From positions 62,001-126,000 of the forward strand of contig NZ_VWNC01000001.1 in NCBI RefSeq assembly GCF_013387455.1: a DNA stretch of 64,000 nt. Reading direction: 5' to 3'. Made by a program: the position numbers and the translations under genes. Source of the stretch: Mariprofundus sp. NF. GTDB lineage: Bacteria > Pseudomonadota > Zetaproteobacteria > Mariprofundales > Mariprofundaceae. A model generated the notes under the pieces. That model did no database searches. It was given only the letters and a program-made list of their open reading frames with translations, and was not told where the DNA came from. This document shows positions 1 through 64,000 of the stretch, piece by piece. Numbering within the stretch: position 1 is the stretch's first letter; every line of letters starts with the position of its first letter.

Positions 1-426
1 ACCGGTGAGGATCATATGCATCCACTTCGGTTTTTCTTCGCGGATGAAGGTGGCAATCTCCTCACCGGATATCCAGCCGTAACCGCTGCAGTAGTTAATC
101 TCATCAAAGAGCACCAGATCGAACTCTTCAGAGCGCACTTTGGCTTTGCAGAGATCCCAGATTTCACGGCTGGTTTTGATATCCTGCTCCGGGTTTTTCG
201 TGTCCCAGGTAAAACCGTCACCGAGTGCATGCCACTCGATATTATCAAACTGTTTAGCGGCCCGCTCTTCGCCGGTTTTCCATTTGCCTTTGATGAACTG
301 GATCACGCACACCTTCATGCCCCAGCCCGCTGCACGGAAGGCAACACCGAAAGCCGAAGAACTTTTACCTTTTCCGTCGCCGGTATGTACCAGTACAACG
401 CCCTGTCGTTTGTCACGTGACTTCAT
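1..426 (-). CDS. cobO: Cob(I)yrinic acid a,c-diamide adenosyltransferase (partial)
   Basis: ATP:corrinoid adenosyltransferase of the CobO/BtuR/CobA type, which adds the adenosyl group to reduced corrinoids in the cytoplasm. The frame is open from the start at 426 to the window edge, giving 142 residues; the 3' end lies outside. Residues 16-23 read GDGKGKSS, the modified P-loop of this family, near the N-terminus as expected, and FDEINY follows around residue 112. Its start overlaps the btuD stop by four bases (ATGA), so it is translationally coupled as a distal gene of the riboswitch-led B12 operon. The usual family length is about 180-200 residues, so roughly a quarter is missing only because of the window edge. 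Confidence 0.93.
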   Translation of the reverse strand, partial: MKSRDKRQGVVLVHTGDGKGKSSSAFGVAFRAAGWGMKVCVIQFIKGKWKTGEERAAKQFDNIEWHALGDGFTWDTKNPEQDIKTSREIWDLCKAKVRSEEFDLVLFDEINYCSGYGWISGEEIATFIREEKPKWMHMILTG

Positions 427-1157
427 TTCATAACTCCGTAATCAGGAACCAGAACAGTTCCCTGTGTGATGACTGGTGCATCAAATAGTTTTGTTAATCG
501 CTCACTTGCAAAAAGCTGTTTCGCCTCACCATATTCAGCACCGCCTCTGCCATCAATGAGTATAAGATGATCAGCCACAGCCATCGCCTGCTGCAGGTCG
601 TGCAGCACGGTGATGATGCCACGGCCCTGTTTACGCTCCTCTTTCATCATATTGATAAAGTGAATCTGATGTTTGAGATCGAGATGCGCGGTTGGTTCAT
701 CCAGCAGCCAGATGGGCGTTTGACGCAGCATCAATGCAGCCAGTTCGGTGCGCTGACGTTCACCACTGGAGAGTTGGCCCAGTGGCCTATGCAGCAACGA
801 ACCTATATCCATGCGTGTGGCGGTAGCCTCAACAGCGTCGATCTCTTCACCGGCAGCAAGTTCAAGGCGCTGTTTTACAGTCAGGCCAAACTCGGTAGGA
901 GGAAGCTCCCCCTGCCAGGCGATCAGGCGGGTTAGTTCATTGCGGCTGTAGCCGGTAAGAGCCTTGCCATGCAGTTCCAGACCACCTGATGCAGGAATCA
1001 GTCCAGCCAGCGCAAGCAGCAGGCTCGATTTACCTGCCCCGTTGGGGCCGAGAATCACCACCACCTCACCGGCATGGATTTCACAGTTTAAGTCTGAAAG
1101 AAGGGTGGATTCACCGCGTTTAACCATGAGATTCGATAGCTTCATTAGACTACTCAT
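423..1157 (-). CDS. btuD: Cobalamin ABC transporter ATPase
   Basis: ATP-binding subunit of a vitamin B12 or corrinoid importer. At 244 residues it has Walker A GPNGAGKSS at 37-45, signature LSSGERQR from 129, Walker B WLLDEPT near 150-156 and the switch histidine near 186 (VLHD). It is of the FecE/BtuD/FepC type. It overlaps the permease gene upstream (ATGA at 1154-1157) and cobO downstream (ATGA at 423-426). Its place between btuC and cobO in a cobalamin operon makes B12 the likely substrate rather than iron-siderophore; the sequence alone would not separate these. Confidence 0.93.
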   Translation of the reverse strand: MSSLMKLSNLMVKRGESTLLSDLNCEIHAGEVVVILGPNGAGKSSLLLALAGLIPASGGLELHGKALTGYSRNELTRLIAWQGELPPTEFGLTVKQRLELAAGEEIDAVEATATRMDIGSLLHRPLGQLSSGERQRTELAALMLRQTPIWLLDEPTAHLDLKHQIHFINMMKEERKQGRGIITVLHDLQQAMAVADHLILIDGRGGAEYGEAKQLFASERLTKLFDAPVITQGTVLVPDYGVMK

Positions 1158-2086
1158 CTCGAACGTCTCAGCAGCAGAAAGAGGAATACAGGCACACCGA
1201 TAATAGCGGTGAGAATACCGACCGGCAGTTCAGCCGGGGCAATGATGGTGCGGGCAGCCGAATCGGCCAGAACCAGCAGCAGGCCGCCACCGATGGCGGA
1301 GGCGGGCAGTACCGCGCTGTGCAGTGAGCCGAACAGCAGGCGCATAAGATGCGGAATCACCAAGCCGACGAAACCGATGGTTCCGGCAGCAGTCACTGCC
1401 AGTGCAGTAACGGCTGAAGCGAGCAGTAGCAGGCGCTGACGCAGCTTTTTGACATCCACACCCAACGCTTCGGCATGACGTTCGCCGAGCAGCAGTCTGT
1501 CCAGTGAGCCGGAGAGCATCACGCCGCAAGCCAGTGCAATAGTCCATGCAATCAGCAGCAGTGGAATGGGCAGATCGGAGTGGGAGAGATCACCCATCAT
1601 CCAGGAGAAGGCGCGGAACAAACCCTGCTCAGGTAGTAGAGCCAGCAGTAGTGCCAGTACAGCAGACCAGAAGGCTGCCAGTACCACACCGGCCAGCAGC
1701 ATGCGGTTAGCTCCCAGATGGGAGAAGAACATCACCGCCACAATACCGATCCAGGCACCGATAAATGCACCTGCGCTCATCACCCATGCCGATTCGGGCA
1801 TAAACATCAGTCCGGTAACCGCACCGGCAGAAGCAGAGCCTGCTACACCCAGCACATAGGGTTCAGCCAGTGGGTTGCCGAGCAAAACCTGAAACCATGC
1901 ACCGGCCAGTGCCAGCAGGCCTCCGACAGCAAAGGCGGTGAGCAGACGCGGAAAACGCAGATCCCAGAGAATGGTCTGCTCAAGTGGACTGCTGCCAGCA
2001 AACGGGTTGATCCACTGCTCGCCAGTTGCCAACCCCAGCAGCAGACAGATGCCCACTGCAATGATGAGTGCTGACCAGCGCAGCAT
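1154..2086 (-). CDS. btuC: Cobalamin ABC transporter permease (FecCD family)
   Basis: Inner-membrane permease of the BtuC/FecCD family, 310 residues from the ATG at 2086. It is highly hydrophobic with about nine or ten membrane segments. Family hallmarks include LGNPLAEPYVLGV in the first third and GTIGFVGLVIPHLMRLLFG in the last third. The frame can be extended to a TTG at 2107, which would overlap cobS by 20 bases. I prefer the ATG because it sits one base after the cobS stop. It pairs with btuD (4-base overlap) and with the periplasmic BtuF encoded upstream in the same operon. Confidence 0.93.
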   Translation of the reverse strand: MLRWSALIIAVGICLLLGLATGEQWINPFAGSSPLEQTILWDLRFPRLLTAFAVGGLLALAGAWFQVLLGNPLAEPYVLGVAGSASAGAVTGLMFMPESAWVMSAGAFIGAWIGIVAVMFFSHLGANRMLLAGVVLAAFWSAVLALLLALLPEQGLFRAFSWMMGDLSHSDLPIPLLLIAWTIALACGVMLSGSLDRLLLGERHAEALGVDVKKLRQRLLLLASAVTALAVTAAGTIGFVGLVIPHLMRLLFGSLHSAVLPASAIGGGLLLVLADSAARTIIAPAELPVGILTAIIGVPVFLFLLLRRSR

Positions 2087-2087
2087 C

Positions 2088-2819
2088 TTAGATGAGTCCA
2101 ATCGCAAGCAGCATCAGGCACTCGCAATATTCGATGCCGGCACCGAGACAGTCGCCGCTCATGCCATTCAGACGCCACTTCAGATAACTGCGCCAGAGCA
2201 GCAGGGCGCCGACGGCAGCAAGAGCAAACATGAAGGAGACAAAAATAAGTGAGAGCAGGAAGAGGGCACCGCCCCAGATCCAGTGGATCTTTGCATCAAC
2301 CTGCCAAACGAACGCTTCGCCACTACCCGCTGCGAGCGGCTCAAGTGTCTGTGACCAGAAGATAGCTCCCAGTCTTGCCCAGGCGGGAATCAGCAGCAGA
2401 ACCCAGAGGTCGATATCGGGTGACTCCACAATCCACGCGACAGTAACCAGCTTGGTGAGAAGAATGGCGACGATGGCCATCACACCGAAGGCGCCGGTGT
2501 GCGGATCTTTCATCACCGCAAGCAGGCGCTCAGGATCACGATGGGATGCACCGAGTCCATCAGCCAGATCAGCAGCACCATCAAGATGCAGGCCACCGCT
2601 AATGCCCAGCCAGAGTAGCACAACCAGTAGCGCCGCTATCCATGGGCTGGCAGTGATACCTAGCAGTGCAACGAGAATCAGCAGCAGGCCGATGGCGAGG
2701 CCGACCAGCGGAAACCAGATGGCAGAGCTAGAGAGCTCCTCCTGCTTAAAGTCGGCAAGCGCAGGCATGGGAATACGTGTGAGAAAACCGAAAGCGAGAA
2801 TCAGGCCGCGCGGCATCAT
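2088..2819 (-). CDS. cobS: Adenosylcobinamide-GDP ribazoletransferase
   Basis: Cobalamin synthase, an integral membrane enzyme joining adenosylcobinamide-GDP to alpha-ribazole (or its 5'-phosphate), the last joining step in B12 assembly. The 243-residue protein has the family motif HLDGAADLADGLGA at about 78-91 followed by MKDPHTGAFGV, and several hydrophobic helices before and after. Length matches the family (about 245-260). Its ATGATG start overlaps the cobC stop by four bases. CobT makes its co-substrate, CobU the GDP-activated corrinoid and CobC the dephosphorylation, all encoded next to it. Confidence 0.95.
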   Translation of the reverse strand: MMPRGLILAFGFLTRIPMPALADFKQEELSSSAIWFPLVGLAIGLLLILVALLGITASPWIAALLVVLLWLGISGGLHLDGAADLADGLGASHRDPERLLAVMKDPHTGAFGVMAIVAILLTKLVTVAWIVESPDIDLWVLLLIPAWARLGAIFWSQTLEPLAAGSGEAFVWQVDAKIHWIWGGALFLLSLIFVSFMFALAAVGALLLWRSYLKWRLNGMSGDCLGAGIEYCECLMLLAIGLI

Positions 2820-3421
2820 GATTGAACCTCACGATTGATAAACAGCAGGCGTGGCTGATGGCCTTCAAACAGGGAGATCTGACTGCATGAAGCGTAGGGG
2901 AGATGCAGTCGCCAGAGGGCACTCATCGGCATATTCAGGGTGTGGGCGAGTAGTACCCGGATCACACCACCGTGGGCAACAAGCAGACGATTTTGACCGA
3001 CATCGCGATTGACCCACTCTTGCCAGCAGTTGATAACACGCTGACTGAAAGCATCAAAGGCTTCGCCGTTGGGCGGCTGAATGGCTACAGGTGATTCCCA
3101 GAACTGCTGCAGTACCTCTCTGTCAGAGCCACTGATCTCGTCAAAGCTGCGGTTCTCCCAATCACCGAAATCCATCTCGGCCATCGCATCAAGCGTGATC
3201 AGCTCGGCCTTCGACTGCTCACTGAGCTCGCGGGCAAACAGTTTGCAACGCTGCAGTGGTGAGGTGGCGATATGATCAAGGCCATCAAACCCGGTTGCAG
3301 CCGCACGCATCTGGCTCCAGCCGAGCTCGGATAGTGGAATATCTGTGCTGCCACGGAAGGCCCAGCCCTCGGCCTCCACTTCGCCGTGGCGAAGCAGCGT
3401 GATGATGGTTGGTTCACTCAT
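2816..3421 (-). CDS. cobC: Alpha-ribazole phosphatase-like histidine phosphatase
   Basis: Histidine phosphatase of the phosphoglycerate mutase fold, 201 residues. The RHG catalytic triplet is at 11-13, EMDFGDWE near 82-89 supplies the acidic region, and the second histidine is at 150 in AHGG. In this context it should remove the 5'-phosphate from alpha-ribazole phosphate or adenosylcobalamin phosphate. The fold is shared with many phosphatases, so the specific role rests on its place between cobT (8-base overlap) and cobS (4-base overlap). Confidence 0.88.
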   Translation of the reverse strand: MSEPTIITLLRHGEVEAEGWAFRGSTDIPLSELGWSQMRAAATGFDGLDHIATSPLQRCKLFARELSEQSKAELITLDAMAEMDFGDWENRSFDEISGSDREVLQQFWESPVAIQPPNGEAFDAFSQRVINCWQEWVNRDVGQNRLLVAHGGVIRVLLAHTLNMPMSALWRLHLPYASCSQISLFEGHQPRLLFINREVQS

Positions 3422-4442
3422 CTTTGTCGGTTACACCGGCACTGGCGAAGGTGGCCATCTCATTGTGCAGGGCAATGGCAGACTGCAAGAGCGGCACAAT
3501 CAGCGCTGCACCTGAACCTTCACCAAGGCGCATCTCAAAATTGATCAGCGCATCAAGGCGAAGTGCCTTAAGTGCCAGAGCATGGCCATTTTCATGTGAT
3601 ATGTGGCTGGCCAGCATCCAGTTGATCACTTCCGGTTCAACAATCCGGGCTGCAAGTGCAGCAGCGGATGCGATAAAGCCATCAATGACCACCGGTACGC
3701 CGGACTCTGCTGCCTGCAGATAAAAACCGGCCATGGCGGCAATTTCCACGCCACCAACCTGCTGCAGCAACTGATCATCTGCATAGCCGGAGATACGTGT
3801 CAGGGCTGCTTTGACGACATCCACCTTAAGGTTGCGCCCATTCTCATCAACGCCGGTACCGAAACCGACTACAGCTTCAGGTGCTGCACCGGTCTCTCTA
3901 CAGATCAAACATGCAGAGGCGGTGGTGTTGCCTATGCCCATATCTCCGGCAATCAGCAGGTTGGCACCAGCCTCAATAGCCGCTTTTGCTTCTGCTCTGC
4001 CGACAGCTATGGCGGCAGCACATTCTGTCGCACTCATTGCCGCTTCACGCAGCAGATTGGCTGTGCCGGGTTTTACCTTTTTATGGCTGACTCCATCAAA
4101 TTCTGAGAGGTCGGAAATAACACCGACATCAACGATGGAGAGTGTGGCGCCGCACTGTTTTGCCAGCACATTAATAGCAGCACCACCGCGAGCGAAATTC
4201 TTCACCATCTCACCGGTCACCACAGAGGGATAGGCGGAAATACCCTCTTCGCAGACGCCATGATCCGCAGCAAACACAGCAATATGTGGCTGCAAAGCAT
4301 CGGGCAAAACCTTGCCCTGGCGGGCGGCGAACCAGCAGGCGATATCTTCAAGGCGTCCGAGTGCACCGCGTGGTTTGGTCAGACTCTCCTGATGGGCTCG
4401 CGCCTGTTGTTCAATCTCGATATTGATGGCTGCTACACTCAC
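3414..4442 (-). CDS. cobT: Nicotinate-nucleotide-dimethylbenzimidazole phosphoribosyltransferase
   Basis: Transfers phosphoribose from nicotinate mononucleotide to the lower-ligand base, forming alpha-ribazole phosphate. At 342 residues it is of normal length. Recognisable blocks are LTKPRGALGRLE near 20-32, FAADHGV near 53-59, GDMGIGNTTASA in the middle, and RLGEGSGAAL near 305-314, whose glutamate (E308) corresponds to the catalytic base of CobT. It overlaps cobU upstream by four bases and cobC downstream by eight. No lower-ligand synthesis genes such as bluB are visible in the window. Confidence 0.96.
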   Translation of the reverse strand: MSVAAINIEIEQQARAHQESLTKPRGALGRLEDIACWFAARQGKVLPDALQPHIAVFAADHGVCEEGISAYPSVVTGEMVKNFARGGAAINVLAKQCGATLSIVDVGVISDLSEFDGVSHKKVKPGTANLLREAAMSATECAAAIAVGRAEAKAAIEAGANLLIAGDMGIGNTTASACLICRETGAAPEAVVGFGTGVDENGRNLKVDVVKAALTRISGYADDQLLQQVGGVEIAAMAGFYLQAAESGVPVVIDGFIASAAALAARIVEPEVINWMLASHISHENGHALALKALRLDALINFEMRLGEGSGAALIVPLLQSAIALHNEMATFASAGVTDKDE

Positions 4443-4978
4443 TTCTTATCCCCTTTCAGACTGTTTTGTTTCAAACAGATTGGCAGACCTGCGGCAATAA
4501 ACTCTACGCGATCAGCAAGCGCTGCAATGCGCTGATTCAAACGCCCTTGCGCATCGCGAAACTGGCGCCCCTCGGGAGCCTCAGGAACCACGCCCATGCC
4601 CACTTCATTGGCCACCAGAATCACGTTGCCTGCCAGCTTGGGCAGTAGTTCACAGAGTCGTTCAACTTCCTGCTCAATATCCCTGCCGCCAAAGATCAGG
4701 TTGGATATCCAGAGGGTAAGGCAGTCGATCAGCACGACACTCTCAGGCCCATCCGCTGCTTGCAAAACAGCGGTGAGCTTCAGCTCTTCCTCAATCAGTT
4801 GCCAGTGATCAGCGCGCTCTTGCCGGTGGCGCTCAATGCGCTCCAGCCACTCATGATCATTATCGATTAAAGGAGCTGTGGCGACATAGATTGGGGTTTC
4901 GCTGAGTTCAGTGGCAATGGCTTCAGCACGGCGGCTTTTGCCACTGCGGGCACCACCGAGAATCAGGGTTACCGGCAT
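4439..4978 (-). CDS. cobU: Adenosylcobinamide kinase / GTP guanylyltransferase
   Basis: Bifunctional CobU/CobP that phosphorylates adenosylcobinamide and transfers GMP to it. It is 179 residues long with a P-loop LGGARSGKS at 7-15 and the guanylylation region ERIERHRQERADHW near 47-60 containing the conserved histidine (H51). VLIDCLTLWISNL follows, then VANEVGMGVVP, all typical of the family. It starts ten bases after the cobQ stop and overlaps cobT. Together with cobQ, cobS, cobT and cobC it makes up the nucleotide-loop module. Confidence 0.95.
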   Translation of the reverse strand: MPVTLILGGARSGKSRRAEAIATELSETPIYVATAPLIDNDHEWLERIERHRQERADHWQLIEEELKLTAVLQAADGPESVVLIDCLTLWISNLIFGGRDIEQEVERLCELLPKLAGNVILVANEVGMGVVPEAPEGRQFRDAQGRLNQRIAALADRVEFIAAGLPICLKQNSLKGDKK

Positions 4979-4988
4979 GATGGTCTCC

Positions 4989-6431
4989 TCATGTTGATCT
5001 CCTTAACAGTGGCTCAAGTAATTCGGGCTTGATCGCCTTCTCCATAGCATCGGCCAGCAGATCAAGCGAGGCAAGTGTGCGTTCTTGCTGATCTCTGCCG
5101 TCACCTGTTGTGTGGCCCATTTCGGCAAGCCACTGTTTACGAAACTCGCCCTGCTCGAAGAGTCCATGCACATATGTGCCCCACACCTGAGCATCTTCAG
5201 AGCAGGCCGCAAAGGGGAAGAGCGTCTCATCAGCATCCGACTCGCCATGGTGGATCTCATAACCGGTGACCCTGAAGTCAGCAAAGCGGGGGGCTGGTTG
5301 ATCCACCTGTTTCAGTGTTTTCGCGGCTCGCATGGTGGTTGAAAGCGGCAGCCATCCCAACCCCTCTGCACTGCCACCCTCAACACCGTCATCTTCAACG
5401 CGCTGCCCAAGCATCTGCATGCCACCACAGATACCGAGCAGTTTGCCGCCATAGCGCAGGTGGCGCTGCAGTGCAGGAACAAAGCCTTGATCTCGCAGCC
5501 ACTCCAGATCCGATGCGACATGTTTGGAGCCGGGCAGGATAATCAGGTCGGCAGGATTTAACTCATCAGGAGAACGGATAAAACGCAGGTGAATCTTCTC
5601 CTCCGAAGCCAGTGGATCGATGTCATCACTATTGGACATTCTGGGATAAGCGATGACGGCAATATGGATGGTGTCAGGAGTAAGGGGTAAGGCGTGAGGA
5701 GATAGCTCCTGCACATGGCGGAAAGGACTATCCTCTTCAGGTAGCTCAAGTGCAAGCCAGGGGATCACACCAGCAACCGGGCGCGCTGTTTTCTGCTCAA
5801 GCCAGATCAGTGCATCATCAAGCAGGGCAAGATTGCCGCGAAAGCGGTTGATCAGCAGCGCTTTGACGCGAGCATTTTCGGTTGCCGACAGGATACCGAG
5901 TGAGCCGGTAAGGGCGGCAAATACGCCACCGCAATCGATATCGCCGACCAGCCATACCGGCACATCAGCCGCCTCGGCAAAACCCATATTGGCAATATCA
6001 CCCTCGCGCAGGTTGGGCTCGGCAGGGGAGCCTGCCCCTTCAATAATTACCACGTCATACTGCTCCTGCAGCTGCGCGAAGGAGTCCAGCACCATCTGCA
6101 TCCAGCCGATACGATCCTCACGGAAACGTTTGGCATGCAGCTCTCCAACCACCTTGCCGCGCACGACCAGCTGTGCTTTCTCATCTGCTTCGGGTTTGAT
6201 CAATACCGGATTCATATGAACGGTAGGTTCGATGCCACAGGCGATGGCCTGCAGTGCCTGTGCGCGGCCGATCTCACCGCCATCAATGGTGACAGCCGCA
6301 TTGTTGCTCATGTTCTGAGGTTTGAACGGGGCGACAGAGACGCCGTTGCGGGCCAACAGTCTGCAGAGACCAGCCACCAGCACCGATTTACCGACACCGG
6401 AAGCTGTGCCCTGAATCATCAATGCGTTCAT
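4989..6431 (-). CDS. cobQ: Cobyric acid synthase
   Basis: Glutamine-dependent amidase of the corrin side chains, 480 residues from the ATG at 6431. The N-terminal synthetase domain opens with the P-loop GTASGVGKS (residues 8-16) and the C-terminal glutaminase domain has the nucleophile in LGICGGMQMLG (Cys335) and a VHGLFE histidine. The open frame runs up to 6485, but those codons come from the repeat element at 6449-6596. The ATG at 6431 has AAAAGG upstream and matches the usual family start. The interdomain linker (residues 244-253, SPHALPLTPD) is encoded by a 7-bp repeat array at 5673-5700 found elsewhere in the window. Confidence 0.95.
   Translation of the reverse strand: MNALMIQGTASGVGKSVLVAGLCRLLARNGVSVAPFKPQNMSNNAAVTIDGGEIGRAQALQAIACGIEPTVHMNPVLIKPEADEKAQLVVRGKVVGELHAKRFREDRIGWMQMVLDSFAQLQEQYDVVIIEGAGSPAEPNLREGDIANMGFAEAADVPVWLVGDIDCGGVFAALTGSLGILSATENARVKALLINRFRGNLALLDDALIWLEQKTARPVAGVIPWLALELPEEDSPFRHVQELSPHALPLTPDTIHIAVIAYPRMSNSDDIDPLASEEKIHLRFIRSPDELNPADLIILPGSKHVASDLEWLRDQGFVPALQRHLRYGGKLLGICGGMQMLGQRVEDDGVEGGSAEGLGWLPLSTTMRAAKTLKQVDQPAPRFADFRVTGYEIHHGESDADETLFPFAACSEDAQVWGTYVHGLFEQGEFRKQWLAEMGHTTGDGRDQQERTLASLDLLADAMEKAIKPELLEPLLRRST
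5673..5700. repeat. 7-bp GTRAGGN repeat array inside cobQ
   Basis: On the plus strand four consecutive 7-bp units follow the pattern GTNAGGN (GTCAGGA, GTAAGGG, GTAAGGC, GTGAGGA). Read on the cobQ strand they encode part of the linker between the synthetase and glutaminase domains. Similar arrays overlap the stop codons of leuC (36,808) and glmM (54,429). That the copies are related is inference from the shared unit and register. Confidence 0.7.
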
Positions 6432-6448
6432 AAACCAACCTTTTGGAA

Positions 6449-6596
6449 CCACGGATGGACGCAGATGAACACAGATGAAAGACAAAGGCTCTCCGGCAGT
6501 TCTGGTTTTGCAGAACTAATAACTTTGCCTGTGGAGCTCGTAGCGATATTACGTATATATCTGTGTTTATCCGTCTTCATCTGCGTCCATCTGTGG
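6449..6596. repeat. Inverted-repeat element between btuF and cobQ
   Basis: The outer 20 bases form a near-perfect inverted repeat: CCACGGATGGACGCAGATGA at 6449-6468 matches the reverse complement of 6577-6596 at 19 of 20 positions. A second block (AACACAGAT) follows in both arms with an 8-base offset. The core has no gene. The right arm encodes the last residues and stop codon of BtuF, and the left arm lies in the frame upstream of cobQ. Its ends resemble those of the elements at 31,690 and 43,142. Confidence 0.75.
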
Positions 6597-7398
6597 CTAA
6601 ATATTTTTGATTCTGAAGTGCGCCCTGCAATGCTTCCAGCCCATCGATCAGGCGCGGGCCGGGGCGGTGCAGTATATCCGGATCAATGGCTACAAAACGG
6701 ACCTTGCCGCCTCCTAACCACTTCTCCCAAAAAATTCTGCGCTCTGCAATGGATCGCTTCTCAATCGGAATAACGATCAACTCAGGTTTGGCTCGGATCA
6801 CTGACTCGATATTTACATGCGCTGTTTCGATATCGATACCGGCAAAGATATTTCTGCCTCCGGCCTCGTGGATCAGATCACTGATAAAACTGGGGCCTCC
6901 GGCAGTCAGTAGCGGGTCATGCCACACCTCATAAAAGACAGCTGTCTCAGAGCGCGGTCTACTGCGCACCTGCTGCAGGCGTTGACGCAGCTGAGCAACC
7001 AGTTTGCCTGCCTCGGCAGTGTGACGGGTCAACTCACCCAGCTTGAGCATGTCGTCAAACATGCTTTCAAAGCTGTCGGGATTGGAGACCACTGTCCGGA
7101 CTCCCATCTTCTCCAGCACCTCGATCCCCACAACATTGCGACTCATCACGATGGCCAGATCAGGTTTCAGGCGCAGTGCAGCCTCAACATTGATGCGCTC
7201 ATAACTGCCGATACGCGGTAGCTGTTTTGCCTCTGCAGGATAGTCGCAGTAGGAGACAGCTCCGACCAGTTGCGCTTGAGCACCAATGGCATAGATCATC
7301 TCACAGGCATGCGGAGTAAGTGCCAGAATGCGTTGCGCCATAGCCGTAGCGGGAAGCAGCAGGGCAGCCAATAGCAGGGGGAAAAGAAGACGTTTCAT
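6577..7398 (-). CDS. btuF: Periplasmic cobalamin-binding protein
   Basis: Substrate-binding protein of the B12 ABC importer, 273 residues, with a signal peptide (Lys-Arg then a leucine/alanine stretch, likely cleaved after ATAMA near residue 21). RILALTPHACEMIYAIGA and LPRIGSYERINVEAALRLKPDLAI are typical BtuF/FhuD-like (helical backbone) features. YEVWHDPLLTAGGPSFISDLI fits the second lobe. The final residues LATDGRR are encoded by the right arm of the repeat at 6449-6596, so the natural C-terminus was probably altered by that insertion. It overlaps the tonB-like gene by four bases. Confidence 0.92.
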   Translation of the reverse strand: MKRLLFPLLLAALLLPATAMAQRILALTPHACEMIYAIGAQAQLVGAVSYCDYPAEAKQLPRIGSYERINVEAALRLKPDLAIVMSRNVVGIEVLEKMGVRTVVSNPDSFESMFDDMLKLGELTRHTAEAGKLVAQLRQRLQQVRSRPRSETAVFYEVWHDPLLTAGGPSFISDLIHEAGGRNIFAGIDIETAHVNIESVIRAKPELIVIPIEKRSIAERRIFWEKWLGGGKVRFVAIDPDILHRPGPRLIDGLEALQGALQNQKYLATDGRR

Positions 7399-8039
7399 TG
7401 CAGTTTAAACTCAACGGGAAGGCGATAGGTGCCATTGGCCAGCGGTAGGTGATCGATGGCCCGGATGCCACGCATGGCAGCACGATCAAGCAGGCTGTGG
7501 CCGGATGAGAGTGAGAGATCCAGCCGTGCCAGTTTCTGCTCATGTACGGCAAGGTTAAACATGGCGTTGCCCTGCCACCCTTTGCGGCGTGCCTTACGGG
7601 GATAACTGATGTGGGAGAGGATCATCTGCTGCACGTCAGACGGCATGCTGGCACCAGTAACGGCATGACTTTCAGGCTCAACTACAACTGTAGTTTTTAC
7701 AACTTCCGGAGACTGTTTCAACGCCTGTGGGGTCGTTTTTTGCGGACGCTCGGGCAGCGGTGATTCGGCCAACTCCTTTATCTCTTTATGCACGATTGGT
7801 GCAACTGCAGGGGTGATCTGTTTTGTCTGCTTTTGAGGTGCAGCTGCTTTTGCCTGCGGTGTTGCGGTCTGCTCGGGACTCTCTGCTTTTTTGACCAGTT
7901 CGACCTGCAGGGTGGCACCCTCGTCAGCTTGAATGTGTAGCGTGTCGTTTTGAGCCAACAGCTGAAAAGCGAGCATATGCAGGCCAGCGGCAGCTACAAA
8001 AGCAGCTGCCAGCCGACCGGATCGATGCAGGTTGATCAG
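7395..8039 (-). CDS. TonB-like energy transducer, non-ATG start likely
   Basis: TonB-family protein: hydrophobic N-terminal anchor, a long Pro/Lys/Gln-rich periplasmic spacer, and a C-terminal TonB domain beginning near ISYPRKARRKGWQG and ending VEFKLQ. It would couple the proton-motive force to the adjacent BtuB. The first ATG in frame (7976, 193 residues) cuts the anchor in half. The open frame continues upstream with LINLHRSGRLAAAFVAAAGLH, completing a membrane helix, to a CTG at 8039 that overlaps the btuB stop as CTGA. I give the longer form (214 residues) as more likely; the exact start is uncertain. Confidence 0.82.
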   Translation of the reverse strand: MINLHRSGRLAAAFVAAAGLHMLAFQLLAQNDTLHIQADEGATLQVELVKKAESPEQTATPQAKAAAPQKQTKQITPAVAPIVHKEIKELAESPLPERPQKTTPQALKQSPEVVKTTVVVEPESHAVTGASMPSDVQQMILSHISYPRKARRKGWQGNAMFNLAVHEQKLARLDLSLSSGHSLLDRAAMRGIRAIDHLPLANGTYRLPVEFKLQ

Positions 8040-9901
8040 AAGGTTGCTCCCAGACCTGCGTACCAGACGCGTCCGACCACACCGTAACCGGCCGCCTCCT
8101 CATACTTCTTATCTTCGACGTTGTTTACCCGTGCTGTCAGCTCCCATGTCTCATTGACATGCAAGCGGGCACGCAGGTCCGTTTTACGGTAACTGGCCAG
8201 GTAGGCGGCATTGTTCGGGCTGGAGAAGCGTGGCCCGACAATGGCCAGATTGCCCTCCAGATTAAGCGGGCCGATATCAATGCCGAGCAGAATATTGCCA
8301 CTCTCTTTGGGGCGACGGGCCAGCCAGGTCTCGTTAGAGGAGTCCCTCGCCATCAGATAACTCCAGTTAGCCTGCAGATAGGCCCCGGAATAACTCACTC
8401 TGCCGCTGATCTCCAGACCGCGGCTGCGCGCTTTGTTCACATTCGATGGAATCCATGTGAATGATCCGGGGGTGATCGGGGCCCAGGCGATCAGATCGCG
8501 AAATGATTGATCAAACCATGTGGCACTTAAACCGCCCTGCAGCTGATCACTGCTGTAATCATAAGCGATGCCTGCATCCCAGCCCTTGCTGGTTTCGGGT
8601 TTCAGGTTGGCATTGCCCACGGCCGGCCAGTAGAGATCATTGATGGAGGGGGCCTTGAAACCGGTACCGTAGTTCCCCGAAATTTTCAGGCCGGTAAGCG
8701 GATGCAACACTGCACCTGTATGCCAGGTGGATTTGTTGGCCGAGTTGATCAGGCCGCTATTGCGGTCGTGGCGCAGTGAGCCGTTGAGATCAAGCAGCTC
8801 ACTATGCCATGAGAGGGCTGCGAATCCCGCACTCTGCTTTAACACCTTGTTAAGCGGAGCCAGCGGATTGACGGCGCGATCAGCATGATAATCCAGCCCG
8901 AAGAGCAGAGAGAAGTCGGCCAACTCAATATGGTTCTGCCAGTTCAGCTGTTTGATGGTGGTGTGGATGTCGGAGTTGTTGGCTGCATTGGCGGGATCAT
9001 AACCGGTCATATCATCAGCTGAGCGGGAGAGTTGCAGGCTACTCTCCCAGCTGTCCATGATCGGATAGCTCACTTTAAGGCTGTAGATAGACTGTCTTGA
9101 TGATGCGCTCCAGTTCAGTGTGTCTGCCAGTACCCAGCCGCCATCCAGACTGTTTTTGCCCTCTGACTGGCGGGCGGTAAAAGAGATCGTGCCGTCACCA
9201 AGCTCCATCTCGATACGACCGGAGATCTGGCTCTGTCGATAGGGGTCGGTTTCTGTACCTGCGGCCGCAACTGAGACACCATCGGTACGCTGGCCTGCTG
9301 CCGTCAGTGCATAGCTAACACCATTTTCGGTTGATCCTGACACCTGCATGCTGCCGCTGGATGAGGCCAATCCGCCAGCTTCGCCCTGAATGCGGACTTT
9401 GGTTTTACCTTCACCTGTTTTGGTGAAAATCTGAATGACGCCACTCATGGCATCAGCACCGTAGAGTGATGATTGTGGGCCTCGCACGATCTCAATGCGC
9501 TCAATATCTTCCGGTGACATCAGCCCCCAGTCGAATGCACCGGTTGAGGCTGCACCAACGCGCACGCCATCAATCAGCACCAGCACATGGCCACTATTAC
9601 CGCCACGCATATAGAGTGAGGTTGATTTGCCGGGACCACCTGTTGTCGATGTGTTGATACCCGCCTGACGACGCAGCAGTTCGACTACCGTGGTTGCCTG
9701 TGCCTTTTTGATCTCCTCTTCATCAATGATAGTGACATCTGCCGAGATTCTGGCTGGATCCTCTGCAATTCGACCGGCTGTAACGACCACAGTTGGTAGC
9801 GCCTCTTCGGCCTGCAGTGGAGTCGATGCAGCTAACCCTGCCGCCATAAGAAGCATCGATGTGATGATTGTTGTTCGTCTGTTTGTGGGCTGAATAGCCA
9901 T
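8036..9901 (-). CDS. btuB: TonB-dependent vitamin B12 receptor
   Basis: Outer-membrane gated barrel, 621 residues. There is a signal peptide (about residues 1-31), a TonB box LPTVVVTA at 35-42, a plug domain (RRQAGINTSTTGGPGKSTSLYMRGG, then VLIDGVRVG, then RGPQSSLYGADAMSGVIQIFTK, given here in parts) and a beta-barrel ending in the aromatic residue F. AGGAAGAAGAG directly before the ATG supplies the ribosome binding site. It is the first gene after the cobalamin riboswitch and length matches BtuB (about 600). Confidence 0.95.
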   Translation of the reverse strand: MAIQPTNRRTTIITSMLLMAAGLAASTPLQAEEALPTVVVTAGRIAEDPARISADVTIIDEEEIKKAQATTVVELLRRQAGINTSTTGGPGKSTSLYMRGGNSGHVLVLIDGVRVGAASTGAFDWGLMSPEDIERIEIVRGPQSSLYGADAMSGVIQIFTKTGEGKTKVRIQGEAGGLASSSGSMQVSGSTENGVSYALTAAGQRTDGVSVAAAGTETDPYRQSQISGRIEMELGDGTISFTARQSEGKNSLDGGWVLADTLNWSASSRQSIYSLKVSYPIMDSWESSLQLSRSADDMTGYDPANAANNSDIHTTIKQLNWQNHIELADFSLLFGLDYHADRAVNPLAPLNKVLKQSAGFAALSWHSELLDLNGSLRHDRNSGLINSANKSTWHTGAVLHPLTGLKISGNYGTGFKAPSINDLYWPAVGNANLKPETSKGWDAGIAYDYSSDQLQGGLSATWFDQSFRDLIAWAPITPGSFTWIPSNVNKARSRGLEISGRVSYSGAYLQANWSYLMARDSSNETWLARRPKESGNILLGIDIGPLNLEGNLAIVGPRFSSPNNAAYLASYRKTDLRARLHVNETWELTARVNNVEDKKYEEAAGYGVVGRVWYAGLGATF

Positions 9902-10017
9902 CTCTTCTTCCTTTCGCGCCCGCCGCGCATTTGTAGTTTTGCGGTAGAAGTCTGGAAGAATGGTTGCGGGTCAGAGGGCTCTGTTGCTGCCTTTAACGCC
10001 GGCAACACCCCCCTCCG

Positions 10018-10073
10018 AGGCCTCAAACCGATGACAGCCTTCATAAAGAATGGTCTGTCGTGCTTGAGGCCGG
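10018..10073 (-). promoter_or_regulatory. Possible riboswitch expression-platform hairpin
   Basis: On the transcript strand, GGCCTCAA at the very end of the B12 box can pair with TTGAGGCC about 35 bases later, and an inner GACAG/CTGTC pair extends the stem. Because one strand of the stem includes the end of the B12 box, it could form only when the aptamer does not. No U-tract follows, so control of translation or a later structure is more likely than termination. Inference from pairing only. Confidence 0.5.
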
Positions 10074-10272
10074 TCTCCTGGCTTGCCGTCATCCGCGGCT
10101 ATTCTCCTTCCCGGTCTCCCAGTGGATTCGAACAGCGTTGTCAGGCCTACAGTAGCGGGGGCTGCGCCGGAATTGGTAGATAGCAATCCACACTCAGCAT
10201 GAGTTTGCATTGCTATCGAATCCGCACCGGACTTCCCGTTTCACCCGTGGTCGAACGACCATTTGGGCACCT
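10066..10272 (-). ncRNA. Cobalamin (B12) riboswitch
   Basis: On the minus strand the conserved order is complete: an opening GGTGCCC, GGTGAAACGGGAAG and CCGGTGC, CGCAGCCCCCGCTACTGTA, CCACTGGGAGACCGGGAAG, and finally the B12 box GACGGCAAGCCAGGAGACC ending in GGCC. Spacing and order match the cobalamin aptamer. It lies about 165 bases upstream of btuB and should repress the whole B12 operon when adenosylcobalamin is plentiful. Confidence 0.96.
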
Positions 10273-10679
10273 AAAGCGGTGTGAACACTATCTCCACAGG
10301 GAAGCTGCGTCTATTCAGCTGTCGAAGGGGGGGCTTAAGGCTTTTGGAACTATGCTGAATGACTGCTCCCTGCCAAATCAGGACGGACGGAAAGGGTTAG
10401 TTAAATATCAATCGAGTTTGACCCTATTGATTATTACCGATGCTCCCGGCCAAAAGCATCGGTCATTCGTTTGAGCCCTTCATGGGGAGCCGGTTTATCA
10501 AAGCTGCCGAGGAATATCCCCAAAACAAGACCTGAGCCTCCGAGTATGTTGAGTACGCGTGTTTTATGTGTAAGGTGAAGAGGTAACAAAGCGCGTAGAC
10601 AAAGGGGAGCCTCATGCAGGATGACGTACATAATTTGCCAAAACCAACAAGAGTCAGCGAAAATGAAGAGGAATAAATA
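10273..10679. other. Intergenic stretch upstream of the riboswitch
   Basis: It holds the candidate promoter above and a perfect 8-bp inverted repeat (CCGATGCT at 10437-10444, AGCATCGG at 10455-10462) without a following T-run. A 20-codon plus-strand reading frame with a good GGGGAG site runs 10614-10676 and ends just before the small peptide gene at 10680; it may be a leader or chance. A minus-strand frame at 10434-10631 contains one hydrophobic patch but no convincing gene signals. Confidence 0.5.
10349..10376 (-). promoter_or_regulatory. Candidate sigma70 promoter of the B12 operon
   Basis: TTGGCA (reverse of 10371-10376) and CATAGT (reverse of 10349-10354) are 16 bases apart on the minus strand, placing a transcript start about 70 bases before the riboswitch. 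The -10 match is modest, so this is a weak call. Confidence 0.3.
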
Positions 10680-10859
10680 ATGATCCTAAAAGACACCCGT
10701 GTGACCCATTCATTCAATCAAAATGAGCCCGACAGGCTTAGAAAACAATGGCGCACACCAACTATCACAAAACTACCACACAATAATACAGATGGTGGCA
10801 AAGGCGCTTTCTTCACAGAAACAGCAGTAGGATCATCTAAATCCATCGGCCCGAGTTAA
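10680..10859 (+). CDS. Candidate lasso-peptide (RiPP) precursor
   Basis: A 59-residue product with AGAGGA eight bases before the ATG. The C-terminal half has the lay-out of lasso precursors: an aromatic-x-x-Pro-x-Ile leader motif (W24, P27, I29, L32), a threonine at 37 that would be position -2, then a core starting at Gly39 with GGKGAFFTE, so Glu47 is core position 9, the usual macrolactam acceptor. The spacing from the aromatic residue to Thr (13) equals that I recall for paeninodin-type leaders. The core would be residues 39-59. No cyclase, protease or RRE gene lies beside it, so it would be an orphan maturated in trans, or a chance resemblance. Its codon use is more AT-rich than its neighbours. 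Confidence 0.5.
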   Translation: MILKDTRVTHSFNQNEPDRLRKQWRTPTITKLPHNNTDGGKGAFFTETAVGSSKSIGPS

Positions 10860-11032
10860 TAATATTTAGTACCATAAACTCAGCAGACCGTGGAACTAAG
10901 GTATCAGAGCACACGAATCCGACACTACTGTATGAATGGGTAATCTCACCCCCAGCTCTCCTGCCATAAGCCAACGAAATCAGTTCTGGATATATTTTCC
11001 AATTCGGGATGAGTCCGCACCTTATTCATAGA

Positions 11033-11066
11033 TCCGAATGTCCGATTTTGGCGGCGGTCATTCGGA
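11033..11066. repeat. Hairpin repeat after the Sel1 gene
   Basis: TCCGAATG (11033-11040) and CATTCGGA (11059-11066) form a perfect 8-bp inverted repeat 23 bases downstream of the Sel1-protein stop. It lacks a U-tract. A related CCGAATGACCGG block occurs at about 41,245. The remaining 10860-11088 shows no gene apart from short stop-broken frames. Confidence 0.5.
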
Positions 11067-11088
11067 ATTAAACGCTGAGTTTAGTGAT

Positions 11089-12999
11089 TTAGGGGGTCTT
11101 GTAGGTGTCGAGGTGGCTGGCGAGGTTCAGTGGTTTCTCGAACAGCAGGTTGGCACGCACATCCATATCAACGACATGACTGACCAGTGTAAATCCACTC
11201 TGCTTCTGCTCCAGCAGTGAGAGATTCTGCTCGGCGATTCTCAGCCCCTGCGCGGCAGCGGTAGTGAACCACTTCTCAGCCAGCTTGCGATCACTCTTTA
11301 CACCGCGACCGAGCGCATACATATAAGCCAGTGAGTTTTGTGCCTGTGGATAGCCAGCATCAGCAGCTTTTTTGTACCAGTAGAATGCCTTTTTATCGAG
11401 CTGCTCCAGCCCTTCACCTTTACGGTAGAGGTTACCGAGATTGAATTGTGCCTGCGGATAATCCTGACTGGCGGCTTTCCTGTACCAGACAACGGCCTGA
11501 TCGATGTTGTACTCTGCACCCTGACCATGCTGATACATTGAGGCGATAATGTTACAGGCCTGGGCATCACCAGCGTTGGCCGCCTGTTGGAAGCTCTCGA
11601 ATGCCTTGGCGAAATCGTTGGTTTTATAATAGAGAATCGCGAGATTAAACAGCGCATCGAGATCACCCTTGCCCGCTGCCTCCTGATACCAGTGAATGGC
11701 ATCAGCCTCGCTGTAGATTACACCATGACCAAGATGGTAGAGCAGGGCCATAGCCAGACGTGCCCGGCTACTGCCGGAAGCTTCAGCCTTCTTGAACCAT
11801 GCGGCGGCGGTTTCCTCATTCTGTACGGTATGAATGCCGCGCAGGAACATGATGCCGAGATTATACTGGGCTTTGTTATCTGATTCAGCAGCCTGCTGGA
11901 AGAGGCTGAATGCCTGTTTGTGATTTTTATCCACGCCGCGACCAAGTGCGTAGAGCACGGCCAGATTATTGCGGGCATCAGCCCGGCCACTTGCAGCGGC
12001 CTTCTGCAGCCATGTAAGCGCCTCTTTGTCGTTATGGCTGAAGCCGGGGGTTTCGCTGTAGAGGATGCCCAGCGCCGTCTGAGCTTTGGCATTTCCTGCC
12101 TTGGCCGCTTTATTTAACCATTGCAGAGCCTGTTTCGGATCAGCTCTGGTGCCAATGCCGGTTGCAGCCATGACTCCGAATTCAGCTGCGGCCTCTACAT
12201 GCCCCTGTTTGGCGGCAGCCAGATACCACTTGGCGGCCTCCTGAAGCTGATTGCCGTTCTCATTGTCAGCAAGAAAGGAGGCGAGGTGGAACTGGGCATC
12301 ACTGTTACCGGACTCGGCACTCTGGCGCAGCAGCTGCTCAGCTGATTTGATGTCGGCATTCAATCCGTCACCTCTGCGATACATCATCGCCAATACAAAC
12401 TGGGCTTTGGCATCGCCTTTCATCGCTTTGGCGGTGACCCGTTTAAGCAGCTGTTGCAGGTAGGGCTCGGCCTCCCTGTTTTTAGACTTGCTTGCGGCTA
12501 CAGCCCACTGCAGTGCCAAACCATCATCCTGCGGGGTGCCGCGCCCCTCAGCGTAGAGAACGGCCAGATGCAACTGGGCAGATCCGTGGCCCTGCTCAGC
12601 CGCCTGTCGGAAGAGACGAACTGCAGCAGCCGGGTCGGCCTGGTCCATGCCGCGACCGCTATCAAAGAGTTTGGCCAGTTCATACTGGGCCTTGGCATGT
12701 TTCTGGGCGGCGGCGAGTTTAAGCCAGCGCACCGCCTGCGAGTCATCCCGCTCCACACCTTTACCATCACGATAGAGCATGGCGAACCGGTATTGCGCCT
12801 CTCTGTCGCCCAGTTTGGCAGCCTGCATAAACCACTCGGCAGCCTCTTCGAAATCGCCCTGCTGGTAGGCGATATTGCCACGTGAAAGACCATCTTCATT
12901 AAGATCGTTGTAGTCGGTTCCATTCATCAATAGCCATGCGAAAACCGCAATAAGGCCGATAGCCAGTGCAAACAGTGGTGTTTTCAGCTTGGCAATCAT
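11089..12999 (-). CDS. Sel1-like repeat protein
   Basis: A 636-residue protein with one N-terminal membrane helix (about 8-25), followed by roughly fifteen Sel1-type repeats of about 36 residues. They carry the recurring pattern A-x-x-x-L-G-x-x-Y-x-x-G-x-G-V-x-x-D-x-x-x-A and variants such as YRDGKGVERDDSQAVRWL. Such alpha/alpha solenoids are adaptors in protein complexes. The helix suggests an inner-membrane anchor with a periplasmic solenoid. Its ATG overlaps the ubiD stop by one base (TAATG). The partner is unknown; the position at the end of a lipid-transport and quinone gene run is the only context. Confidence 0.88.
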   Translation of the reverse strand: MIAKLKTPLFALAIGLIAVFAWLLMNGTDYNDLNEDGLSRGNIAYQQGDFEEAAEWFMQAAKLGDREAQYRFAMLYRDGKGVERDDSQAVRWLKLAAAQKHAKAQYELAKLFDSGRGMDQADPAAAVRLFRQAAEQGHGSAQLHLAVLYAEGRGTPQDDGLALQWAVAASKSKNREAEPYLQQLLKRVTAKAMKGDAKAQFVLAMMYRRGDGLNADIKSAEQLLRQSAESGNSDAQFHLASFLADNENGNQLQEAAKWYLAAAKQGHVEAAAEFGVMAATGIGTRADPKQALQWLNKAAKAGNAKAQTALGILYSETPGFSHNDKEALTWLQKAAASGRADARNNLAVLYALGRGVDKNHKQAFSLFQQAAESDNKAQYNLGIMFLRGIHTVQNEETAAAWFKKAEASGSSRARLAMALLYHLGHGVIYSEADAIHWYQEAAGKGDLDALFNLAILYYKTNDFAKAFESFQQAANAGDAQACNIIASMYQHGQGAEYNIDQAVVWYRKAASQDYPQAQFNLGNLYRKGEGLEQLDKKAFYWYKKAADAGYPQAQNSLAYMYALGRGVKSDRKLAEKWFTTAAAQGLRIAEQNLSLLEQKQSGFTLVSHVVDMDVRANLLFEKPLNLASHLDTYKTP

Positions 13000-14459
13000 T
13001 ATAGCCCCAGCTCTTCCCAGATATGATCAATGCGTGTCACAATCTCTGCATCCATTTTTATCGTTCTGCCCCATTCACGATCGCTTTCACCCGCCCATTT
13101 GTTGGTGGCATCAATGCCGACTTTGGAACCGAGACCCGCCACAGGTGAGGCAAAATCGAGATAATCAATCGGGGTATGTTCAGCCATGGTGAAATCACGC
13201 ACCGGGTCGCAACGTGTGGTGATCGCCCAGATCACCTCATGCCAGTCGCGGCAGTCGATATCTTCATCCACCACGATAATAAACTTGGTGTACATGAACT
13301 GACGCAGATAGGACCAGATGCCGAACATCACCCGTTTGGCGTGGCCTGCATAACCTTTATTGATCGAGACAATCGCCATGCGATAGGAGCAGCCCTCCAT
13401 TGGCAGATAGAAATCGACAATCTCAGGAAACTGTTTTTTCAGAATAGGAACAAACACCTCATTAAAGGCGAGTCCCAGCACAGCCGGTTCATCAGGCGGT
13501 TTGCCGGTGTGGGTGGAGTGATAGATGGCATCAGAGCGCATGCTCATCGTCTCGACAGTAAACACAGGGAACATCTCGGTTTCGTTGTAGTAACCGGTAT
13601 GATCGCCGAATGGCCCCTCCTCGGCATACTCATCAAGGGAGACATAACCCTCCAGCACAATCTCCGCCGATGCAGGCACCTGCATGTCGATATCCAGACA
13701 ATTTGTCAGTACTGTCTTTTTGCCGCGCAGCAGCCCTGCAAACTGGTATTCGGAGAGGGTGTCGGGAATAGGGGTTACAGCAGCAAGAATAGTGGCGGGA
13801 TCAGCACCGATAACAACGGCACAAGGGAAACGTGTAGCGCCCGCTTTTTTCGCCTCCAGATGATCCTGAGCACCGCCGCGATGTTTCAGCCAGCGCATAA
13901 TCAGCTTGTTTTTGCCAATCTTCTGTTGCCTGTAGATGCCGAGGTTCTGACGCTCTTTGTTCGGGCCTTTGGTGACCACCAGTCCCCAGGTGAGCAGTGG
14001 TGCTGCATCATCAGGCCAGCAGGTCTGAATGGGCAGGCGATCCAGATCTACCTGATCACCACGTAGCACAACCTCTTGCCAAGCCGCCTTTTTTACAGTC
14101 TTAGGCTGCATGTGCATCACTTTCTTCAGGACGGGGAACTTCTCCCATGCATCCTTGAAACCTTTGGGTGGCTCAGGCTCTTTCAGATAAGCCAGCAGTT
14201 CACCAATCTCACGTAGCTCATCAGCTGATTCACGGCCCATGCCGAGTGCAATGCGCTCAGCAGTGCCGAACAGGTTGGTCAGTACCGGCATCTCTGAATC
14301 TGTGACATTCTCGAAAAGCAGCGCAGGGCCAGCGGCGCGCAGCACACGATCCGATATTTCGGTGATCTCCAGATGAGTGCTGATCTCTTGCGTGATGCGT
14401 TTAAGCAGGCCGCGCTTTTCAAGCTCAGCTGTAAAAGCACGCAGGTCAGAGAAACTCAT
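12999..14459 (-). CDS. ubiD: UbiD family 3-polyprenyl-4-hydroxybenzoate decarboxylase
   Basis: Prenylated-FMN-dependent decarboxylase of ubiquinone synthesis, 486 residues, typical of the bacterial UbiD length. Diagnostic stretches are [24 protein letters not shown] in parts, [12 protein letters not shown] with the cofactor-site residues, and [22 protein letters not shown] near the end. It would need UbiX, not in this window, to make prenyl-FMN. It overlaps the STAS gene by four bases upstream and the Sel1 gene by one base downstream. ubiG, the quinone methyltransferase, is at 60 kb. Confidence 0.94.
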
Positions 14460-14788
14460 GCTGCAGGGTTGTCTTCGATCTCAAATACGGTATCAAGTTT
14501 GGCTAGTGAAAAGACGTCACGAACATTGTCGCTCAGACCGGAGAGTACAAAGTGACCACCGGTCAGTCGTGACCACTGCATCCCTTCGACCAGTGTTGCA
14601 ATGCCTGAGGAGTCCATGAAATCGACTTGATCGAGTACCACCTGAATGCGCTTCATTTTTGCGGTAAACAGGGGTTTTAGCTGCTCTCGCAAGCGTGATG
14701 AAGTGTGGATGGTGACATCACCAACAACCTTAAGTTGCACCTCGTTATTGGACAACTCGTTACGTTCGAATTTAAGCGCTACATTCAT
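14456..14788 (-). CDS. STAS-domain anti-anti-sigma factor-like protein
   Basis: Single STAS domain of 110 residues, like SpoIIAA/RsbV. The phosphorylation loop [10 protein letters not shown] lies at about 57-66, with the DSSG serines present, so regulation by phosphorylation is possible. The frame reaches a GTG at 14803, but the ATG at 14788 has GGAG six bases upstream and gives a standard length. It overlaps the 3' end of the anti-sigma kinase gene by 17 bases and ubiD by four. MlaB is also a STAS protein, so a role with the Mla modules upstream cannot be excluded. Confidence 0.85.
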
Positions 14789-15278
14789 CGTTTTCTCCAT
14801 CACCGATATTAAAAATCAGTCGCCAGTGATTGCCATTTTCAAGCACATTGTGCTGGCAGCAGTCGGCCACAGAATGAATCAGTCGCAGCCCCAGGCCACC
14901 GGGGCAGAGGTGCTCAACATCCAGCGGCTGGCTGGTAATCTTCTCTATATCTCCGTGCCAGCAGACCGGCGCATAATCACGAAAATCAAAAACCAGCATC
15001 TGATCTTCATCTTCACTGTAGATCGCTGTCTCAAACTCCACCTTGCCCGGATCACCGCCATAGGCGTGTGCAGCGATATTGGCAAACAGCTCATCAACCG
15101 CGATAGCTACCCGATTACTGCGCAGGTCACTCAACTCAGCTCTGGCCGTCATGACGGTCACCATTGAGCGCAATACATGAATGCAATCACTGTTACTTTC
15201 CAGCTGCAGGCAGAGTTTTCCATCAAAGCTATTTTCACATGCGCTGACTACAACATCCTCTGTGACTGCACTTCCCAT
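14772..15278 (-). CDS. Anti-sigma regulatory factor (serine kinase, RsbW-like)
   Basis: GHKL-type ATPase of the HATPase_c_2/RsbW family, 168 residues. AVDELFANIAAHAYGG is the N-box, VFDFRDYAPV the following acidic segment, and CPGGLGLRLIHSVAD the G-box. It would phosphorylate the STAS protein encoded directly downstream with which it overlaps. No partner sigma factor or PP2C phosphatase is next to it, so the output of this switch is not visible in the window. Confidence 0.87.
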   Translation of the reverse strand: MGSAVTEDVVVSACENSFDGKLCLQLESNSDCIHVLRSMVTVMTARAELSDLRSNRVAIAVDELFANIAAHAYGGDPGKVEFETAIYSEDEDQMLVFDFRDYAPVCWHGDIEKITSQPLDVEHLCPGGLGLRLIHSVADCCQHNVLENGNHWRLIFNIGDGENDECSA

Positions 15279-15320
15279 ATGGCTACCTCACTGGTCGACT
15301 TAAACTATCATCAAACAGTT

Positions 15321-16250
15321 CTACTCCCCAAGCTTGTCTTCGAGATCGGTTAAACGCAACAGAAGCTGTTCAGCACCTTTCTCATCTCCAGCCTCATTCG
15401 CCTGCTGTGAGAGCAGGGTGAGGGCTTTTTTCTGCCCGGTTTTATCGTCCAGGGCAATATATATATCTAAAGCACGCTCCACTCTGTCCCACTTCTCAAC
15501 CGGTTTCTGCGCCAGCTCTCCCTGTAGCAGGAGCGCATGTGCAGTCAGTCGAGCTGCACCGATCTGACGGCAGTAGGAGAGCGCCTGCTCGGCTTGATTG
15601 ATCGCAGTTTGATTCTCACCACGATCGCGGGCCAGCAGGGCCAGCCCCATATGAGCTTCGGCTGCCATCTTGAACTCAGAGGGGGTGTTCCTGTTACGTT
15701 TGATGACCAACTGGTAGGCATCTTCTGCCTCGGCTGTTTCTCCTAGCCTCTGAGCCAGTCTTGCCGCCTGCAGGTGCAGATCTGCAGGCCACTGCTGCTT
15801 TGAAAACAGGGATGCGGGCAACTGCTGCAGGGAGAACGTTTCAGGCAATCTACCCAGTCGCTGCTGCATCAAATGTAGAGCCAGTCTGCCTCTAAGTTGC
15901 ATCACCTGATCATGGTGGCGTTGCGCAAGCTCCATAACCTGTCTGTAGGAGGCCTCGGCTTGAGTGTGCTGTTTGGCGTTGCTTTGGGCTGCGGCAAGGT
16001 TGTACCATGAGTGTGTGATAAGAGCTGAATCATCAGCCAGCTGGGCGGCGGTAAGTGCGCGGGAGAATGAGCGCATTGCTGCATCCCAACGCTCCTGCTG
16101 CATGGCCGCCATGCCATTGCTGGTATGATTCTCTGCTTGCAGAATATAGGGGTTGCTGAGCTCTGCTGTTTTGCTGCCAGTGGTGGCAGCACAGGAGAGA
16201 AGTAGCAGCGTGGCTGCGGCAATAACAAGTGCATTGAAACGTGTTGTCAT
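15321..16250 (-). CDS. TPR-repeat lipoprotein
   Basis: A 309-residue protein from the ATG at 16250, which overlaps the MCE-protein stop as ATGA; codons farther upstream belong to that gene. The N-terminus MTTRFNALVIAAATLLLLSC fits a lipoprotein signal with the lipobox cysteine at about residue 20. Several tetratricopeptide-like helical pairs follow (YNLAAAQSNAKQHTQAEASY, AEAEDAYQLVIKRN, INQAEQALSYCRQ). Being last in the second Mla-like module, it may be its periplasmic or outer-membrane-facing accessory lipoprotein; that is inference from order. Confidence 0.83.
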   Translation of the reverse strand: MTTRFNALVIAAATLLLLSCAATTGSKTAELSNPYILQAENHTSNGMAAMQQERWDAAMRSFSRALTAAQLADDSALITHSWYNLAAAQSNAKQHTQAEASYRQVMELAQRHHDQVMQLRGRLALHLMQQRLGRLPETFSLQQLPASLFSKQQWPADLHLQAARLAQRLGETAEAEDAYQLVIKRNRNTPSEFKMAAEAHMGLALLARDRGENQTAINQAEQALSYCRQIGAARLTAHALLLQGELAQKPVEKWDRVERALDIYIALDDKTGQKKALTLLSQQANEAGDEKGAEQLLLRLTDLEDKLGE

Positions 16251-17245
16251 GGCTGCATCTCCATCACAGGTGCTGCAATACTCTCTTTGCCTGCCCTGTC
16301 TGAATGCTGCTTGCCAACCAGCCATGAGCCACGTACCGATTTAAGAATATCTTTCATCTCGTTAATGGCCTGGCGTGATTCGCGGGCAAGACCCGGTAGT
16401 TCAGGCGTTAGCTCAGAGAGATCGGCGGCGACGGTATCAAACGATTTAGATAGTTTGTCGACATGATGGATCAGGCTATTGATATGCTCCAGACTTTCAG
16501 GGCCATCTTTGGCAATCTGCTCAGAGAGAGGGCGCAGGTCAGTCAGGATGGCGGAGCTGGCTTCTAGTGCAGCAGCAAGCTGTTTGGCAACCTTTTGCTC
16601 TTTCATATCCATGGTCAGGGCATTGAGATTATCCAGTGCGCCGGAAAGATTGGCGATCAGTTGGCCGACATTCTCTCTGGTTAGGTCCTGACTGACAGCA
16701 TTCAGGCGTGTGGTGATCTGTCGAATATCACTTTGCGGGTTGTTCAGCCAGCTGGCCAGTTCAGCCAGCTCCCTGAGCAGGGTGTTGGCATTGGCGACGG
16801 CAGGTTTGATATCCTGCAGCAATTGCTCCACAGATGCGGCCGTCTCATATCTGATCATCTGGTCTGATTGAATCACCGGTTTGTCGGTATCACCGGCGCT
16901 GATCTCAAGTGTCTGCTCACCAATTAATCCCTCCCGGGTCAGTTGCATGAAAGCACCCTCATGCAGCATGGGGTGATAACGCTCCAGAAGGCGCAGGTTA
17001 ATGCGTACTCGGCCATCACTCTGAAGATCCATGTTATCAATGCGCCCAACCGTGAAACCCTGATATTTAACAGGCTGGCCAACATAGAAGGAGGTGGCCG
17101 ACGGTGGCGAAAAGCTCAGATAAAACTTTTTGGCGAACAGGTCACTGCGCAGGCTGACCATGAGAAGAATAAAAATAATCGCACCGATGCCGAGGATGAC
17201 AAACCATCCTACCTGACGACGGATATTGGATACGAACTCAGCCAC
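16247..17245 (-). CDS. MCE/MlaD-family protein (second module)
   Basis: A 332-residue protein with one N-terminal membrane helix (about 14-31), an MCE domain (SFYVGQPVKYQGFTVGRID, then LTREGLIGEQTLEIS), and a long coiled helical tail (about 130-310) such as seen in PqiB/YebT-like or lipid-tunnel MCE proteins. It is more than twice as long as the MlaD at 22,585. It starts one base after the ATPase-like gene stop, so the second mlaE, ATPase-like gene and this gene are probably co-translated. A role in moving lipids across the periplasm is known for the family. Confidence 0.9.
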   Translation of the reverse strand: MAEFVSNIRRQVGWFVILGIGAIIFILLMVSLRSDLFAKKFYLSFSPPSATSFYVGQPVKYQGFTVGRIDNMDLQSDGRVRINLRLLERYHPMLHEGAFMQLTREGLIGEQTLEISAGDTDKPVIQSDQMIRYETAASVEQLLQDIKPAVANANTLLRELAELASWLNNPQSDIRQITTRLNAVSQDLTRENVGQLIANLSGALDNLNALTMDMKEQKVAKQLAAALEASSAILTDLRPLSEQIAKDGPESLEHINSLIHHVDKLSKSFDTVAADLSELTPELPGLARESRQAINEMKDILKSVRGSWLVGKQHSDRAGKESIAAPVMEMQP

Positions 17246-17923
17246 TTACTCTCCCTTTCCGCTCTCGCTGTTTTGACAATCCTGTGCAACCGTCAATGTG
17301 CGGGCATATTTCAGTCCGGAACCTTCATCGACTGATGCAGTCAGATAGAGCAGTCCTGATCCCAGCTCTTCAAGTGCCTGCATACTCAATGCCCTGAACC
17401 GTTCCAGATGATCTGGTGGCATACCGATATGTACCTCCTGCGCAACGATGATGGCAGGTTTTGCAAGCATACAGCGGGCCAGAGAGACCAGAGCATGGGT
17501 GAAGGTTGTTCGCTCGCCAGCTTTGTCATCCAGAAATGAATCTATCTCTAGCCAGCGGGCCACTTCAACCATTTCATCTGCGGCGGACTCCAGGCGCTGC
17601 TGATCACCGTGGTAGAGAAAGGGAAGTAGCAGGTTTTCACGCAGCGTCAGATTGGCGATGATACCTCTGTGGTGGATCATGCTGCCAATGTGTTTGCTGA
17701 ATTCGGGCGTGCCGGATGGGTGGCTTGCTGCCTTGCTCTGCAGCCACATTTTCCAGTCGCTATCCCGGCATTCATCGCCCAGAAGAAACATATGCTGCAT
17801 AAAGGAGAACTGGCAGGGGTAGTTCATCACCAGTCGTACGTATTCTCCATGTTTTACATGCGAGGCCGGGATCAGGGCGTGGCCCAGATGAAGCTCATCC
17901 CAATGCAATGTCTCGATGATCAC
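17246..17923 (-). CDS. Degenerate MlaF-like ABC ATPase lacking Walker motifs
   Basis: A 225-residue protein in the place of the ATPase of the second Mla module. The alignment can be followed by the segment IHHRGIIANLTLRENLLLPF (Q-loop region of MlaF) at about 87-106 and by the helical run THALVSLARCMLAKPAIIVAQEV near 145-167. At the Walker A position there is HGEYVRLVMNY instead of a P-loop. Walker B ends VAQEV instead of DEP, the signature LSGG is replaced by ERTTFTH, and the switch histidine is replaced near YLTASVD. All catalytic elements are thus lost, yet the frame is intact and coupled to its neighbours (ATGA with mlaE), arguing for a structural role. Confidence 0.8.
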   Translation of the reverse strand: MIIETLHWDELHLGHALIPASHVKHGEYVRLVMNYPCQFSFMQHMFLLGDECRDSDWKMWLQSKAASHPSGTPEFSKHIGSMIHHRGIIANLTLRENLLLPFLYHGDQQRLESAADEMVEVARWLEIDSFLDDKAGERTTFTHALVSLARCMLAKPAIIVAQEVHIGMPPDHLERFRALSMQALEELGSGLLYLTASVDEGSGLKYARTLTVAQDCQNSESGKGE

Positions 17924-18741
17924 AGTAGCTCCACAATCAGGGCGATCAGGGCGTCGCTCATCAGCACCAGTATCAGTGACCCCAGTACACCCTGGGTGGC
18001 GTAGACGGGGATCAGATTGGGTTCGCGCCCCACCTTACAGCCCATATTCAACAGCATGATAGCGCTGAGCATCGGATAGAGGGTGCCTTTAACGAGCAGC
18101 ATCACGATCTCCTCCATGGTGGTGCCACGGCGCACCTCGATCAGAAAATCGATAAAATTGATCTCTTCATTCATCGATACGAGCAGCCCTCCCAGCCAGA
18201 TCGATACGAATACGAAGATAAAGGTGAGAATCAATCCGCACACTGTAAAGGCCATCAGGCGTGGCCAGAGCAGGTACTCCTCTTTGCTGATACCCATACT
18301 GCTCAGTGTCAGATCTTCTCCTCGCACATGCATGGTTCCCAGTTCGGTCACCACAGCCACACCAGAACGGGAGAGCAACAGAATGGTGACGATTAGCGGG
18401 GCAAGTTCAGTTACCAGCAGGTCAGAGATAAGCTGGCCGATCAGGGACATGTCCTGAATGCTTCTGGCGAAATCAACGATGTTATAGACCGAGAGCACAC
18501 CCACGCCAACTGCTACCATGACAACCCATGGCACACTCTCCACACCGGTAAAATAGATCTGTCTGAATACCACATTGGTGACAGCAGGTTTTGCCAGCCA
18601 CTGCATTTTCAGGCCGGCAGAGAGCACGCCCCGGATCAGTCGATAGGCGCGGCGGATTTCAGAAAAGATGTGAATCACGGTGCTGCCGAGCTTGTCAGCT
18701 CGACGATTCATCTTGAGTAGCATCCTGCTCATGATATTCAT
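17920..18741 (-). CDS. MlaE-family permease (second module)
   Basis: Permease of the MlaE/YrbE family, 273 residues with about five or six membrane segments. Recognisable features are VFRQIYFTGVESVPWVVMVAVGVG, LSRSGVAVVTELGTMHV (the conserved TELGTM-type helix) and the small-residue C-terminus. It is preceded by a 65-base gap from the AsmA-like gene and overlaps the ATPase-like gene by four bases. Divergence from the other mlaE at 23,044 is clear, so this is not a recent duplication. Confidence 0.9.
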   Translation of the reverse strand: MNIMSRMLLKMNRRADKLGSTVIHIFSEIRRAYRLIRGVLSAGLKMQWLAKPAVTNVVFRQIYFTGVESVPWVVMVAVGVGVLSVYNIVDFARSIQDMSLIGQLISDLLVTELAPLIVTILLLSRSGVAVVTELGTMHVRGEDLTLSSMGISKEEYLLWPRLMAFTVCGLILTFIFVFVSIWLGGLLVSMNEEINFIDFLIEVRRGTTMEEIVMLLVKGTLYPMLSAIMLLNMGCKVGREPNLIPVYATQGVLGSLILVLMSDALIALIVELL

Positions 18742-18806
18742 GGTCGGTTTATAGGCCAGGATTTACGCAGGCGAAGTGAGCAGGCACACAGTTCAAGCGT
18801 TTGAGG

Positions 18807-21800
18807 TCACTGAATGGGAAAGGTTTCCGGTTTTGTGGGTTCGACGTTGCCGGAGTTGAACCAGTGGTCGGGCAGAGTTAGCAGGTGTTCAATAATGCCG
18901 GCAGAAGCGAGACCCGCTTTTTCAGGGTTGACGATGGATACCTTGGCATCGGTGAACGGGCCGGACATGTGGTAGACCTTTCTGATAAGGCTGTGTGAGC
19001 TACCGCCCAGAATATCTCTTAACAGCGGAATTTTTGCCAGCAGAGCATCCAGATTTTGCAGGGGTTGCACGACCATGTAGAGGTCAACAGACGCTTTCTC
19101 CAGATCCATGTTGCCCTGACCGGCAAGGTCGAAGGCGGTTGAGCGCATCGCCACATTGCGCACGCGGATATTCTGGCCTTGAATAATCGCTTCCATCTGT
19201 AACCGTTCATACATGGTGCCAGGGCCGGTCAGATCTTCACGCTGACCGAGCAGTAGCAGCGGAAATTTGCTCAGGTTGGTGGCTGCCAGCAGGGTGGTTA
19301 GCGCACCGCCCTCCATGATGCGGCCATTGTCTGCACGCAGGCGAAGTCTCCCATCCAGCCCCTCCCACCATGGTTGTTCTCGCAGCATGATGCCGCTGCC
19401 TGAGAAGAGGATATGTCCATCCCCCTCGCTGAAACGTTCGGAAAGTTTGCCGAGCTTGAGCAGGTGACCAAAGTCGCCATGCAGTTCGGCAAAACCGCGC
19501 CAGCGCATGCCGCCCTCATTTTCCGGCCTTAAGGTGGCTGACATGGTCAGTTGCTGTTTTTCAACAGTGGCTGAGAGACGGCGCAGATCGATAGCACCGC
19601 CACCGGGCATCGAAAAACGCCCGTCAATATCGGTAATGTCCATCTGAGAGGTGTGAATCTGATTGGCCTTGAACAGGCCAACACTGCCCTTAGCCGATGC
19701 AAGGCGAATGAACACACCCTGCATGCGCGCATCATCCCAGTCGAATTTGGCAACATTGGCTGACAGGATCCACGATTTATCGATCATCTTATCAGGATGG
19801 TCGAGCGCTTCCGGCAGTGCATTGCGGTTGAGATACTCGGCATCGGCGATCAGCTCCCACGGTTTGTTATCAAAGGGGATATTGATATCAAGTGAGCCAC
19901 TGAAGGAGGGGGTATGCAGGTCATTTAACCGTAGTTTGAGGTTGTTGCGGTTGATTGAAGCGCTGCTATTACGGATCAACAGTGCTTTGCCGTCACTGTA
20001 AAGTGAGGTTAACAGAATGGTCGGGACGTTCTGCTTCAGATCAAGTGTGCCGCTATAGTTGATGGCATACGGTTCACCACTTTTTTTACTCGACCCGAGC
20101 AACTGCTGCCAGCTGGCAGCAGTCATATCGGCACTTCCCTTCCAGTTGCCATCATAGATCAGATTGCTGTGAACTGTGCCGCTAGCCTGAGAGAGCGGCA
20201 GCTGGAAGTGGGCTGCAAGTCGGGCGAAATCACTTTTCGACCTGGCTTCAAGTCTGGTGATCTGCCAGTTATTCTCTTTATCGATAGCGGTTGAAAGCGA
20301 GAGACTGCCATCAACATGTTCGTTGCGGTAATGCATATCTGTAATCGACAGACCGGAATCCTGATCCCAGTTGGCAACGCCACTGGAGAGCCGGAACGGG
20401 GTGTCATGTATGGCGATCTTCCATGTGCCGATCGGCAGCAGTGTGGCCGTAGCTTCGCGAGGTTCGGATTCACTGGGGTGCCAGAGCAGACTGAAAGAGC
20501 TATCGGCTTTGGCACTGTTCCATTTCCAGTCGGAAACCTGATCCGGCCCGAACCATGCCAGCAGTGAGGCAACATCAACTTGAGATTTACCTGCGATATG
20601 CAGCTCCAGCGTCTGCCATGGAATATAAAGCTCTCCGGTGGAGCGGCCCAGGTTTTTCGGTAGCTGTGCATCACTGAATATTGCATTCAGTCCATCCTGA
20701 TTGAGATCCACCTGAGCCGTGGCATCGCTGAGGAAATCATCGGAGAGGCCGAGGGCGATATCGGCACCATCAACATGGGCCGAGACGTCAAACAGCATCG
20801 CCTGCCAGTTCTCCATGCTTGGTAGGTCTTTGAGCGGATCATCCCAGACCAGAGAGATTTTCGCTTTGGCTTGACTGCCTGTGCCGGATTTCATCAGCGA
20901 TAGCCAGTGGTGCCATGTCTCATCACCAAGTGGCCTTAACCATGACCAGACGATGGGCATGGAGAGCTTTTCCGAGCTGGCCTGCAGAGATAATAGGCCT
21001 GCACTCCAGCTGCCTGTAGCTTCGATACTGCTCTCACCCAGAGACCAGAGAATCTGCTCCAGCCCGATATGTTCAATGGCAAAGGTTTCACCCTCTTGCG
21101 ATTTCAGTTTCAGTTTCAGATCAGCACGATTGAGTTCAACCGAATAGATGCTCTCAGGCAGCAGTGTCAGTTTCTCTTCAGAGGCCAGTGAGGCATTGAA
21201 CTCCCACACCCTTCTGCTCTCTCTCTGCAGCTTCATGGATGTTACAGGTTTACCCTGGAAATATTTCTGCAGGGGCAGTGGCAGCCAGGCAAGATCTCTG
21301 CACTCCAGTGCCGCCGCTTTTGGCAACATATCATCACTAAGCGCGGCAGTGAGAGTGAACTCAGGTGAGACCATCTGCAGCTCCCTGCTCTCTCCATCGA
21401 ACATCAGTTGCAGGTGATCAATGCTGCCAAACCACTCATCCTGGTAGCGCCAGTTGAGCTGTACATCATCGAGTATCAGCTGCGCAACAGGAAAGCCGCG
21501 CCCTGATTGTGTATGCTGGAGATCAAGTCTGCCGCCACTTAAGCGAATACGATCAGGCAGGAAAGTGCCGGTAAAAAGGTCTGAAAGATTAATGCGGATA
21601 GCCACGCCGCCATCGTGGAATGCCAAAGCTTCATCGTTGCTGCTGAAATCGAGATGATCTGATTTCAGCCAGAGGAAACCGGACCAGCTCCATGAGAGTT
21701 GACCCAAGCTGATCTCTTTGAGATCGAGCTTCTCCTTCAGGTGTGTTTCAATGGTGGGGCGAATGGTGTCGAGCGTAGGGGATTGCCAATAGAGCCAGCT

Positions 21801-21884
21801 GCCAAGCAGGGTAAAACCCAGCAGCAGTAAAAGCGACACGCGCCAGCATGATGCCAGCGCGCGCTTTAAAATGTTGCCGGACAT
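18807..21884 (-). CDS. AsmA/YhdP-like lipid-transfer protein
   Basis: A 1025-residue protein with one N-terminal membrane helix (about 15-32) and a very long beta-rich periplasmic region. The C-terminal part (NLSKFPLLLLG, GQGNMDLEKASVDLYMVVQPL, DALLAKIPLLRDILGG) is the AsmA-like C-terminal domain found in YhdP. YhdP, TamB and AsmA proteins form bridge-like lipid conduits between the membranes. YhdP is usually about 1270 residues, so this is a shorter relative. It lies between canonical mlaC and the second mlaE, all on one strand, which supports a phospholipid-trafficking role. Confidence 0.85.
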   Translation of the reverse strand: MSGNILKRALASCWRVSLLLLLGFTLLGSWLYWQSPTLDTIRPTIETHLKEKLDLKEISLGQLSWSWSGFLWLKSDHLDFSSNDEALAFHDGGVAIRINLSDLFTGTFLPDRIRLSGGRLDLQHTQSGRGFPVAQLILDDVQLNWRYQDEWFGSIDHLQLMFDGESRELQMVSPEFTLTAALSDDMLPKAAALECRDLAWLPLPLQKYFQGKPVTSMKLQRESRRVWEFNASLASEEKLTLLPESIYSVELNRADLKLKLKSQEGETFAIEHIGLEQILWSLGESSIEATGSWSAGLLSLQASSEKLSMPIVWSWLRPLGDETWHHWLSLMKSGTGSQAKAKISLVWDDPLKDLPSMENWQAMLFDVSAHVDGADIALGLSDDFLSDATAQVDLNQDGLNAIFSDAQLPKNLGRSTGELYIPWQTLELHIAGKSQVDVASLLAWFGPDQVSDWKWNSAKADSSFSLLWHPSESEPREATATLLPIGTWKIAIHDTPFRLSSGVANWDQDSGLSITDMHYRNEHVDGSLSLSTAIDKENNWQITRLEARSKSDFARLAAHFQLPLSQASGTVHSNLIYDGNWKGSADMTAASWQQLLGSSKKSGEPYAINYSGTLDLKQNVPTILLTSLYSDGKALLIRNSSASINRNNLKLRLNDLHTPSFSGSLDINIPFDNKPWELIADAEYLNRNALPEALDHPDKMIDKSWILSANVAKFDWDDARMQGVFIRLASAKGSVGLFKANQIHTSQMDITDIDGRFSMPGGGAIDLRRLSATVEKQQLTMSATLRPENEGGMRWRGFAELHGDFGHLLKLGKLSERFSEGDGHILFSGSGIMLREQPWWEGLDGRLRLRADNGRIMEGGALTTLLAATNLSKFPLLLLGQREDLTGPGTMYERLQMEAIIQGQNIRVRNVAMRSTAFDLAGQGNMDLEKASVDLYMVVQPLQNLDALLAKIPLLRDILGGSSHSLIRKVYHMSGPFTDAKVSIVNPEKAGLASAGIIEHLLTLPDHWFNSGNVEPTKPETFPIQ

Positions 21885-21904
21885 GGCAGCAGACTCTTGT
21901 CAGA

Positions 21905-22519
21905 TCAGCCCTTATCTTTTTCCTTCAGTTTGCCGATTTTATCTTCCAGTGTTTTCAGCAGATGATCATAGCCGCCGTTATCCAGTGTTGATTTAAAATC
22001 CTGATAGAAGGTGCGCACCATGCTGGTGCCCTCAATGCGGATATCATAGACCTGCCAGCCGCTATCGGTCTGATGCATGCGATACTCCACCGGTGTTTCA
22101 CGGGTACCGTCGATAACCGTGGACTCTACACGTGCTTTTTCACCTTTAAGCTCGGCATCGGCAAAGACCACCTTCTGGCCTTTGTATTCGCTCAGACGGT
22201 TGCCGTAGGAACGCTCCAGAAGGTCGCGGAATACACTGGTGAAATGGGTCTGCTGCAGACCATCCAGCTCTCTCCATGGTTTGCCAAGACTGCGCTTGGC
22301 CATGGCTGCATAATCAAATTTACCCTCCACGCTCTGGCGGATGGCATCGCGATCCTTACTGGTCAGTTTGGATGTGTCATCGCGTGCTTCAAGCACCTCA
22401 ATGATTTTGTTGACCGTAGCTTCGATGGTCGTTTTTGGACCGGCATCTTCTGCCCATGCCGAAACGGAAAAGAGTGCGGCGAACAGGATGGCTATTGTGG
22501 TGCGAAACAGTTTCATCAT
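21905..22519 (-). CDS. mlaC: Phospholipid-binding protein MlaC
   Basis: Periplasmic shuttle of the Mla pathway (Tol_Tol_Ttg2 family). I chose the ATG at 22519 because AAGGAG precedes it by seven bases; the frame opens nine codons earlier without support. The 204-residue product has a signal peptide cleaved near SAWA/ED and the family stretches GKFDYAAMAKRSLGKPWREL and WQVYDIRIEGTSMVRTFYQDF. It follows mlaD by 65 bases and ends the canonical mlaFEDC set. Confidence 0.93.
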   Translation of the reverse strand: MMKLFRTTIAILFAALFSVSAWAEDAGPKTTIEATVNKIIEVLEARDDTSKLTSKDRDAIRQSVEGKFDYAAMAKRSLGKPWRELDGLQQTHFTSVFRDLLERSYGNRLSEYKGQKVVFADAELKGEKARVESTVIDGTRETPVEYRMHQTDSGWQVYDIRIEGTSMVRTFYQDFKSTLDNGGYDHLLKTLEDKIGKLKEKDKG

Positions 22520-22584
22520 GAAAAACTCCTTAAATGTGATACCCATAGTTTAAAGTTGCTGCGACAGTCGGCGAGGAGCAATGA

Positions 22585-23034
22585 TTACTCCTTGCCGCTG
22601 AAAATATACTTGCTGATCAGATCTTCAATATTGATGGCCGATTCTGTCTCCTCAATCTCGCTACCTGGCTCCAGGCCACTCTCCTCCATACCCTGTGTGA
22701 TGCGGATATAGCGATCACCGATAATGCCCTTGGTACGCACCGAGGCGAAGGCATCCTCGGTGATTACTACGCCATCATTGACGCGCAGGATCATGGTTGC
22801 GTGATCATTATCCGTCAGTTTCACTTCATCGACACGGCCGACAATCACACCGGCAAGCATGATGTCGCTGCCTTTGCGAACGCCACCTGCATCATCGAAA
22901 TTGGCAGTCAGGGTGTAGCCGGAGGCGCCGATGCCGCCGATGCCGCCGATTTTGATGGCAAGCCAGGCAATGGCCACCAGTCCGAGGAACACAAATACAC
23001 CAACAGTCATCTCTACTTTTCTATACGATTGCAT
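22585..23034 (-). CDS. mlaD: MlaD, MCE-domain lipid transport protein
   Basis: A 149-residue protein of standard MlaD size with one N-terminal helix (about 9-27) and an MCE domain: FDDAGGVRKGSDIMLAGVIVGRVD, then VRTKGIIGDRYIRIT. It forms the hexameric ring over the MlaFE transporter. TCTCTACTTTT-like spacing and AAGGAG sequences lie between the genes of this cluster; mlaE ends ten bases upstream. Confidence 0.94.
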   Translation of the reverse strand: MQSYRKVEMTVGVFVFLGLVAIAWLAIKIGGIGGIGASGYTLTANFDDAGGVRKGSDIMLAGVIVGRVDEVKLTDNDHATMILRVNDGVVITEDAFASVRTKGIIGDRYIRITQGMEESGLEPGSEIEETESAINIEDLISKYIFSGKE

Positions 23035-23043
23035 TACAACTCC

Positions 23044-23847
23044 TTACAGGAAAAACGAGGTCAAAATATAATCCATAATCAGCACGCCGACCGAAGCGAC
23101 CACCACAGCCTGCGTGGTTGCTTTGGCCACACCTTCCGTGGTGGGTTGGGCGCGGTAGCCCATATAGGTGCAGATCATGCCGATCATGAAGCCGAAGACG
23201 ACTGCTTTTACCCAGCCACCATTGAGATCAATCATCTCTATCTTGGCGATCAGTTCGCCCATGTAGGCGCCGGGATTTACACCGAGCATCTCCACACCAA
23301 CGATATAACCGGCACCGATGCCTACAACATCAAATACCGAAACCAGAAGAGGTACGGCAATGGTGGTGGCGATGATGCGTGGCAGGATAATGCGCTGCAT
23401 GGGATTCACAGCCATCATCTCCAGCGCATCGGTCTGCTCTGTTACACGCATAATGCCGATCTCGGCCGTGATGCTGGATCCGGCCCGGCCGATAATCATA
23501 AAGGAGCCAAGTACAGGTCCCAGTTCACGAATGATCGACATGCCGACACCGGCCCCGAGCAGTGATTCCGAACCGAACTTGGCCAGTGTGTAATAGCCCT
23601 GCAGTGCCAGCACCATGCCGGTAAATGCACCGGTGATGATGATAATGGCCAGCGAACCCACGCCCAGCGCATAGAGCTGGATAATGAAATGTTTGCCCTG
23701 CCAAGGTTTGACAAACAGCAGTGAGAGGGCGTGGAAGCCCAGGCGTGTGCCATCACCGAGCTGTTCGATGCCGCGCATCGCATAGCGGCCCATGCTACCG
23801 AAGAAGGTGGCAGTGCCAGATTGATTTACGGGGGTTAAGTCACTCAT
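23044..23847 (-). CDS. mlaE: MlaE, phospholipid ABC transporter permease
   Basis: Permease of the canonical Mla transporter, 267 residues. FVKPWQGKHFIIQLYALGVGSLAIIIITGAFTGMVLALQGY (read in parts), RAGSSITAEIGIMRVTEQTDALEMMAVNP and the C-terminal glycine-rich helices are diagnostic. It overlaps mlaF by four bases (ATGA). It works with MlaF in the inner membrane to move glycerophospholipids. Confidence 0.95.
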   Translation of the reverse strand: MSDLTPVNQSGTATFFGSMGRYAMRGIEQLGDGTRLGFHALSLLFVKPWQGKHFIIQLYALGVGSLAIIIITGAFTGMVLALQGYYTLAKFGSESLLGAGVGMSIIRELGPVLGSFMIIGRAGSSITAEIGIMRVTEQTDALEMMAVNPMQRIILPRIIATTIAVPLLVSVFDVVGIGAGYIVGVEMLGVNPGAYMGELIAKIEMIDLNGGWVKAVVFGFMIGMICTYMGYRAQPTTEGVAKATTQAVVVASVGVLIMDYILTSFFL

Positions 23848-24653
23848 TGTTCAAGCCTCACGGTACCCGGCCTGTGCGTCAAATCATCAACGTAAGAGGT
23901 TGTGCTGCGCGAGAAGGGGATCGGCCCGTCAGGGCGCCCTTCAAGAAACTGCCGTACACGCTCATCATCACTGTTGCGAATCAGATCCGGTGCACCTCGG
24001 GCAATGATGCTGCCCTGCCACATGAGAATAACATGGTCGGCAATAGCGAGCCCTGCCTCGACATCATGGGTGACCACGATCGAGGTCATGCGATTCATTT
24101 TGGAGGTGTCGCGAATCAGTGTGGTAATCACACCTGCTGAGATCGGATCAAGGCCTGAGGTCGGCTCATCAAAAAACACAATCTTCGGATCCATGGCGAT
24201 TGCGCGGGCAAATGCGACGCGTTTGGCCATGCCGCCGGAGAGCTCGGATGGCATCAGATGCTCAAAACCGCGCAGACCAACCTGCTCCAGTTTCATTGAG
24301 ACCATGGTGCGGATCACCGACTCATCGAGATCGGTATGTTCGTGCAGCGGGAAGGCAATATTATCGTACACATTCAGCGAATTAAGCAGTGCGGAGTACT
24401 GGAACAGCATGCCCATGCTTTCGCGTAGCGCGTAGAGACGTTTGTCAGAGATAGTGCTGAGATCTTCATCGCCATACCAGATGTGACCGGTTGTCGGTTT
24501 GATCAAGCCTGAGAGCAGGCGTAGCATGGTCGTTTTGCCTGAACCGGAACCACCCATAATCGCCGTTGTTGCAGCGCTCTTAATGTGAATGTCGGTTGCA
24601 GCCAGCGCAACTGTGTCACCATATCGTTTGCTTAAGTTCTCACCACGAATCAT
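23844..24653 (-). CDS. mlaF: MlaF, phospholipid ABC transporter ATPase
   Basis: ATPase of the canonical Mla transporter, 269 residues with all motifs intact: Walker A GGSGSGKTT at 34-42, LSGGMAKRVAFARAIA signature, Walker B IVFFDEPTSGLDP, switch VVTHD. It is first in the cluster and divergent from ilvE. It may also have to power the second module, whose own ATPase-like protein lacks these motifs; that is inference. Confidence 0.95.
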   Translation of the reverse strand: MIRGENLSKRYGDTVALAATDIHIKSAATTAIMGGSGSGKTTMLRLLSGLIKPTTGHIWYGDEDLSTISDKRLYALRESMGMLFQYSALLNSLNVYDNIAFPLHEHTDLDESVIRTMVSMKLEQVGLRGFEHLMPSELSGGMAKRVAFARAIAMDPKIVFFDEPTSGLDPISAGVITTLIRDTSKMNRMTSIVVTHDVEAGLAIADHVILMWQGSIIARGAPDLIRNSDDERVRQFLEGRPDGPIPFSRSTTSYVDDLTHRPGTVRLEQ

Positions 24654-24805
24654 TGGCGCAGGCTAGGGGCTGTTTGCGGCTACGGCAAATGATCTGTATC
24701 ACGTTCAAAGATGGCGCCTGCTTGAGTGACACGCTACATTTACGCCCGCTTTTAAGATTTCCCCGTTATTGCAGGGGATTTGATATGGAAAATGAGGATG
24801 TTTAG

Positions 24806-25726
24806 ATGAATTTCGCAGATCGTGATGGATTAATCTGGTTTGATGGGCAGATGGTGGATTGGCGCGATGCCAAGGTTCATGTGCTGACGCATACCCTGCA
24901 CTACGGCATGGGCGTTTTTGAGGGCGTGCGTGCCTATCACGCCGAAGATGGTACTGCGATTTTCCGTCTGCAGGCGCATACCGATCGTCTGTTCCGTTCA
25001 GCCAAGATCATGAATATGGAGATGCCTTTCTCCAAAGAGGAGATCAATGAGGCGCAGCTGGCTGCGGTTCGTGAGAACAATCTCGACTCAGCTTACCTGC
25101 GTCCGATGGTCTTCTACGGCTCAGAAGGCATGGGCCTGCGTGCTGATAATCTGAAAACACATGTCATTGTTGCCGCCTGGAGCTGGGGCGCCTATCTGGG
25201 TCAGGATGCGCTGGAGAAGGGTATTCGTATCCGCACCTCATCGTTCACCCGCCATCATGTGAATGTCTCCATGTGCAAGGCCAAGGCCAATGGTCAGTAT
25301 ATTAACTCCATGCTGGCACTCTCCGATGCACTGCGTGATGGCTATGATGAAGCGCTGCTTTTGGATGTGGACGGTTTTGTTGCCGAAGGCAGTGGTGAGA
25401 ACTTCTTTATGGTTTACGAGGGTGTGATCTACACGCCGGAGCTGACCAGTGCACTCGATGGCATCACCCGCCAGACAGTCATCCGCCTGGCCGAAGAGGA
25501 GGGGTATGAGGTTCGTGAGAAGCGCATCACCCGTGATGAAGTCTATGTTGCCGATGAAGCATTCTTTACCGGTACTGCTGCTGAGGTTACACCGATCCGC
25601 GAACTTGATGGTCGCACCATCGGTAGTGGTTCTCGCGGCCCGGTTACTGAAGTGTTGCAGAAGAAGTATTTCGATGTGGTACATGGCAGAAGTGAAGCCC
25701 ACAAGGATTGGCTCGCTTACGTCTGA
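24806..25726 (+). CDS. ilvE: Branched-chain amino acid aminotransferase
   Basis: PLP-dependent fold-type IV transaminase completing valine, leucine and isoleucine synthesis, 306 residues. HTLHYGMGVFEGVRAY near 30-45, the lysine region CKAKANGQYINSMLA near 154-168, DGFVAEGSGENFFMV, and FFTGTAAEVTPIRELDGR all match IlvE. GAGGATG precedes the ATG. It stands alone, divergent from mlaF and ended by a strong terminator. Confidence 0.95.
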   Translation: MNFADRDGLIWFDGQMVDWRDAKVHVLTHTLHYGMGVFEGVRAYHAEDGTAIFRLQAHTDRLFRSAKIMNMEMPFSKEEINEAQLAAVRENNLDSAYLRPMVFYGSEGMGLRADNLKTHVIVAAWSWGAYLGQDALEKGIRIRTSSFTRHHVNVSMCKAKANGQYINSMLALSDALRDGYDEALLLDVDGFVAEGSGENFFMVYEGVIYTPELTSALDGITRQTVIRLAEEEGYEVREKRITRDEVYVADEAFFTGTAAEVTPIRELDGRTIGSGSRGPVTEVLQKKYFDVVHGRSEAHKDWLAYV

Positions 25727-25746
25727 TCTTTTTACCCGTAACATGC

Positions 25747-25776
25747 AAAAGGCCCGCAGTCACCTGCGGGCCTTTT
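25747..25776. terminator. Bidirectional rho-independent terminator
   Basis: A perfect 13-bp stem AAAAGGCCCGCAG/CTGCGGGCCTTTT with a 4-base loop lies between the convergent ilvE and the small gene ending at 25785. The A and T runs at its ends let it work in both directions. Confidence 0.93.
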
Positions 25777-25784
25777 GTTATCCT

Positions 25785-25943
25785 TTATGCGGCTACTACA
25801 GCCACGCCCGCCACGACTGCGAACACCGCGATTAGTATAACAAGCAGATAGTTCGGCTTGTCGAAATCACCGAGGCCGCCCGCTTTAGGATTGCGGTTCC
25901 ATGCATCGCCGCTGCCATCATCATCGTCACTGTTTACACCCAT
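25785..25943 (-). CDS. Small single-pass membrane protein
   Basis: A 52-residue product with GAAGGAG seven bases before its ATG. The N-terminal half is acidic and polar (four consecutive Asp residues, then DAWNRNPKAGGLGDFDKP) and the C-terminal half is one membrane helix (about 31-52). I do not recognise a family; the Trp/Asn/Gly-rich start recalls the N-terminus of HflK, but that is weak. It shares a bidirectional terminator with ilvE. Confidence 0.7.
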   Translation of the reverse strand: MGVNSDDDDGSGDAWNRNPKAGGLGDFDKPNYLLVILIAVFAVVAGVAVVAA

Positions 25944-26094
25944 ATTGGGCTCCTTCAATCATTCCATTGTGTTCTTACTCTTCCTGATAATGACTGTTAT
26001 AGACCAGAAAAGAGCATGCCGCTATCCCCCATATGGGGGACAAAGATTTTGTTGGTGGTCAAAGAGGTGCTGATTTTCAGAAGGATGTGTAAGT

Positions 26095-26274
26095 TTATGA
26101 TTTGTACTTGTAGGTGGCGGTTGCGTTGCTGTGTTCATACGTGCCCATCACGATCTCGGTTAATACTTCATCAAGATCATCGGATTTGCGCAGATCATCT
26201 TCTAATACGCTGACCATCTCTTCGCTGCTGATGGCCTCTTCTTGTCCGGTTTTTTTGTTGGTTTTGATGAACAT
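26095..26274 (-). CDS. Small hypothetical protein
   Basis: A 59-residue hydrophilic, acidic protein from the ATG at 26274 (AGGA seven bases upstream); the frame continues upstream without a better site. It begins MFIKTNKKTGQEEAISSEEM and is predicted helical in the middle (VLEDDLRKSDDLDEVLTEIV). No domain is recognised. The length, site and coherent composition make it more likely real than not. Confidence 0.55.
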   Translation of the reverse strand: MFIKTNKKTGQEEAISSEEMVSVLEDDLRKSDDLDEVLTEIVMGTYEHSNATATYKYKS

Positions 26275-26381
26275 GTATTGGGTCCTGTTGGTGAGTAGTG
26301 ACGGGCGATAGAGATGATGAAGCATCTATTCCTGACGCGCCACTTCCATGTAGCACAAAAGGGTGTTTAGATCGGAAAGAT

Positions 26382-26401
26382 AGAGGCGATAAATCGCCTC
26401 T
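26382..26401 (-). terminator. Hairpin downstream of tRNA-Leu(UAA)
   Basis: An 8-bp stem AGAGGCGA/TCGCCTCT with a 4-base loop lies 65 bases beyond the 3' end of the tRNA on its transcript strand and is followed by a short mixed T-rich run. Weak as a terminator. The spacer to the tRNA has direct copies of TAACGCG. Confidence 0.4.
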
Positions 26402-26465
26402 TCCTAACGCGTTAAAACCTTCTAACGCGCCAATGTTAACATTATCAATGTTCACATTGGCTTGT

Positions 26466-26552
26466 TGGTACCGGGAACGGGAGTCGAACCCGTACAGTAT
26501 TGCTACCGAGGGATTTTAAGTCCCTTGTGTCTACCAGTTCCACCATCCCGGC
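26466..26552 (-). tRNA. tRNA-Leu (anticodon UAA)
   Basis: Read on the minus strand, the 87-base gene begins GCCGGGATGGTGGAACTGG and ends with an encoded CCA. The acceptor stem GCCGGGA/TCCCGGT pairs (with one wobble-type position), the anticodon stem-loop GGGACTTAAAATCCC shows TAA, a long variable arm is present as in class II tRNAs, and the T-arm reads GGGTTCGACTCCC. Confidence 0.96.
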
Positions 26553-26612
26553 GTACTACAACAAAGCGGCGGGAATCCTGCCTAAGAATGGCGATTGCGC
26601 AACAGCAGATCA

Positions 26613-26632
26613 GCCCCTGCAGATGCAGGGGC
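26613..26632 (-). terminator. Hairpin after rnr
   Basis: GCCCCTGCA/TGCAGGGGC forms a 9-bp stem with a 2-base loop 15 bases beyond the rnr stop. No U-run follows on the minus strand, so it may be a transcript end stabiliser rather than an intrinsic terminator. Confidence 0.45.
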
Positions 26633-26646
26633 CATCTACGTTGATT

Positions 26647-28821
26647 TTATGCCAGTCGAAGGTTGATTGCGCCACGTACCGGATCGACACTGTCGATCAC
26701 CACATCTAGCTGATCACCAAGGTGATAAGAGGCACCACCGCGTTTGGCGATGAGCTGGTGGCCGGTCTCATCCAGTTCAAATGAACCCGGCAGATCATCA
26801 ACAGAGAGTCCGCCTTCAGCCATGGTCGGCTCCAGTTCAAAGAAGATGCGACGTTTGGTCAGTCCGGCAATGCGTGCAGACATGGTTTTGCCGACATCCT
26901 TCTGATGGAAGAGGGCGGCCAGCATGGCACGGGTATCCCATTCGGCGCGCTGCTGTTTGCGCTCCTGCGTGGAGGTCTGTGTGCCGATCGCTTCAAGCGT
27001 GCTCTTGTGCTGTACCTTGTTGGGGTCGGTGCCACGCACGAGTGCTTTGAGGCGACGATGCACAATCAGATCGGCATAACGGCGGATCGGGCTGGTAAAG
27101 TGGGCATACGATTTATAAGCCAGGCCAAAGTGGCCCTGGTTCTTCGGCGTATATTCAGCGCGCTGCAGTGAACGCAGTACAAGGCGGTGCAGCACATGGG
27201 CAAAAGGTTTGCCTTCTGACTGTTCCAGTACCCGCTGCACGCTACCCGGACGTACATTGGCATCATCGGATTTAAGCTTGGGCAGGTTTACAAACAGGCC
27301 GAAGGGGGCAAGGAACTCATTCAGGGTTTCAATCGCCTGACGCTCCGGTGGAGCATGCACACGATAGAGAAGGTCGCATTCGCGCACCTCCATAAACTCG
27401 GCAATGGCGGTATTGGCCGCCAGCATCATCTCCTCAATCAGGCGATGGGCGATATTGCGAGAACTCTCTTTCAGATCGGTGACCACATCATTTTCAAGGG
27501 TGGCACGAACTTCCGGCATATCCAGATCAAGGGCGCCGCGCTGAGCACGTTTGCGCTCCAGTTTGCGGAACAGGCGCGTTGCATCATCAAGCATGTTGCG
27601 CGCAACATCACTCTCAACGGCTGAGGCGTCGTTATCTTCAATCCAGCTGGCCGCCTGATCGTAGGTGAGACGGGCCTGAGAATGAATCACTGATTCATAG
27701 ACATGGATAGAGCGGCGGGTGCCGTTGGCATCAAAGCGCATACGCACGGTCATCGCCAGTCGAGCCACTTTCGGATTAAGGGAACAGAGACCGTTGGAGA
27801 GCTTCTCCGGCAGCATCGGGATGACACGATCAGGGAAGTAGAATGAGTTACTGCGTGCCAGCGCCTCCACATCCAGTGCCGATTTCGGTAGCACATATTG
27901 GGCGACATCAGCAATGGCCACCCACGCTTCAAAACCTTCACCGCGTGGTAGTACACAGATCGCATCATCGAAATCGCGGGCATCTTCCCCATCGATGGTG
28001 ACAAACGGTAGCTCCCTGAGGTCTTTGCGACCTTTGAGATCATCCTTATTAACGGTGTCGGAGAATTTCTCCGCTTCAGCTGTAACCGCTGGCGGAAAGC
28101 TCTCTGAGAGCTGCTGCTCGGCAACGATCAGATCGATCAGCGCCGATGGCGCGAGATTCTCACCGAGGGTTTCCAGTACCTTGCCGGTGAGGTGGCCCGG
28201 GCTACGCGAAATTTCAACACGTACCCAGTCGCCATCGGTTGCACCATTAGCATCGTTGCGTTTGATCAGAATGGTCTGCGGCATTTTGCGTGAGCGGGGC
28301 TGCACGATGCCGACGCTATCCTTAATGATAAACTGACCGACAATGGTGGTCGGGGCGTGTTCAATGATTCGCACCAGCTCGGCTGATTCACGGCCGCGGC
28401 TATGCACAACGCGCACCTCTACAATGTCACCATGCATCAGTTCGCGCATCTCTTCGCGCGGCAGAAAGAGCCCTTTCTCAAGTCCCTCTACATCAACAAA
28501 ACCAAAACCGTCGGGATGGGCGGAAACTTTGCCTGTCCACATCGGTTGATCTTTGCGTGGCCCTTTTGCATGTTTTGCATGGCCACCCTTTTTGTCGCCA
28601 TACGGCTTCTTATCGACTGCGCCTTTGCGCGCTGGCCGGCGATCACCACGGCTCTCTTCACCGCGACGGGCCGGGCGCCTGTTGCCAGGTTCCTCTTCTC
28701 CACTGCGGGCAGGGCGGCGATTGCCGCGACTCTCATCGCTGCTGCGTGGATCTTTACTCTGCTTGGCCGATTTCTCTGACCATTTAAAACTTTCAAGCGA
28801 ACTGCTTTTCTTTCTTGACAC
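26647..28821 (-). CDS. rnr: Ribonuclease R
   Basis: Processive 3'-5' exoribonuclease, 724 residues from a GTG at 28821 (GGAG eight bases upstream). After a basic N-terminal tail come cold-shock OB domains (KVSAHPDGFGFVDVEG from about 97), the RNB catalytic domain with IDGEDARDFDDAICV near 280, and an S1 domain at the end. Unusually, the tail (residues 34-69) has three copies of a unit like NRRPARSGEE spaced 13 residues apart. The usual basic tail of RNase R is C-terminal; here the C-terminus stops right after the S1 domain. Confidence 0.93.
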   Translation of the reverse strand: MSRKKSSSLESFKWSEKSAKQSKDPRSSDESRGNRRPARSGEEEPGNRRPARRGEESRGDRRPARKGAVDKKPYGDKKGGHAKHAKGPRKDQPMWTGKVSAHPDGFGFVDVEGLEKGLFLPREEMRELMHGDIVEVRVVHSRGRESAELVRIIEHAPTTIVGQFIIKDSVGIVQPRSRKMPQTILIKRNDANGATDGDWVRVEISRSPGHLTGKVLETLGENLAPSALIDLIVAEQQLSESFPPAVTAEAEKFSDTVNKDDLKGRKDLRELPFVTIDGEDARDFDDAICVLPRGEGFEAWVAIADVAQYVLPKSALDVEALARSNSFYFPDRVIPMLPEKLSNGLCSLNPKVARLAMTVRMRFDANGTRRSIHVYESVIHSQARLTYDQAASWIEDNDASAVESDVARNMLDDATRLFRKLERKRAQRGALDLDMPEVRATLENDVVTDLKESSRNIAHRLIEEMMLAANTAIAEFMEVRECDLLYRVHAPPERQAIETLNEFLAPFGLFVNLPKLKSDDANVRPGSVQRVLEQSEGKPFAHVLHRLVLRSLQRAEYTPKNQGHFGLAYKSYAHFTSPIRRYADLIVHRRLKALVRGTDPNKVQHKSTLEAIGTQTSTQERKQQRAEWDTRAMLAALFHQKDVGKTMSARIAGLTKRRIFFELEPTMAEGGLSVDDLPGSFELDETGHQLIAKRGGASYHLGDQLDVVIDSVDPVRGAINLRLA

Positions 28822-28880
28822 TATGATGCTCCATCCTATGATTGCGCGCCTCTTGCAGCTGAGCTGTAAGAGACGTCTAA

Positions 28881-28967
<87 letters not shown>

Positions 28968-28971
28968 ACAA

Positions 28972-29002
28972 GCATCTTAAGTGTTAATAACACTTAAGAT
29001 GC
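28972..29002. repeat. Perfect 31-bp palindrome after tRNA-Leu
   Basis: GCATCTTAAGTGTTA and its exact reverse complement flank a single A, starting five bases after the tRNA CCA. It has no U-run, and a conventional terminator follows at 29047, so its role is unclear; a processing or attachment site are both possible. Confidence 0.75.
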
Positions 29003-29046
29003 GCGTTAGGTCTTTATCTAATTAGACCTGACACCTGACTTTAAGG

Positions 29047-29076
29047 GCCTGCAGATTTATCTGCGGGCTCTTTTTG
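29047..29076 (+). terminator. Rho-independent terminator of tRNA-Leu
   Basis: GCCTGCAGA/TCTGCGGGC pairs over nine positions (one G-U) with a TTTA loop region, followed by TCTTTTTGTTT. Good intrinsic terminator. Confidence 0.88.
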
Positions 29077-29384
29077 TTTGTACCGGTTTCATCTAAACAT
29101 ATAGAGAACGCCGGCACATTCTCAATAAGCTGCAGATTCCTCTGCAGACGCTTTTATATCAAGTGTTATTCACACATCTGCTACTGCAGTGTGCCCTGGA
29201 CAGGGTTGTTGCTCCTGTTGCATGATGAATTTATCAAACTTTAAATCTTGGGGGTTTTAAGCAGGAAAATTCTGTTGTTCTAAAAGCGCACTTGATCTCA
29301 CTTTGGTCTCAACGCGGCGAACTGTAGCATGATAAGATGGTTTCTGCGATGACAGGTATCCTGTGATGAGATTAGGGTGTGCAT
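29077..29384. other. Intergenic region before the Xer recombinase
   Basis: It contains a second terminator-like hairpin, CTGCAGA TTCC TCTGCAG at 29130-29147 followed by ACGCTTTTA, that resembles the terminator at 29047. No reading frame with a ribosome site is seen; promoter elements for the recombinase gene must lie here but none is clear. Confidence 0.5.
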
Positions 29385-30284
29385 ATGTCTTCCCCGCAAC
29401 TGAAAAATGAAGAGGCAATTACCGGCCATCTGCAGCGGCTGGCGATGCTGCGTGGCTGGTCTTCAAAAACCACTGAGTCCTACCGCTCCGATCTTCTGCA
29501 TGCTGAGACCTTCTTTCAGGGTGCGAAAACCGCATTGGATACGGCTGATCAGCAGGCCGTGTTAGACTATCTTGCGTCACTACGCAGAGTCGGATTGAAA
29601 GAGAGTACGATTCAGCGCCGTCGTAGTGCGCTCTCAACCTGGTACAGCTACCTGCAGGATCAGGGTTTGCGAGAGGATCACCCTGCCCGCCATCTTCCCA
29701 AGCTGCGTAAATCTCGGCCACTGCCCAAATTGATCAGTGAGCAGAGCGTGGAGGCGCTGATCAATGCGCCGGACATTCATAGCGCAACCGGACTGCGTGA
29801 TCGCTGTATGCTGGAGATACTCTATGCCACCGGTCTTCGGGTGACTGAGCTGGTGGAGCTGCGTCTCTCCCATGTTGATCTTGCCGGAGGGCTGGTGCGT
29901 GTGATCGGCAAGGGGGATAAAGAGCGGCTGGTACCCTTTGGTGCAGAGGCGGCAAGTTGGCTACAGCAGTGGCTGGCGATGCGTCCGAAAGAGAAATCCG
30001 GCTCCTACCTGTTTGCCGGACGCGGTGGCAAACCGATGACACGACAGAATTTCTGGCTGCGGATCAAGCAGTATGCGCTTCAGGCAGGCCTCTCACCATT
30101 GCCATCACCGCATACCCTGCGCCACGCCTTTGCCACCCATCTGCTCAATCATGGCGCTGATCTGCGGGCTGTGCAGATGCTGCTGGGCCATGCCAATGTC
30201 ACCACCACCGAGATCTATACGCATGTCACCCGTGCCCGTCTGCATGATGTAGTGAATCGGAGCCATCCTCTTGGTAGCGGTTGA
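29385..30284 (+). CDS. xerD: Site-specific tyrosine recombinase XerD/XerC
   Basis: Tyrosine recombinase of the chromosome dimer-resolution type, 299 residues from the ATG at 29385 (AGGGTG upstream; a GTG two codons earlier is possible). The SAM-like N-terminal domain precedes the catalytic domain, with the arginine in LYATGLRVTELVEL, lysine in GKGDKERLVPFG, HTLRHAFATHLL, GHANVTTTEIYTH (tyrosine near residue 280). Length and motifs fit XerC/XerD rather than an integrase; XerD is the better guess but not certain. It is a single gene and not part of an evident island. Confidence 0.88.
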   Translation: MSSPQLKNEEAITGHLQRLAMLRGWSSKTTESYRSDLLHAETFFQGAKTALDTADQQAVLDYLASLRRVGLKESTIQRRRSALSTWYSYLQDQGLREDHPARHLPKLRKSRPLPKLISEQSVEALINAPDIHSATGLRDRCMLEILYATGLRVTELVELRLSHVDLAGGLVRVIGKGDKERLVPFGAEAASWLQQWLAMRPKEKSGSYLFAGRGGKPMTRQNFWLRIKQYALQAGLSPLPSPHTLRHAFATHLLNHGADLRAVQMLLGHANVTTTEIYTHVTRARLHDVVNRSHPLGSG

Positions 30285-30400
30285 ATCAGGATGCGAAATG
30301 AGAACGGGAAATTATCCCTCTGTTTTGTTATCTTTCAGCTTGGTTCCATCCGAAGGCTGAAGTTTCTTCGGGGTTAATGAGTATAGGAGTGGTTTGAGCG

Positions 30401-31573
30401 ATGGCAGACAGTCAAAAGAGAGAAGAGTCTATTTCATGTTTTTCACCCGGGCTGGCAGGTATTCCGGTAGCCGAATCGGCCGTTTCATTTGTCGATGGCC
30501 AGGTCGGGCATCTGGAGTATCGTGGCATCGATATCGAGACGCTGGCCGAGAACTCCACCTTTGAAGAGACCTCCTATCTGCTGCTTTATGGTGAGCTGCC
30601 AACGGCTGAGCAGCTGGAAGCCTTTGAAACCAGATTGAAGAGACATCGCCGCATCAAGTTCCGTATTCGTGACATGATGAAAAGTTTTCCCGAATCGGCA
30701 CATCCGATGGACAGTCTGCAGGCTACGGTTGCAGCTCTCGGTATGTTCTATCCCTACCCGAGAACCCTTGTCGGCACACTGGCTCAAGCAACTGTCGATG
30801 ACGTCTGTGTCAATCTGATTGCCAAACTGCCGACACTGGTCGCTGCACATGCACGCATGCGTCGCGGTGATGATCCGATTGCGCCGCGCGATGATCTCTC
30901 ACATGCCGCCAACTTCTATTATATGCTTACCGGTGATGAGCCCTACCCGTTGACTGAGCGGATTCTTGATGTGGCCTTTATCGTGCATGCCGAACATACG
31001 ATGAATGCCAGCACCTTCTCCACGCTGGTCGTGGCATCAAGTCTTGCTGATCCCTATACCTCAATCAGTGCCGCGATCGGATCACTATCCGGACCTCTGC
31101 ACGGTGGTGCCAATGAAGATGTGTTGCAGATGCTGGATGAGATTGGCACGGTCAAAAATGCTGAGTCGTATCTGAATGGCAAGCTGGAGCGTAAAGAGAA
31201 GATCTCGGGTCTTGGGCATCGTGTATACAAAACCCGTGATCCACGCGCGACCTTGCTGGTGAAGCTCTACAAACAGCTGACCGATAAGATAGGTAGCGAT
31301 ATTGATTATCGTATTGCCCGTCAGATCGAGAAGCTCTCCGAAAGCACGCTGGGTAAAAAGGGTATCTGCCCGAATGTCGATTTCTATTCCGGCATTGTCT
31401 ATCGCAAACTGGGTATCCCGACCGATCTGTTTACCCCGATCTTTGCCATTGCCCGTGTTTCAGGCTGGTTGGCACACTGGAAAGAGCAGCTGGGTCAGGG
31501 CCGTATCTATCGTCCATCCCAGATCTATACCGGAAAGTTCGACGCCCCGTACACGCCAATCGACAAACGGTGA
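30401..31573 (+). CDS. gltA: Citrate synthase
   Basis: Condenses oxaloacetate and acetyl-CoA, first step of the TCA cycle. At 390 residues it has VDGQVGHLEYRGIDIETLAE near 30-49, LSGPLHGGANEDVL with the catalytic histidine, GLGHRVYKTRDPRA with the second histidine, and a catalytic aspartate in NVDFYSGIVYRKLGIP. The size and shape are closer to the shorter CitZ/PrpC-like citrate synthases than to the long E. coli GltA. It is monocistronic with a clear terminator; a 2-methylcitrate synthase role is less likely since no prp genes are near. Confidence 0.93.
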   Translation: MADSQKREESISCFSPGLAGIPVAESAVSFVDGQVGHLEYRGIDIETLAENSTFEETSYLLLYGELPTAEQLEAFETRLKRHRRIKFRIRDMMKSFPESAHPMDSLQATVAALGMFYPYPRTLVGTLAQATVDDVCVNLIAKLPTLVAAHARMRRGDDPIAPRDDLSHAANFYYMLTGDEPYPLTERILDVAFIVHAEHTMNASTFSTLVVASSLADPYTSISAAIGSLSGPLHGGANEDVLQMLDEIGTVKNAESYLNGKLERKEKISGLGHRVYKTRDPRATLLVKLYKQLTDKIGSDIDYRIARQIEKLSESTLGKKGICPNVDFYSGIVYRKLGIPTDLFTPIFAIARVSGWLAHWKEQLGQGRIYRPSQIYTGKFDAPYTPIDKR

Positions 31574-31592
31574 TCGCGCATTGATTCCACTG

Positions 31593-31629
31593 AGGCCGTG
31601 TTAGCTCCTGCTTTCACGGCCTTTTTTTG
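31593..31629 (+). terminator. Rho-independent terminator of citrate synthase
   Basis: AGGCCGTG/CACGGCCT makes an 8-bp stem with a 14-base loop, then TTTTTTTGC. It lies about 20 bases beyond the gene. Confidence 0.9.
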
Positions 31630-31689
31630 CTTCATCGCGCAACTTGCGGGAATGCAGGGGAAAGGTCACCGTGATGTGGCAGATAGGCT

Positions 31690-31843
31690 AACCACGAATG
31701 CCCCAGGGCACCCTCTCCGGCTTACTATTTAGCTGAAGACTGATGTTTGTCATAGCAATGAATATCTTGTCATTCGTGAAAATTCGAGTGTACAAGGTGA
31801 ATCAAGCTTGCTTGAGAGAGAGTGCCCTGGGGTATTCGTGGTT
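31690..31843. repeat. 154-bp inverted-repeat element (MITE-like)
   Basis: The 28-base arms at 31690-31717 and 31816-31843 are inverted copies with two mismatches; each begins AACCACGAAT and continues CCCCAGGGCAC. The 98-base core has no gene. The 300-base stretch 31630-31928 contains nothing else recognisable. The outer ends resemble the elements at 6449 and 43142. Confidence 0.78.
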
Positions 31844-31928
31844 GGATTTTTTATGTTTGAGCAATGCTAAAACAGCCGCCATAGGTTGATATTACCCGTT
31901 CATCCGAGATGAGCTTTTTGTGATTGTG

Positions 31929-32879
31929 TTAGATGGCTGCAGGAACGTCTGCGTCGTGGCCGTCTCTATGTAACCAGCGGGTCATGCCTGCGGCGGTGAC
32001 AATGCACCAGACGGCAAACAGGGCGCCGGGAAGGGCAGTTTCAGGTTCAAAATGCTGCAGTGCCAGTGCCACGCCCAGGCCTGCGTTCTGCATGCCTATC
32101 TCAATGCTTAGCGTGATGCGATAGCTGCGCTCAAAGCGGAACAGTTTGCCGGCAAACCAACCGAGCATGTAACCCAGTCCATTGAGTAGTACCACCAGCA
32201 CAAACACGATAGGCGGCGTGTTGGCCAGTTGATCGTGATTGCTGGCTACGGCAAAACCACAGATAATGATAATGGCTATAGATGCGATGCCGGGAGCAAT
32301 GATGGCAGCCTGATTGAGCATGTGACTGCTCAGCCGGGTGCGCAGTGCCATGCCTAGTGCCAGTGGCAGGGCAACGGTAAGCAGGATCGTCTGCATCATC
32401 GGCCAGAAGGGGATCTCCATATAAGCGCTGCCAAGCAGCTCCACCAGCAGAGGCGTCAGTATCGGTGAGAACATGGTGGCGACCATGGTCATGGCAATCG
32501 AGAAGGCGACGGCACCACCTGCCAGATAGGTGATGACATTGCTGGCCATAGCACCCGGTGCACAACCGACAATAATGAAACCCAGTGCCATAGCTGGCGT
32601 TGCTCCCTGCCATGTGGCGATCAGAGCGGCGGTAAAACCGAGCATCGGCATAATCCAGAACTGCATGGCCACACCGAGTGCAATGCTCAGTGGTTTGGCG
32701 ATAGCTGACTGTGCCTCTTCAGGTTTGAGAACCACACCGAGCGCAAACATGGTGGCGGCAAAACACCAGAGAAAAACATCTTGAAAAATCAGGAATGCGG
32801 CGGGGAAGGCGTAAGCGACAACAGCGAAAATGACTGTGAAGACAGCCATCTTTTCGGAGAGCGCCCGCCAGATGATCAT
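31929..32879 (-). CDS. Bile acid:sodium symporter (BASS) family transporter
   Basis: Integral membrane protein of 316 residues with about nine or ten helices. FALGVVLKPEEA near 45-57, GFIIVGCAPGAMASNVITYLAGGAVAFSIAMTM (in parts) and IEIGMQNAGLGVALALQHF carry the two crossover motifs of the BASS/SBF family. Substrates in bacteria include organic acids, pantothenate-type compounds or bile salts; the actual one cannot be told. It starts directly after the metF stop, so it may be co-transcribed with metF and dcd. Confidence 0.88.
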   Translation of the reverse strand: MIIWRALSEKMAVFTVIFAVVAYAFPAAFLIFQDVFLWCFAATMFALGVVLKPEEAQSAIAKPLSIALGVAMQFWIMPMLGFTAALIATWQGATPAMALGFIIVGCAPGAMASNVITYLAGGAVAFSIAMTMVATMFSPILTPLLVELLGSAYMEIPFWPMMQTILLTVALPLALGMALRTRLSSHMLNQAAIIAPGIASIAIIIICGFAVASNHDQLANTPPIVFVLVVLLNGLGYMLGWFAGKLFRFERSYRITLSIEIGMQNAGLGVALALQHFEPETALPGALFAVWCIVTAAGMTRWLHRDGHDADVPAAI

Positions 32880-33755
32880 TTAGAGATAATCGCTGATCTT
32901 TCCATGGATGGCAATAGTCGCGGCAGATTTATTCAGGGTGTAGAAGTGCAGGCCGGGTGCTCCCTGCTCAAGTAGCTCACGGCACTGGCTGGCAGCCAGT
33001 TCGATACCGAGTTTGGCGACCGCATCGAGATCTTCGCGAACCGGGTCCATCTTCTCATGCAGCCATGCCGGGATGCTGGTTCCGCACATCGATGAGAAAC
33101 GGACAATCTGATCAAAGTTTCCGATCGGCATGATACCCGGAATAATCGGCATGGTAATGCCTGCTTTGTCACAGCTATCACGAAAACGGAAAAAGGCTTC
33201 ATTATCGAAAAAGTATTGGGTGATGGCGCAGTCGGCACCATTGTCCTGTTTCATTTTCAGGTAGCGGATATCATCAGCGACACCACCCTTTGATTCAGGA
33301 TGCCCCTCGGGGTAGGTGGCGCAGGCGATCGAGAAATCACCCTGTTCGCGCAGAAATGCGATCAGGTCGGTAGCATGGCTAAAACCACCTTCGGTGGCCT
33401 GAAAGTGATCCATCCCCTCCGGCGCATCGCCTCTGAGGGCCAGGATATTCTGAATGCCTGCTGCACGGTAATCGGCAAGCAGATCGGCCAGTTGATCTCT
33501 GGAGGCTCCTACGCAGGTCAGGTGAGCCACAGCTGATAGCCCTGTCTCATCCTTGATGCGAGTGACAATACCTTTGGTGCGATCCTGGGTTGTGCCGCCG
33601 GCACCATAGGTGACCGAAGCATAAGCCGGGTTGATTGTTTGTAGTTCGCGCAGGCAGTTCCAGAGATTCTCTTCACCCTTGTCGGTCTTGGGTGGGAAAA
33701 ACTCGCATGAGAAGAGTGGTTTGGTGGCTGCGCCGAGAATCTCAGAAAGTTTCAT
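32880..33755 (-). CDS. metF: 5,10-methylenetetrahydrofolate reductase
   Basis: FAD-dependent reductase making 5-methyl-THF for methionine synthesis, 291 residues. SCEFFPPKTDKGEENLW near 16-32, YGAGGTTQDRTKGI, ALRGDAPEG, and TQYFFDNEAFFRFRD are characteristic, and IIPGIMPIGNFDQIVRFSS follows in the barrel. The methyl product is used by a B12-dependent or independent methionine synthase, not seen here. Confidence 0.95.
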   Translation of the reverse strand: MKLSEILGAATKPLFSCEFFPPKTDKGEENLWNCLRELQTINPAYASVTYGAGGTTQDRTKGIVTRIKDETGLSAVAHLTCVGASRDQLADLLADYRAAGIQNILALRGDAPEGMDHFQATEGGFSHATDLIAFLREQGDFSIACATYPEGHPESKGGVADDIRYLKMKQDNGADCAITQYFFDNEAFFRFRDSCDKAGITMPIIPGIMPIGNFDQIVRFSSMCGTSIPAWLHEKMDPVREDLDAVAKLGIELAASQCRELLEQGAPGLHFYTLNKSAATIAIHGKISDYL

Positions 33756-33756
33756 A

Positions 33757-34326
33757 TTATAACCTTGGTACGGTCACGCCCGTCTGTCCCTGATATTTAC
33801 CGGCTTTATCCTTATATGAGGTTTCACACTCTTCGTCCGACTCCAGGAAGAGGAACTGAGCCACGCCTTCACCGGCATAAATCTTGGCCGGCAGTGGTGT
33901 GGTGTTGGAGAACTCAAGGGTGACATGACCCTCCCACTCAGGCTCAAGCGGGGTGACGTTAACGATGATGCCGCAGCGGGCATAGGTCGATTTGCCGAGG
34001 CAGATGGTCAGTACCGAGCGCGGAATGCGCATGTACTCCATGGTGCGTGCCAGTGCGAATGAGTTGGGTGGAATGATGCAGACGTCTGATTTCACATCGA
34101 CGAAACTGTTGGCATCGAAGTTTTTCGGATCGACAATCGCGGAGTTGATGTTGGTGAATATCTTGAACTCGTCAGAGCAGCGCACGTCATAGCCGTAAGA
34201 GGAGAGGCCGTAGGATACGATGCCTTCATCTTTCTCATTGCGTTTGACCTGACCGTCGACAAACGGCTCAATCATGCCGTGCTCCTGTGCCATGCGGCGA
34301 ATCCACTTATCCGATTTGATGGACAT
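33757..34326 (-). CDS. dcd: dCTP deaminase
   Basis: Converts dCTP to dUTP for dTMP synthesis, 189 residues. [20 protein letters not shown] near 38-57, then [31 protein letters not shown] (read in parts) with the catalytic glutamate in [14 protein letters not shown], and [10 protein letters not shown]. Length fits homotrimeric Dcd of the beta/gamma type. One base separates it from metF. Confidence 0.95.
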
Positions 34327-34385
34327 TACACCCCTCCAAAAACATTAGGTGCCGGAGCATAACGGTAGAGGCTTAAATCGGCCAG

Positions 34386-35261
34386 TCACTTGCGCGCCTC
34401 ATCCAGCAGCCAGTCGCGAAATGAGGTCAGTGAGGCTGTCTGCTGTTGCCACGGCGCAGAGACAAGGTGATAGGCATTTTCACTTGGCAGTGACTGGGCA
34501 AACGGCTGCAGAAGGCGGCCTGAAAGCAGTTCATCTTTCACCAGTGCCGGATCAACAATGGCGATGCCGAGGCCATCAATGGCGGCCTGAATGGCAAAGT
34601 TTCTCGTTTCGAAGGTCTGCTCATGGGCCGGGCGCAGCTCACTCACGCCTGCTGAGCGCAGCCACATATGCCAGTCGTCGGGTCTGAGCCTGGCATGCAA
34701 TAGTGTCTGCTGCTGTAGCTCCTCGATTGTTTTCAGTTCAATCTTCGGGCTGCAGACGGGAGTCAGTCGCTCTGAGAATAGCTTGTCCACATTCAGGCCG
34801 GGCCAATTGCCATGGCCGGAGCGAATGGCGCAATCGACATCCTCATGCCTGAAATCTACCGGTTCAATCGAGGTGGCGATGCGGATCTCGATATTCGGAT
34901 GCAGTTTTTGAAAGCCTGAGAGGCGGGGGATAAACCAGCGCATGGCAAAGGTGGATAACATGCTTACGGTCAGGACCTGCTGCTCCGGCCTCGTCTGCAG
35001 TTGCGCCATGCTGTCGGCAAGCAGATCAAAGGCCTGCTGAATGCCGGGCAGGATACTCGCTCCGGCAGATGTCAGTTGTAGTCCGCTGCGCGTGCGGATA
35101 AACAGTTGGGTGTTAAGGTTTTGTTCGAGTCCTCTAATCTGGTGGCTGAGTGCTGAAGGGGTGACAAACAGGGCGTCCGCTGCGGCCTTCAGATTCAGGT
35201 GTGTTCCCACCGCAGCAAATGCCCGCAGCGCATTGAGCGACGGAAGTTTTCTTTCAGGCAT
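34386..35261 (-). CDS. LysR-family transcriptional regulator
   Basis: A 291-residue regulator with an N-terminal winged HTH (LNALRAFAAVGTHLNLKAAAD, ALFVTPSALSHQIRGLEQ at about 10-48) and the LysR substrate-binding fold after. The HTH with SALSHQIRGLE and EL-less spacing is closest to the GcvA/AmpR subgroup. It is divergent from leuC with a 134-base intergenic region, so control of leuCD and of itself is plausible but is only inferred from layout. Confidence 0.9.
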   Translation of the reverse strand: MPERKLPSLNALRAFAAVGTHLNLKAAADALFVTPSALSHQIRGLEQNLNTQLFIRTRSGLQLTSAGASILPGIQQAFDLLADSMAQLQTRPEQQVLTVSMLSTFAMRWFIPRLSGFQKLHPNIEIRIATSIEPVDFRHEDVDCAIRSGHGNWPGLNVDKLFSERLTPVCSPKIELKTIEELQQQTLLHARLRPDDWHMWLRSAGVSELRPAHEQTFETRNFAIQAAIDGLGIAIVDPALVKDELLSGRLLQPFAQSLPSENAYHLVSAPWQQQTASLTSFRDWLLDEARK

Positions 35262-35395
35262 GAGAAAAACTCAACTTCATGTAGAGAATATTTCCTTTTG
35301 TTTATGGTTTAGTCAACGTTATGCTTGCAATTCGGTTGAGATTTACTCTCCCGAAAGAGGTCTACTCTTCTCGCGTTGAAATAAGGGGTTCGCAT

Positions 35396-36811
35396 ATGGG
35401 TCAAACACTGTTTGATAAAGTCTGGCAGCAGCATGTCGTTAAAGAGAACGAAGATGGTTCCATGTTGCTCTATATTGATCGTCATCTGGTGCATGAAGTG
35501 ACCAGCCCGCAGGCCTTTGAGGGGCTACGCCTGACCAGCCGCAAGCCGTGGAAGATCAGTGCTACCGTGGCGACACCCGATCACAATGTACCGACCACAG
35601 ATCGCGCTCTGGGTATTACCGATGCCGTATCGCGTACGCAGGTAGAGGCACTGGATGCCAACTGTGAAGAGTTCGGTATTACAGAATTCGGCATGAACGA
35701 TATCCGTCAGGGTGTGGTGCATGTGATGGGCCCTGAGCAGGGCTTGATTCTGCCCGGCATGACTGTGGTCTGTGGTGATTCCCACACCTCCACGCATGGC
35801 GCTTTCGGTTCAATCGCAATGGGCATCGGCACCTCCGAAGTGGAGCATGTGCTGGCCACCCAGTGTCTGATTCAGCAAAAACCCAAGGTGATGCGTATCA
35901 GTGTCAATGGCGCGCTGCCGGCCGGTATTACAGGCAAGGATGTGGCACTGTTTATTATTGGCAAGATCGGCACAGCCGGTGGCACAGGTTACGCGCTGGA
36001 GTTTGCCGGTGAAGCGATTATGGCGCTCTCAATGGAGGGTCGCATGACCCTCTGTAACATGGCAATTGAGGCTGGCGCACGTTGCGGCATGGTAGCCGTG
36101 GATGAAACCACGCTCGCATATGTGAAGGGGCGTCCCTATTCACCAAACGATATTGATTGGGACAAGGCAGAAGCGATGTGGTCTGAGCTCTATTCAGATG
36201 CTGATGCCGAGTTTGATGCTGAGCTGGTTTACGATACATCCGAGATCGTGCCGCAGGTAAGCTGGGGCACAAGCCCTGAGATGGTGCTGCCGGTCACTGC
36301 AGCGATTCCTGATCTGGCTGATGCCCGAGATGAGGTGCAGCGCGAAGGGTGGCAGCGCGCCTTTGATTATATGGGGCTTTCAGCAGGCACACCGATTGCC
36401 GAGATTCAGATTGATAAGGTCTTTATCGGCTCCTGCACCAATGGCCGCATTGAGGATTTCCGTGCTGCAGCTGCAGTGGTAAAAGGTAAAAAGGTGGCCG
36501 CTAATGTGAAGCTGGCACTGGCTGTACCGGGCTCAGGTCTGGTGAAACAGCAGGCTGAGGCTGAAGGGCTGGATGTTATCTTCACTGAAGCGGGCTTTGA
36601 GTGGCGCGAGCCGGGCTGTTCGATGTGTCTGGCGATGAATGCCGACCGTCTGGAGCCGGGAGAGCGTTGTGCCTCCACCTCCAACCGCAACTTTGAAGGC
36701 CGTCAGGGCATGGGTGGGCGCACCCATCTGGTTAGTCCTGCCATGGCAGCAGCAGCCGGCATCGCCGGCCATTTTGTCGATATAAGGGAGTGGGATAAGG
36801 ATTTGGGGTGA
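35396..36811 (+). CDS. leuC: 3-isopropylmalate dehydratase large subunit
   Basis: Aconitase-family [4Fe-4S] subunit of leucine synthesis, 471 residues from the ATG at 35396 (AAGGGG eight bases upstream; the frame is open earlier without support). [14 protein letters not shown] near 128-141, FIGSCTNGR with the first cluster cysteine and [11 protein letters not shown] with the other two are all present. The stop codon falls inside a 7-bp repeat array (36808). leuD follows after 92 bases; leuB is not in the window. Confidence 0.95.
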
Positions 36812-36888
36812 GGCGTAAGGAGTGAGGGGTAAGGACATCCCTTCACATATATCGCGCCTAACATCTCACGCTTCACACCTCACACTCC
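36808..36888. repeat. GTRAGGN heptad arrays in the leuC-leuD spacer
   Basis: Four 7-bp units (GTGAGGC, GTAAGGA, GTGAGGG, GTAAGGA) run 36808-36835 and overlap the leuC stop. An inverted, more diverged array of the same unit runs 36857-36888. Together they form an imperfect inverted repeat filling almost the whole spacer, with only the leuD ribosome site (GAAGGAG) left outside. Confidence 0.72.
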
Positions 36889-36903
36889 GAAGGAGAAAAA
36901 AAT

Positions 36904-37542
36904 ATGCAGGCATTTACAACTTTAAACGGCGTGGTTGCGCCGATGGATCGCGCCAATGTTGATACCGATGCGATTATTCCCAAGCAGTTTCTGAAAAGCA
37001 TCAAACGAACCGGTTATGGCCCGTTCCTGTTTGATGAGTGGCGTTATGAGGATCGCGGTGAGCCTGAGATGGATTGCACCAATCGCCCCAAACGTGCCGA
37101 TTTCGTACTCAATCTGCCACGCTATCAGGGTGCGCAGGTACTGCTGGCCCGTGAAAACTTCGGCTGTGGCTCATCCCGCGAGCATGCACCGTGGGCGATT
37201 CTCGATTGCGGTTTCACCTGTGTGATTGCCCCGAGCTTTGCCGACATCTTCTATAATAACTGTTTCAAGAACGGCATCCTGCCGATTGTGCTTGATGATG
37301 CGGTTGTTGATCAGCTCTTCAAAGAGACCTACGCCAGTGAAGGGTATGCGCTGACGATTGATCTGCAGGCGCAGACGGTCACCACCCCGACAGGTGAAAG
37401 CTTCGCCTTTGAAGTTGATGAGTTCCGCAAGCACTGCCTGCTCAACGGCCTGGATGATATCGGCCTGACCCTGCATGAATCATCAGATGCCATCCGCAGC
37501 TATGAGGCATCCCGCAAACAGGCAGCCCCCTGGCTGTTCTGA
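36904..37542 (+). CDS. leuD: 3-isopropylmalate dehydratase small subunit
   Basis: Swivel-domain subunit pairing with LeuC, 212 residues with GAAGGAGAAAAAAAT before the [23 protein letters not shown] near 20-39 and [20 protein letters not shown] near 80-100 are diagnostic, then [19 protein letters not shown]. It is ended by a terminator. Confidence 0.96.
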
Positions 37543-37562
37543 TTCAATAAACCTGTAAGCTG

Positions 37563-37601
37563 AAAAGCGCTCGGATGCCTTGGCCTCTGGGCGCTTTTTT
37601 T
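37563..37601 (+). terminator. Rho-independent terminator of leuCD
   Basis: AAAAGCGC at 37563 pairs with GCGCTTTT at 37591, enclosing a long loop, and is followed by TTTTTTTG. Confidence 0.82.
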
Positions 37602-37634
37602 GTTTTGGCAAATCTTATGGTTCGAGTATCACGC

Positions 37635-37651
37635 GGCTCCCCGTGCAGGAC
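37635..37651. repeat. 17-bp direct repeat, left copy
   Basis: GGCTCCCCGTGCAGGAC recurs at 41434-41450 with one difference, in the same orientation, 3.8 kb away, on the other side of the two HD-GYP genes. The reverse complement looks like a tRNA 3' end (GTCCTG, seven acceptor bases, then GCC). The rest of 37602-37828 has no gene. Confidence 0.5.
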
Positions 37652-37828
37652 AAAACTGGGCACCATTGGAATGAGGTGGTTCTTCTCAACTTCTGACTGT
37701 CTCAAACCGGCCGTGAGTCGCCTGTCGTGATCGGCAGCAGTCGGCCAACTATGGCCGGTCAAATAGCTAAAAAAGATTCGAATTTAAAAATATACTTACA
37801 ATCAGTCATTTTACTGGACAATTGCTAT

Positions 37829-38623
37829 TTATCTCAATGAGGCGTCATCCAAACTAAAGCCTGAATCGAACAGTTTGAGGCAAGCATCGACAACCGTGGC
37901 ATCGAATTTCTTTCCACGCTGTTTCTCTAATGTTTCCAGTATTTCCTCCATGCTAAAGGCTGGCCGGTAGGGACGGTGCGCGTTCATAGCGCAAACCGTA
38001 TCTGCAACAGCGATAATGCGTGCCCCAACGTTGATCTGGTCTCCTTTGAGACCAAGTGGGTAACCCGAACCATCCATGCGCTCATGATGTTGGTATACAT
38101 CCTCGGCCACAGGCCAGGGGAATACGATATCTTTCAGAATATCTAAGCTATAATGGGTGTGCTGCTTAACGAGCTCAAACTCTTCTGTATTTAATGTTCC
38201 CGGCTTGGCAAGAATTCTGGCCGGTAGCCAGATGTTCCCAATATCGTGCAATGTGCCTGCAATACGGATTCCTTCAACCTGATCATCATCCAGCCCCATT
38301 CCCTGAGCTATACTCCTCGCCAGCGTGGTGACTGCGCTGTCATGTTGGGATACTGACGAATCGCGTTTTCTCATTGTATTGGACAACATCCGAACAACCA
38401 CATGCAATTGTCTCATGTCGCTTTCCATGCGGTGATGCCGTTTTAAGGGTTTAAAGACCAGCTGGTAAAGAAAAGGCGCACTAAACAGGGCCAGCAACAA
38501 TGCATCGGCAATGTTTCGCCACAGGGTATCAGGAACACCATATAGGCTGAACAGAAGCATCACAAAAATCTCAACGCCTATCAGAATGCACAATATGCGA
38601 AACATGATATTGAGTAGATTCAT
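37829..38623 (-). CDS. HD-GYP domain c-di-GMP phosphodiesterase, membrane bound
   Basis: A 264-residue protein from the ATG at 38623, two bases after the previous stop with GAAGGCG upstream; earlier in-frame starts lie inside the upstream gene. Two membrane helices occupy about 5-50, followed by a linker and an HD-GYP domain: HDIGN near 133-137 and HHERMDGSGYPLGLKG near 185-200. Family members hydrolyse c-di-GMP to GMP using a metal centre; the residues needed are present. It forms a two-gene unit with the multi-sensor HD-GYP gene upstream. Confidence 0.9.
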   Translation of the reverse strand: MNLLNIMFRILCILIGVEIFVMLLFSLYGVPDTLWRNIADALLLALFSAPFLYQLVFKPLKRHHRMESDMRQLHVVVRMLSNTMRKRDSSVSQHDSAVTTLARSIAQGMGLDDDQVEGIRIAGTLHDIGNIWLPARILAKPGTLNTEEFELVKQHTHYSLDILKDIVFPWPVAEDVYQHHERMDGSGYPLGLKGDQINVGARIIAVADTVCAMNAHRPYRPAFSMEEILETLEKQRGKKFDATVVDACLKLFDSGFSLDDASLR

Positions 38624-38624
38624 A

Positions 38625-40985
38625 TTATTCGCCTTCCTTGGCATTGAGAGATACCGGCAACTTATTTTTGTCAACGAGTCGCAGAAAAGCATCCACAGCA
38701 TCCGGCCAATAGCGACTTCCGCGATGGGCCTTGATTTCATTGATTGCTATCTCAAGACCAAGATCGGGCCGATAAGGCCGGTGCGAGGATATAGCCTCTA
38801 CCACATCTGCTATGGCAACAATGCGTGCCTCCAGACATATCTGACTACCCTTGAGGCCTTGAGGGTAACCCGTCCCATCCATGCGCTCATGATGCTGATG
38901 AATAATATCTTCCAGCGGCCAAATGAAATTGAAACCCTTGATAATATCATAGCCTGTCTGCGCATGAAGTTTTATCAGGCTATATTCCTGTTCGGTCAGC
39001 TTCCCCTGCTTGCTGAGGATTTCGATAGGAGCAGAAATCTTGCCAATATCATGGATCAGGGCACCCAGTCGAATGCCCTCAATCTGCAAGTCATTTAAAC
39101 CCATTTCCAAAGCAATAGCCGCAGCTATCTCAGCAACCCTTGACTCATGACCAGCAGTATAAGGATCTGCAGCATCTCCCATTGCCGACATCGCCCGAAC
39201 GATGTCACTCAAGGCTTCTTTCAACTGCTCTTTTCCAGCCATGATTTCCAGCTTTGCATTTTTTTGCTCGGTGAATTCATACAGTGTAACGAGATTTGTT
39301 TCACTGAAGTCGCCACTCAGGCTTGTGGCCTCAACGATAAAATTGCGGACCAAACCATCCTTGCAGGTAATATCCGCATCTTCTATCGGTAGAAAGGCTT
39401 TCCCATCACGCTTGCATTCTACCATCCGCCTCTGCCAATCAATAATTAGCGCCTCACGGTATTTCGGGAAGGGATAGGCGCGAGGCCACCAGTCGGCCAG
39501 TGTGGGAATATCATCCAAGGTATAACCAAGTATCTTTATAAACGCATTATTCAGATATATGAATCTCTCTTGCTCATCGATCAGAGCAATTGGCACAGGC
39601 GATGCCTCAATAATGGCATTGAGTTTCGCTTCACTCTCTTGGAGGTCTTTCTCCAATGCATTGTTTTTGTCCCGCAGATCATAGGAAGCAAGCCCCTGCT
39701 CAATTCCCACCACCATTTCCAGAAGCAGGCTTTGTGCCTCTTCATCAAAAGCATTGATTACATCGGCATAAAAGTTGATTGCCCCCATAACCTTGCCGTT
39801 GCTGTGTATAGGAATGGCGGCAGATGAACACCAACCACATTGCGCTCCTCGCTCCTGCCATGGCGTTAGGAGTGGATCGTTCTGGTAATTTTGGCACCAA
39901 TACGGTCGATTTTCACGCACTGCTATGCCGGTAGGACCACGCCCCGATGAGTCATCCTCCTTGGTTGTAATCTCGATACCTTCCAGATATTCCAAGCCAT
40001 TACCGTATTTGGCTACCGGCCTGACTGCTCCACTCTCTTCATCTATCAGACCTGCCCATGCCATCTTGAGCCCACCAAACTCAACCGCGTAGCGGCATGC
40101 TTTTTGAAGCAACTCATCTTTGCTCTGGCTGTCCATCACAGCCTTGATGGTCTTACTCAAGGCCAAGCGAAGATTGGATAGGTGCTTTATTTGTTCTCTG
40201 GCCAGTACACGCTCAGTGATATCAATATGCGTCCCGACAAGTCGAACTGGTTTACCATCTGGCTCGCACCTTATCAATTTAGCCCGGTTCAGAACGAAAA
40301 CATCGCGACCTTCCTTATGGCGCATGCGCATTTCGAACTCTAAATTGTCAGTTTTTCCAGTTACATATTCTTGGACATGCTGAAGTGCCATCACCTTATC
40401 ATCCGGATGAACAAGCTCAGCCCATGTCTCCAGATGCGGTTCAAACTCATCGGCATCGTAGCCAAGCATCTTAAACCAGGGAGGCGAGTAATACACTTCA
40501 TCAGTCAGGAGATCCCAATCCCACAGACCATCATTAATTCCCTCGACAGCCATCTTGAAACGCTCTTCACTGACTTGCAGAAGCTCCTGAGAATGAATTC
40601 GATCGGTAACATCGCGCAATGTTGCACAATAGATTGGATTGCCATTCACTAGGGCCTTAGCAACAGCAACCTCAGCATAAAAGACTGCCCCATCCTTACG
40701 CAGTGCTTGAACTTCCCTATACCCATTCATGGGGCGGACAACGTGCTCCCCGTCAACGAATGCATCCACATGTTTTCGATGTAAGGCGCGGAAGGACTCA
40801 GGTATTAGCAAATCAATCGATTCACCTAATATCTCACTGGTTTTGTATCCAAAAATATCTTCTGCACTCTTGTTGAAAAATACGATATTCTGGTCCTGAT
40901 CAATAGAAATGATTGCATCATGGGTGATATCTACAATCGCCGAAAAAGGTGATTCATCCACCTGAGTGGGTTTAGATTCAAACAT
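38625..40985 (-). CDS. PAS-PAS-GAF-PAS-HD-GYP sensor phosphodiesterase
   Basis: A 786-residue soluble sensor. Domains in order: PAS (about 12-130, AIISIDQDQNIVFFNKSAED), PAS/PAC (137-262, ending VGTHIDITERVLAREQ), GAF (about 277-430, QCGWCSSAAIPIHSNGKVMGAI), PAS (450-570, ASPVPIALIDEQERFIYLNNAF), HD-GYP (about 590-775, HDIGK and HHERMDGTGYPQGLKG). It should break down c-di-GMP in response to signals such as redox or ligands; no haem or flavin site can be named with confidence. It probably forms an operon with the downstream HD-GYP gene. Confidence 0.92.
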   Translation of the reverse strand: MFESKPTQVDESPFSAIVDITHDAIISIDQDQNIVFFNKSAEDIFGYKTSEILGESIDLLIPESFRALHRKHVDAFVDGEHVVRPMNGYREVQALRKDGAVFYAEVAVAKALVNGNPIYCATLRDVTDRIHSQELLQVSEERFKMAVEGINDGLWDWDLLTDEVYYSPPWFKMLGYDADEFEPHLETWAELVHPDDKVMALQHVQEYVTGKTDNLEFEMRMRHKEGRDVFVLNRAKLIRCEPDGKPVRLVGTHIDITERVLAREQIKHLSNLRLALSKTIKAVMDSQSKDELLQKACRYAVEFGGLKMAWAGLIDEESGAVRPVAKYGNGLEYLEGIEITTKEDDSSGRGPTGIAVRENRPYWCQNYQNDPLLTPWQERGAQCGWCSSAAIPIHSNGKVMGAINFYADVINAFDEEAQSLLLEMVVGIEQGLASYDLRDKNNALEKDLQESEAKLNAIIEASPVPIALIDEQERFIYLNNAFIKILGYTLDDIPTLADWWPRAYPFPKYREALIIDWQRRMVECKRDGKAFLPIEDADITCKDGLVRNFIVEATSLSGDFSETNLVTLYEFTEQKNAKLEIMAGKEQLKEALSDIVRAMSAMGDAADPYTAGHESRVAEIAAAIALEMGLNDLQIEGIRLGALIHDIGKISAPIEILSKQGKLTEQEYSLIKLHAQTGYDIIKGFNFIWPLEDIIHQHHERMDGTGYPQGLKGSQICLEARIVAIADVVEAISSHRPYRPDLGLEIAINEIKAHRGSRYWPDAVDAFLRLVDKNKLPVSLNAKEGE

Positions 40986-41528
40986 ATAATTTCTACCCTC
41001 TTTAAGTGAACTTCAATAGAGCTCATTTAAGCATACCTAGAAAAAAATTAAAACATACTTAACCACTATGGAATAAATTCCATAGGTTCGCACAGCAAAT
41101 ACGCAGACGATTAAAATCGTCAAGGCCGCGTTTTGGCTAACCGCGTGCAAGAGTCAAAAACTATAAAGGCACTGTGCTACGCACAGGCTTGCAATGAAAT
41201 TGCATAGTTTTCAACTAGCGCACGGCGACAATAAACTTCCAAGCCGAATGACCGGATGTGGCCGAACTACGACGGTCACCAGTAGCGCCCAACGCCTTCC
41301 CCCGTTTCAGTAACACGGGGGGCAATAAATACACGCACACCCATTCCCGTAGTTTTTATTATAGCTGAACTAAGACGGATTGCACTGTGAGGAATGGAAA
41401 GACAGGAATTAGTGCCCGTTACTGTCCAGGACTGGCTCCCCGTACAGGACTCGAACTAGGGGAGGTCTAGCTGGGGTTGGTAGGTCGGATGGGCTGAGTG
41501 ATGTAGCTGCTGCGAATATAGCAGAGGT
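40986..41528. other. Intergenic stretch with repeats, no gene seen
   Basis: Over 500 bases without a supported gene. It has a 7-bp hairpin (CCCCCGT at 41299-41305, ACGGGGG at 41315-41321), a CCGAATGACCGG block near 41245 related to the hairpin at 11033, and the right copy of the 17-bp direct repeat at 41434. The composition is patchy, as in a stretch of old insertions. Confidence 0.5.
41434..41450. repeat. 17-bp direct repeat, right copy (tRNA 3'-end-like)
   Basis: GGCTCCCCGTACAGGAC, preceded by T and followed by TCGAAC. Read in reverse this is TTCGAGTCCTG, seven bases, then GCCA, which is how a tRNA T-loop and CCA end look, but no complete tRNA is present. See the left copy at 37635. Confidence 0.5.
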
Positions 41529-41738
41529 TTACTTTTTCCAGATATTGAAGACGCCGCCGATAATGATCGAGGCGAGGCCGCCGGCGCCGCAGATGATCCA
41601 GACCATGCGCCAGTCGATGCCGTCGGTAGTCATGACATCAAGCCATGAGAGCATGAACACAAGGGCTGTGCCGCCTGCGCCGAGCAGCCATGCCGAGAGG
41701 CCGATTTTGAAGAAGATATCGCTGGCACTCATTTTCAT
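41529..41738 (-). CDS. Small two-helix membrane protein
   Basis: A 69-residue protein with two predicted membrane helices (about 9-31 and 45-66) and a basic end NIWKK. It overlaps the RDD gene by four bases (ATGA at 41735-41738), so it is coupled to it. No family recognised; a second ATG two codons in is an alternative start. Confidence 0.75.
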   Translation of the reverse strand: MKMSASDIFFKIGLSAWLLGAGGTALVFMLSWLDVMTTDGIDWRMVWIICGAGGLASIIIGGVFNIWKK

Positions 41739-42250
41739 TTCAGTTTCAACCTGTAGACGGTAGAGCCGGAGATCAGATCGTGCAGCGCCAGCTTCTCTTT
41801 GCTCAGGAACATAACCAGCATGCTCAGCGCTGGAATGGAGGCGGCAACAAAGAAGAGGAAGTGATTGGTATCCTTGGTGGCGATGTACCAGAGGGTCATA
41901 GAGAGAGCCATCCAGGTGACCATCAGTCCGGCAAAACGGATGCTGGCTGTAAACGGTGTTAGTGGATCACCGGTCTCAAGCATAGCCAATCGTAGTTTCC
42001 ATGGGCGCATGCCGGTGGTGGCGCCGCCTCTGACCCAGAAGCCGATGAAATAAGCACCCACGACAGTCAGGAAGAGTAGTCCCTGCAGCCATTGCGGTGG
42101 CATGATGCCGAGAGCCTGGTCGCTGATGGTGATGGGAATGCCGACCAGTATCATGGTGACACCGAATAGAATGGTGAGGTCGTAAGCGCTGGCGAGTATG
42201 CGGACAACAATGCCTGCTCTTGATCCCTGATCGCGACTGCTCTCTGCCAT
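41735..42250 (-). CDS. RDD family membrane protein
   Basis: A 171-residue protein with about three or four membrane segments and the RDD signature: the Arg-containing start (ILASAYDLTILFGV) and GGATTGMRPWKLRL in the middle, ending LHDLISGSTVYRLK, where HDxxSGTxV is the typical C-terminal block. RDD proteins are of poorly known function, some linked to ion transport. Coupled to the small protein downstream. Confidence 0.87.
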   Translation of the reverse strand: MAESSRDQGSRAGIVVRILASAYDLTILFGVTMILVGIPITISDQALGIMPPQWLQGLLFLTVVGAYFIGFWVRGGATTGMRPWKLRLAMLETGDPLTPFTASIRFAGLMVTWMALSMTLWYIATKDTNHFLFFVAASIPALSMLVMFLSKEKLALHDLISGSTVYRLKLK

Positions 42251-42286
42251 CTCTTTTCCCCTCTGCTTGCTAAAAAATACTGTCTG

Positions 42287-43120
42287 CTACTTTTGCGTCG
42301 TGATCGCTGCGCGGATGCCATGCGTGGCCCAACTAATTACGAACAGGGCGCATAGTGCCAGCACAACCGATGCACCGGAAGGCCATTCCTGCGCATAGGA
42401 CCAGATTAGTCCCGCCAGAGTGCCGGTGATTGAGAATGCAACCGATAGTAGCCACAGGCTTGCCAGCGATCTGCCCCATAGCCAGGCACAGGCGGCGGGC
42501 AGCACTAAAAGGCCTGCGGTTAAGACGATGCCAGCCAGTTTGACGCAGAGGATGACGGTTAGTCCGACCAGTCCGTAGAGCAGCAGACGCAGCGCATTGA
42601 CCGGCAGGCCGGAGGCTTCAGCCGTGACGGCATCAAAAGCGATACTCCACCATGCGCGTGAAGCTAGAAGCATGATAATCAGAATCAGGCTGCCCAAGAG
42701 ATAGAGCCAGAGCTTCTCATCTGCGGTGACCGTCAGGATGTTTCCGAACAGAAGTCCGAACAGGTCTACACGTGTGGTGGTGGCGGTGGAGATCAATACG
42801 ATGCCCAGCGCCATAGATCCGGCGAAAAGTATGCCGGTACCTGCATCCTCTGAGATGCCCTGACGTTTGGGCATCAGCGCCAGCAGCAGGGCGATGGCCA
42901 CGGAGAAGATAGTGGCAACCGGCAGCAGCGGCAGAGAGAGTGAAACAGCAATACCAAGGCCAGCCAGTGAAGCGTGTGAAACACCGACGGTAAGGAATGA
43001 CAATCGATGCGCCATCACCATCACCGACATCGAGGCGGTAACCACGGCAATCAAAATGGCAGGAAGCAGGCTGGCAGCCATGACCGGCGAGTTGAGGAAA
43101 TCGCTGAACAGATCAATCAT
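42287..43120 (-). CDS. znuB: Zinc/manganese ABC transporter permease
   Basis: ABC-3 family permease, 277 residues with seven or eight helices. FLTVGVSHASLAGLGIAV near 42-59 is the conserved HASLAG region; EASGLPVNALRLLLYGLVGLTV and the small-residue helices follow. It belongs with znuC and znuA upstream, but a 465-bp element with a GxxExxY gene separates it from znuC, so its translation is no longer coupled to them. Confidence 0.92.
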   Translation of the reverse strand: MIDLFSDFLNSPVMAASLLPAILIAVVTASMSVMVMAHRLSFLTVGVSHASLAGLGIAVSLSLPLLPVATIFSVAIALLLALMPKRQGISEDAGTGILFAGSMALGIVLISTATTTRVDLFGLLFGNILTVTADEKLWLYLLGSLILIIMLLASRAWWSIAFDAVTAEASGLPVNALRLLLYGLVGLTVILCVKLAGIVLTAGLLVLPAACAWLWGRSLASLWLLSVAFSITGTLAGLIWSYAQEWPSGASVVLALCALFVISWATHGIRAAITTQK

Positions 43121-43141
43121 GATGATGCCCTGTAACCTTTT

Positions 43142-43606
43142 GAACCGCGAATGAACGCGAATTTACACGAATGAAAAGAGGTGTATTGCGATTGACATTC
43201 ATGCAAAACTCCCATCTAACACGACCCGTTTCCATTGCAGTTTTGAGTGTTTGAAATTGAGCAGAAGGCCGAGCTTCAGGTCGGTGACCTTCAAATAATT
43301 CAGCATCTGTCCGATTTCATGATTGGATATTCTATCAATCGATTTGGTATCGACGACAATTTGATCAAAGCAGACCAGGTCAGGGATGAATTCGCCTACC
43401 TTTACAGATTTGTAGTTCACATCAAATCGGGGCTGCTGTTTGAACGGGATCTCTTGCAGTCCAAACTCAACGACCAGCGCATTCTCATATGGTTTTTCAA
43501 GAAACCCATGCCCGAGCGTGTTGAGAACCTCCATGGCGCAGCCGACGATCTGATGAGCTTCCGCCTTCAGTAGTAATTCGTGTCTATTGGTGTTCATTCG
43601 TGGTTC
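43142..43606. mobile_element. Inverted-repeat element carrying a GxxExxY gene
   Basis: Arms of 31 bases at 43142-43172 and 43576-43606 are inverted copies matching at about 26 positions; both start GAACC(A/G)CGAATGAAC from the outside. The GxxExxY gene fills the inside, its first codons lying in the right arm. The same arm supplies the last codons and stop of znuC. No transposase is encoded, so movement would need help in trans. Ends resemble the gene-less elements at 6449 and 31690. Confidence 0.7.
43199..43597 (-). CDS. GxxExxY family protein (PD-(D/E)XK-like)
   Basis: A 132-residue member of the GxxExxY family: the naming motif GFLEKPY is at 31-37, preceded by IVGCAMEVLNTLGH. The later stretch VGEFIPDLVCFDQIVVDTKSID looks like the D...(D/E)xK core of the PD-(D/E)XK nuclease fold, with DTK in place of the commoner ExK. 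The function of the family is not established. The first codons MNTNRHE come from the element's terminal repeat, and ATGA overlap couples it to znuC. Confidence 0.88.
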   Translation of the reverse strand: MNTNRHELLLKAEAHQIVGCAMEVLNTLGHGFLEKPYENALVVEFGLQEIPFKQQPRFDVNYKSVKVGEFIPDLVCFDQIVVDTKSIDRISNHEIGQMLNYLKVTDLKLGLLLNFKHSKLQWKRVVLDGSFA

Positions 43607-44388
43607 GCTTCTTCGCTGCCTGGGGTGCAGCCAATGCAGCCGGCATCGTGGGCAACAATCTGAATGTGCTCGCCATACATGGCGCGCCAGACATCATCCG
43701 GGATATTTTCACCCTTCATGGCGTGGTGATGAATCTGACGATTCAGGCAGGCTACGGAATCAACATGCGAGCTGATGGCTGCGATATCATGCTCGACCAT
43801 AATCGCGCACATACCGGTCTCATCACAAAGGCGTCTTAACAGACGGAAGAGGCGATCCTGACTGACGCTATCCAGTGCTGCCGATGGCTCATCCAGCAGC
43901 AGTAGTTTCGGTTTTCTGACCAGAGCGCGGGCAAGGCGGACACGCTGCCTCTGACCACCTGAGAGCTGGCGGAAATCTTTATCTGCCAGTGATTCCATAT
44001 CGACAAGGGTCAGGGCTTCCAGAATGGCTTTTTTGTCATCACCGTACTGCCATGGCATGGCATAATCGGGCAGCCCCATAGCCACCACATCCGATACGCG
44101 CATTGGCAGTCTTGGTTGATGATCATGCAGTTGATGCAGGAAACCGATCTGCTTGAGCAGGCGGTGGCGACTGTAATGGGTCAGGCATTCACCCATTAGA
44201 TCAATATGACCGCCATCAGGCGGGGTGAGCCCGGCAATAATGTTGATCAGTGTGCTTTTGCCAGCGCCATTGGGGCCAACGATGCCCATGAAATGACCCG
44301 CCTCTACATTCAGGCTGATGTTATCCAGAATCGGTTTATGGGCTGGTCCGAAGCGGAGATGGGATACTTTGACAATGCTCTGGGCCAT
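43594..44388 (-). CDS. znuC: Zinc/manganese ABC transporter ATPase
   Basis: ATPase of the metal importer, 264 residues: GPNGAGKSTLINIIAGL near 38-54, LSGGQRQRVRLARAL, KLLLLDEPSAALD, then VEHD. The C-terminal tail SEEANHE ends in codons donated by the inserted element at 43142, so the native end was probably changed. Its ATG overlaps the znuA stop by one base. Confidence 0.93.
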   Translation of the reverse strand: MAQSIVKVSHLRFGPAHKPILDNISLNVEAGHFMGIVGPNGAGKSTLINIIAGLTPPDGGHIDLMGECLTHYSRHRLLKQIGFLHQLHDHQPRLPMRVSDVVAMGLPDYAMPWQYGDDKKAILEALTLVDMESLADKDFRQLSGGQRQRVRLARALVRKPKLLLLDEPSAALDSVSQDRLFRLLRRLCDETGMCAIMVEHDIAAISSHVDSVACLNRQIHHHAMKGENIPDDVWRAMYGEHIQIVAHDAGCIGCTPGSEEANHE

Positions 44389-45212
44389 CAGTGCTTTGCT
44401 CCGGATATCTGTTGCAGGTTCTGCAGCATCATCTGATCCCAGCTTGTGCCGCAGTCGGAGAGGGCATCAAGCGTGACATGGTGAACCGCTTGCTCACTAT
44501 GCTGCTGCAGCCACGCCAGGGCCCGATTGTTGTGTCCGGCATCGCTAATCAGCCAGGCGTTGGGATGCTCATCAATCTGATGCAGTGAATCATCGAGTGC
44601 ATGCGGCCCGTGTTCATGGCCGTGATGACCGGACTCAAGCACATTGAGAATCGGGATCTGCATATCGTTCATCAGCCTGCGCCAGGAGGGGTGCTGCATG
44701 ATGATGCCTGCAGCTTTGGCCGGGGCGAGCGCCTGCTGCCACTGCTTTTCAATGTCGTGAGTCAACGCGATGGCTTTGCCCAGGTTGCTGTTGATCTTCT
44801 GGCGCTGCTCAGGTTCTAGCTTGATCAGGGTTTTGGCAATACGCGGCAGGATCAGGCGCACCTCTTTAGGGCTAACCCAGCCGTGGTCTTTGTCGGGCCA
44901 GATATCGAGTACGTTTTCATGATCCGCTGGCAGAGGCCAGCCGCCATCATCGAATGAAGTGCGAATCAACAGCTTACTTCTTTTTAGCCGCTCAATAGTA
45001 CGCGGCTGCATCTGGAAACGGTGCGGATCAGCGCCGGCAGGCAGCAGGCACATCACCTCACTCTCTGCATCAAGCATTTTCACCAGCCCTGCCAAAGGTG
45101 GCAGGGTGACAGCTATCTCAGCAGCCAGCACAAGCGATGGCGCAATCAGAATCGATAAAGCGGCCACTGCAATTCGCCATCTTATGTAAAAAATCCTCTG
45201 CATGCGGCGCAT
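44388..45212 (-). CDS. znuA: Zinc-binding periplasmic protein of the ABC importer
   Basis: Cluster A-I substrate-binding protein, 274 residues with an N-terminal signal peptide cleaved near SLVLA/AE. GADPHRFQMQPRTIERL near 58-74 contains the first metal histidine, QHPSWRRLM a second, and a His-rich loop GHHGHEHGPH near 195-204 is typical of zinc rather than manganese binding. The loop is placed later than in E. coli ZnuA. A Zur operator in the 104-base divergent gap upstream could not be seen with confidence. Confidence 0.88.
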   Translation of the reverse strand: MRRMQRIFYIRWRIAVAALSILIAPSLVLAAEIAVTLPPLAGLVKMLDAESEVMCLLPAGADPHRFQMQPRTIERLKRSKLLIRTSFDDGGWPLPADHENVLDIWPDKDHGWVSPKEVRLILPRIAKTLIKLEPEQRQKINSNLGKAIALTHDIEKQWQQALAPAKAAGIIMQHPSWRRLMNDMQIPILNVLESGHHGHEHGPHALDDSLHQIDEHPNAWLISDAGHNNRALAWLQQHSEQAVHHVTLDALSDCGTSWDQMMLQNLQQISGAKH

Positions 45213-45316
45213 GTTAACAGTTTACAGAGAAAGTCCATCTATGGATTTATAGCGACCTATGTGAAATGCTACCAAACCTTGATTATCTGTAAGAATATAA
45301 GGAAACTCTCCAACCT

Positions 45317-47542
45317 ATGATTTCACCGGATTATTTTGATTTTCGCTGGAGCTGGTACCGGCCTATCCTCAACCGCCAGGAGCAACCGGGTGACCGCTGT
45401 GCTGTAGAGGTGCGTCGCTTGCCTATCCGTATGTCGGGTCAGGATGCCGGCGAGTACATTCCGTTTGCGGTTGATATGGCTGTCGAGAAAGCGCTCTCCG
45501 GCTCGCTGCGCAGGCTTCAGGATTATGCCATTCGTTATATGGTGCGTGGTGAAAAGGTCTCTGCCCACACACTGCCACCGATGGATGCCAAAGTGCGTAC
45601 CATGGTGGCCTATCTGCGCAAACAGAATCCACATATCTCCCGCGATCTGCTGCACCACTGGTGTGCAGAGCCACAGGGTGCTGCTGCACTGTTGAATGTC
45701 TGTGAAGTGCTTTGGGAGCAGGGTTGGAAGCAGGATCAGGCTGATGCCGCGCCATGGGTGCCTGCCGTAAATGTGCTACTGCTGCGCCTGATCAGAACAG
45801 CCATCGCATCGCTGCCTGATGAGGAGAGTGCAACCACCAACCATGTCATGCTCTGTGTTGTCGGTGGTCTCTATGTCTGGGCGCTGCAGGAGTTTCTCAA
45901 GCACTACCTTGAGGGTGTGGTTGAGGTGGCGCGTATCTCCAATTATGAGTCGATGATGTTGCCGGCAACGCCGATGGCCTTTCTGCATCATCAGCCTGAC
46001 TCCTCTCTGCTTGCTGATGATAGTCGCCTGATCCGAACCTATGGGCTTGAGCCTGAAATTGTACCTCAGATGCGTTACCTGATTGCCAAGGTGGGAAGTA
46101 AAAATGAGGGCGGCATTCTGGCACTGCTGGCCAAAGAGAAGCTGGGTGAGCATATGTTGCGGCGAACCTGGGCCAGGCTCTCACTCTGGAAGCTGGCGAT
46201 GAAAACAGGCCACGGTTTCTGGATGCGCTGGGTGCTCGATGCCAAGCGACTCGATCAGCTGCTGGCCGGGCAGATGAAACTGGATGAACCTGCCGTTGAG
46301 GATCTGCGCGCTAACGGTGAGGAGCCGGTGGCGATCTGGTTGCTCTCCCAGATGGCTGGTGGCAGAGCTGCGAAAAAAGCCGATGACCCATGGCTGCGCG
46401 ATAAGATTACTCTGCTGGCATTTAGAGTGTTCGATGAGGATGTTCGTGTTGAGATCGCCCGGCGAAATGCTGAGCGCTCCTGGATGGATCGAAAAGCTGA
46501 TCTGGCTGCGGCTGGAAAACCAAGTGCGGGTCTCGTTGGTATTAGTGAGTTGCGCGTGCAGGGCGGCTTGCGTGGTGGACGCAGTGTTGATGGTGACAAA
46601 AACCTTGAGAAGGGTTGGCAGGAGGGTGAACTTGTCCTGATTCAGCCTGATGTAACCAAAGCACTGCATAGTGGTAAAACCCTTTCATTGCGCCATGGCT
46701 GCATGCGGGTGGAGTGGTCGGACTATCTGGCGCGCATGCATGCATTGACCGGTTCTGAGGCTGCTCATTTCCTTGAGAATCGTTTTATGCCAACCCTGTT
46801 TGCTGTTGTTGAAACGAAAGAGAATCTATTTCTCGATGAGTGCTCCGGTTCGGGCTGCGTGTTGCGCGGCTCGATTTTGGCGTTGACTGAAACAGCTCTG
46901 CTGTTGCGCGAACGTCTGCGTCACCTCTACCTTGAGACCATCGGCCAGCTGGATGTAGAGGTTGAAGAGGCTACGCTTCCTATTGTGGCGATGTGTATGG
47001 ATATGACCGGCGAGTGGACCTTCAGCGAGCAGAAGCATGCCAAACTCGGCGTGCAGCGTATCGCATTTTCACTGGCGGTACCGCAGGTTGAAGCGGGTAT
47101 CGTTCGTGATGCCGGTGTGGCGCGTATGATGCGTGCGCGTGATGAGAAGCTGGGTCAGTTCCCGGTTGGCCGTGTCAACGTGGAGCCTGTCAAAACAGGG
47201 GCTGGCGAAACGGTACAGATTGTCCATAACGAAGGCGTGGCGCTGACCGGCTCGGCGATGAGAGAGCTGACCAGTGTGCTGAAGAATAAGGCTGAAATTC
47301 GCGAGTTTCGCCTCTCTATCGGTCAGGTGAAAGGGGTGCTTGACGGCTATCGCTTGCCACTTGGCGGCTTGGAGCTGCTGGTGATCCAGCGCTATGGCGA
47401 TGAGGCTAAGGTGCCATGGCTGTTGATGAAAGCAGGCAAACCAACACTGGCCGGAGTGAATGTCGAGCTCTATGAGCTGCTTGATCTGCATTCGGATGCC
47501 GCCGCTAAAATTGTCGATCAGGGATTGATGCTCTGGCAATGA
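45317..47542 (+). CDS. Unrecognised 741-residue protein
   Basis: No family recognised. There is no signal peptide and the protein is soluble in appearance, alpha-rich in the N-terminal 400 residues with one hydrophobic patch (MLCVVGGLYVWALQEF, about 175-190) and alpha/beta in the last 250. LPIVAMCMDMTGEWTF near 556-571 followed by a helical stretch could be the start of a cyclase- or GGDEF-like fold, but the catalytic residues are not evident. It overlaps tilS by four bases (ATGA at 47539), so the two are co-expressed. AAGGA lies 14 bases before the ATG, rather far. Confidence 0.85.
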   Translation: MISPDYFDFRWSWYRPILNRQEQPGDRCAVEVRRLPIRMSGQDAGEYIPFAVDMAVEKALSGSLRRLQDYAIRYMVRGEKVSAHTLPPMDAKVRTMVAYLRKQNPHISRDLLHHWCAEPQGAAALLNVCEVLWEQGWKQDQADAAPWVPAVNVLLLRLIRTAIASLPDEESATTNHVMLCVVGGLYVWALQEFLKHYLEGVVEVARISNYESMMLPATPMAFLHHQPDSSLLADDSRLIRTYGLEPEIVPQMRYLIAKVGSKNEGGILALLAKEKLGEHMLRRTWARLSLWKLAMKTGHGFWMRWVLDAKRLDQLLAGQMKLDEPAVEDLRANGEEPVAIWLLSQMAGGRAAKKADDPWLRDKITLLAFRVFDEDVRVEIARRNAERSWMDRKADLAAAGKPSAGLVGISELRVQGGLRGGRSVDGDKNLEKGWQEGELVLIQPDVTKALHSGKTLSLRHGCMRVEWSDYLARMHALTGSEAAHFLENRFMPTLFAVVETKENLFLDECSGSGCVLRGSILALTETALLLRERLRHLYLETIGQLDVEVEEATLPIVAMCMDMTGEWTFSEQKHAKLGVQRIAFSLAVPQVEAGIVRDAGVARMMRARDEKLGQFPVGRVNVEPVKTGAGETVQIVHNEGVALTGSAMRELTSVLKNKAEIREFRLSIGQVKGVLDGYRLPLGGLELLVIQRYGDEAKVPWLLMKAGKPTLAGVNVELYELLDLHSDAAAKIVDQGLMLWQ

Positions 47543-48531
47543 GACTGGATGCAGCATCTGCAACCTTTGCAGCGTGGTTAAGCAATCCTGAAATACCTGA
47601 ACTTCCACATAAGCTGGCGGTTGGCTGGTCTGGCGGCGCAGATTCGACAGCGCTTCTTCTGGCCCTGAAAGCATCCGGTCATGATGTGCAGGCATGGCAT
47701 GTTGACCATGGCTGGCGAGAGAGTTCTCATCAGGAGAGTAAGAAGCTGGCGCAACAGGCCAAAACCTGGGGTGTCCCTTTTTGTAGTGTCAGGCTCTCTT
47801 TTTCACCACAGGCAAATCGTGAGGCGGAGGCCCGGAAGGGCAGGTTTGAGCAGTTTTTGTCATGGAGCAGAAGCTCCGGTGTCACAACACTCTGTCTTGC
47901 CCATAACCGTGATGATCAGGCCGAGACTGTCTGTATGCGGTTGCTGCAGGGGGCCGGGGTGGGCGGCTGTCGAGGCATGCAGTCAGAGCGTATCCACCAT
48001 GGCCTGCGCATTGTGCGGCCACTGCTGCATGTTAGCGGCGTTGCATTGCGAGAAGCTCTGTCAGCTGCTGATGTGGTCTGGTTTGAAGACCCCAGTAACC
48101 GGGATGCAACCATCTGGCGCAATCGTATCAGGCACGAGCTTTTCCCGCGCATGGCAGATGCAGGTGTGGATCCGCAACAGCTGTTCAATCGCTGGCAGCA
48201 GCAGGCGCAGCGGCTGGCTTTAGATCTGGAGGCCGGTGCAGAGATTGTTCTTGCCCGGAGTTCAAACAACAGCGATGGCCTGATGGTGCTGCCATGGACT
48301 GATTGGGCCAGGGCTTCAGTACCGATTCGAGCCAGAGTGCTGCAGCGGATGATGGCATCAACACTGGGTGAGGGGGTAACCCCCGGACGCAGGCATATTG
48401 TGCTGGTGGAGCAGTGGACTGCACGCGGAGGTCGTGGCGGACTCGATCTCTCCGGCTGTCGCCTGCAGCGCAGGCAAGGGCGCTTGCATCTACAGCCGAG
48501 AGCGTCAGTTTGTGCATCTGCTCTGGCGTGA
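47539..48531 (+). CDS. tilS: tRNA(Ile)-lysidine synthetase
   Basis: Modifies C34 of the tRNA-Ile CAU anticodon to lysidine. 330 residues with the PP-loop WSGGADSTALL at 30-40, HVDHGWRE near 55, LAHNRDDQAETVCMRLLQGAGVGG and FEDPSNRDATIWRNRIRHELFP, all TilS hallmarks. It is at the short end for the family, with a reduced C-terminal domain. The start overlaps the preceding unknown gene. Confidence 0.94.
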   Translation: MRLDAASATFAAWLSNPEIPELPHKLAVGWSGGADSTALLLALKASGHDVQAWHVDHGWRESSHQESKKLAQQAKTWGVPFCSVRLSFSPQANREAEARKGRFEQFLSWSRSSGVTTLCLAHNRDDQAETVCMRLLQGAGVGGCRGMQSERIHHGLRIVRPLLHVSGVALREALSAADVVWFEDPSNRDATIWRNRIRHELFPRMADAGVDPQQLFNRWQQQAQRLALDLEAGAEIVLARSSNNSDGLMVLPWTDWARASVPIRARVLQRMMASTLGEGVTPGRRHIVLVEQWTARGGRGGLDLSGCRLQRRQGRLHLQPRASVCASALA

Positions 48532-48749
48532 ACTGAAACAGAGCAGAATTATGGATGTTTGCGTGGCAGAGGGTTGAATCGATGTGGCTCTGCCCCTACA
48601 TAACAAAACTAAGAAGAAATTGTGGTTTTTAATCTTCTTTTCATGCTTTTAAGTGACGCTTGCGTGAAATTGGTTTTACATTCATCCCGCTTAAAGGGAT
48701 AAATAGTTTGAAGCAGATCCCGACCAGGGGATACCAAAGGATAGGAACG

Positions 48750-50684
48750 ATGGGTAAGAATTTAGTACTGTGGCTGGTTATCGGCGTAACGATGATGAGT
48801 CTGTTCAATATGTTTTCGGCGCCGATGGCGAAGGGCAGCAAGATGGCTTACTCTACCTTTGTTGAAAAGGTGGATAGCGGCCTTGTTGAGACAGCCACCC
48901 TCAAAGATAAACAGGTTATCGGCCAGTATCGCGACAACGGCGGTGAGCTGAAAACTTACGATGTCACCATTCCTGCCAATGACCCTGCACTGACTCAGCG
49001 CCTGCTTGAGCAGCATGTTGTGGTGAATGTAAAAGCTGAGGATGAGGTGCCGTTTATCCTTTCGGTACTGATCTCCTGGTTCCCGATGCTGCTGCTGATC
49101 GCGGTATGGGTGTTCTTTATGCGCCAGATGCAGGGCGGTGGTAAAGGCGGCGCCATGGGCTTTGGCAAGAGCAAGGCCAAGCTGTTGAATGAAAACACTG
49201 CCCGCGTCACCTTTGAAGATGTGGCCGGTTGTGATGAGGCCAAGCAGGAGGTCACCGAGGTGATCGAGTTCCTGCGTGATCCCTCCAAATTTACCCGCCT
49301 TGGCGGTAAAATTCCTAAAGGCGTATTGCTGGTGGGCCCTCCGGGCACAGGTAAAACCCTGCTAGCTCGCGCCATTGCCGGTGAGGCAGAGGTGCCATTT
49401 TACTCGATCTCCGGTTCTGATTTTGTGGAGATGTTTGTGGGTGTCGGTGCATCTCGTGTACGTGATATGTTCGAGCAGGCCAAAAAACATGCGCCGTGCA
49501 TTATCTTTGTCGATGAAATTGATGCTATGGGTCGCCATCGTGGTGCCGGTATCGGTGGTGGTAACGATGAGCGCGAACAGACACTGAACCAGATGCTGGT
49601 TGAGATGGATGGTTTTGAGTCCAACGAAGGGGTGATTCTGGTGGCAGCCACCAACCGTCCTGATGTGCTTGATCCTGCGCTGCTGCGTCCGGGTCGTTTT
49701 GACCGTCAGGTTACTGTACCGCGTCCGGATCTTCTGGGTCGTGATCAGATTCTCAAAGTGCATATGCGTAAAGTACCGCTCTCCAGTGATGTGAATACCA
49801 AGGAGCTGGCGCGTGGAACGCCTGGTTTCTCGGGTGCTGATCTGGCCAATCTGGTCAATGAAGCGGCACTGAATGCAGCCCGCTTTGACCGTGATAAGGT
49901 CACCCGCGCCGATTTTGAGACGGCCAAAGATAAGGTGATGATGGGTACAGAACGTCGCTCTATGCTGATCTCTGATGATCAGAAAGAGACCACGGCTTAT
50001 CATGAAGCGGGTCATACTCTGGTTGCTAAATATCTGAAGCATGCCGATCCGGTGCACAAGGTGAGCATTATCCCGCGTGGTCAGGCGCTTGGTATTACCA
50101 TGCAGATGCCGACTGAGGACAAGTTCAATCATGATAAGGAGTATCTGCGTGATCAGATCTCGATCATGATGGGTGGCCGCCTGGGTGAAGAGCTGGTGCT
50201 GGGGCAGATGACGACCGGCGCATCCAACGACTTTGAGCGCGCGACACAGTTGGCACGTAGCATGGTGACTCAGTGGGGCATGTCTGATGAGATGGGGCCG
50301 ATGGTCTATGGCGAGCGTGAGCATGAGCCGTTTTTGGGGCGTGAAATCACCCGACAGACCAACATTTCGGAAGAGACCGCACGCAAGATTGATATCGTGG
50401 TGCGTCAGCTGATCGAGGATAACTATGATCGTGCCAAGCAGATTCTTGAAGAGCATATGGATCAGCTGCATCTGCTGGCCAAGGGCTTGATCAAGTATGA
50501 GACACTGGATACGACCGATATCGATCGTGTCATGGAAGGCAAAGAGCCGTTGCTGATCAAGGAGTTTGAGCAGAAACCCTCATCTCCGGAAGCACCTCCG
50601 GAAGAGCCATCTGCCAAGGTGGATATCGGTGAAAGCGGTGAAGAGAGTAATTCGTCCGACGGAGAGGCAGGTCAGGTTCACTGA
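48750..50684 (+). CDS. ftsH: ATP-dependent zinc metalloprotease FtsH
   Basis: Membrane-anchored AAA+ protease, 644 residues from the ATG at 48750 (AGGA upstream; 30 earlier codons in frame have no support). Two membrane helices at about 5-22 and 105-124, Walker A GPPGTGKT at 196-203, Walker B with DEID at 255-258, the arginine-finger region [18 protein letters not shown], and the zinc site HEAGH at 418-422. The C-terminus is a low-complexity Ser/Glu/Pro tail. The stop overlaps the folP start (TGATG). The 218-base upstream gap has a GGCAGAG/CTCTGCC hairpin at about 48,565. Confidence 0.96.
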
Positions 50685-51502
50685 TGCCTAGTCGCTGGTT
50701 TCGTCCGGCAAATGGTAATGTATGGATGATGGGGGTGCTTAATTGCACCCCCGATTCGTTTTCGGACGGCGGAAATTTTATCGATGTCGAAAAAGCGGTG
50801 AAATATGGCATTGCCATGCGAGACGCAGGAGCGGCGATCATCGATGTGGGTGGTGAGTCAACCAGACCGGGTTCGCAGCCAGTTGGCCTTGAAGATGAGC
50901 TGCAGCGGGTGATTCCGGTTGTTAAAGCGCTGGCCTTAGCGGGTTGCACAGTATCCATTGATACCATGAAAGCGGAGGTAATGTCTCAGGCCGTAGCTGC
51001 CGGAGCTGTTCTGGTGAATGACGTTTCTGCGCTGAGTTTTGACGAAGAGAGCCTGGACGTAGTGGCCGCAAGCGGTGTGGACGTTTGCCTGATGCATATG
51101 CAGGGAACGCCTGAAACGATGCAACTTAAACCTGAATACAATGGCGTTGTAGATGAAGTGGCCTGTTTTTTTGAGCAGCGTATTCATACCTGCCTGCAGG
51201 CGGGCATTGCCGAGTCATCTATTGTGCTTGATCCGGGCATCGGTTTTGGCAAACGCCTTGAAGATAATCTGGCTTTGATCTGCGCTACCGGCGAGTTTAA
51301 AAAGCGTTTTCCTATGCCGCTGCTGCTGGGTTTGTCACGCAAGTCGTTTATAGGCTCGGTGACCGGAGCTGCGGTCGATGATCGCGAGATCGAAACTGCC
51401 GTGGCAGGGGCTATTGGTATCCTGCACGGTGCTGATATACTACGAGTACATGATGTTTCGCTGCAGGGTAGAGCTATTCGAATGGCTTCGGCGCTCTCTT
51501 AA
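50684..51502 (+). CDS. folP: Dihydropteroate synthase
   Basis: Joins p-aminobenzoate with dihydropterin pyrophosphate in folate synthesis, the sulfonamide target. 272 residues with MGVLNCTPDSFSDGG near 14-28, DVGGESTRPGSQPV, SIDTMKAEV, and LLGLSRKSFIG: all conserved loops are present. One-base overlap with ftsH, the same order as in E. coli (ftsH-folP-glmM), but cdaA and cdaR have been added before glmM here. Confidence 0.96.
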   Translation: MPSRWFRPANGNVWMMGVLNCTPDSFSDGGNFIDVEKAVKYGIAMRDAGAAIIDVGGESTRPGSQPVGLEDELQRVIPVVKALALAGCTVSIDTMKAEVMSQAVAAGAVLVNDVSALSFDEESLDVVAASGVDVCLMHMQGTPETMQLKPEYNGVVDEVACFFEQRIHTCLQAGIAESSIVLDPGIGFGKRLEDNLALICATGEFKKRFPMPLLLGLSRKSFIGSVTGAAVDDREIETAVAGAIGILHGADILRVHDVSLQGRAIRMASALS

Positions 51503-51603
51503 GGAGTCTCTGAGTCTCTCAGAGCATCCTACAAGTTAATTCCTTGCATGCGTCTCTGATGCAACTATTCTGAGCAGCATGGAAGTGACAGGTATTCTAA
51601 CAG

Positions 51604-52404
51604 ATGGCTAACTGGCAATTCGGACTCATAGATATACTTGATATTGCGGTGGTCGCCATCGTTGTCTATTTCTTTCTGCGCCTGATTCGCGGCACCCGGG
51701 CTGTGCAGATGTTGATCGGTGTAGCTATTGTGGTTGTCACTTATCAGGCTGCACGTACCTTTGGCCTGTTCACTGTCGAGTGGATGTTCGGCCACTTCTT
51801 CTCCGCCTTTATGGTGATTCTCGTTGTACTGTTTCAGCAGGAGATTCGCCGCGCGCTGATGCGTGTGGCTGTCAATCCGCTGGCTGCTACGGCAGTTGCT
51901 ACTGATGAGCTGCTTGACGGGTTGGTGGAGTCAGCCTTCTCTCTGGTGCACAGGGGTTGGGGTGGACTGATCGTTATTGAGCGCGATACAGGCCTGCGCC
52001 ACCTCTTTGAATCAGGTGTTGAACTGGATGCACCGCTGCGTCCCGATATTGTGCAGGCGCTGTTCTGTCCTGATGCGCCGATGCATGATGGTGCGGTGAT
52101 TGTCTGCCCGGATCTGCATGGTGGACGCATTGTTGCTGCGCGTGTGCTGCTGCCATTGGCGCAGGCCAATGCTGTGGCCGGTGATTATGGTACTCGCCAC
52201 CGTGCTGCAGTTGGTCTCTCCGAAGAGACCGATGCGCTGGTTGTGGTAGTCTCCGAAGAGAGGGGTGAAGTACTTCTGGTTGAAGAGGGGCAGATCGGTG
52301 AGGCGATGAGTAGCAGTGAGCTGCGCGAAGCACTGAATCAAAAGCTCTCATCTGTGGTGGCTGCCGTACCTTCGAATGGTGCCTCTCCCGGGGCTAAAGT
52401 GTGA
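51604..52404 (+). CDS. cdaA: Diadenylate cyclase CdaA
   Basis: Makes c-di-AMP from two ATP. 266 residues: three N-terminal membrane helices (about 8-28, 34-52, 61-78) and a DisA_N-type cyclase domain with the DGA motif at 162-164 and RHR at 198-200, both essential in the family and intact. It is the single-domain, membrane-bound CdaA type of Firmicutes, followed by its regulator gene. The 100-base gap after folP holds a CTCTGAG/CTCAGAG hairpin. Confidence 0.95.
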   Translation: MANWQFGLIDILDIAVVAIVVYFFLRLIRGTRAVQMLIGVAIVVVTYQAARTFGLFTVEWMFGHFFSAFMVILVVLFQQEIRRALMRVAVNPLAATAVATDELLDGLVESAFSLVHRGWGGLIVIERDTGLRHLFESGVELDAPLRPDIVQALFCPDAPMHDGAVIVCPDLHGGRIVAARVLLPLAQANAVAGDYGTRHRAAVGLSEETDALVVVVSEERGEVLLVEEGQIGEAMSSSELREALNQKLSSVVAAVPSNGASPGAKV

Positions 52405-53087
52405 TGGGGCTGCTGCGTCGTTATAACCTCCACTTCTGGGCCATTATTATTGCTGTCGCGCTCTGGCTGCAGGTGCATGGTCAGGGCGAAGGCTCGGTGA
52501 GTCTTGATATACCTCTGCAGGTTCAGGGTACACCTGCAGAGATGGTGATCGTCAATGATCTGCCGGATCATGTGCGGGTGACAGTGAAAGGGTTGCAGAG
52601 TCGATTGAAAGATCTGCGGCAGAAAACGCTGACCATGGCTCTGGATGTCTCCGATATTACAACGCCGGGTGTGGTGGTGAGAGCTTTGCAGATGGATGCT
52701 GTTGCTGTGCCGGTAGGTTTGCGTATTGAGAAGGTTCAGCCTGATCGGCTGGAGTTGCAGGTAGACAGGCTGGTGACCCGCTCGATACCGTTGCATGCCC
52801 ATTTTGAGCTTCCGGAAGAGTGGCAGGTGAGCGGATTAACCATTGAGCCGGGGGTTGTTAAGCTTGTCGGGCCTGAAGTGTGGCTGGATAGTTTGAAAAA
52901 GGTGGATACTTCACCGATCAGACCCGAGTTGAAGCGTGGCCCGTTCAAGGTGAAAGCGGGTGTGGAGAGTCCATCAGGCAAGGCCATCCGCCTTGTCGAT
53001 AACAATATTGAAATTGAAGTGAAGGGGCTGCTTTTCCAGGCGGTTGCACCTGTAGCTCCCAATGAGATCACTGGAGAAGAGAGATGA
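52404..53087 (+). CDS. cdaR: YbbR-domain CdaA regulator
   Basis: A 227-residue protein from the ATG at 52404 (TGATG with the cdaA stop; a GTG one codon earlier is possible). One N-terminal membrane helix (about 6-22) leads to two to three YbbR repeats, such as SLDIPLQVQGTPAEMVIVND and RSIPLHAHFELPEEWQVSGL. In Firmicutes CdaR lies outside the membrane and modulates CdaA. Overlaps glmM by four bases. Confidence 0.9.
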   Translation: MGLLRRYNLHFWAIIIAVALWLQVHGQGEGSVSLDIPLQVQGTPAEMVIVNDLPDHVRVTVKGLQSRLKDLRQKTLTMALDVSDITTPGVVVRALQMDAVAVPVGLRIEKVQPDRLELQVDRLVTRSIPLHAHFELPEEWQVSGLTIEPGVVKLVGPEVWLDSLKKVDTSPIRPELKRGPFKVKAGVESPSGKAIRLVDNNIEIEVKGLLFQAVAPVAPNEITGEER

Positions 53088-54439
53088 GGCGCTATTTTGG
53101 CACTGATGGTGTGCGCGGAACGGTTAACAAGTCACCGATGACGGCTGAGTTTGCCCTCTCTCTGGGACGTGCCGCCGGCCATGTTCTCACCCGGCATCTG
53201 GGCCATCGTCCACATATTCTGATCGGCAAAGATACGCGTCTCTCCGGTTATATGATTGAATCAGCCCTCTGTGCAGGCCTGACAGCCCAGGGTATGAACG
53301 TGTTGCTGGTTGGGCCGGTGCCAACACCTGCCGTTGCCTATCTTACCCGCAGTCTCAGGGCTGATGCAGGCGTCATGCTCTCGGCATCGCACAATCCGGC
53401 CGGTGATAACGGCATTAAATTTTTTGCCGCTGATGGTTATAAGCTACCTGATGAGGTGGAGCTGGAGATTGAAGCGTGTCTGGATGATCTACCACCGCTG
53501 CCTCCGGCACTGGAGATCGGTAAGGCAGCTCGCGTTGATGATGCACGGGGTCGTTATATTGAATTTCTTAAGGGCTCCCTGCCCAGAGGGTTGCGTCTGG
53601 ATGGCTTAAAAGTTGTTGTCGATTGCGCCAATGGTGCCGCCTACGATGTGGCGCCGCGTATGCTTAGAGAGCTTGGCTGTGATGTAATTGCCATGCACGC
53701 CTCACCGGATGGTTACAATATTAATCGCGAATGTGGTTCAACCTATCCTGAACATATGATGCGCAGGGTGGTGGAGAGCGGCGCTGATGTGGGGCTGGCA
53801 CTTGATGGTGATGCAGACCGCCTGATCGCTTGTGACCATCAGGGGCAAATTGTTGATGGCGACCGCGTCATTGCCATTCTTGCAGAACATGCAAATCGGC
53901 ATGGGCAGCTCACCGGCGGCGCTGTGGTCACAACCCTGATGAGTAATATGGGGCTGGAGCGTTACCTAGCCGATATGGGACTGGAGATGCTGCGTGCTGC
54001 AGTGGGTGACCGTTATGTGCTGGAGATGATGCGCGAGCGGGGCTGCAACATTGGCGGAGAACAGTCCGGCCACATGATTCTTCTGGATCACAATACAACC
54101 GGTGATGGCTTGATGACCGGTCTGCAACTGTTAACAGCCATGACCGAGCAGCAGAAACCCCTGTCAGACCTTGCTTTCGGAATGGAACTGTTTCCTCAGA
54201 AGTTATGGAATGTAGTGATGAAAGAGCGTTGGGACGTTCTGGCTGATCCTCAGGTGCAGGCGCTGGTTGGCGATGCTGAATCACGACTGGGTGAAAATGG
54301 CCGCATCAATGTGCGTATGTCAGGTACCGAGCCTAAATTGCGTATTATGGTAGAAGCTGAAGATGAGGAGTTGATGCTCGGCATTGGCGAGCCGTTGATG
54401 CAGGCGATTAAAGAGCGGTGTGAAGAGAGTGAGGGGTAA
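53084..54439 (+). CDS. glmM: Phosphoglucosamine mutase
   Basis: Interconverts glucosamine-6-P and glucosamine-1-P on the way to UDP-GlcNAc. 451 residues with FGTDGVRGTVN near 5-15, the active-site serine in MLSASHNPAGDNGIKFF (S102), the metal loop ALDGDADRL, and the phosphate-binding RMSGTEPKLRIMVEA near the end. In Firmicutes GlmM inhibits CdaA, consistent with the joined operon. The stop codon lies in a 7-bp repeat array (54429). Confidence 0.96.
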   Translation: MRRYFGTDGVRGTVNKSPMTAEFALSLGRAAGHVLTRHLGHRPHILIGKDTRLSGYMIESALCAGLTAQGMNVLLVGPVPTPAVAYLTRSLRADAGVMLSASHNPAGDNGIKFFAADGYKLPDEVELEIEACLDDLPPLPPALEIGKAARVDDARGRYIEFLKGSLPRGLRLDGLKVVVDCANGAAYDVAPRMLRELGCDVIAMHASPDGYNINRECGSTYPEHMMRRVVESGADVGLALDGDADRLIACDHQGQIVDGDRVIAILAEHANRHGQLTGGAVVTTLMSNMGLERYLADMGLEMLRAAVGDRYVLEMMRERGCNIGGEQSGHMILLDHNTTGDGLMTGLQLLTAMTEQQKPLSDLAFGMELFPQKLWNVVMKERWDVLADPQVQALVGDAESRLGENGRINVRMSGTEPKLRIMVEAEDEELMLGIGEPLMQAIKERCEESEG

Positions 54440-54487
54440 GGTGTGAGGGGTTAAGATTTTTCACTTTTCACTCGCTACTTCTCACGC
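54429..54487. repeat. GTRAGGN heptad arrays after glmM
   Basis: Units GTGAGGG, GTAAGGT, GTGAGGG and GTTAAGA run 54429-54456 over the glmM stop, and a degenerate inverted array (TCACTTTTCAC, then CTCACGC) runs to 54487 into the end of yqgE. The two form an imperfect hairpin between convergent genes and may also serve as a transcript end. Confidence 0.65.
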
Positions 54488-55057
54488 ATGCCCGATCTGA
54501 CTTGAGAGCTGACTACGGTTGATGCCCATGCAGCGGGCACCAAAATTCCAGCGCATCTCCGGTGGTTCCTGAAACAGAATATGATGGCTTACCGGCGCAA
54601 TGATCCAGTCGTTATTGGATAACTCCTGCTCAAGTTGTCCGGCACTCCAGCCGGCATAACCAAGAATAAACATGTAATGTTCAGGTCCTTCACAGCGCGC
54701 CAGCTCTTCCAACACATCGCGAGAGGAGGTGAGATGCACCTCTTCAGAGATCTGCATGGTTGACTCATAGATATGCCAACCGTCATGCAGCACGAAACCG
54801 CGAAAGGCATCGACAGGCCCCCCTTCAAAGACACGCTGTTGTGCTTCATCGCGTGCATCCGTTTTGGCAGACTGTTCAATACCGAGGTCATCCAGCACAT
54901 CGGGGAGCTTTATCTCCTGTGGCCGGTTGATGATCAAACCCATGCTGCCCTCATCATCGTGGTGACAGATCAGGATAACGCTGTCGGCAAAACTGGGGTC
55001 ATGCAGGGAGGGGGTAGCCAGCAGAAGTTGTCCGGTGAGTTCACTGATCTTCTGCAC
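54482..55057 (-). CDS. yqgE: YqgE/AlgH family protein
   Basis: A 191-residue protein from a GTG at 55057, chosen because GGAGG sits five bases upstream and it restores the standard family start (KISELTGQLLLATPSLHDPSFADSVILI, in parts). The frame is open to 55210, but that part overlaps pdxA. LIINRPQ, VFEGGPVD and LGYAGWSAGQLEQEL are diagnostic of the family. The biochemical role is not firmly known. Confidence 0.9.
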   Translation of the reverse strand: MQKISELTGQLLLATPSLHDPSFADSVILICHHDDEGSMGLIINRPQEIKLPDVLDDLGIEQSAKTDARDEAQQRVFEGGPVDAFRGFVLHDGWHIYESTMQISEEVHLTSSRDVLEELARCEGPEHYMFILGYAGWSAGQLEQELSNNDWIIAPVSHHILFQEPPEMRWNFGARCMGINRSQLSSQIGHA

Positions 55058-55070
55058 ATCTACCTCCGTT

Positions 55071-56102
55071 TTATGGCTTGTCGCACATTCTTTTGGCCAT
55101 TGCGATGGCGGCCAGAAGACTTGAGGAAGATACGTCCTGCCTGCCAACCCGGTCAAGTGCAGTGCCGTGATCCACACTGGTGCGAACAAAGGGCAGGCCG
55201 AGCGTGACATTCACGGCATCACCAAAGCTTAAGGCTTTGATCGGGATCAGTGCCTGATCGTGATAGCAACAGATAATGGCATCGAAGTTCTTGCGACTGT
55301 TGGCAGAGAAGAGGGTGTCGGCAGGTAGCGGATCGGTAATGTTGATGCCTTCAGCAGCGGCAATCCGGGCTGCAGGTGCCAGAATATCAATCTCCTCTCT
55401 GCCAAAGTGACCCTGCTCTCCGGCATGGGGGTTGAGACCGCACAGGCCGAGACGTGGCTGTTTGATGCCAAAGCGATGTTTCAGATCATGGTTGACGATG
55501 CGAACGCAGTCGAGAGTGGCTTCAATCGAGAGTGCTTCAGGCACTTCACTGATCGCCATATGGGTAGTCAACAGCGCTACACGCAACGTATCAGAGGCCA
55601 GCATCATGACGAAATCGGTTATTTTGTCGTCATGGTTTTTACGCGACAGATGGGCGAGGAATTCGGTGTGGCCGGGGAATTGAAAGCCCTGGCTTTTCAG
55701 GATTGCTTTTTCAATCGGGCCGGTCACCAGTGCCGCCGCCTCATTAGCGAGGCAGGCGCGGGTGGCCGCTTCGATGCAGCCAATCACTGCATGGGCTGTT
55801 GATGCCGATGGGGTTCCCGCAGTCACTGAGCCGACGTCTGTTTCAGGGATCGGATTCCAGAGGCGGAGCTCATCTTGTCCGGGTTTGTAGCTTTTCGCTT
55901 CGTTCAGTGAGGAGAAAGCTTTGAGTTGAACAGGCAAATCTATTGCACGGGCTCGATCTTCAAGCCAGCTCAGTGGCGAGACGATAATGCAGTTTTGCAA
56001 GGCTTGCGGGGTTTGTGAAAAGGCACGAAGCGTGCAGTCAGGGCCGATGCCGGCAGGTTCTCCAACGGTGATTAAACAGGGTTTCATCTGAATTTGTGCC
56101 AT
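55071..56102 (-). CDS. pdxA: 4-hydroxythreonine-4-phosphate dehydrogenase
   Basis: NAD-dependent dehydrogenase of vitamin B6 (pyridoxal phosphate) synthesis, 343 residues. LITVGEPAGIGPDCTL at the start, ALVTGPIEKAIL, FPGHTEFLAHLS with a metal histidine, GLCGLNPHAGEQGHFG and CCYHDQALIPIKAL near the end are characteristic. The ATG at 56102 follows the surA stop by one base; an ATG five codons later (56087) would give 338 residues and is an alternative. surA-pdxA order is shared with E. coli. Confidence 0.94.
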   Translation of the reverse strand: MAQIQMKPCLITVGEPAGIGPDCTLRAFSQTPQALQNCIIVSPLSWLEDRARAIDLPVQLKAFSSLNEAKSYKPGQDELRLWNPIPETDVGSVTAGTPSASTAHAVIGCIEAATRACLANEAAALVTGPIEKAILKSQGFQFPGHTEFLAHLSRKNHDDKITDFVMMLASDTLRVALLTTHMAISEVPEALSIEATLDCVRIVNHDLKHRFGIKQPRLGLCGLNPHAGEQGHFGREEIDILAPAARIAAAEGINITDPLPADTLFSANSRKNFDAIICCYHDQALIPIKALSFGDAVNVTLGLPFVRTSVDHGTALDRVGRQDVSSSSLLAAIAMAKRMCDKP

Positions 56103-56103
56103 C

Positions 56104-57798
56104 CTAGCTTTGAGCTTGAACCAGCTCCTTAATAATCTGCCATCTGGGGCCATTTTTTTCCATGATCAGCAGTTTATGATCCTCAGATGTTAATCTGTCG
56201 GATTCATAACGCTGGTCAAACTCGACAAACGCTTCCTTATCGTCATTAAACTTGATGCTGACGTTGGTAACTGCGATTTTTATGTAAGATTTGTTGGCAA
56301 TAACTTTTTTTTTATAGCTTTTCCACTGCTCAAGAGTTTTTTTTTCAGGGGCGAAGTTTGGTGAGTAGAAAGCGAAGTACGCCTCAATATCTTGCTCACT
56401 CCATGCTTTACGCCACCCCTCAGCTGTGTTGAGCAGCTCCTGAGCATCCTGCTGGATGGCGGTATCTGGCTGTGAAGGGATCTGGAGGATATCGATGCTG
56501 CTGCAGTCGTGAATCTCAATCTTGGCTTTTGAGCGCAGGCCGGAGATCCAGCGTGGCGCCTGCTCCTGCATCTCAACGTTGGTCAGGATCTGGGTGATCT
56601 TATCACGGTGTGCTTCCAGTGAGTTGGGGTCAATCTTGCGCTTGGCAACGGTGCGAATGATGTGGAGTCCAAAGCTGGATTCAACCACGCCGCTGGTGCC
56701 GCCCGCATCCTGTGCAAAGGCAGTCTCTTCAAAGGCAGGAACCATCATGCCACGCCTGAACCAGCCAAGGTCGCCACCTTTACCGGCGCTTGGGCCTTGT
56801 GATGCCTCTTTTGCACGGGTAATGAACTCCTCTTCACTGGCCCCCTGCATCTCTTTGGCAATCTCTTCGGCACGTTGGCGTATTTTTGCACTGGTCTTTT
56901 CATCACTGAATGAGGGGACTTTAAGCAGAATATGCCGGGCATGTACCTCTTCATAGCTCTCACCCGCCGGGGTGGGTTCTTGCCAACGCTCCTGCATGAC
57001 TTTCAGGATATGGTAGCCGGAAGGGGATCGAATCGGCTGTGTAATAGCGCCAACGGGCAGATCCAGTGCCGGAGAGAAGCGTTTGGCAATACCGCTCTCC
57101 ATGACCCAGCCCATGATGCCACCCTGATCACGATCAGAGGATTCAGAGTGCACTGCTACCAGCTGTTTGAAATCATTGCCGGCCAGTAGTTTGCTATGAA
57201 TTGCTTTGATTCTGCTGCGAACGTCAGCGATTTGAGCCGGAGTTGGTTCACTCGGCAGTGGCAGGAATATCTGGCCCAGTTCCACTTGCCTGCGGGGTTT
57301 GGGGTCGGCGAGGTATTTGCGATGGTATTCGCGCAGCGCCTCTTCACTTATTTTTATGTTACTGCGCACAGCGATGTTAATCAGTTTGCCGATCTGAATC
57401 TGCTCTTTGAGGTTGCGCTTATACTCATCAAAGCTCATGCCTTGCATGCCCAGTGCCTGCTCAAGTTGGCCGGGCATCAGGTTGTTCTGCATCTCCATCT
57501 TCTGAACAGCCTGCTCGACCTCTTCACGACTTACTCTGAGTTCAAGTTTGGCTGCTTCCTGCAGCTGAATGGTTTTTACAATCGTGCTTTCAAGCGCACG
57601 TTTGAATAGCTGATCACGTGAACCCGGCTGCTCAACACCACTGGCTTTGAGCTGCATGAGCATAGTGTCAGTATCGCGTTGGATATCATAGCAGGATACG
57701 GCTTCGTTATTAATGATGGCCGCAATTGAGTCAAAAGTCTCCGCCTTGGCGACTGAAAATGTCATCAGAATCGCTATCAGCAAAATGGTGAAACGCAT
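56104..57798 (-). CDS. surA: SurA-type periplasmic chaperone/PPIase with extra C-terminal domain
   Basis: Chaperone for outer-membrane proteins such as LptD, 564 residues from the ATG at 57798 (GGAGG four bases upstream). Signal peptide to about 20, SurA N domain (about 21-165), first parvulin domain (about 170-272, VELGQIFLPL to GYHILKVMQE), second parvulin domain (about 287-388, ARHILLKVP to FGLHIIRTV). Residues from about 450 to the end (LLNTAEGWRKAWSEQDIEAY, FYSPNFAP, VTNVSIKFNDDKEAFVEF, WQIIKEL) look like an NTF2-like domain, not part of normal SurA (about 430 residues). Confidence 0.92.
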   Translation of the reverse strand: MRFTILLIAILMTFSVAKAETFDSIAAIINNEAVSCYDIQRDTDTMLMQLKASGVEQPGSRDQLFKRALESTIVKTIQLQEAAKLELRVSREEVEQAVQKMEMQNNLMPGQLEQALGMQGMSFDEYKRNLKEQIQIGKLINIAVRSNIKISEEALREYHRKYLADPKPRRQVELGQIFLPLPSEPTPAQIADVRSRIKAIHSKLLAGNDFKQLVAVHSESSDRDQGGIMGWVMESGIAKRFSPALDLPVGAITQPIRSPSGYHILKVMQERWQEPTPAGESYEEVHARHILLKVPSFSDEKTSAKIRQRAEEIAKEMQGASEEEFITRAKEASQGPSAGKGGDLGWFRRGMMVPAFEETAFAQDAGGTSGVVESSFGLHIIRTVAKRKIDPNSLEAHRDKITQILTNVEMQEQAPRWISGLRSKAKIEIHDCSSIDILQIPSQPDTAIQQDAQELLNTAEGWRKAWSEQDIEAYFAFYSPNFAPEKKTLEQWKSYKKKVIANKSYIKIAVTNVSIKFNDDKEAFVEFDQRYESDRLTSEDHKLLIMEKNGPRWQIIKELVQAQS

Positions 57799-57912
57799 GG
57801 AACCTCCACAGAGTGTTGCAAATGGCATAAATCAGCGAAAAGGGGTGCCGAATTGTCCGGTTGATGGGTTTTGTGAAGTTTTACTATCAGTGCAGAGAAA
57901 CAAGTAAAACTA

Positions 57913-60009
57913 TCACGAACCGACGCTACCGAGTCCTTTGAATTCAAGCAAGATACGGAAGCCTATGTTGGCTGCATTGGTGGTGCCGGTACGGCGGTTG
58001 GTGCGGTATCCTTCCGCCCCCAGTGTCCAGCATGGATGCTGGTATTTAAGCGTTACCGAGCTCTGCTGGGAGAGTTTTAGTATGGTGTCATATTGCCATG
58101 TGCCTGAAGCATGCCAGCGATTGGCGAGGCGAATGTTTGCCGTTGCGTTAATGGTTTGCGATCTGGCAGTGAATCTGGCGTCTGTATAGGCGTAACTGAG
58201 GTTCAGGGCATTACCACTGCCATCGGTATAGCCTGCAGTCGCATAACCCGTTGCCCAGTAACGCTCAGCATGGTTGTACTGACCACTTCCAGCAATATGA
58301 AAACCGGCAACAGGTGACCAGATCGCCTCAGCCAACAGGTTGGAGAAAGGGCGCGGAGCTGCAGCCTGAAGAACGGGATCAATACTTTTTCTGAATCGAT
58401 CATAAGAGGCCCCGGCGCGAAGGATTAACAGGTCGCGGGCCGCTTGATCAATATCCGGTTTGTGCTGCAGGCGACTCTCCAGTACCAGAGTGGCGCGATT
58501 GCTGCGCTCGATGCGGTCATTACCGATAAAGCGGTTGCCGGAAAGCAGGTTGCTCCAGTTCAGGCCACCGAAGCCTGAATCGAAATTGGGCAGCGCGCTC
58601 TGGTCAGGTGCATCGATATAGTCGTAACGGATAATGGGTGAGATCAGATGACGCCAGCTGCGGCTATCACTGATGCGTTCGAAATCGCTGCGCAGTTCGA
58701 GGTTGGCTTCAAAAGTTGAGCGGGTGGGTTTGTTGTTGGTCAGATTGGTTTGCTGCAACCAGTAACGCGTGTGATGGGCTCCAACCTGCATATTGGCTGA
58801 GAGGCCTCCACCTGCAAGTTGCCATGGAATTTCCACATAGGGGTGCAGGTCTATGCGTCCCCCATCGACACCAATTTTTCTGTCGAAACGTGTAGTTTGC
58901 TGATCAAAGTGGAGAAGAAGATTTGGAAACAGTTCCAGCTGCATGCGGCTTTCGACTCTTGGCAGGATTTGCAGTGTTGTTTTGTTGTTGGCCAGTAGCA
59001 GGTTTTGCTGGTGACGCGCCTGCACCATCCAGTCTCCACTGAAACTATTGAGATCAAAGCCCTGAGAAAGGGTGGCATGGCTGGTCAGGTAATAGGCGCT
59101 GATATTGTCACCGGTGTCATAATCGGCCAGATAATCAGGGTCGCTGACGAAATCGCCATCGGCATCGAAGGCGAAATTTGCAGGTAGATCCCAGTGCATC
59201 TTGCCATCAAAGCGGTAGCGCTGCCTGTTGATCTCAGCATCGTCTATCCAGGCCCCCTGCAGTCGTTCAAAGCCAAGGCTGGAGATGTGCCGCAATTCTC
59301 CCGAGCCCATCACGCCACGCGCACTCATCCAGTGGGGGGTAGCTGTGAAATCCCAGCTGGGATCGATAGCCAGATAGAGAGGCAGAGCCACCTCAGTTCC
59401 ACGCCTTTTTCCTGATGCTACCTTGGGCATAAGCAGGCCTGATTTTCGCCGCAGCGGTTGCTGCCACCAGGGCGCGTAGAGCACAGGCACACCCCAGAGT
59501 TGAAATCTACTGTGCTGCACAGTCAGAGAGCCGTCTTGCTGATCAAGCTCTGCTTTTGTGGCTGCGATAGACCATGACTCTTCATCGATCGGGCAGGCTG
59601 AATAGGTCAGCTCTTCGGCCTCAAAGCGCTGGTCATCAATGCGTTTGACCCGTTCGGCAACCAGACGCGCACCATCGGGCAGGATGATCGTCGCTTTGTT
59701 CATGTGGCCGGTTTTACTGTTGGTCTGCATGATTGCATCTTCGGCTTCAATGGTTGCCTGTGCCGACTCAATCACTACATGTCCACGCGCTTCGAGAATT
59801 TGCTGTTTGCTGCGATAGAGCACTTCATCCGCACGCAGCGTCTCATTCTCTCTTTTGATAATCACGTTGCCTTTGGCGATGATTACACCATCAGCACCGC
59901 GGGATATTTCATCAGCTGAAATATCTACAGGGGCTGCACTGGATGCTGTTGCAGCAAGCAACAGGGTGGTGGCAACGAGAGTCTGTAAAATCCGGCGCAG
60001 TTTGAGCAT
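57913..60009 (-). CDS. lptD: LPS assembly outer-membrane protein LptD
   Basis: Outer-membrane translocon that places lipopolysaccharide at the cell surface with LptE. 698 residues: signal peptide to about 26, an OstA/LptA-like N-terminal domain (VDISADEISRGADGVIIAKG and EAEDAIMQTNSKTGHM), then the barrel with SACPIDEESW, VPVLYAPWWQQPL and RKSGLLMP, which are conserved. It is somewhat shorter than E. coli LptD (784). Cysteines are few (one in SACP, one in HPCW), so the double disulfide pattern of E. coli is reduced to one possible pair. surA follows 114 bases downstream. Confidence 0.95.
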   Translation of the reverse strand: MLKLRRILQTLVATTLLLAATASSAAPVDISADEISRGADGVIIAKGNVIIKRENETLRADEVLYRSKQQILEARGHVVIESAQATIEAEDAIMQTNSKTGHMNKATIILPDGARLVAERVKRIDDQRFEAEELTYSACPIDEESWSIAATKAELDQQDGSLTVQHSRFQLWGVPVLYAPWWQQPLRRKSGLLMPKVASGKRRGTEVALPLYLAIDPSWDFTATPHWMSARGVMGSGELRHISSLGFERLQGAWIDDAEINRQRYRFDGKMHWDLPANFAFDADGDFVSDPDYLADYDTGDNISAYYLTSHATLSQGFDLNSFSGDWMVQARHQQNLLLANNKTTLQILPRVESRMQLELFPNLLLHFDQQTTRFDRKIGVDGGRIDLHPYVEIPWQLAGGGLSANMQVGAHHTRYWLQQTNLTNNKPTRSTFEANLELRSDFERISDSRSWRHLISPIIRYDYIDAPDQSALPNFDSGFGGLNWSNLLSGNRFIGNDRIERSNRATLVLESRLQHKPDIDQAARDLLILRAGASYDRFRKSIDPVLQAAAPRPFSNLLAEAIWSPVAGFHIAGSGQYNHAERYWATGYATAGYTDGSGNALNLSYAYTDARFTARSQTINATANIRLANRWHASGTWQYDTILKLSQQSSVTLKYQHPCWTLGAEGYRTNRRTGTTNAANIGFRILLEFKGLGSVGS

Positions 60010-60092
60010 GGGGTGGCAAGCTATCTTACAATTCCCACCCGTCCACTTTACCGTGCTGATGCAGCGCTGTTGCGATCCGCGTTTACAGAGGA

Positions 60093-60797
60093 TCAGAGCG
60101 GTTTAATGGCGAAACCGAGGTAGTTGACTGAGAGGTCATCAGAGAGTGAGAAGCGGTCGCTGAGCATGGCATATGAGAGCCCTTTCAGATCTTTGATCTC
60201 AAGGCCCGCATCGCGCAGTGCACTGTTCATCTCTGAAGGTTTAATAAACTTGGCATACTCATGGGTGCCTTTGGGCAGCCAGCCGAGAATATACTCCGCG
60301 CCCAGAATAGCTTTGATATACGAGGTGGGGTTACGGTTGAGGGTGGCGAAAAAGAAGTGCCCGCCGGGTTTAATCATGGCGGCGCAGGCGGCTACTGTGC
60401 GCGGCACATCCGGGACATGCTCCAGTACTTCCAGGCAGGTGACTGCATCATAATGCTCAGCATGGTTCTCAGCCCAATTCTCAGCATCATTCTCTACATA
60501 ATCAACCGATACCCCTGACTGCTCGCTGTGCAGACGGGCAATAGCCAGTGCTTTGGGTGAGCGATCAAGGCCGGTGACTTTGGCACCACGTGCGGCCATG
60601 TTTTCAGCCAGCAGACCACCACCGCAGCCGACATCAAGCACGGTGGCTGTAGCAAGCTTTACCTGCCGGTCAATATAATCGAGCCGGATCGGGTTGATTT
60701 TGTGCAGGGGTTTGAATTTACCGGTGGGATCCCACCACTCCTCTGCCATCGCTTCAAATTTGGCGATCTCATCGCTGTCAAAGTGCTGTGTCTGCAT
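60093..60797 (-). CDS. ubiG: Ubiquinone biosynthesis O-methyltransferase
   Basis: SAM-dependent methyltransferase acting at two O-methylation steps of ubiquinone synthesis, 234 residues from the ATG at 60797. FDSDEIAKFEAMAEEWWDPTGKFKPLHKINPIRL (in parts) and VLDVGCGGGLLAENMAARGAKVTGLD near 50-75 are UbiG hallmarks. Codons upstream to 60923 are open but do not look like UbiG; the ribosome site at 60797 is weak, so the start rests on family fit. Divergent from the ABC permease genes. Confidence 0.94.
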   Translation of the reverse strand: MQTQHFDSDEIAKFEAMAEEWWDPTGKFKPLHKINPIRLDYIDRQVKLATATVLDVGCGGGLLAENMAARGAKVTGLDRSPKALAIARLHSEQSGVSVDYVENDAENWAENHAEHYDAVTCLEVLEHVPDVPRTVAACAAMIKPGGHFFFATLNRNPTSYIKAILGAEYILGWLPKGTHEYAKFIKPSEMNSALRDAGLEIKDLKGLSYAMLSDRFSLSDDLSVNYLGFAIKPL

Positions 60798-60916
60798 AAG
60801 CGCAGGCTGTCTTTCAAGCGCATTGAAGGCAAGTGGTGATCTCTCTTGTTGCTGCAGATAACAGGGCTGGTCAGGCAAAAAAACACGGGTAGGCTGCCCG
60901 TGTGTTCGGACGAATA

Positions 60917-61828
60917 ATGGCAACCAGACTACTGCAGGCTATTCCCACCTTACTGGGCGTGGCTACGCTGGTCTTTTTTCTATTGCATTTGGTGCCGGGT
61001 GATCCGGTTGATGCGCTGCTGGGCGAGACTGCGATGCAGGCTGATCGTGAAGCGTTGCGACAGGCGCTTGGTCTTGATCAGCCGATTCTCTTTCAATATG
61101 GCAGCTACCTTAGCGGCCTTGCCACAGGCGAGTGGGGCACATCGCTGGTGGATCACCGGCCGGTGCTGGAGCGTATCCTTGAGCGGGTTCCGGCCACTGC
61201 ACAGCTGGCGATTGTTAGTCTTATACTGGCGGTGATTCTTGCACTGCCACTGGGTTACTGGGCTGCCCGCCATGCCGGTAAAAAAGAGGATGTGGCGGCG
61301 ATGAGTTTCTCGCTGATCGGTGTTTCGATCCCCAACTTTTGGCTGGGGCCGATGCTGATGCTGCTGTTTGCCGTAGGCCTTGGCTGGCTACCGGTCTCAG
61401 GCATGGATCAACCCGGTTCGATCATTCTGCCTGCAGTAACGCTGGGAACTGCGCTGGCGGCTGTGTTGTCGCGCATGGCCCGCTCCTCATGGCTGGAGGC
61501 GATGAGTATGGATGCCACACGCACGGCACGTGCTTTCGGTATCTCTGAACGCTTGATCTGGTGGCGTCATGCCGCACGTCTGGCTGCGATTCCTGTGATC
61601 ACCATGTTTGCTCTGCAGCTGGGTGCTGTGCTTGGTGGTGCAGTGATCACAGAAACCGTATTCGACTGGCCGGGACTGGGATTGTTGACCATTGAAGCGA
61701 TCCAGCGCCGCGATTACCCGCTGGTGCAGGGTTGTGTGCTGCTGATTGCCGGTTTTTATGTGTTGGCCAATCTCTTTGCCGATCTGCTCGGTCTCTGGCT
61801 CGATCCGCGCCAGAGGCACGGAAGCTGA
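60917..61828 (+). CDS. Peptide-type ABC transporter permease (DppB-like)
   Basis: Permease of the OppB/DppB/GsiC family, 303 residues from the ATG at 60917; a GTG at 60902 is possible. ATRLLQAIPTLLGVATLVFFLLHLVPGDPVD (in parts) is the conserved start, six helices follow, and TARAFGISERLIWWRHAAR carries the EAA-type loop. Forms the heterodimer with the next gene (one base between). No ATPase or binding-protein gene follows within the window, so partners are elsewhere. Substrates are likely peptides or nickel-like complexes; not determinable. Confidence 0.9.
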   Translation: MATRLLQAIPTLLGVATLVFFLLHLVPGDPVDALLGETAMQADREALRQALGLDQPILFQYGSYLSGLATGEWGTSLVDHRPVLERILERVPATAQLAIVSLILAVILALPLGYWAARHAGKKEDVAAMSFSLIGVSIPNFWLGPMLMLLFAVGLGWLPVSGMDQPGSIILPAVTLGTALAAVLSRMARSSWLEAMSMDATRTARAFGISERLIWWRHAARLAAIPVITMFALQLGAVLGGAVITETVFDWPGLGLLTIEAIQRRDYPLVQGCVLLIAGFYVLANLFADLLGLWLDPRQRHGS

Positions 61829-61829
61829 T

Positions 61830-62639
61830 ATGTCCCGTTCAGCCCTGAGACTGGCAGGTTTTTGCCTGACCTTCCCACTGCTGGTGCTGCTGGTTTCAGC
61901 AGTGGGTGGCATCGAGAGTCATGCCATTGATCTTGATGCGGTGTTAAACCCCATGAGTTCATCCCACCTGCTTGGCACCGATGCGCTGGGGCGTGATGTG
62001 CTGGCACGCCTCTCTGAAGGCCTTCAACTCTCCCTGATGGTGGGTGTCACCGTTGTCCTGTTTGGCGGCTGCGTGGGTATTTCTATCGGCATGCTGGCTG
62101 GTTGGATGGGGGGCTGGATCGATGCGCTGCTGATGCGTATTGCTGATATCGTGCTCTCTTTCCCCGGCATCCTGCTGGCCATTGCACTGGCTGCGATGCT
62201 CGGCCCCGGCATTGATAATCTGGTGATGGCACTGGTGGTGGTCGGCTGGGTCGGTTTTGCCCGTCTTTCGCGTGCGCAGGTACTCTCCTTTAAATCCGTA
62301 CCGTTTGTTGAAGCGGCTATCGCCAATGGTTCATCGGTTCCTTACATCGCCATTCGTCATCTGCTGCCCAATATCGCCGCACCTCTACTGGTTGAAGCCA
62401 GTTTCGGCCTTGCTGCCGTGATCATTGGCGAAGCAGGCCTCTCTTTCCTCGGTGTCGGTGTGCAACCGCCCGATGCATCACTCGGCACCATGATCCGTGA
62501 AGGCACCCGCCTGATGCTGGTCTCCCCCGGCCTTGTCATCTGGCCCGGTCTGATCCTCTTCTCACTGGTGATGGCCGTGAACCTTCTCGGCGACGCCCTG
62601 CGCGATAAACTCGATGTGCGCATGGATGTGAAATCATGA
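61830..62639 (+). CDS. Peptide-type ABC transporter permease (DppC-like)
   Basis: Partner permease of the OppC/DppC family, 269 residues from the ATG at 61830 (GGAAG upstream; the frame is open earlier inside the dppB-like gene). LGTDALGRDVLARLSEG near 50-66, then IADIVLSFPGILLAIALAAMLGPG (in parts), GEAGLSFLGVGVQPPDASLG and a final VNLLGDALRDKLDVRM are characteristic. Tightly coupled to the preceding gene. Confidence 0.91.
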   Translation: MSRSALRLAGFCLTFPLLVLLVSAVGGIESHAIDLDAVLNPMSSSHLLGTDALGRDVLARLSEGLQLSLMVGVTVVLFGGCVGISIGMLAGWMGGWIDALLMRIADIVLSFPGILLAIALAAMLGPGIDNLVMALVVVGWVGFARLSRAQVLSFKSVPFVEAAIANGSSVPYIAIRHLLPNIAAPLLVEASFGLAAVIIGEAGLSFLGVGVQPPDASLGTMIREGTRLMLVSPGLVIWPGLILFSLVMAVNLLGDALRDKLDVRMDVKS

Positions 62640-62709
62640 ATGGCTGCTTCCGACCCAAAGCAGTCATTCAATTGATTGGCACTAGGCTGCTATTATTAGG
62701 GGGAATACA

Positions 62710-63024
62710 TTGAAGAAGACCAATAATGCACTGCCTCGATTGGCTGGCATATTAATATTATCTGTCTTCTGTTCTTTCTTTATCTTGGCTTATATGTATC
62801 CACTAAAGCCCCATTCATTACTTGGTTGGATTACCTTATATTTAATTTCATTACCAATAACTTACATCTTCGAAGAAGGGGGCAAGAAGCTGCTTGAGAA
62901 CAAGTTCACTGCCCGGATCGGATCTGCAGGTCGTATTCTGTATGCCGTAATCTTGTTTGGTTTATTCATTGCATTGGAAGTTATGTTTATGCCAAACCTA
63001 GAACCATACTTAACTGAATGGTGA
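62710..63024 (+). CDS. Small AT-rich membrane protein
   Basis: A 104-residue protein starting at a TTG with AGGGGG seven bases upstream. Three hydrophobic stretches (about 11-30, 37-53, 75-95), the middle separated by FEEGGKKLLENKFTARIGSAGR. It is clearly more AT-rich in codon choice than its neighbours and lies between the ABC permeases and an IS110-type transposase, consistent with acquisition. No family recognised. Confidence 0.65.
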   Translation: MKKTNNALPRLAGILILSVFCSFFILAYMYPLKPHSLLGWITLYLISLPITYIFEEGGKKLLENKFTARIGSAGRILYAVILFGLFIALEVMFMPNLEPYLTEW

Positions 63025-63074
63025 TGAATGTCCGCTCCTTTAATCGGGCCATTCAGTCAAGCACCCAAAATATA

Positions 63075-63095
63075 CCGAGTAAAACTCGGTTTTGT
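63075..63095 (+). terminator. Rho-independent terminator
   Basis: CCGAGT AAA ACTCGG followed by TTTTGT, about 50 bases after the small membrane protein gene. Confidence 0.8.
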
Positions 63096-63277
63096 CTCTC
63101 GTGGTGGGTCACGCTCCTTTCCGCAGTCGGGTTGGTTAAACTAACTCGCTGCACGCATAAGTCAGACAGATTGGAGAGCCAGGCTTTTGGTCGCGCTATT
63201 ATGCGCAGCAGACATTTACGGCTTCATCCAGACATTCGTCCACACGAGGGACGTTTCTGTTACTACTCTAAATCAGT

Positions 63278-64000
63278 TCATAGTTTTACCTCAGTAGAGT
63301 TGTAACGGAAATCGGTCTCATCAATCCACATCCTGTGCAAGATGACAGCAAGCTTTCGTGCCACAGCAATCACTGCACGTCGGTGTCCTTTGGTTTTTGA
63401 GAGGCGCACTCCCCATGCCTTGAGATAGGTCCACTTATCGGATCGGATAACCAGTGAGTGCGCTGCCACATAAAGGGCAGAGCGAACATCGGCATCACCT
63501 GCTCTGGAGATATGACCGGGATTATCCAGCTCACCTGACTGGAACCGTCTTGGTGTTAAACCGAAGTGCGCTGCTACAGTCCGTGATCGCTTGAACCTAG
63601 ATGGATTATCCACACCAGCCTTAAAGGTTAAGGCTGTGATTGCTCCAACACCGGGCACTGTCATCAACCGCTGGCAGACCTCATCCTTTCTTGCCATCGC
63701 TGTCACTTGAGCATCCAGCTTGAGATAGGTTTGATAGAGCATAAGCCGCGCATCGAGCAAAGGGATCAGTGAATCAACCATTAAACCGTGCTCTTCGATG
63801 ATGGGTCGAACGAGATCATCAAAAGCACCATGTTTCAGCGTTCCGGGGAGTTTAATGCCAAGAAGTCGGATCAGGCCACGGATCTCATTCTCCAGATCAA
63901 CACACTTCTTCAGCACCGCTTTCCTACCTGAGAGCAGGGCTCGGGTCAGATGGCTCTCCATGCTTTTGACATACACACGGCTGTACCAACCACTACGCAG
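63278..64000 (-). CDS. IS110-family transposase (partial)
   Basis: The C-terminal 240 residues of a transposase of the IS110/IS1111 group; the frame is open through the right edge, so the N-terminal DEDD catalytic domain is outside. WYSRVYVKSMESHLTRALLS and LENEIRGLIRLLGI are typical of the linker, and LMTVPGVGAITALTF starts the Transposase_20 domain (helix-hairpin-helix then the conserved serine region GELDNPGHISRAGDADVR). The family inserts without conventional inverted repeats, now known to be guided by a bridge RNA in IS110 members; the flanking non-coding end at 63,025-63,277 belongs to its 3' side. Confidence 0.92.
   Translation of the reverse strand: MRSGWYSRVYVKSMESHLTRALLSGRKAVLKKCVDLENEIRGLIRLLGIKLPGTLKHGAFDDLVRPIIEEHGLMVDSLIPLLDARLMLYQTYLKLDAQVTAMARKDEVCQRLMTVPGVGAITALTFKAGVDNPSRFKRSRTVAAHFGLTPRRFQSGELDNPGHISRAGDADVRSALYVAAHSLVIRSDKWTYLKAWGVRLSKTKGHRRAVIAVARKLAVILHRMWIDETDFRYNSTEVKL

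Follow-up and report, generated by a model that had tools for sequence, protein, structure and literature searches.

The window analysed here, a stretch of 64,000 nucleotides from Mariprofundus sp. NF, carries a small gene of 59 codons which the initial annotation had read as the precursor of a lasso peptide with no maturation genes next to it. Translation returned the product as described (W24-R-T-P27-T-I29-T-K-L32, T37, G39 and E47), ending in GPS, and the AGAGGA ribosome-binding site was located upstream of the start codon (Table 1). The leader follows the pattern [YW]xxPx[IL]xx[L] and carries its -2 threonine 10 residues past Pro27, while the core opens with Gly39, one of the residues (Gly, Ala, Ser or Cys) accepted at this point, and has Glu47 at position 9, within the range of 7 to 9 allowed for the acceptor Asp or Glu. 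As a threaded macrolactam, 18 Da below the linear core, the 21-residue core would have a predicted monoisotopic mass of 1965.98. Six-frame translation of the window gives 1,088 open stretches of 30-120 codons, and this gene alone among them matches a strict pattern ([WY]xxPx[ILV]xx[LIVM] followed by T-x-[GA] and by an acid near core position 7-9), for which 0.03 matches are expected per Markov-shuffled window. Taken alone, the motif pattern is suggestive and amounts to modest evidence for a lasso precursor; the assignment is settled because there is a paralogue in the same genome and there are homologues inside lasso clusters. The precursor matched no NCBIfam or Pfam model, a single-sequence scan of the genome contigs returned no relative, no similar DNA was found in phages and plasmids, and promoter and terminator scans gave nothing clearly over shuffle expectation.

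Table 1. Features of the precursor locus and of related loci (window coordinates unless a locus is named)
Feature	Position	Strand	Basis or remark
59-codon lasso precursor ORF	10680..10859	+	translation, homologues, alignment
Leader, 38 aa	10680-10793	+	W24xxPxIxxL32 (predicted RRE-binding motif), Thr37 at -2
Predicted core GGKGAFFTETAVGSSKSIGPS, 21 aa	10794-10856	+	predicted ring Gly1-Glu9, C-terminal Ser
Ribosome-binding site AGAGGA	10667..10672	+	sequence
20-codon mini-ORF MQDDVHNLPKPTRVSENEEE	10614..10676	+	DNA homology to leader N-terminus of other precursors
Conserved upstream block (5' region and likely decayed leader)	10460..10677	+	common to other dispersed copies
Extra segment, ~770 bp (766 bp), between btuB riboswitch and Sel1-repeat gene	10323..11088	.	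comparison with congeners
Hairpin-like (REP-like) repeats GGTCATTCG / CGGTCATTCG	10437-10475 and 11036-11075		near both ends of the extra segment
Cobalamin riboswitch	10051-10289	-	Rfam, 93.7 bits (cutoff 31.5)
TonB-dependent receptor gene, BtuB type	8036-9901	-	downstream of the riboswitch
KV cluster precursors	L102: 4966-5133 and 5600-5767	-	directly beside cyclase
KV third, degenerate precursor copy NSSGTEGKFFKTATESHTSVSGKEASYGPS	L102: 8967-9077	-	open frame of just 37 residues
Idiomarina sp. precursor TEGKDYSFTSET...GPS	L126: 11827-11982		1.4 kb downstream of B2 gene
G028 tandem precursors	L103: 11282-11685	-	ending VGS
M. ferrooxydans PV-1 partly deleted cluster	L108: ~5700-7900		B1 and B2 left, ABC gene truncated
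Reverse-transcriptase genes, group II intron type (G009, G016)	L104 / L106: 1-2700		at lasso cluster edge

An extra segment and its dispersed relatives

From the btuB riboswitch to the Sel1-repeat gene the host has ~770 bp, compared with 62 bp in Mariprofundus sp. KV, ~60 bp in the congener G011 and ~100 bp in G007. Because the congeners have only ~60-100 bp at this place, the segment is probably an insertion which carries the precursor. One of its borders is the end of the Cobalamin riboswitch, which precedes the BtuB-type receptor gene; this riboswitch was the only neighbouring Rfam match, and Rfam found nothing in the conserved 5' block. Hairpin-like repeats lie near both ends of the segment, and sequences similar to the CGGTCATTCG type occur in a few other intergenic regions; they are at most a candidate mobility signal.

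The gene shares with other dispersed copies a conserved upstream unit of ~220 bp of DNA, which is 75% identical to the region on contig C10 of the same genome and 77% and 69% identical to those on contigs C94 and C23 of G009, a genome of another species of the genus. The C10 and C23 copies are alike beyond the stop codon too. RNAalifold of four 5' regions revealed little covariation, and we therefore claim no structured RNA. Within this block, the 20-codon mini-ORF ends 3 nt ahead of the 59-codon ORF and, judged by its DNA homology to other leaders, is likely the decayed, frameshifted leader of a first copy. The C10 copy, flanked by dnaB and an SDR gene, occupies ~550 bp to which nothing in KV corresponds, the DNA at that place in KV being different. 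The C94 copy is truncated close to an element, and the end of this element is repeated in inverted orientation at the end of another contig.

A precursor family and its conserved residues

A whole-genome search revealed the paralogue on C10 (54 aa, MQDEATQPDKKQQEPAKLKWQKPQINNLNNEATHGGKGFVYPTESFFGPASGPS), which is 40% identical to the window gene. The two-sequence profile built from this pair identified a homologue in G009 (E 7.5e-7), and a further G009 homologue was reached via the common upstream DNA; this genome has precursor-like genes on C5, C23 and C94. A motif scan of lasso-like clusters of relatives added two more precursors in locus L102 of KV. Run against 78 genomes of the class, the family profile gives E-values of 1e-19 to 1e-23 in the host, G009, KV and G016; these values show consistency more than discovery because these members are largely part of the profile searched with; the pairwise and two-sequence searches and the cluster context are independent of it.

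An alignment of eight members shows no variation at Pro27, Leu32, Thr37, Glu47 and the C-terminal Gly-Pro-Ser; position 24 is occupied by Trp or Tyr and position 39 by Gly or Ala. The three residues which the initial annotation had named for a check of conservation (Thr37, Gly39 and Glu47) are thus conserved, Gly39 with this one substitution. The Pro-to-Thr spacing is 10 in seven of the eight, and the 13-residue spacing which the initial annotation compared with paeninodin-type leaders is likewise kept, from Trp to Thr, in 7/8 full-length members compared; it is countable too in a Mesobacillus precursor at a locus with a B2 gene. Counted from the residue two past Thr, the core acid stands at position 9 in six of eight members, at 10 in the C10 paralogue if its core starts directly after T-x, and at 8 in the G009 C23 homologue, whose core begins with Ala. 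The tandem precursors of G028, in which TEAGSGKK or TEAASGKK replaces T-x-GK, lie beside a kinase-bearing lasso cluster and are a divergent branch of the family.

Lasso clusters in relatives and the empty site in the host

Mariprofundus sp. KV, one of the related iron-oxidising bacteria, has a complete split-B lasso cluster: besides B1, B2 and the cyclase, its locus encodes an ABC exporter, a kinase of HprK-like type, a sulfotransferase and a CxxCxxCC protein, and it contains a nucleotidyltransferase-like gene that is broken into two parts. NCBIfam models recognise B2 (lasso_biosyn_B2, 90 bits, cutoff 33) and B1 (lasso_PqqD_Bac, 96 bits, cutoff 80), and the best match of the cyclase is lass_lactam_cya at 286 bits, under the curated cutoff of 525. 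The two precursors beside this cyclase share with the window gene the W-x-x-P-x-[ILM]-x-x-L leader, Thr at -2, Gly1, a Lys near the start, T-E at core positions 8-9 and the GPS end. Unlike the window gene, they belong to a full cluster with enzymes, have cores of 25 rather than 21 residues and are without the upstream DNA block of the dispersed copies. A third copy in the same locus is degenerate (Table 1). The Idiomarina precursor shows the same T-E-G-K...S-E9-T...GPS design as the window gene, but in a gammaproteobacterial host and with enzymes adjacent. The search for homologues beside lasso genes in related strains, which the initial annotation had proposed, has found them adjoining B1/B2 and cyclase genes in KV and close to B2 in Idiomarina, and the KV pair, in an NCBIfam-recognised lasso cluster, upholds the reading of the window gene as a lasso precursor.

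HprK-like kinases were found in the clusters of KV, G009 and G016. Paeninodin (PadeA, B1/B2/C/D/K) and pseudomycoidin are alike in their split B1/B2, HprK-type kinase and conserved C-terminal Ser, and in the nucleotidyltransferase and sulfotransferase genes of related clusters; they differ in being Firmicute systems with the precursor gene inside the cluster, and their cores are not related to that of the window gene at the level tested. The C-terminal Ser is the phosphorylation target of the lasso kinase and is extremely conserved where the kinase is present (PMC9266682), and nucleotidyltransferase and sulfotransferase genes have been reported in kinase-bearing lasso clusters (PMC8498205). 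Ser59 is present in the window precursor and conserved in the family, and no kinase gene was found in the host genome; a Ser at this end is in keeping with the paeninodin-type clusters that bear a kinase.

In M. ferrooxydans PV-1 the lasso cluster is partly deleted: its site has no cyclase, and the genome yielded no precursor. In PV-1, and apparently in G009 too, the neighbourhood of the cluster is that of lon and pgm, a different place from KV, and the cluster therefore changes position over evolution. Reverse-transcriptase genes stand at the cluster edge in G009 and G016, and the G016 B2 gene contains an in-frame TAG.

The genome-wide hunt for a cyclase, a protease and an RRE protein, which had also been suggested at the outset, covered the host assembly of 2.53 Mb (24 contigs, 99.78% complete by markers) and found no B1, B2, lasso cyclase or kinase. 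Transglut_core3, PqqD and the HprK-like lasso kinase had no match in the host genome, and neither had a B2 alignment which does match PV-1, G009, KV, G016 and G028; the same kinds of enzyme search were positive in congeners. The host's one full Asn_synthase protein (C7, 682 aa, 414 bits) was rejected as a lasso cyclase, given its polysaccharide-type surroundings and its apparent resemblance to an ordinary amidotransferase. KV and the host are collinear up to the cluster at 84-88% DNA identity. In KV, a wecA-like gene is followed by ~16.5 kb of lasso genes and then by fcl and gmd, whereas in the host the wecA-like gene and fcl are 38 bp apart and the cluster site is cleanly empty. The lack of maturation enzymes in the same genome bears on function in the host strain and not on descent.

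Origin and fate of the orphan precursor

The window gene is a genuine lasso precursor by descent and an orphan by genome content. The initial annotation had left open whether it is served by enzymes encoded elsewhere, a remnant or a new small-peptide family: the best fit is an orphan that lacks its machinery, the rest of the genome yielded no enzymes, and the gene does not represent a new peptide class. It had also named a genome free of lasso machinery, together with a lack of conservation, as the outcome that would speak against a lasso precursor; machinery was indeed not found, but conservation is strong. We consider it probable that the ORF is a split-B, kinase-associated (paeninodin-like) precursor gene which arrived as a small unit without enzymes and now encodes a stranded, unprocessed substrate. 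In relatives with enzymes, B1, a PqqD-like RRE protein, would bind the W/Y-x-x-P-x-I-x-x-L leader, B2 would cut after the residue following Thr37, the cyclase would join the amine of core Gly1 to the side chain of Glu9, the HprK-like kinase would phosphorylate the C-terminal Ser, and the ABC protein would export the product. The gene presumably entered the host genome as upstream region plus ORF; since such a unit would have come without enzymes, any translation of the ORF would probably yield an unprocessed peptide, and a precursor that stays unprocessed in the host is the simplest reading we can infer.

Two other histories appear less likely. According to the first, which we regard as improbable, a former cluster was lost and its leftover precursors are functionless and drifting. 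The partly deleted cluster of PV-1, devoid of a detectable precursor, the degenerate third precursor of KV and the frameshifted first leader copy in the window are all in line with such decay, but both host precursors are intact and lie where KV has no counterpart, and are therefore not what a deleted cluster left behind at its site. Moreover, leader dN/dS between two dispersed copies is ~0.45; conservation looks higher at leader than at core sites, a difference that is not significant (Fisher p 0.26) and involves numbers too small to prove selection. The second, in which a dispersed but working precursor is matured in trans by enzymes whose genes lie on a plasmid or in DNA missing from the assembly, seems quite improbable to us, more so than the first. 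The division of the host assembly into 24 contigs leaves a small chance of a missed cluster or of one on a lost plasmid. The intact ORF with its good ribosome-binding site next to a decayed leader copy would agree with maturation in trans, and in G009 the enzymes are on C58 and C97, away from the three contigs with precursor-like genes, so that a single genome can indeed hold its precursors and its enzymes on different contigs; against this stand the 99.8% completeness of the host by markers with none of the four enzymes found, and the clean absence of lasso genes from the site of the KV cluster. That the ORF arose by chance, or encodes some unrelated small protein with no more than a resemblance to lasso precursors, is very improbable: the peptides are short, with weak statistics, the motif has the low but finite expectation given above and no curated family matches, but the family profile links members across genomes, some of them inside lasso clusters, and these cluster-linked homologues already contradict it.

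The unusual point is the spreading of precursor genes apart from their enzymes; the gene itself joins a known peptide class. Tentatively, and with considerable doubt, one may suppose that the precursor genes of Mariprofundus travel from site to site and from strain to strain as independent ~0.4-0.8 kb units, each bringing along its upstream region, and that any strain holding a cluster matures their products in trans, in which case substrate and enzyme repertoires would evolve separately. Genome mining for lasso peptides generally looks beside enzyme genes. Since the precursors described here lie far from any cluster, in one genome without a cluster found, searches of enzyme neighbourhoods would miss such genes. 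Among the papers searched, we found none mentioning lasso peptides together with Mariprofundus or Zetaproteobacteria, and therefore the clusters in KV and its relatives may also be undescribed. Furthermore, the orphan precursors are ready-made alternative substrates for testing the permissiveness of one lasso enzyme set.
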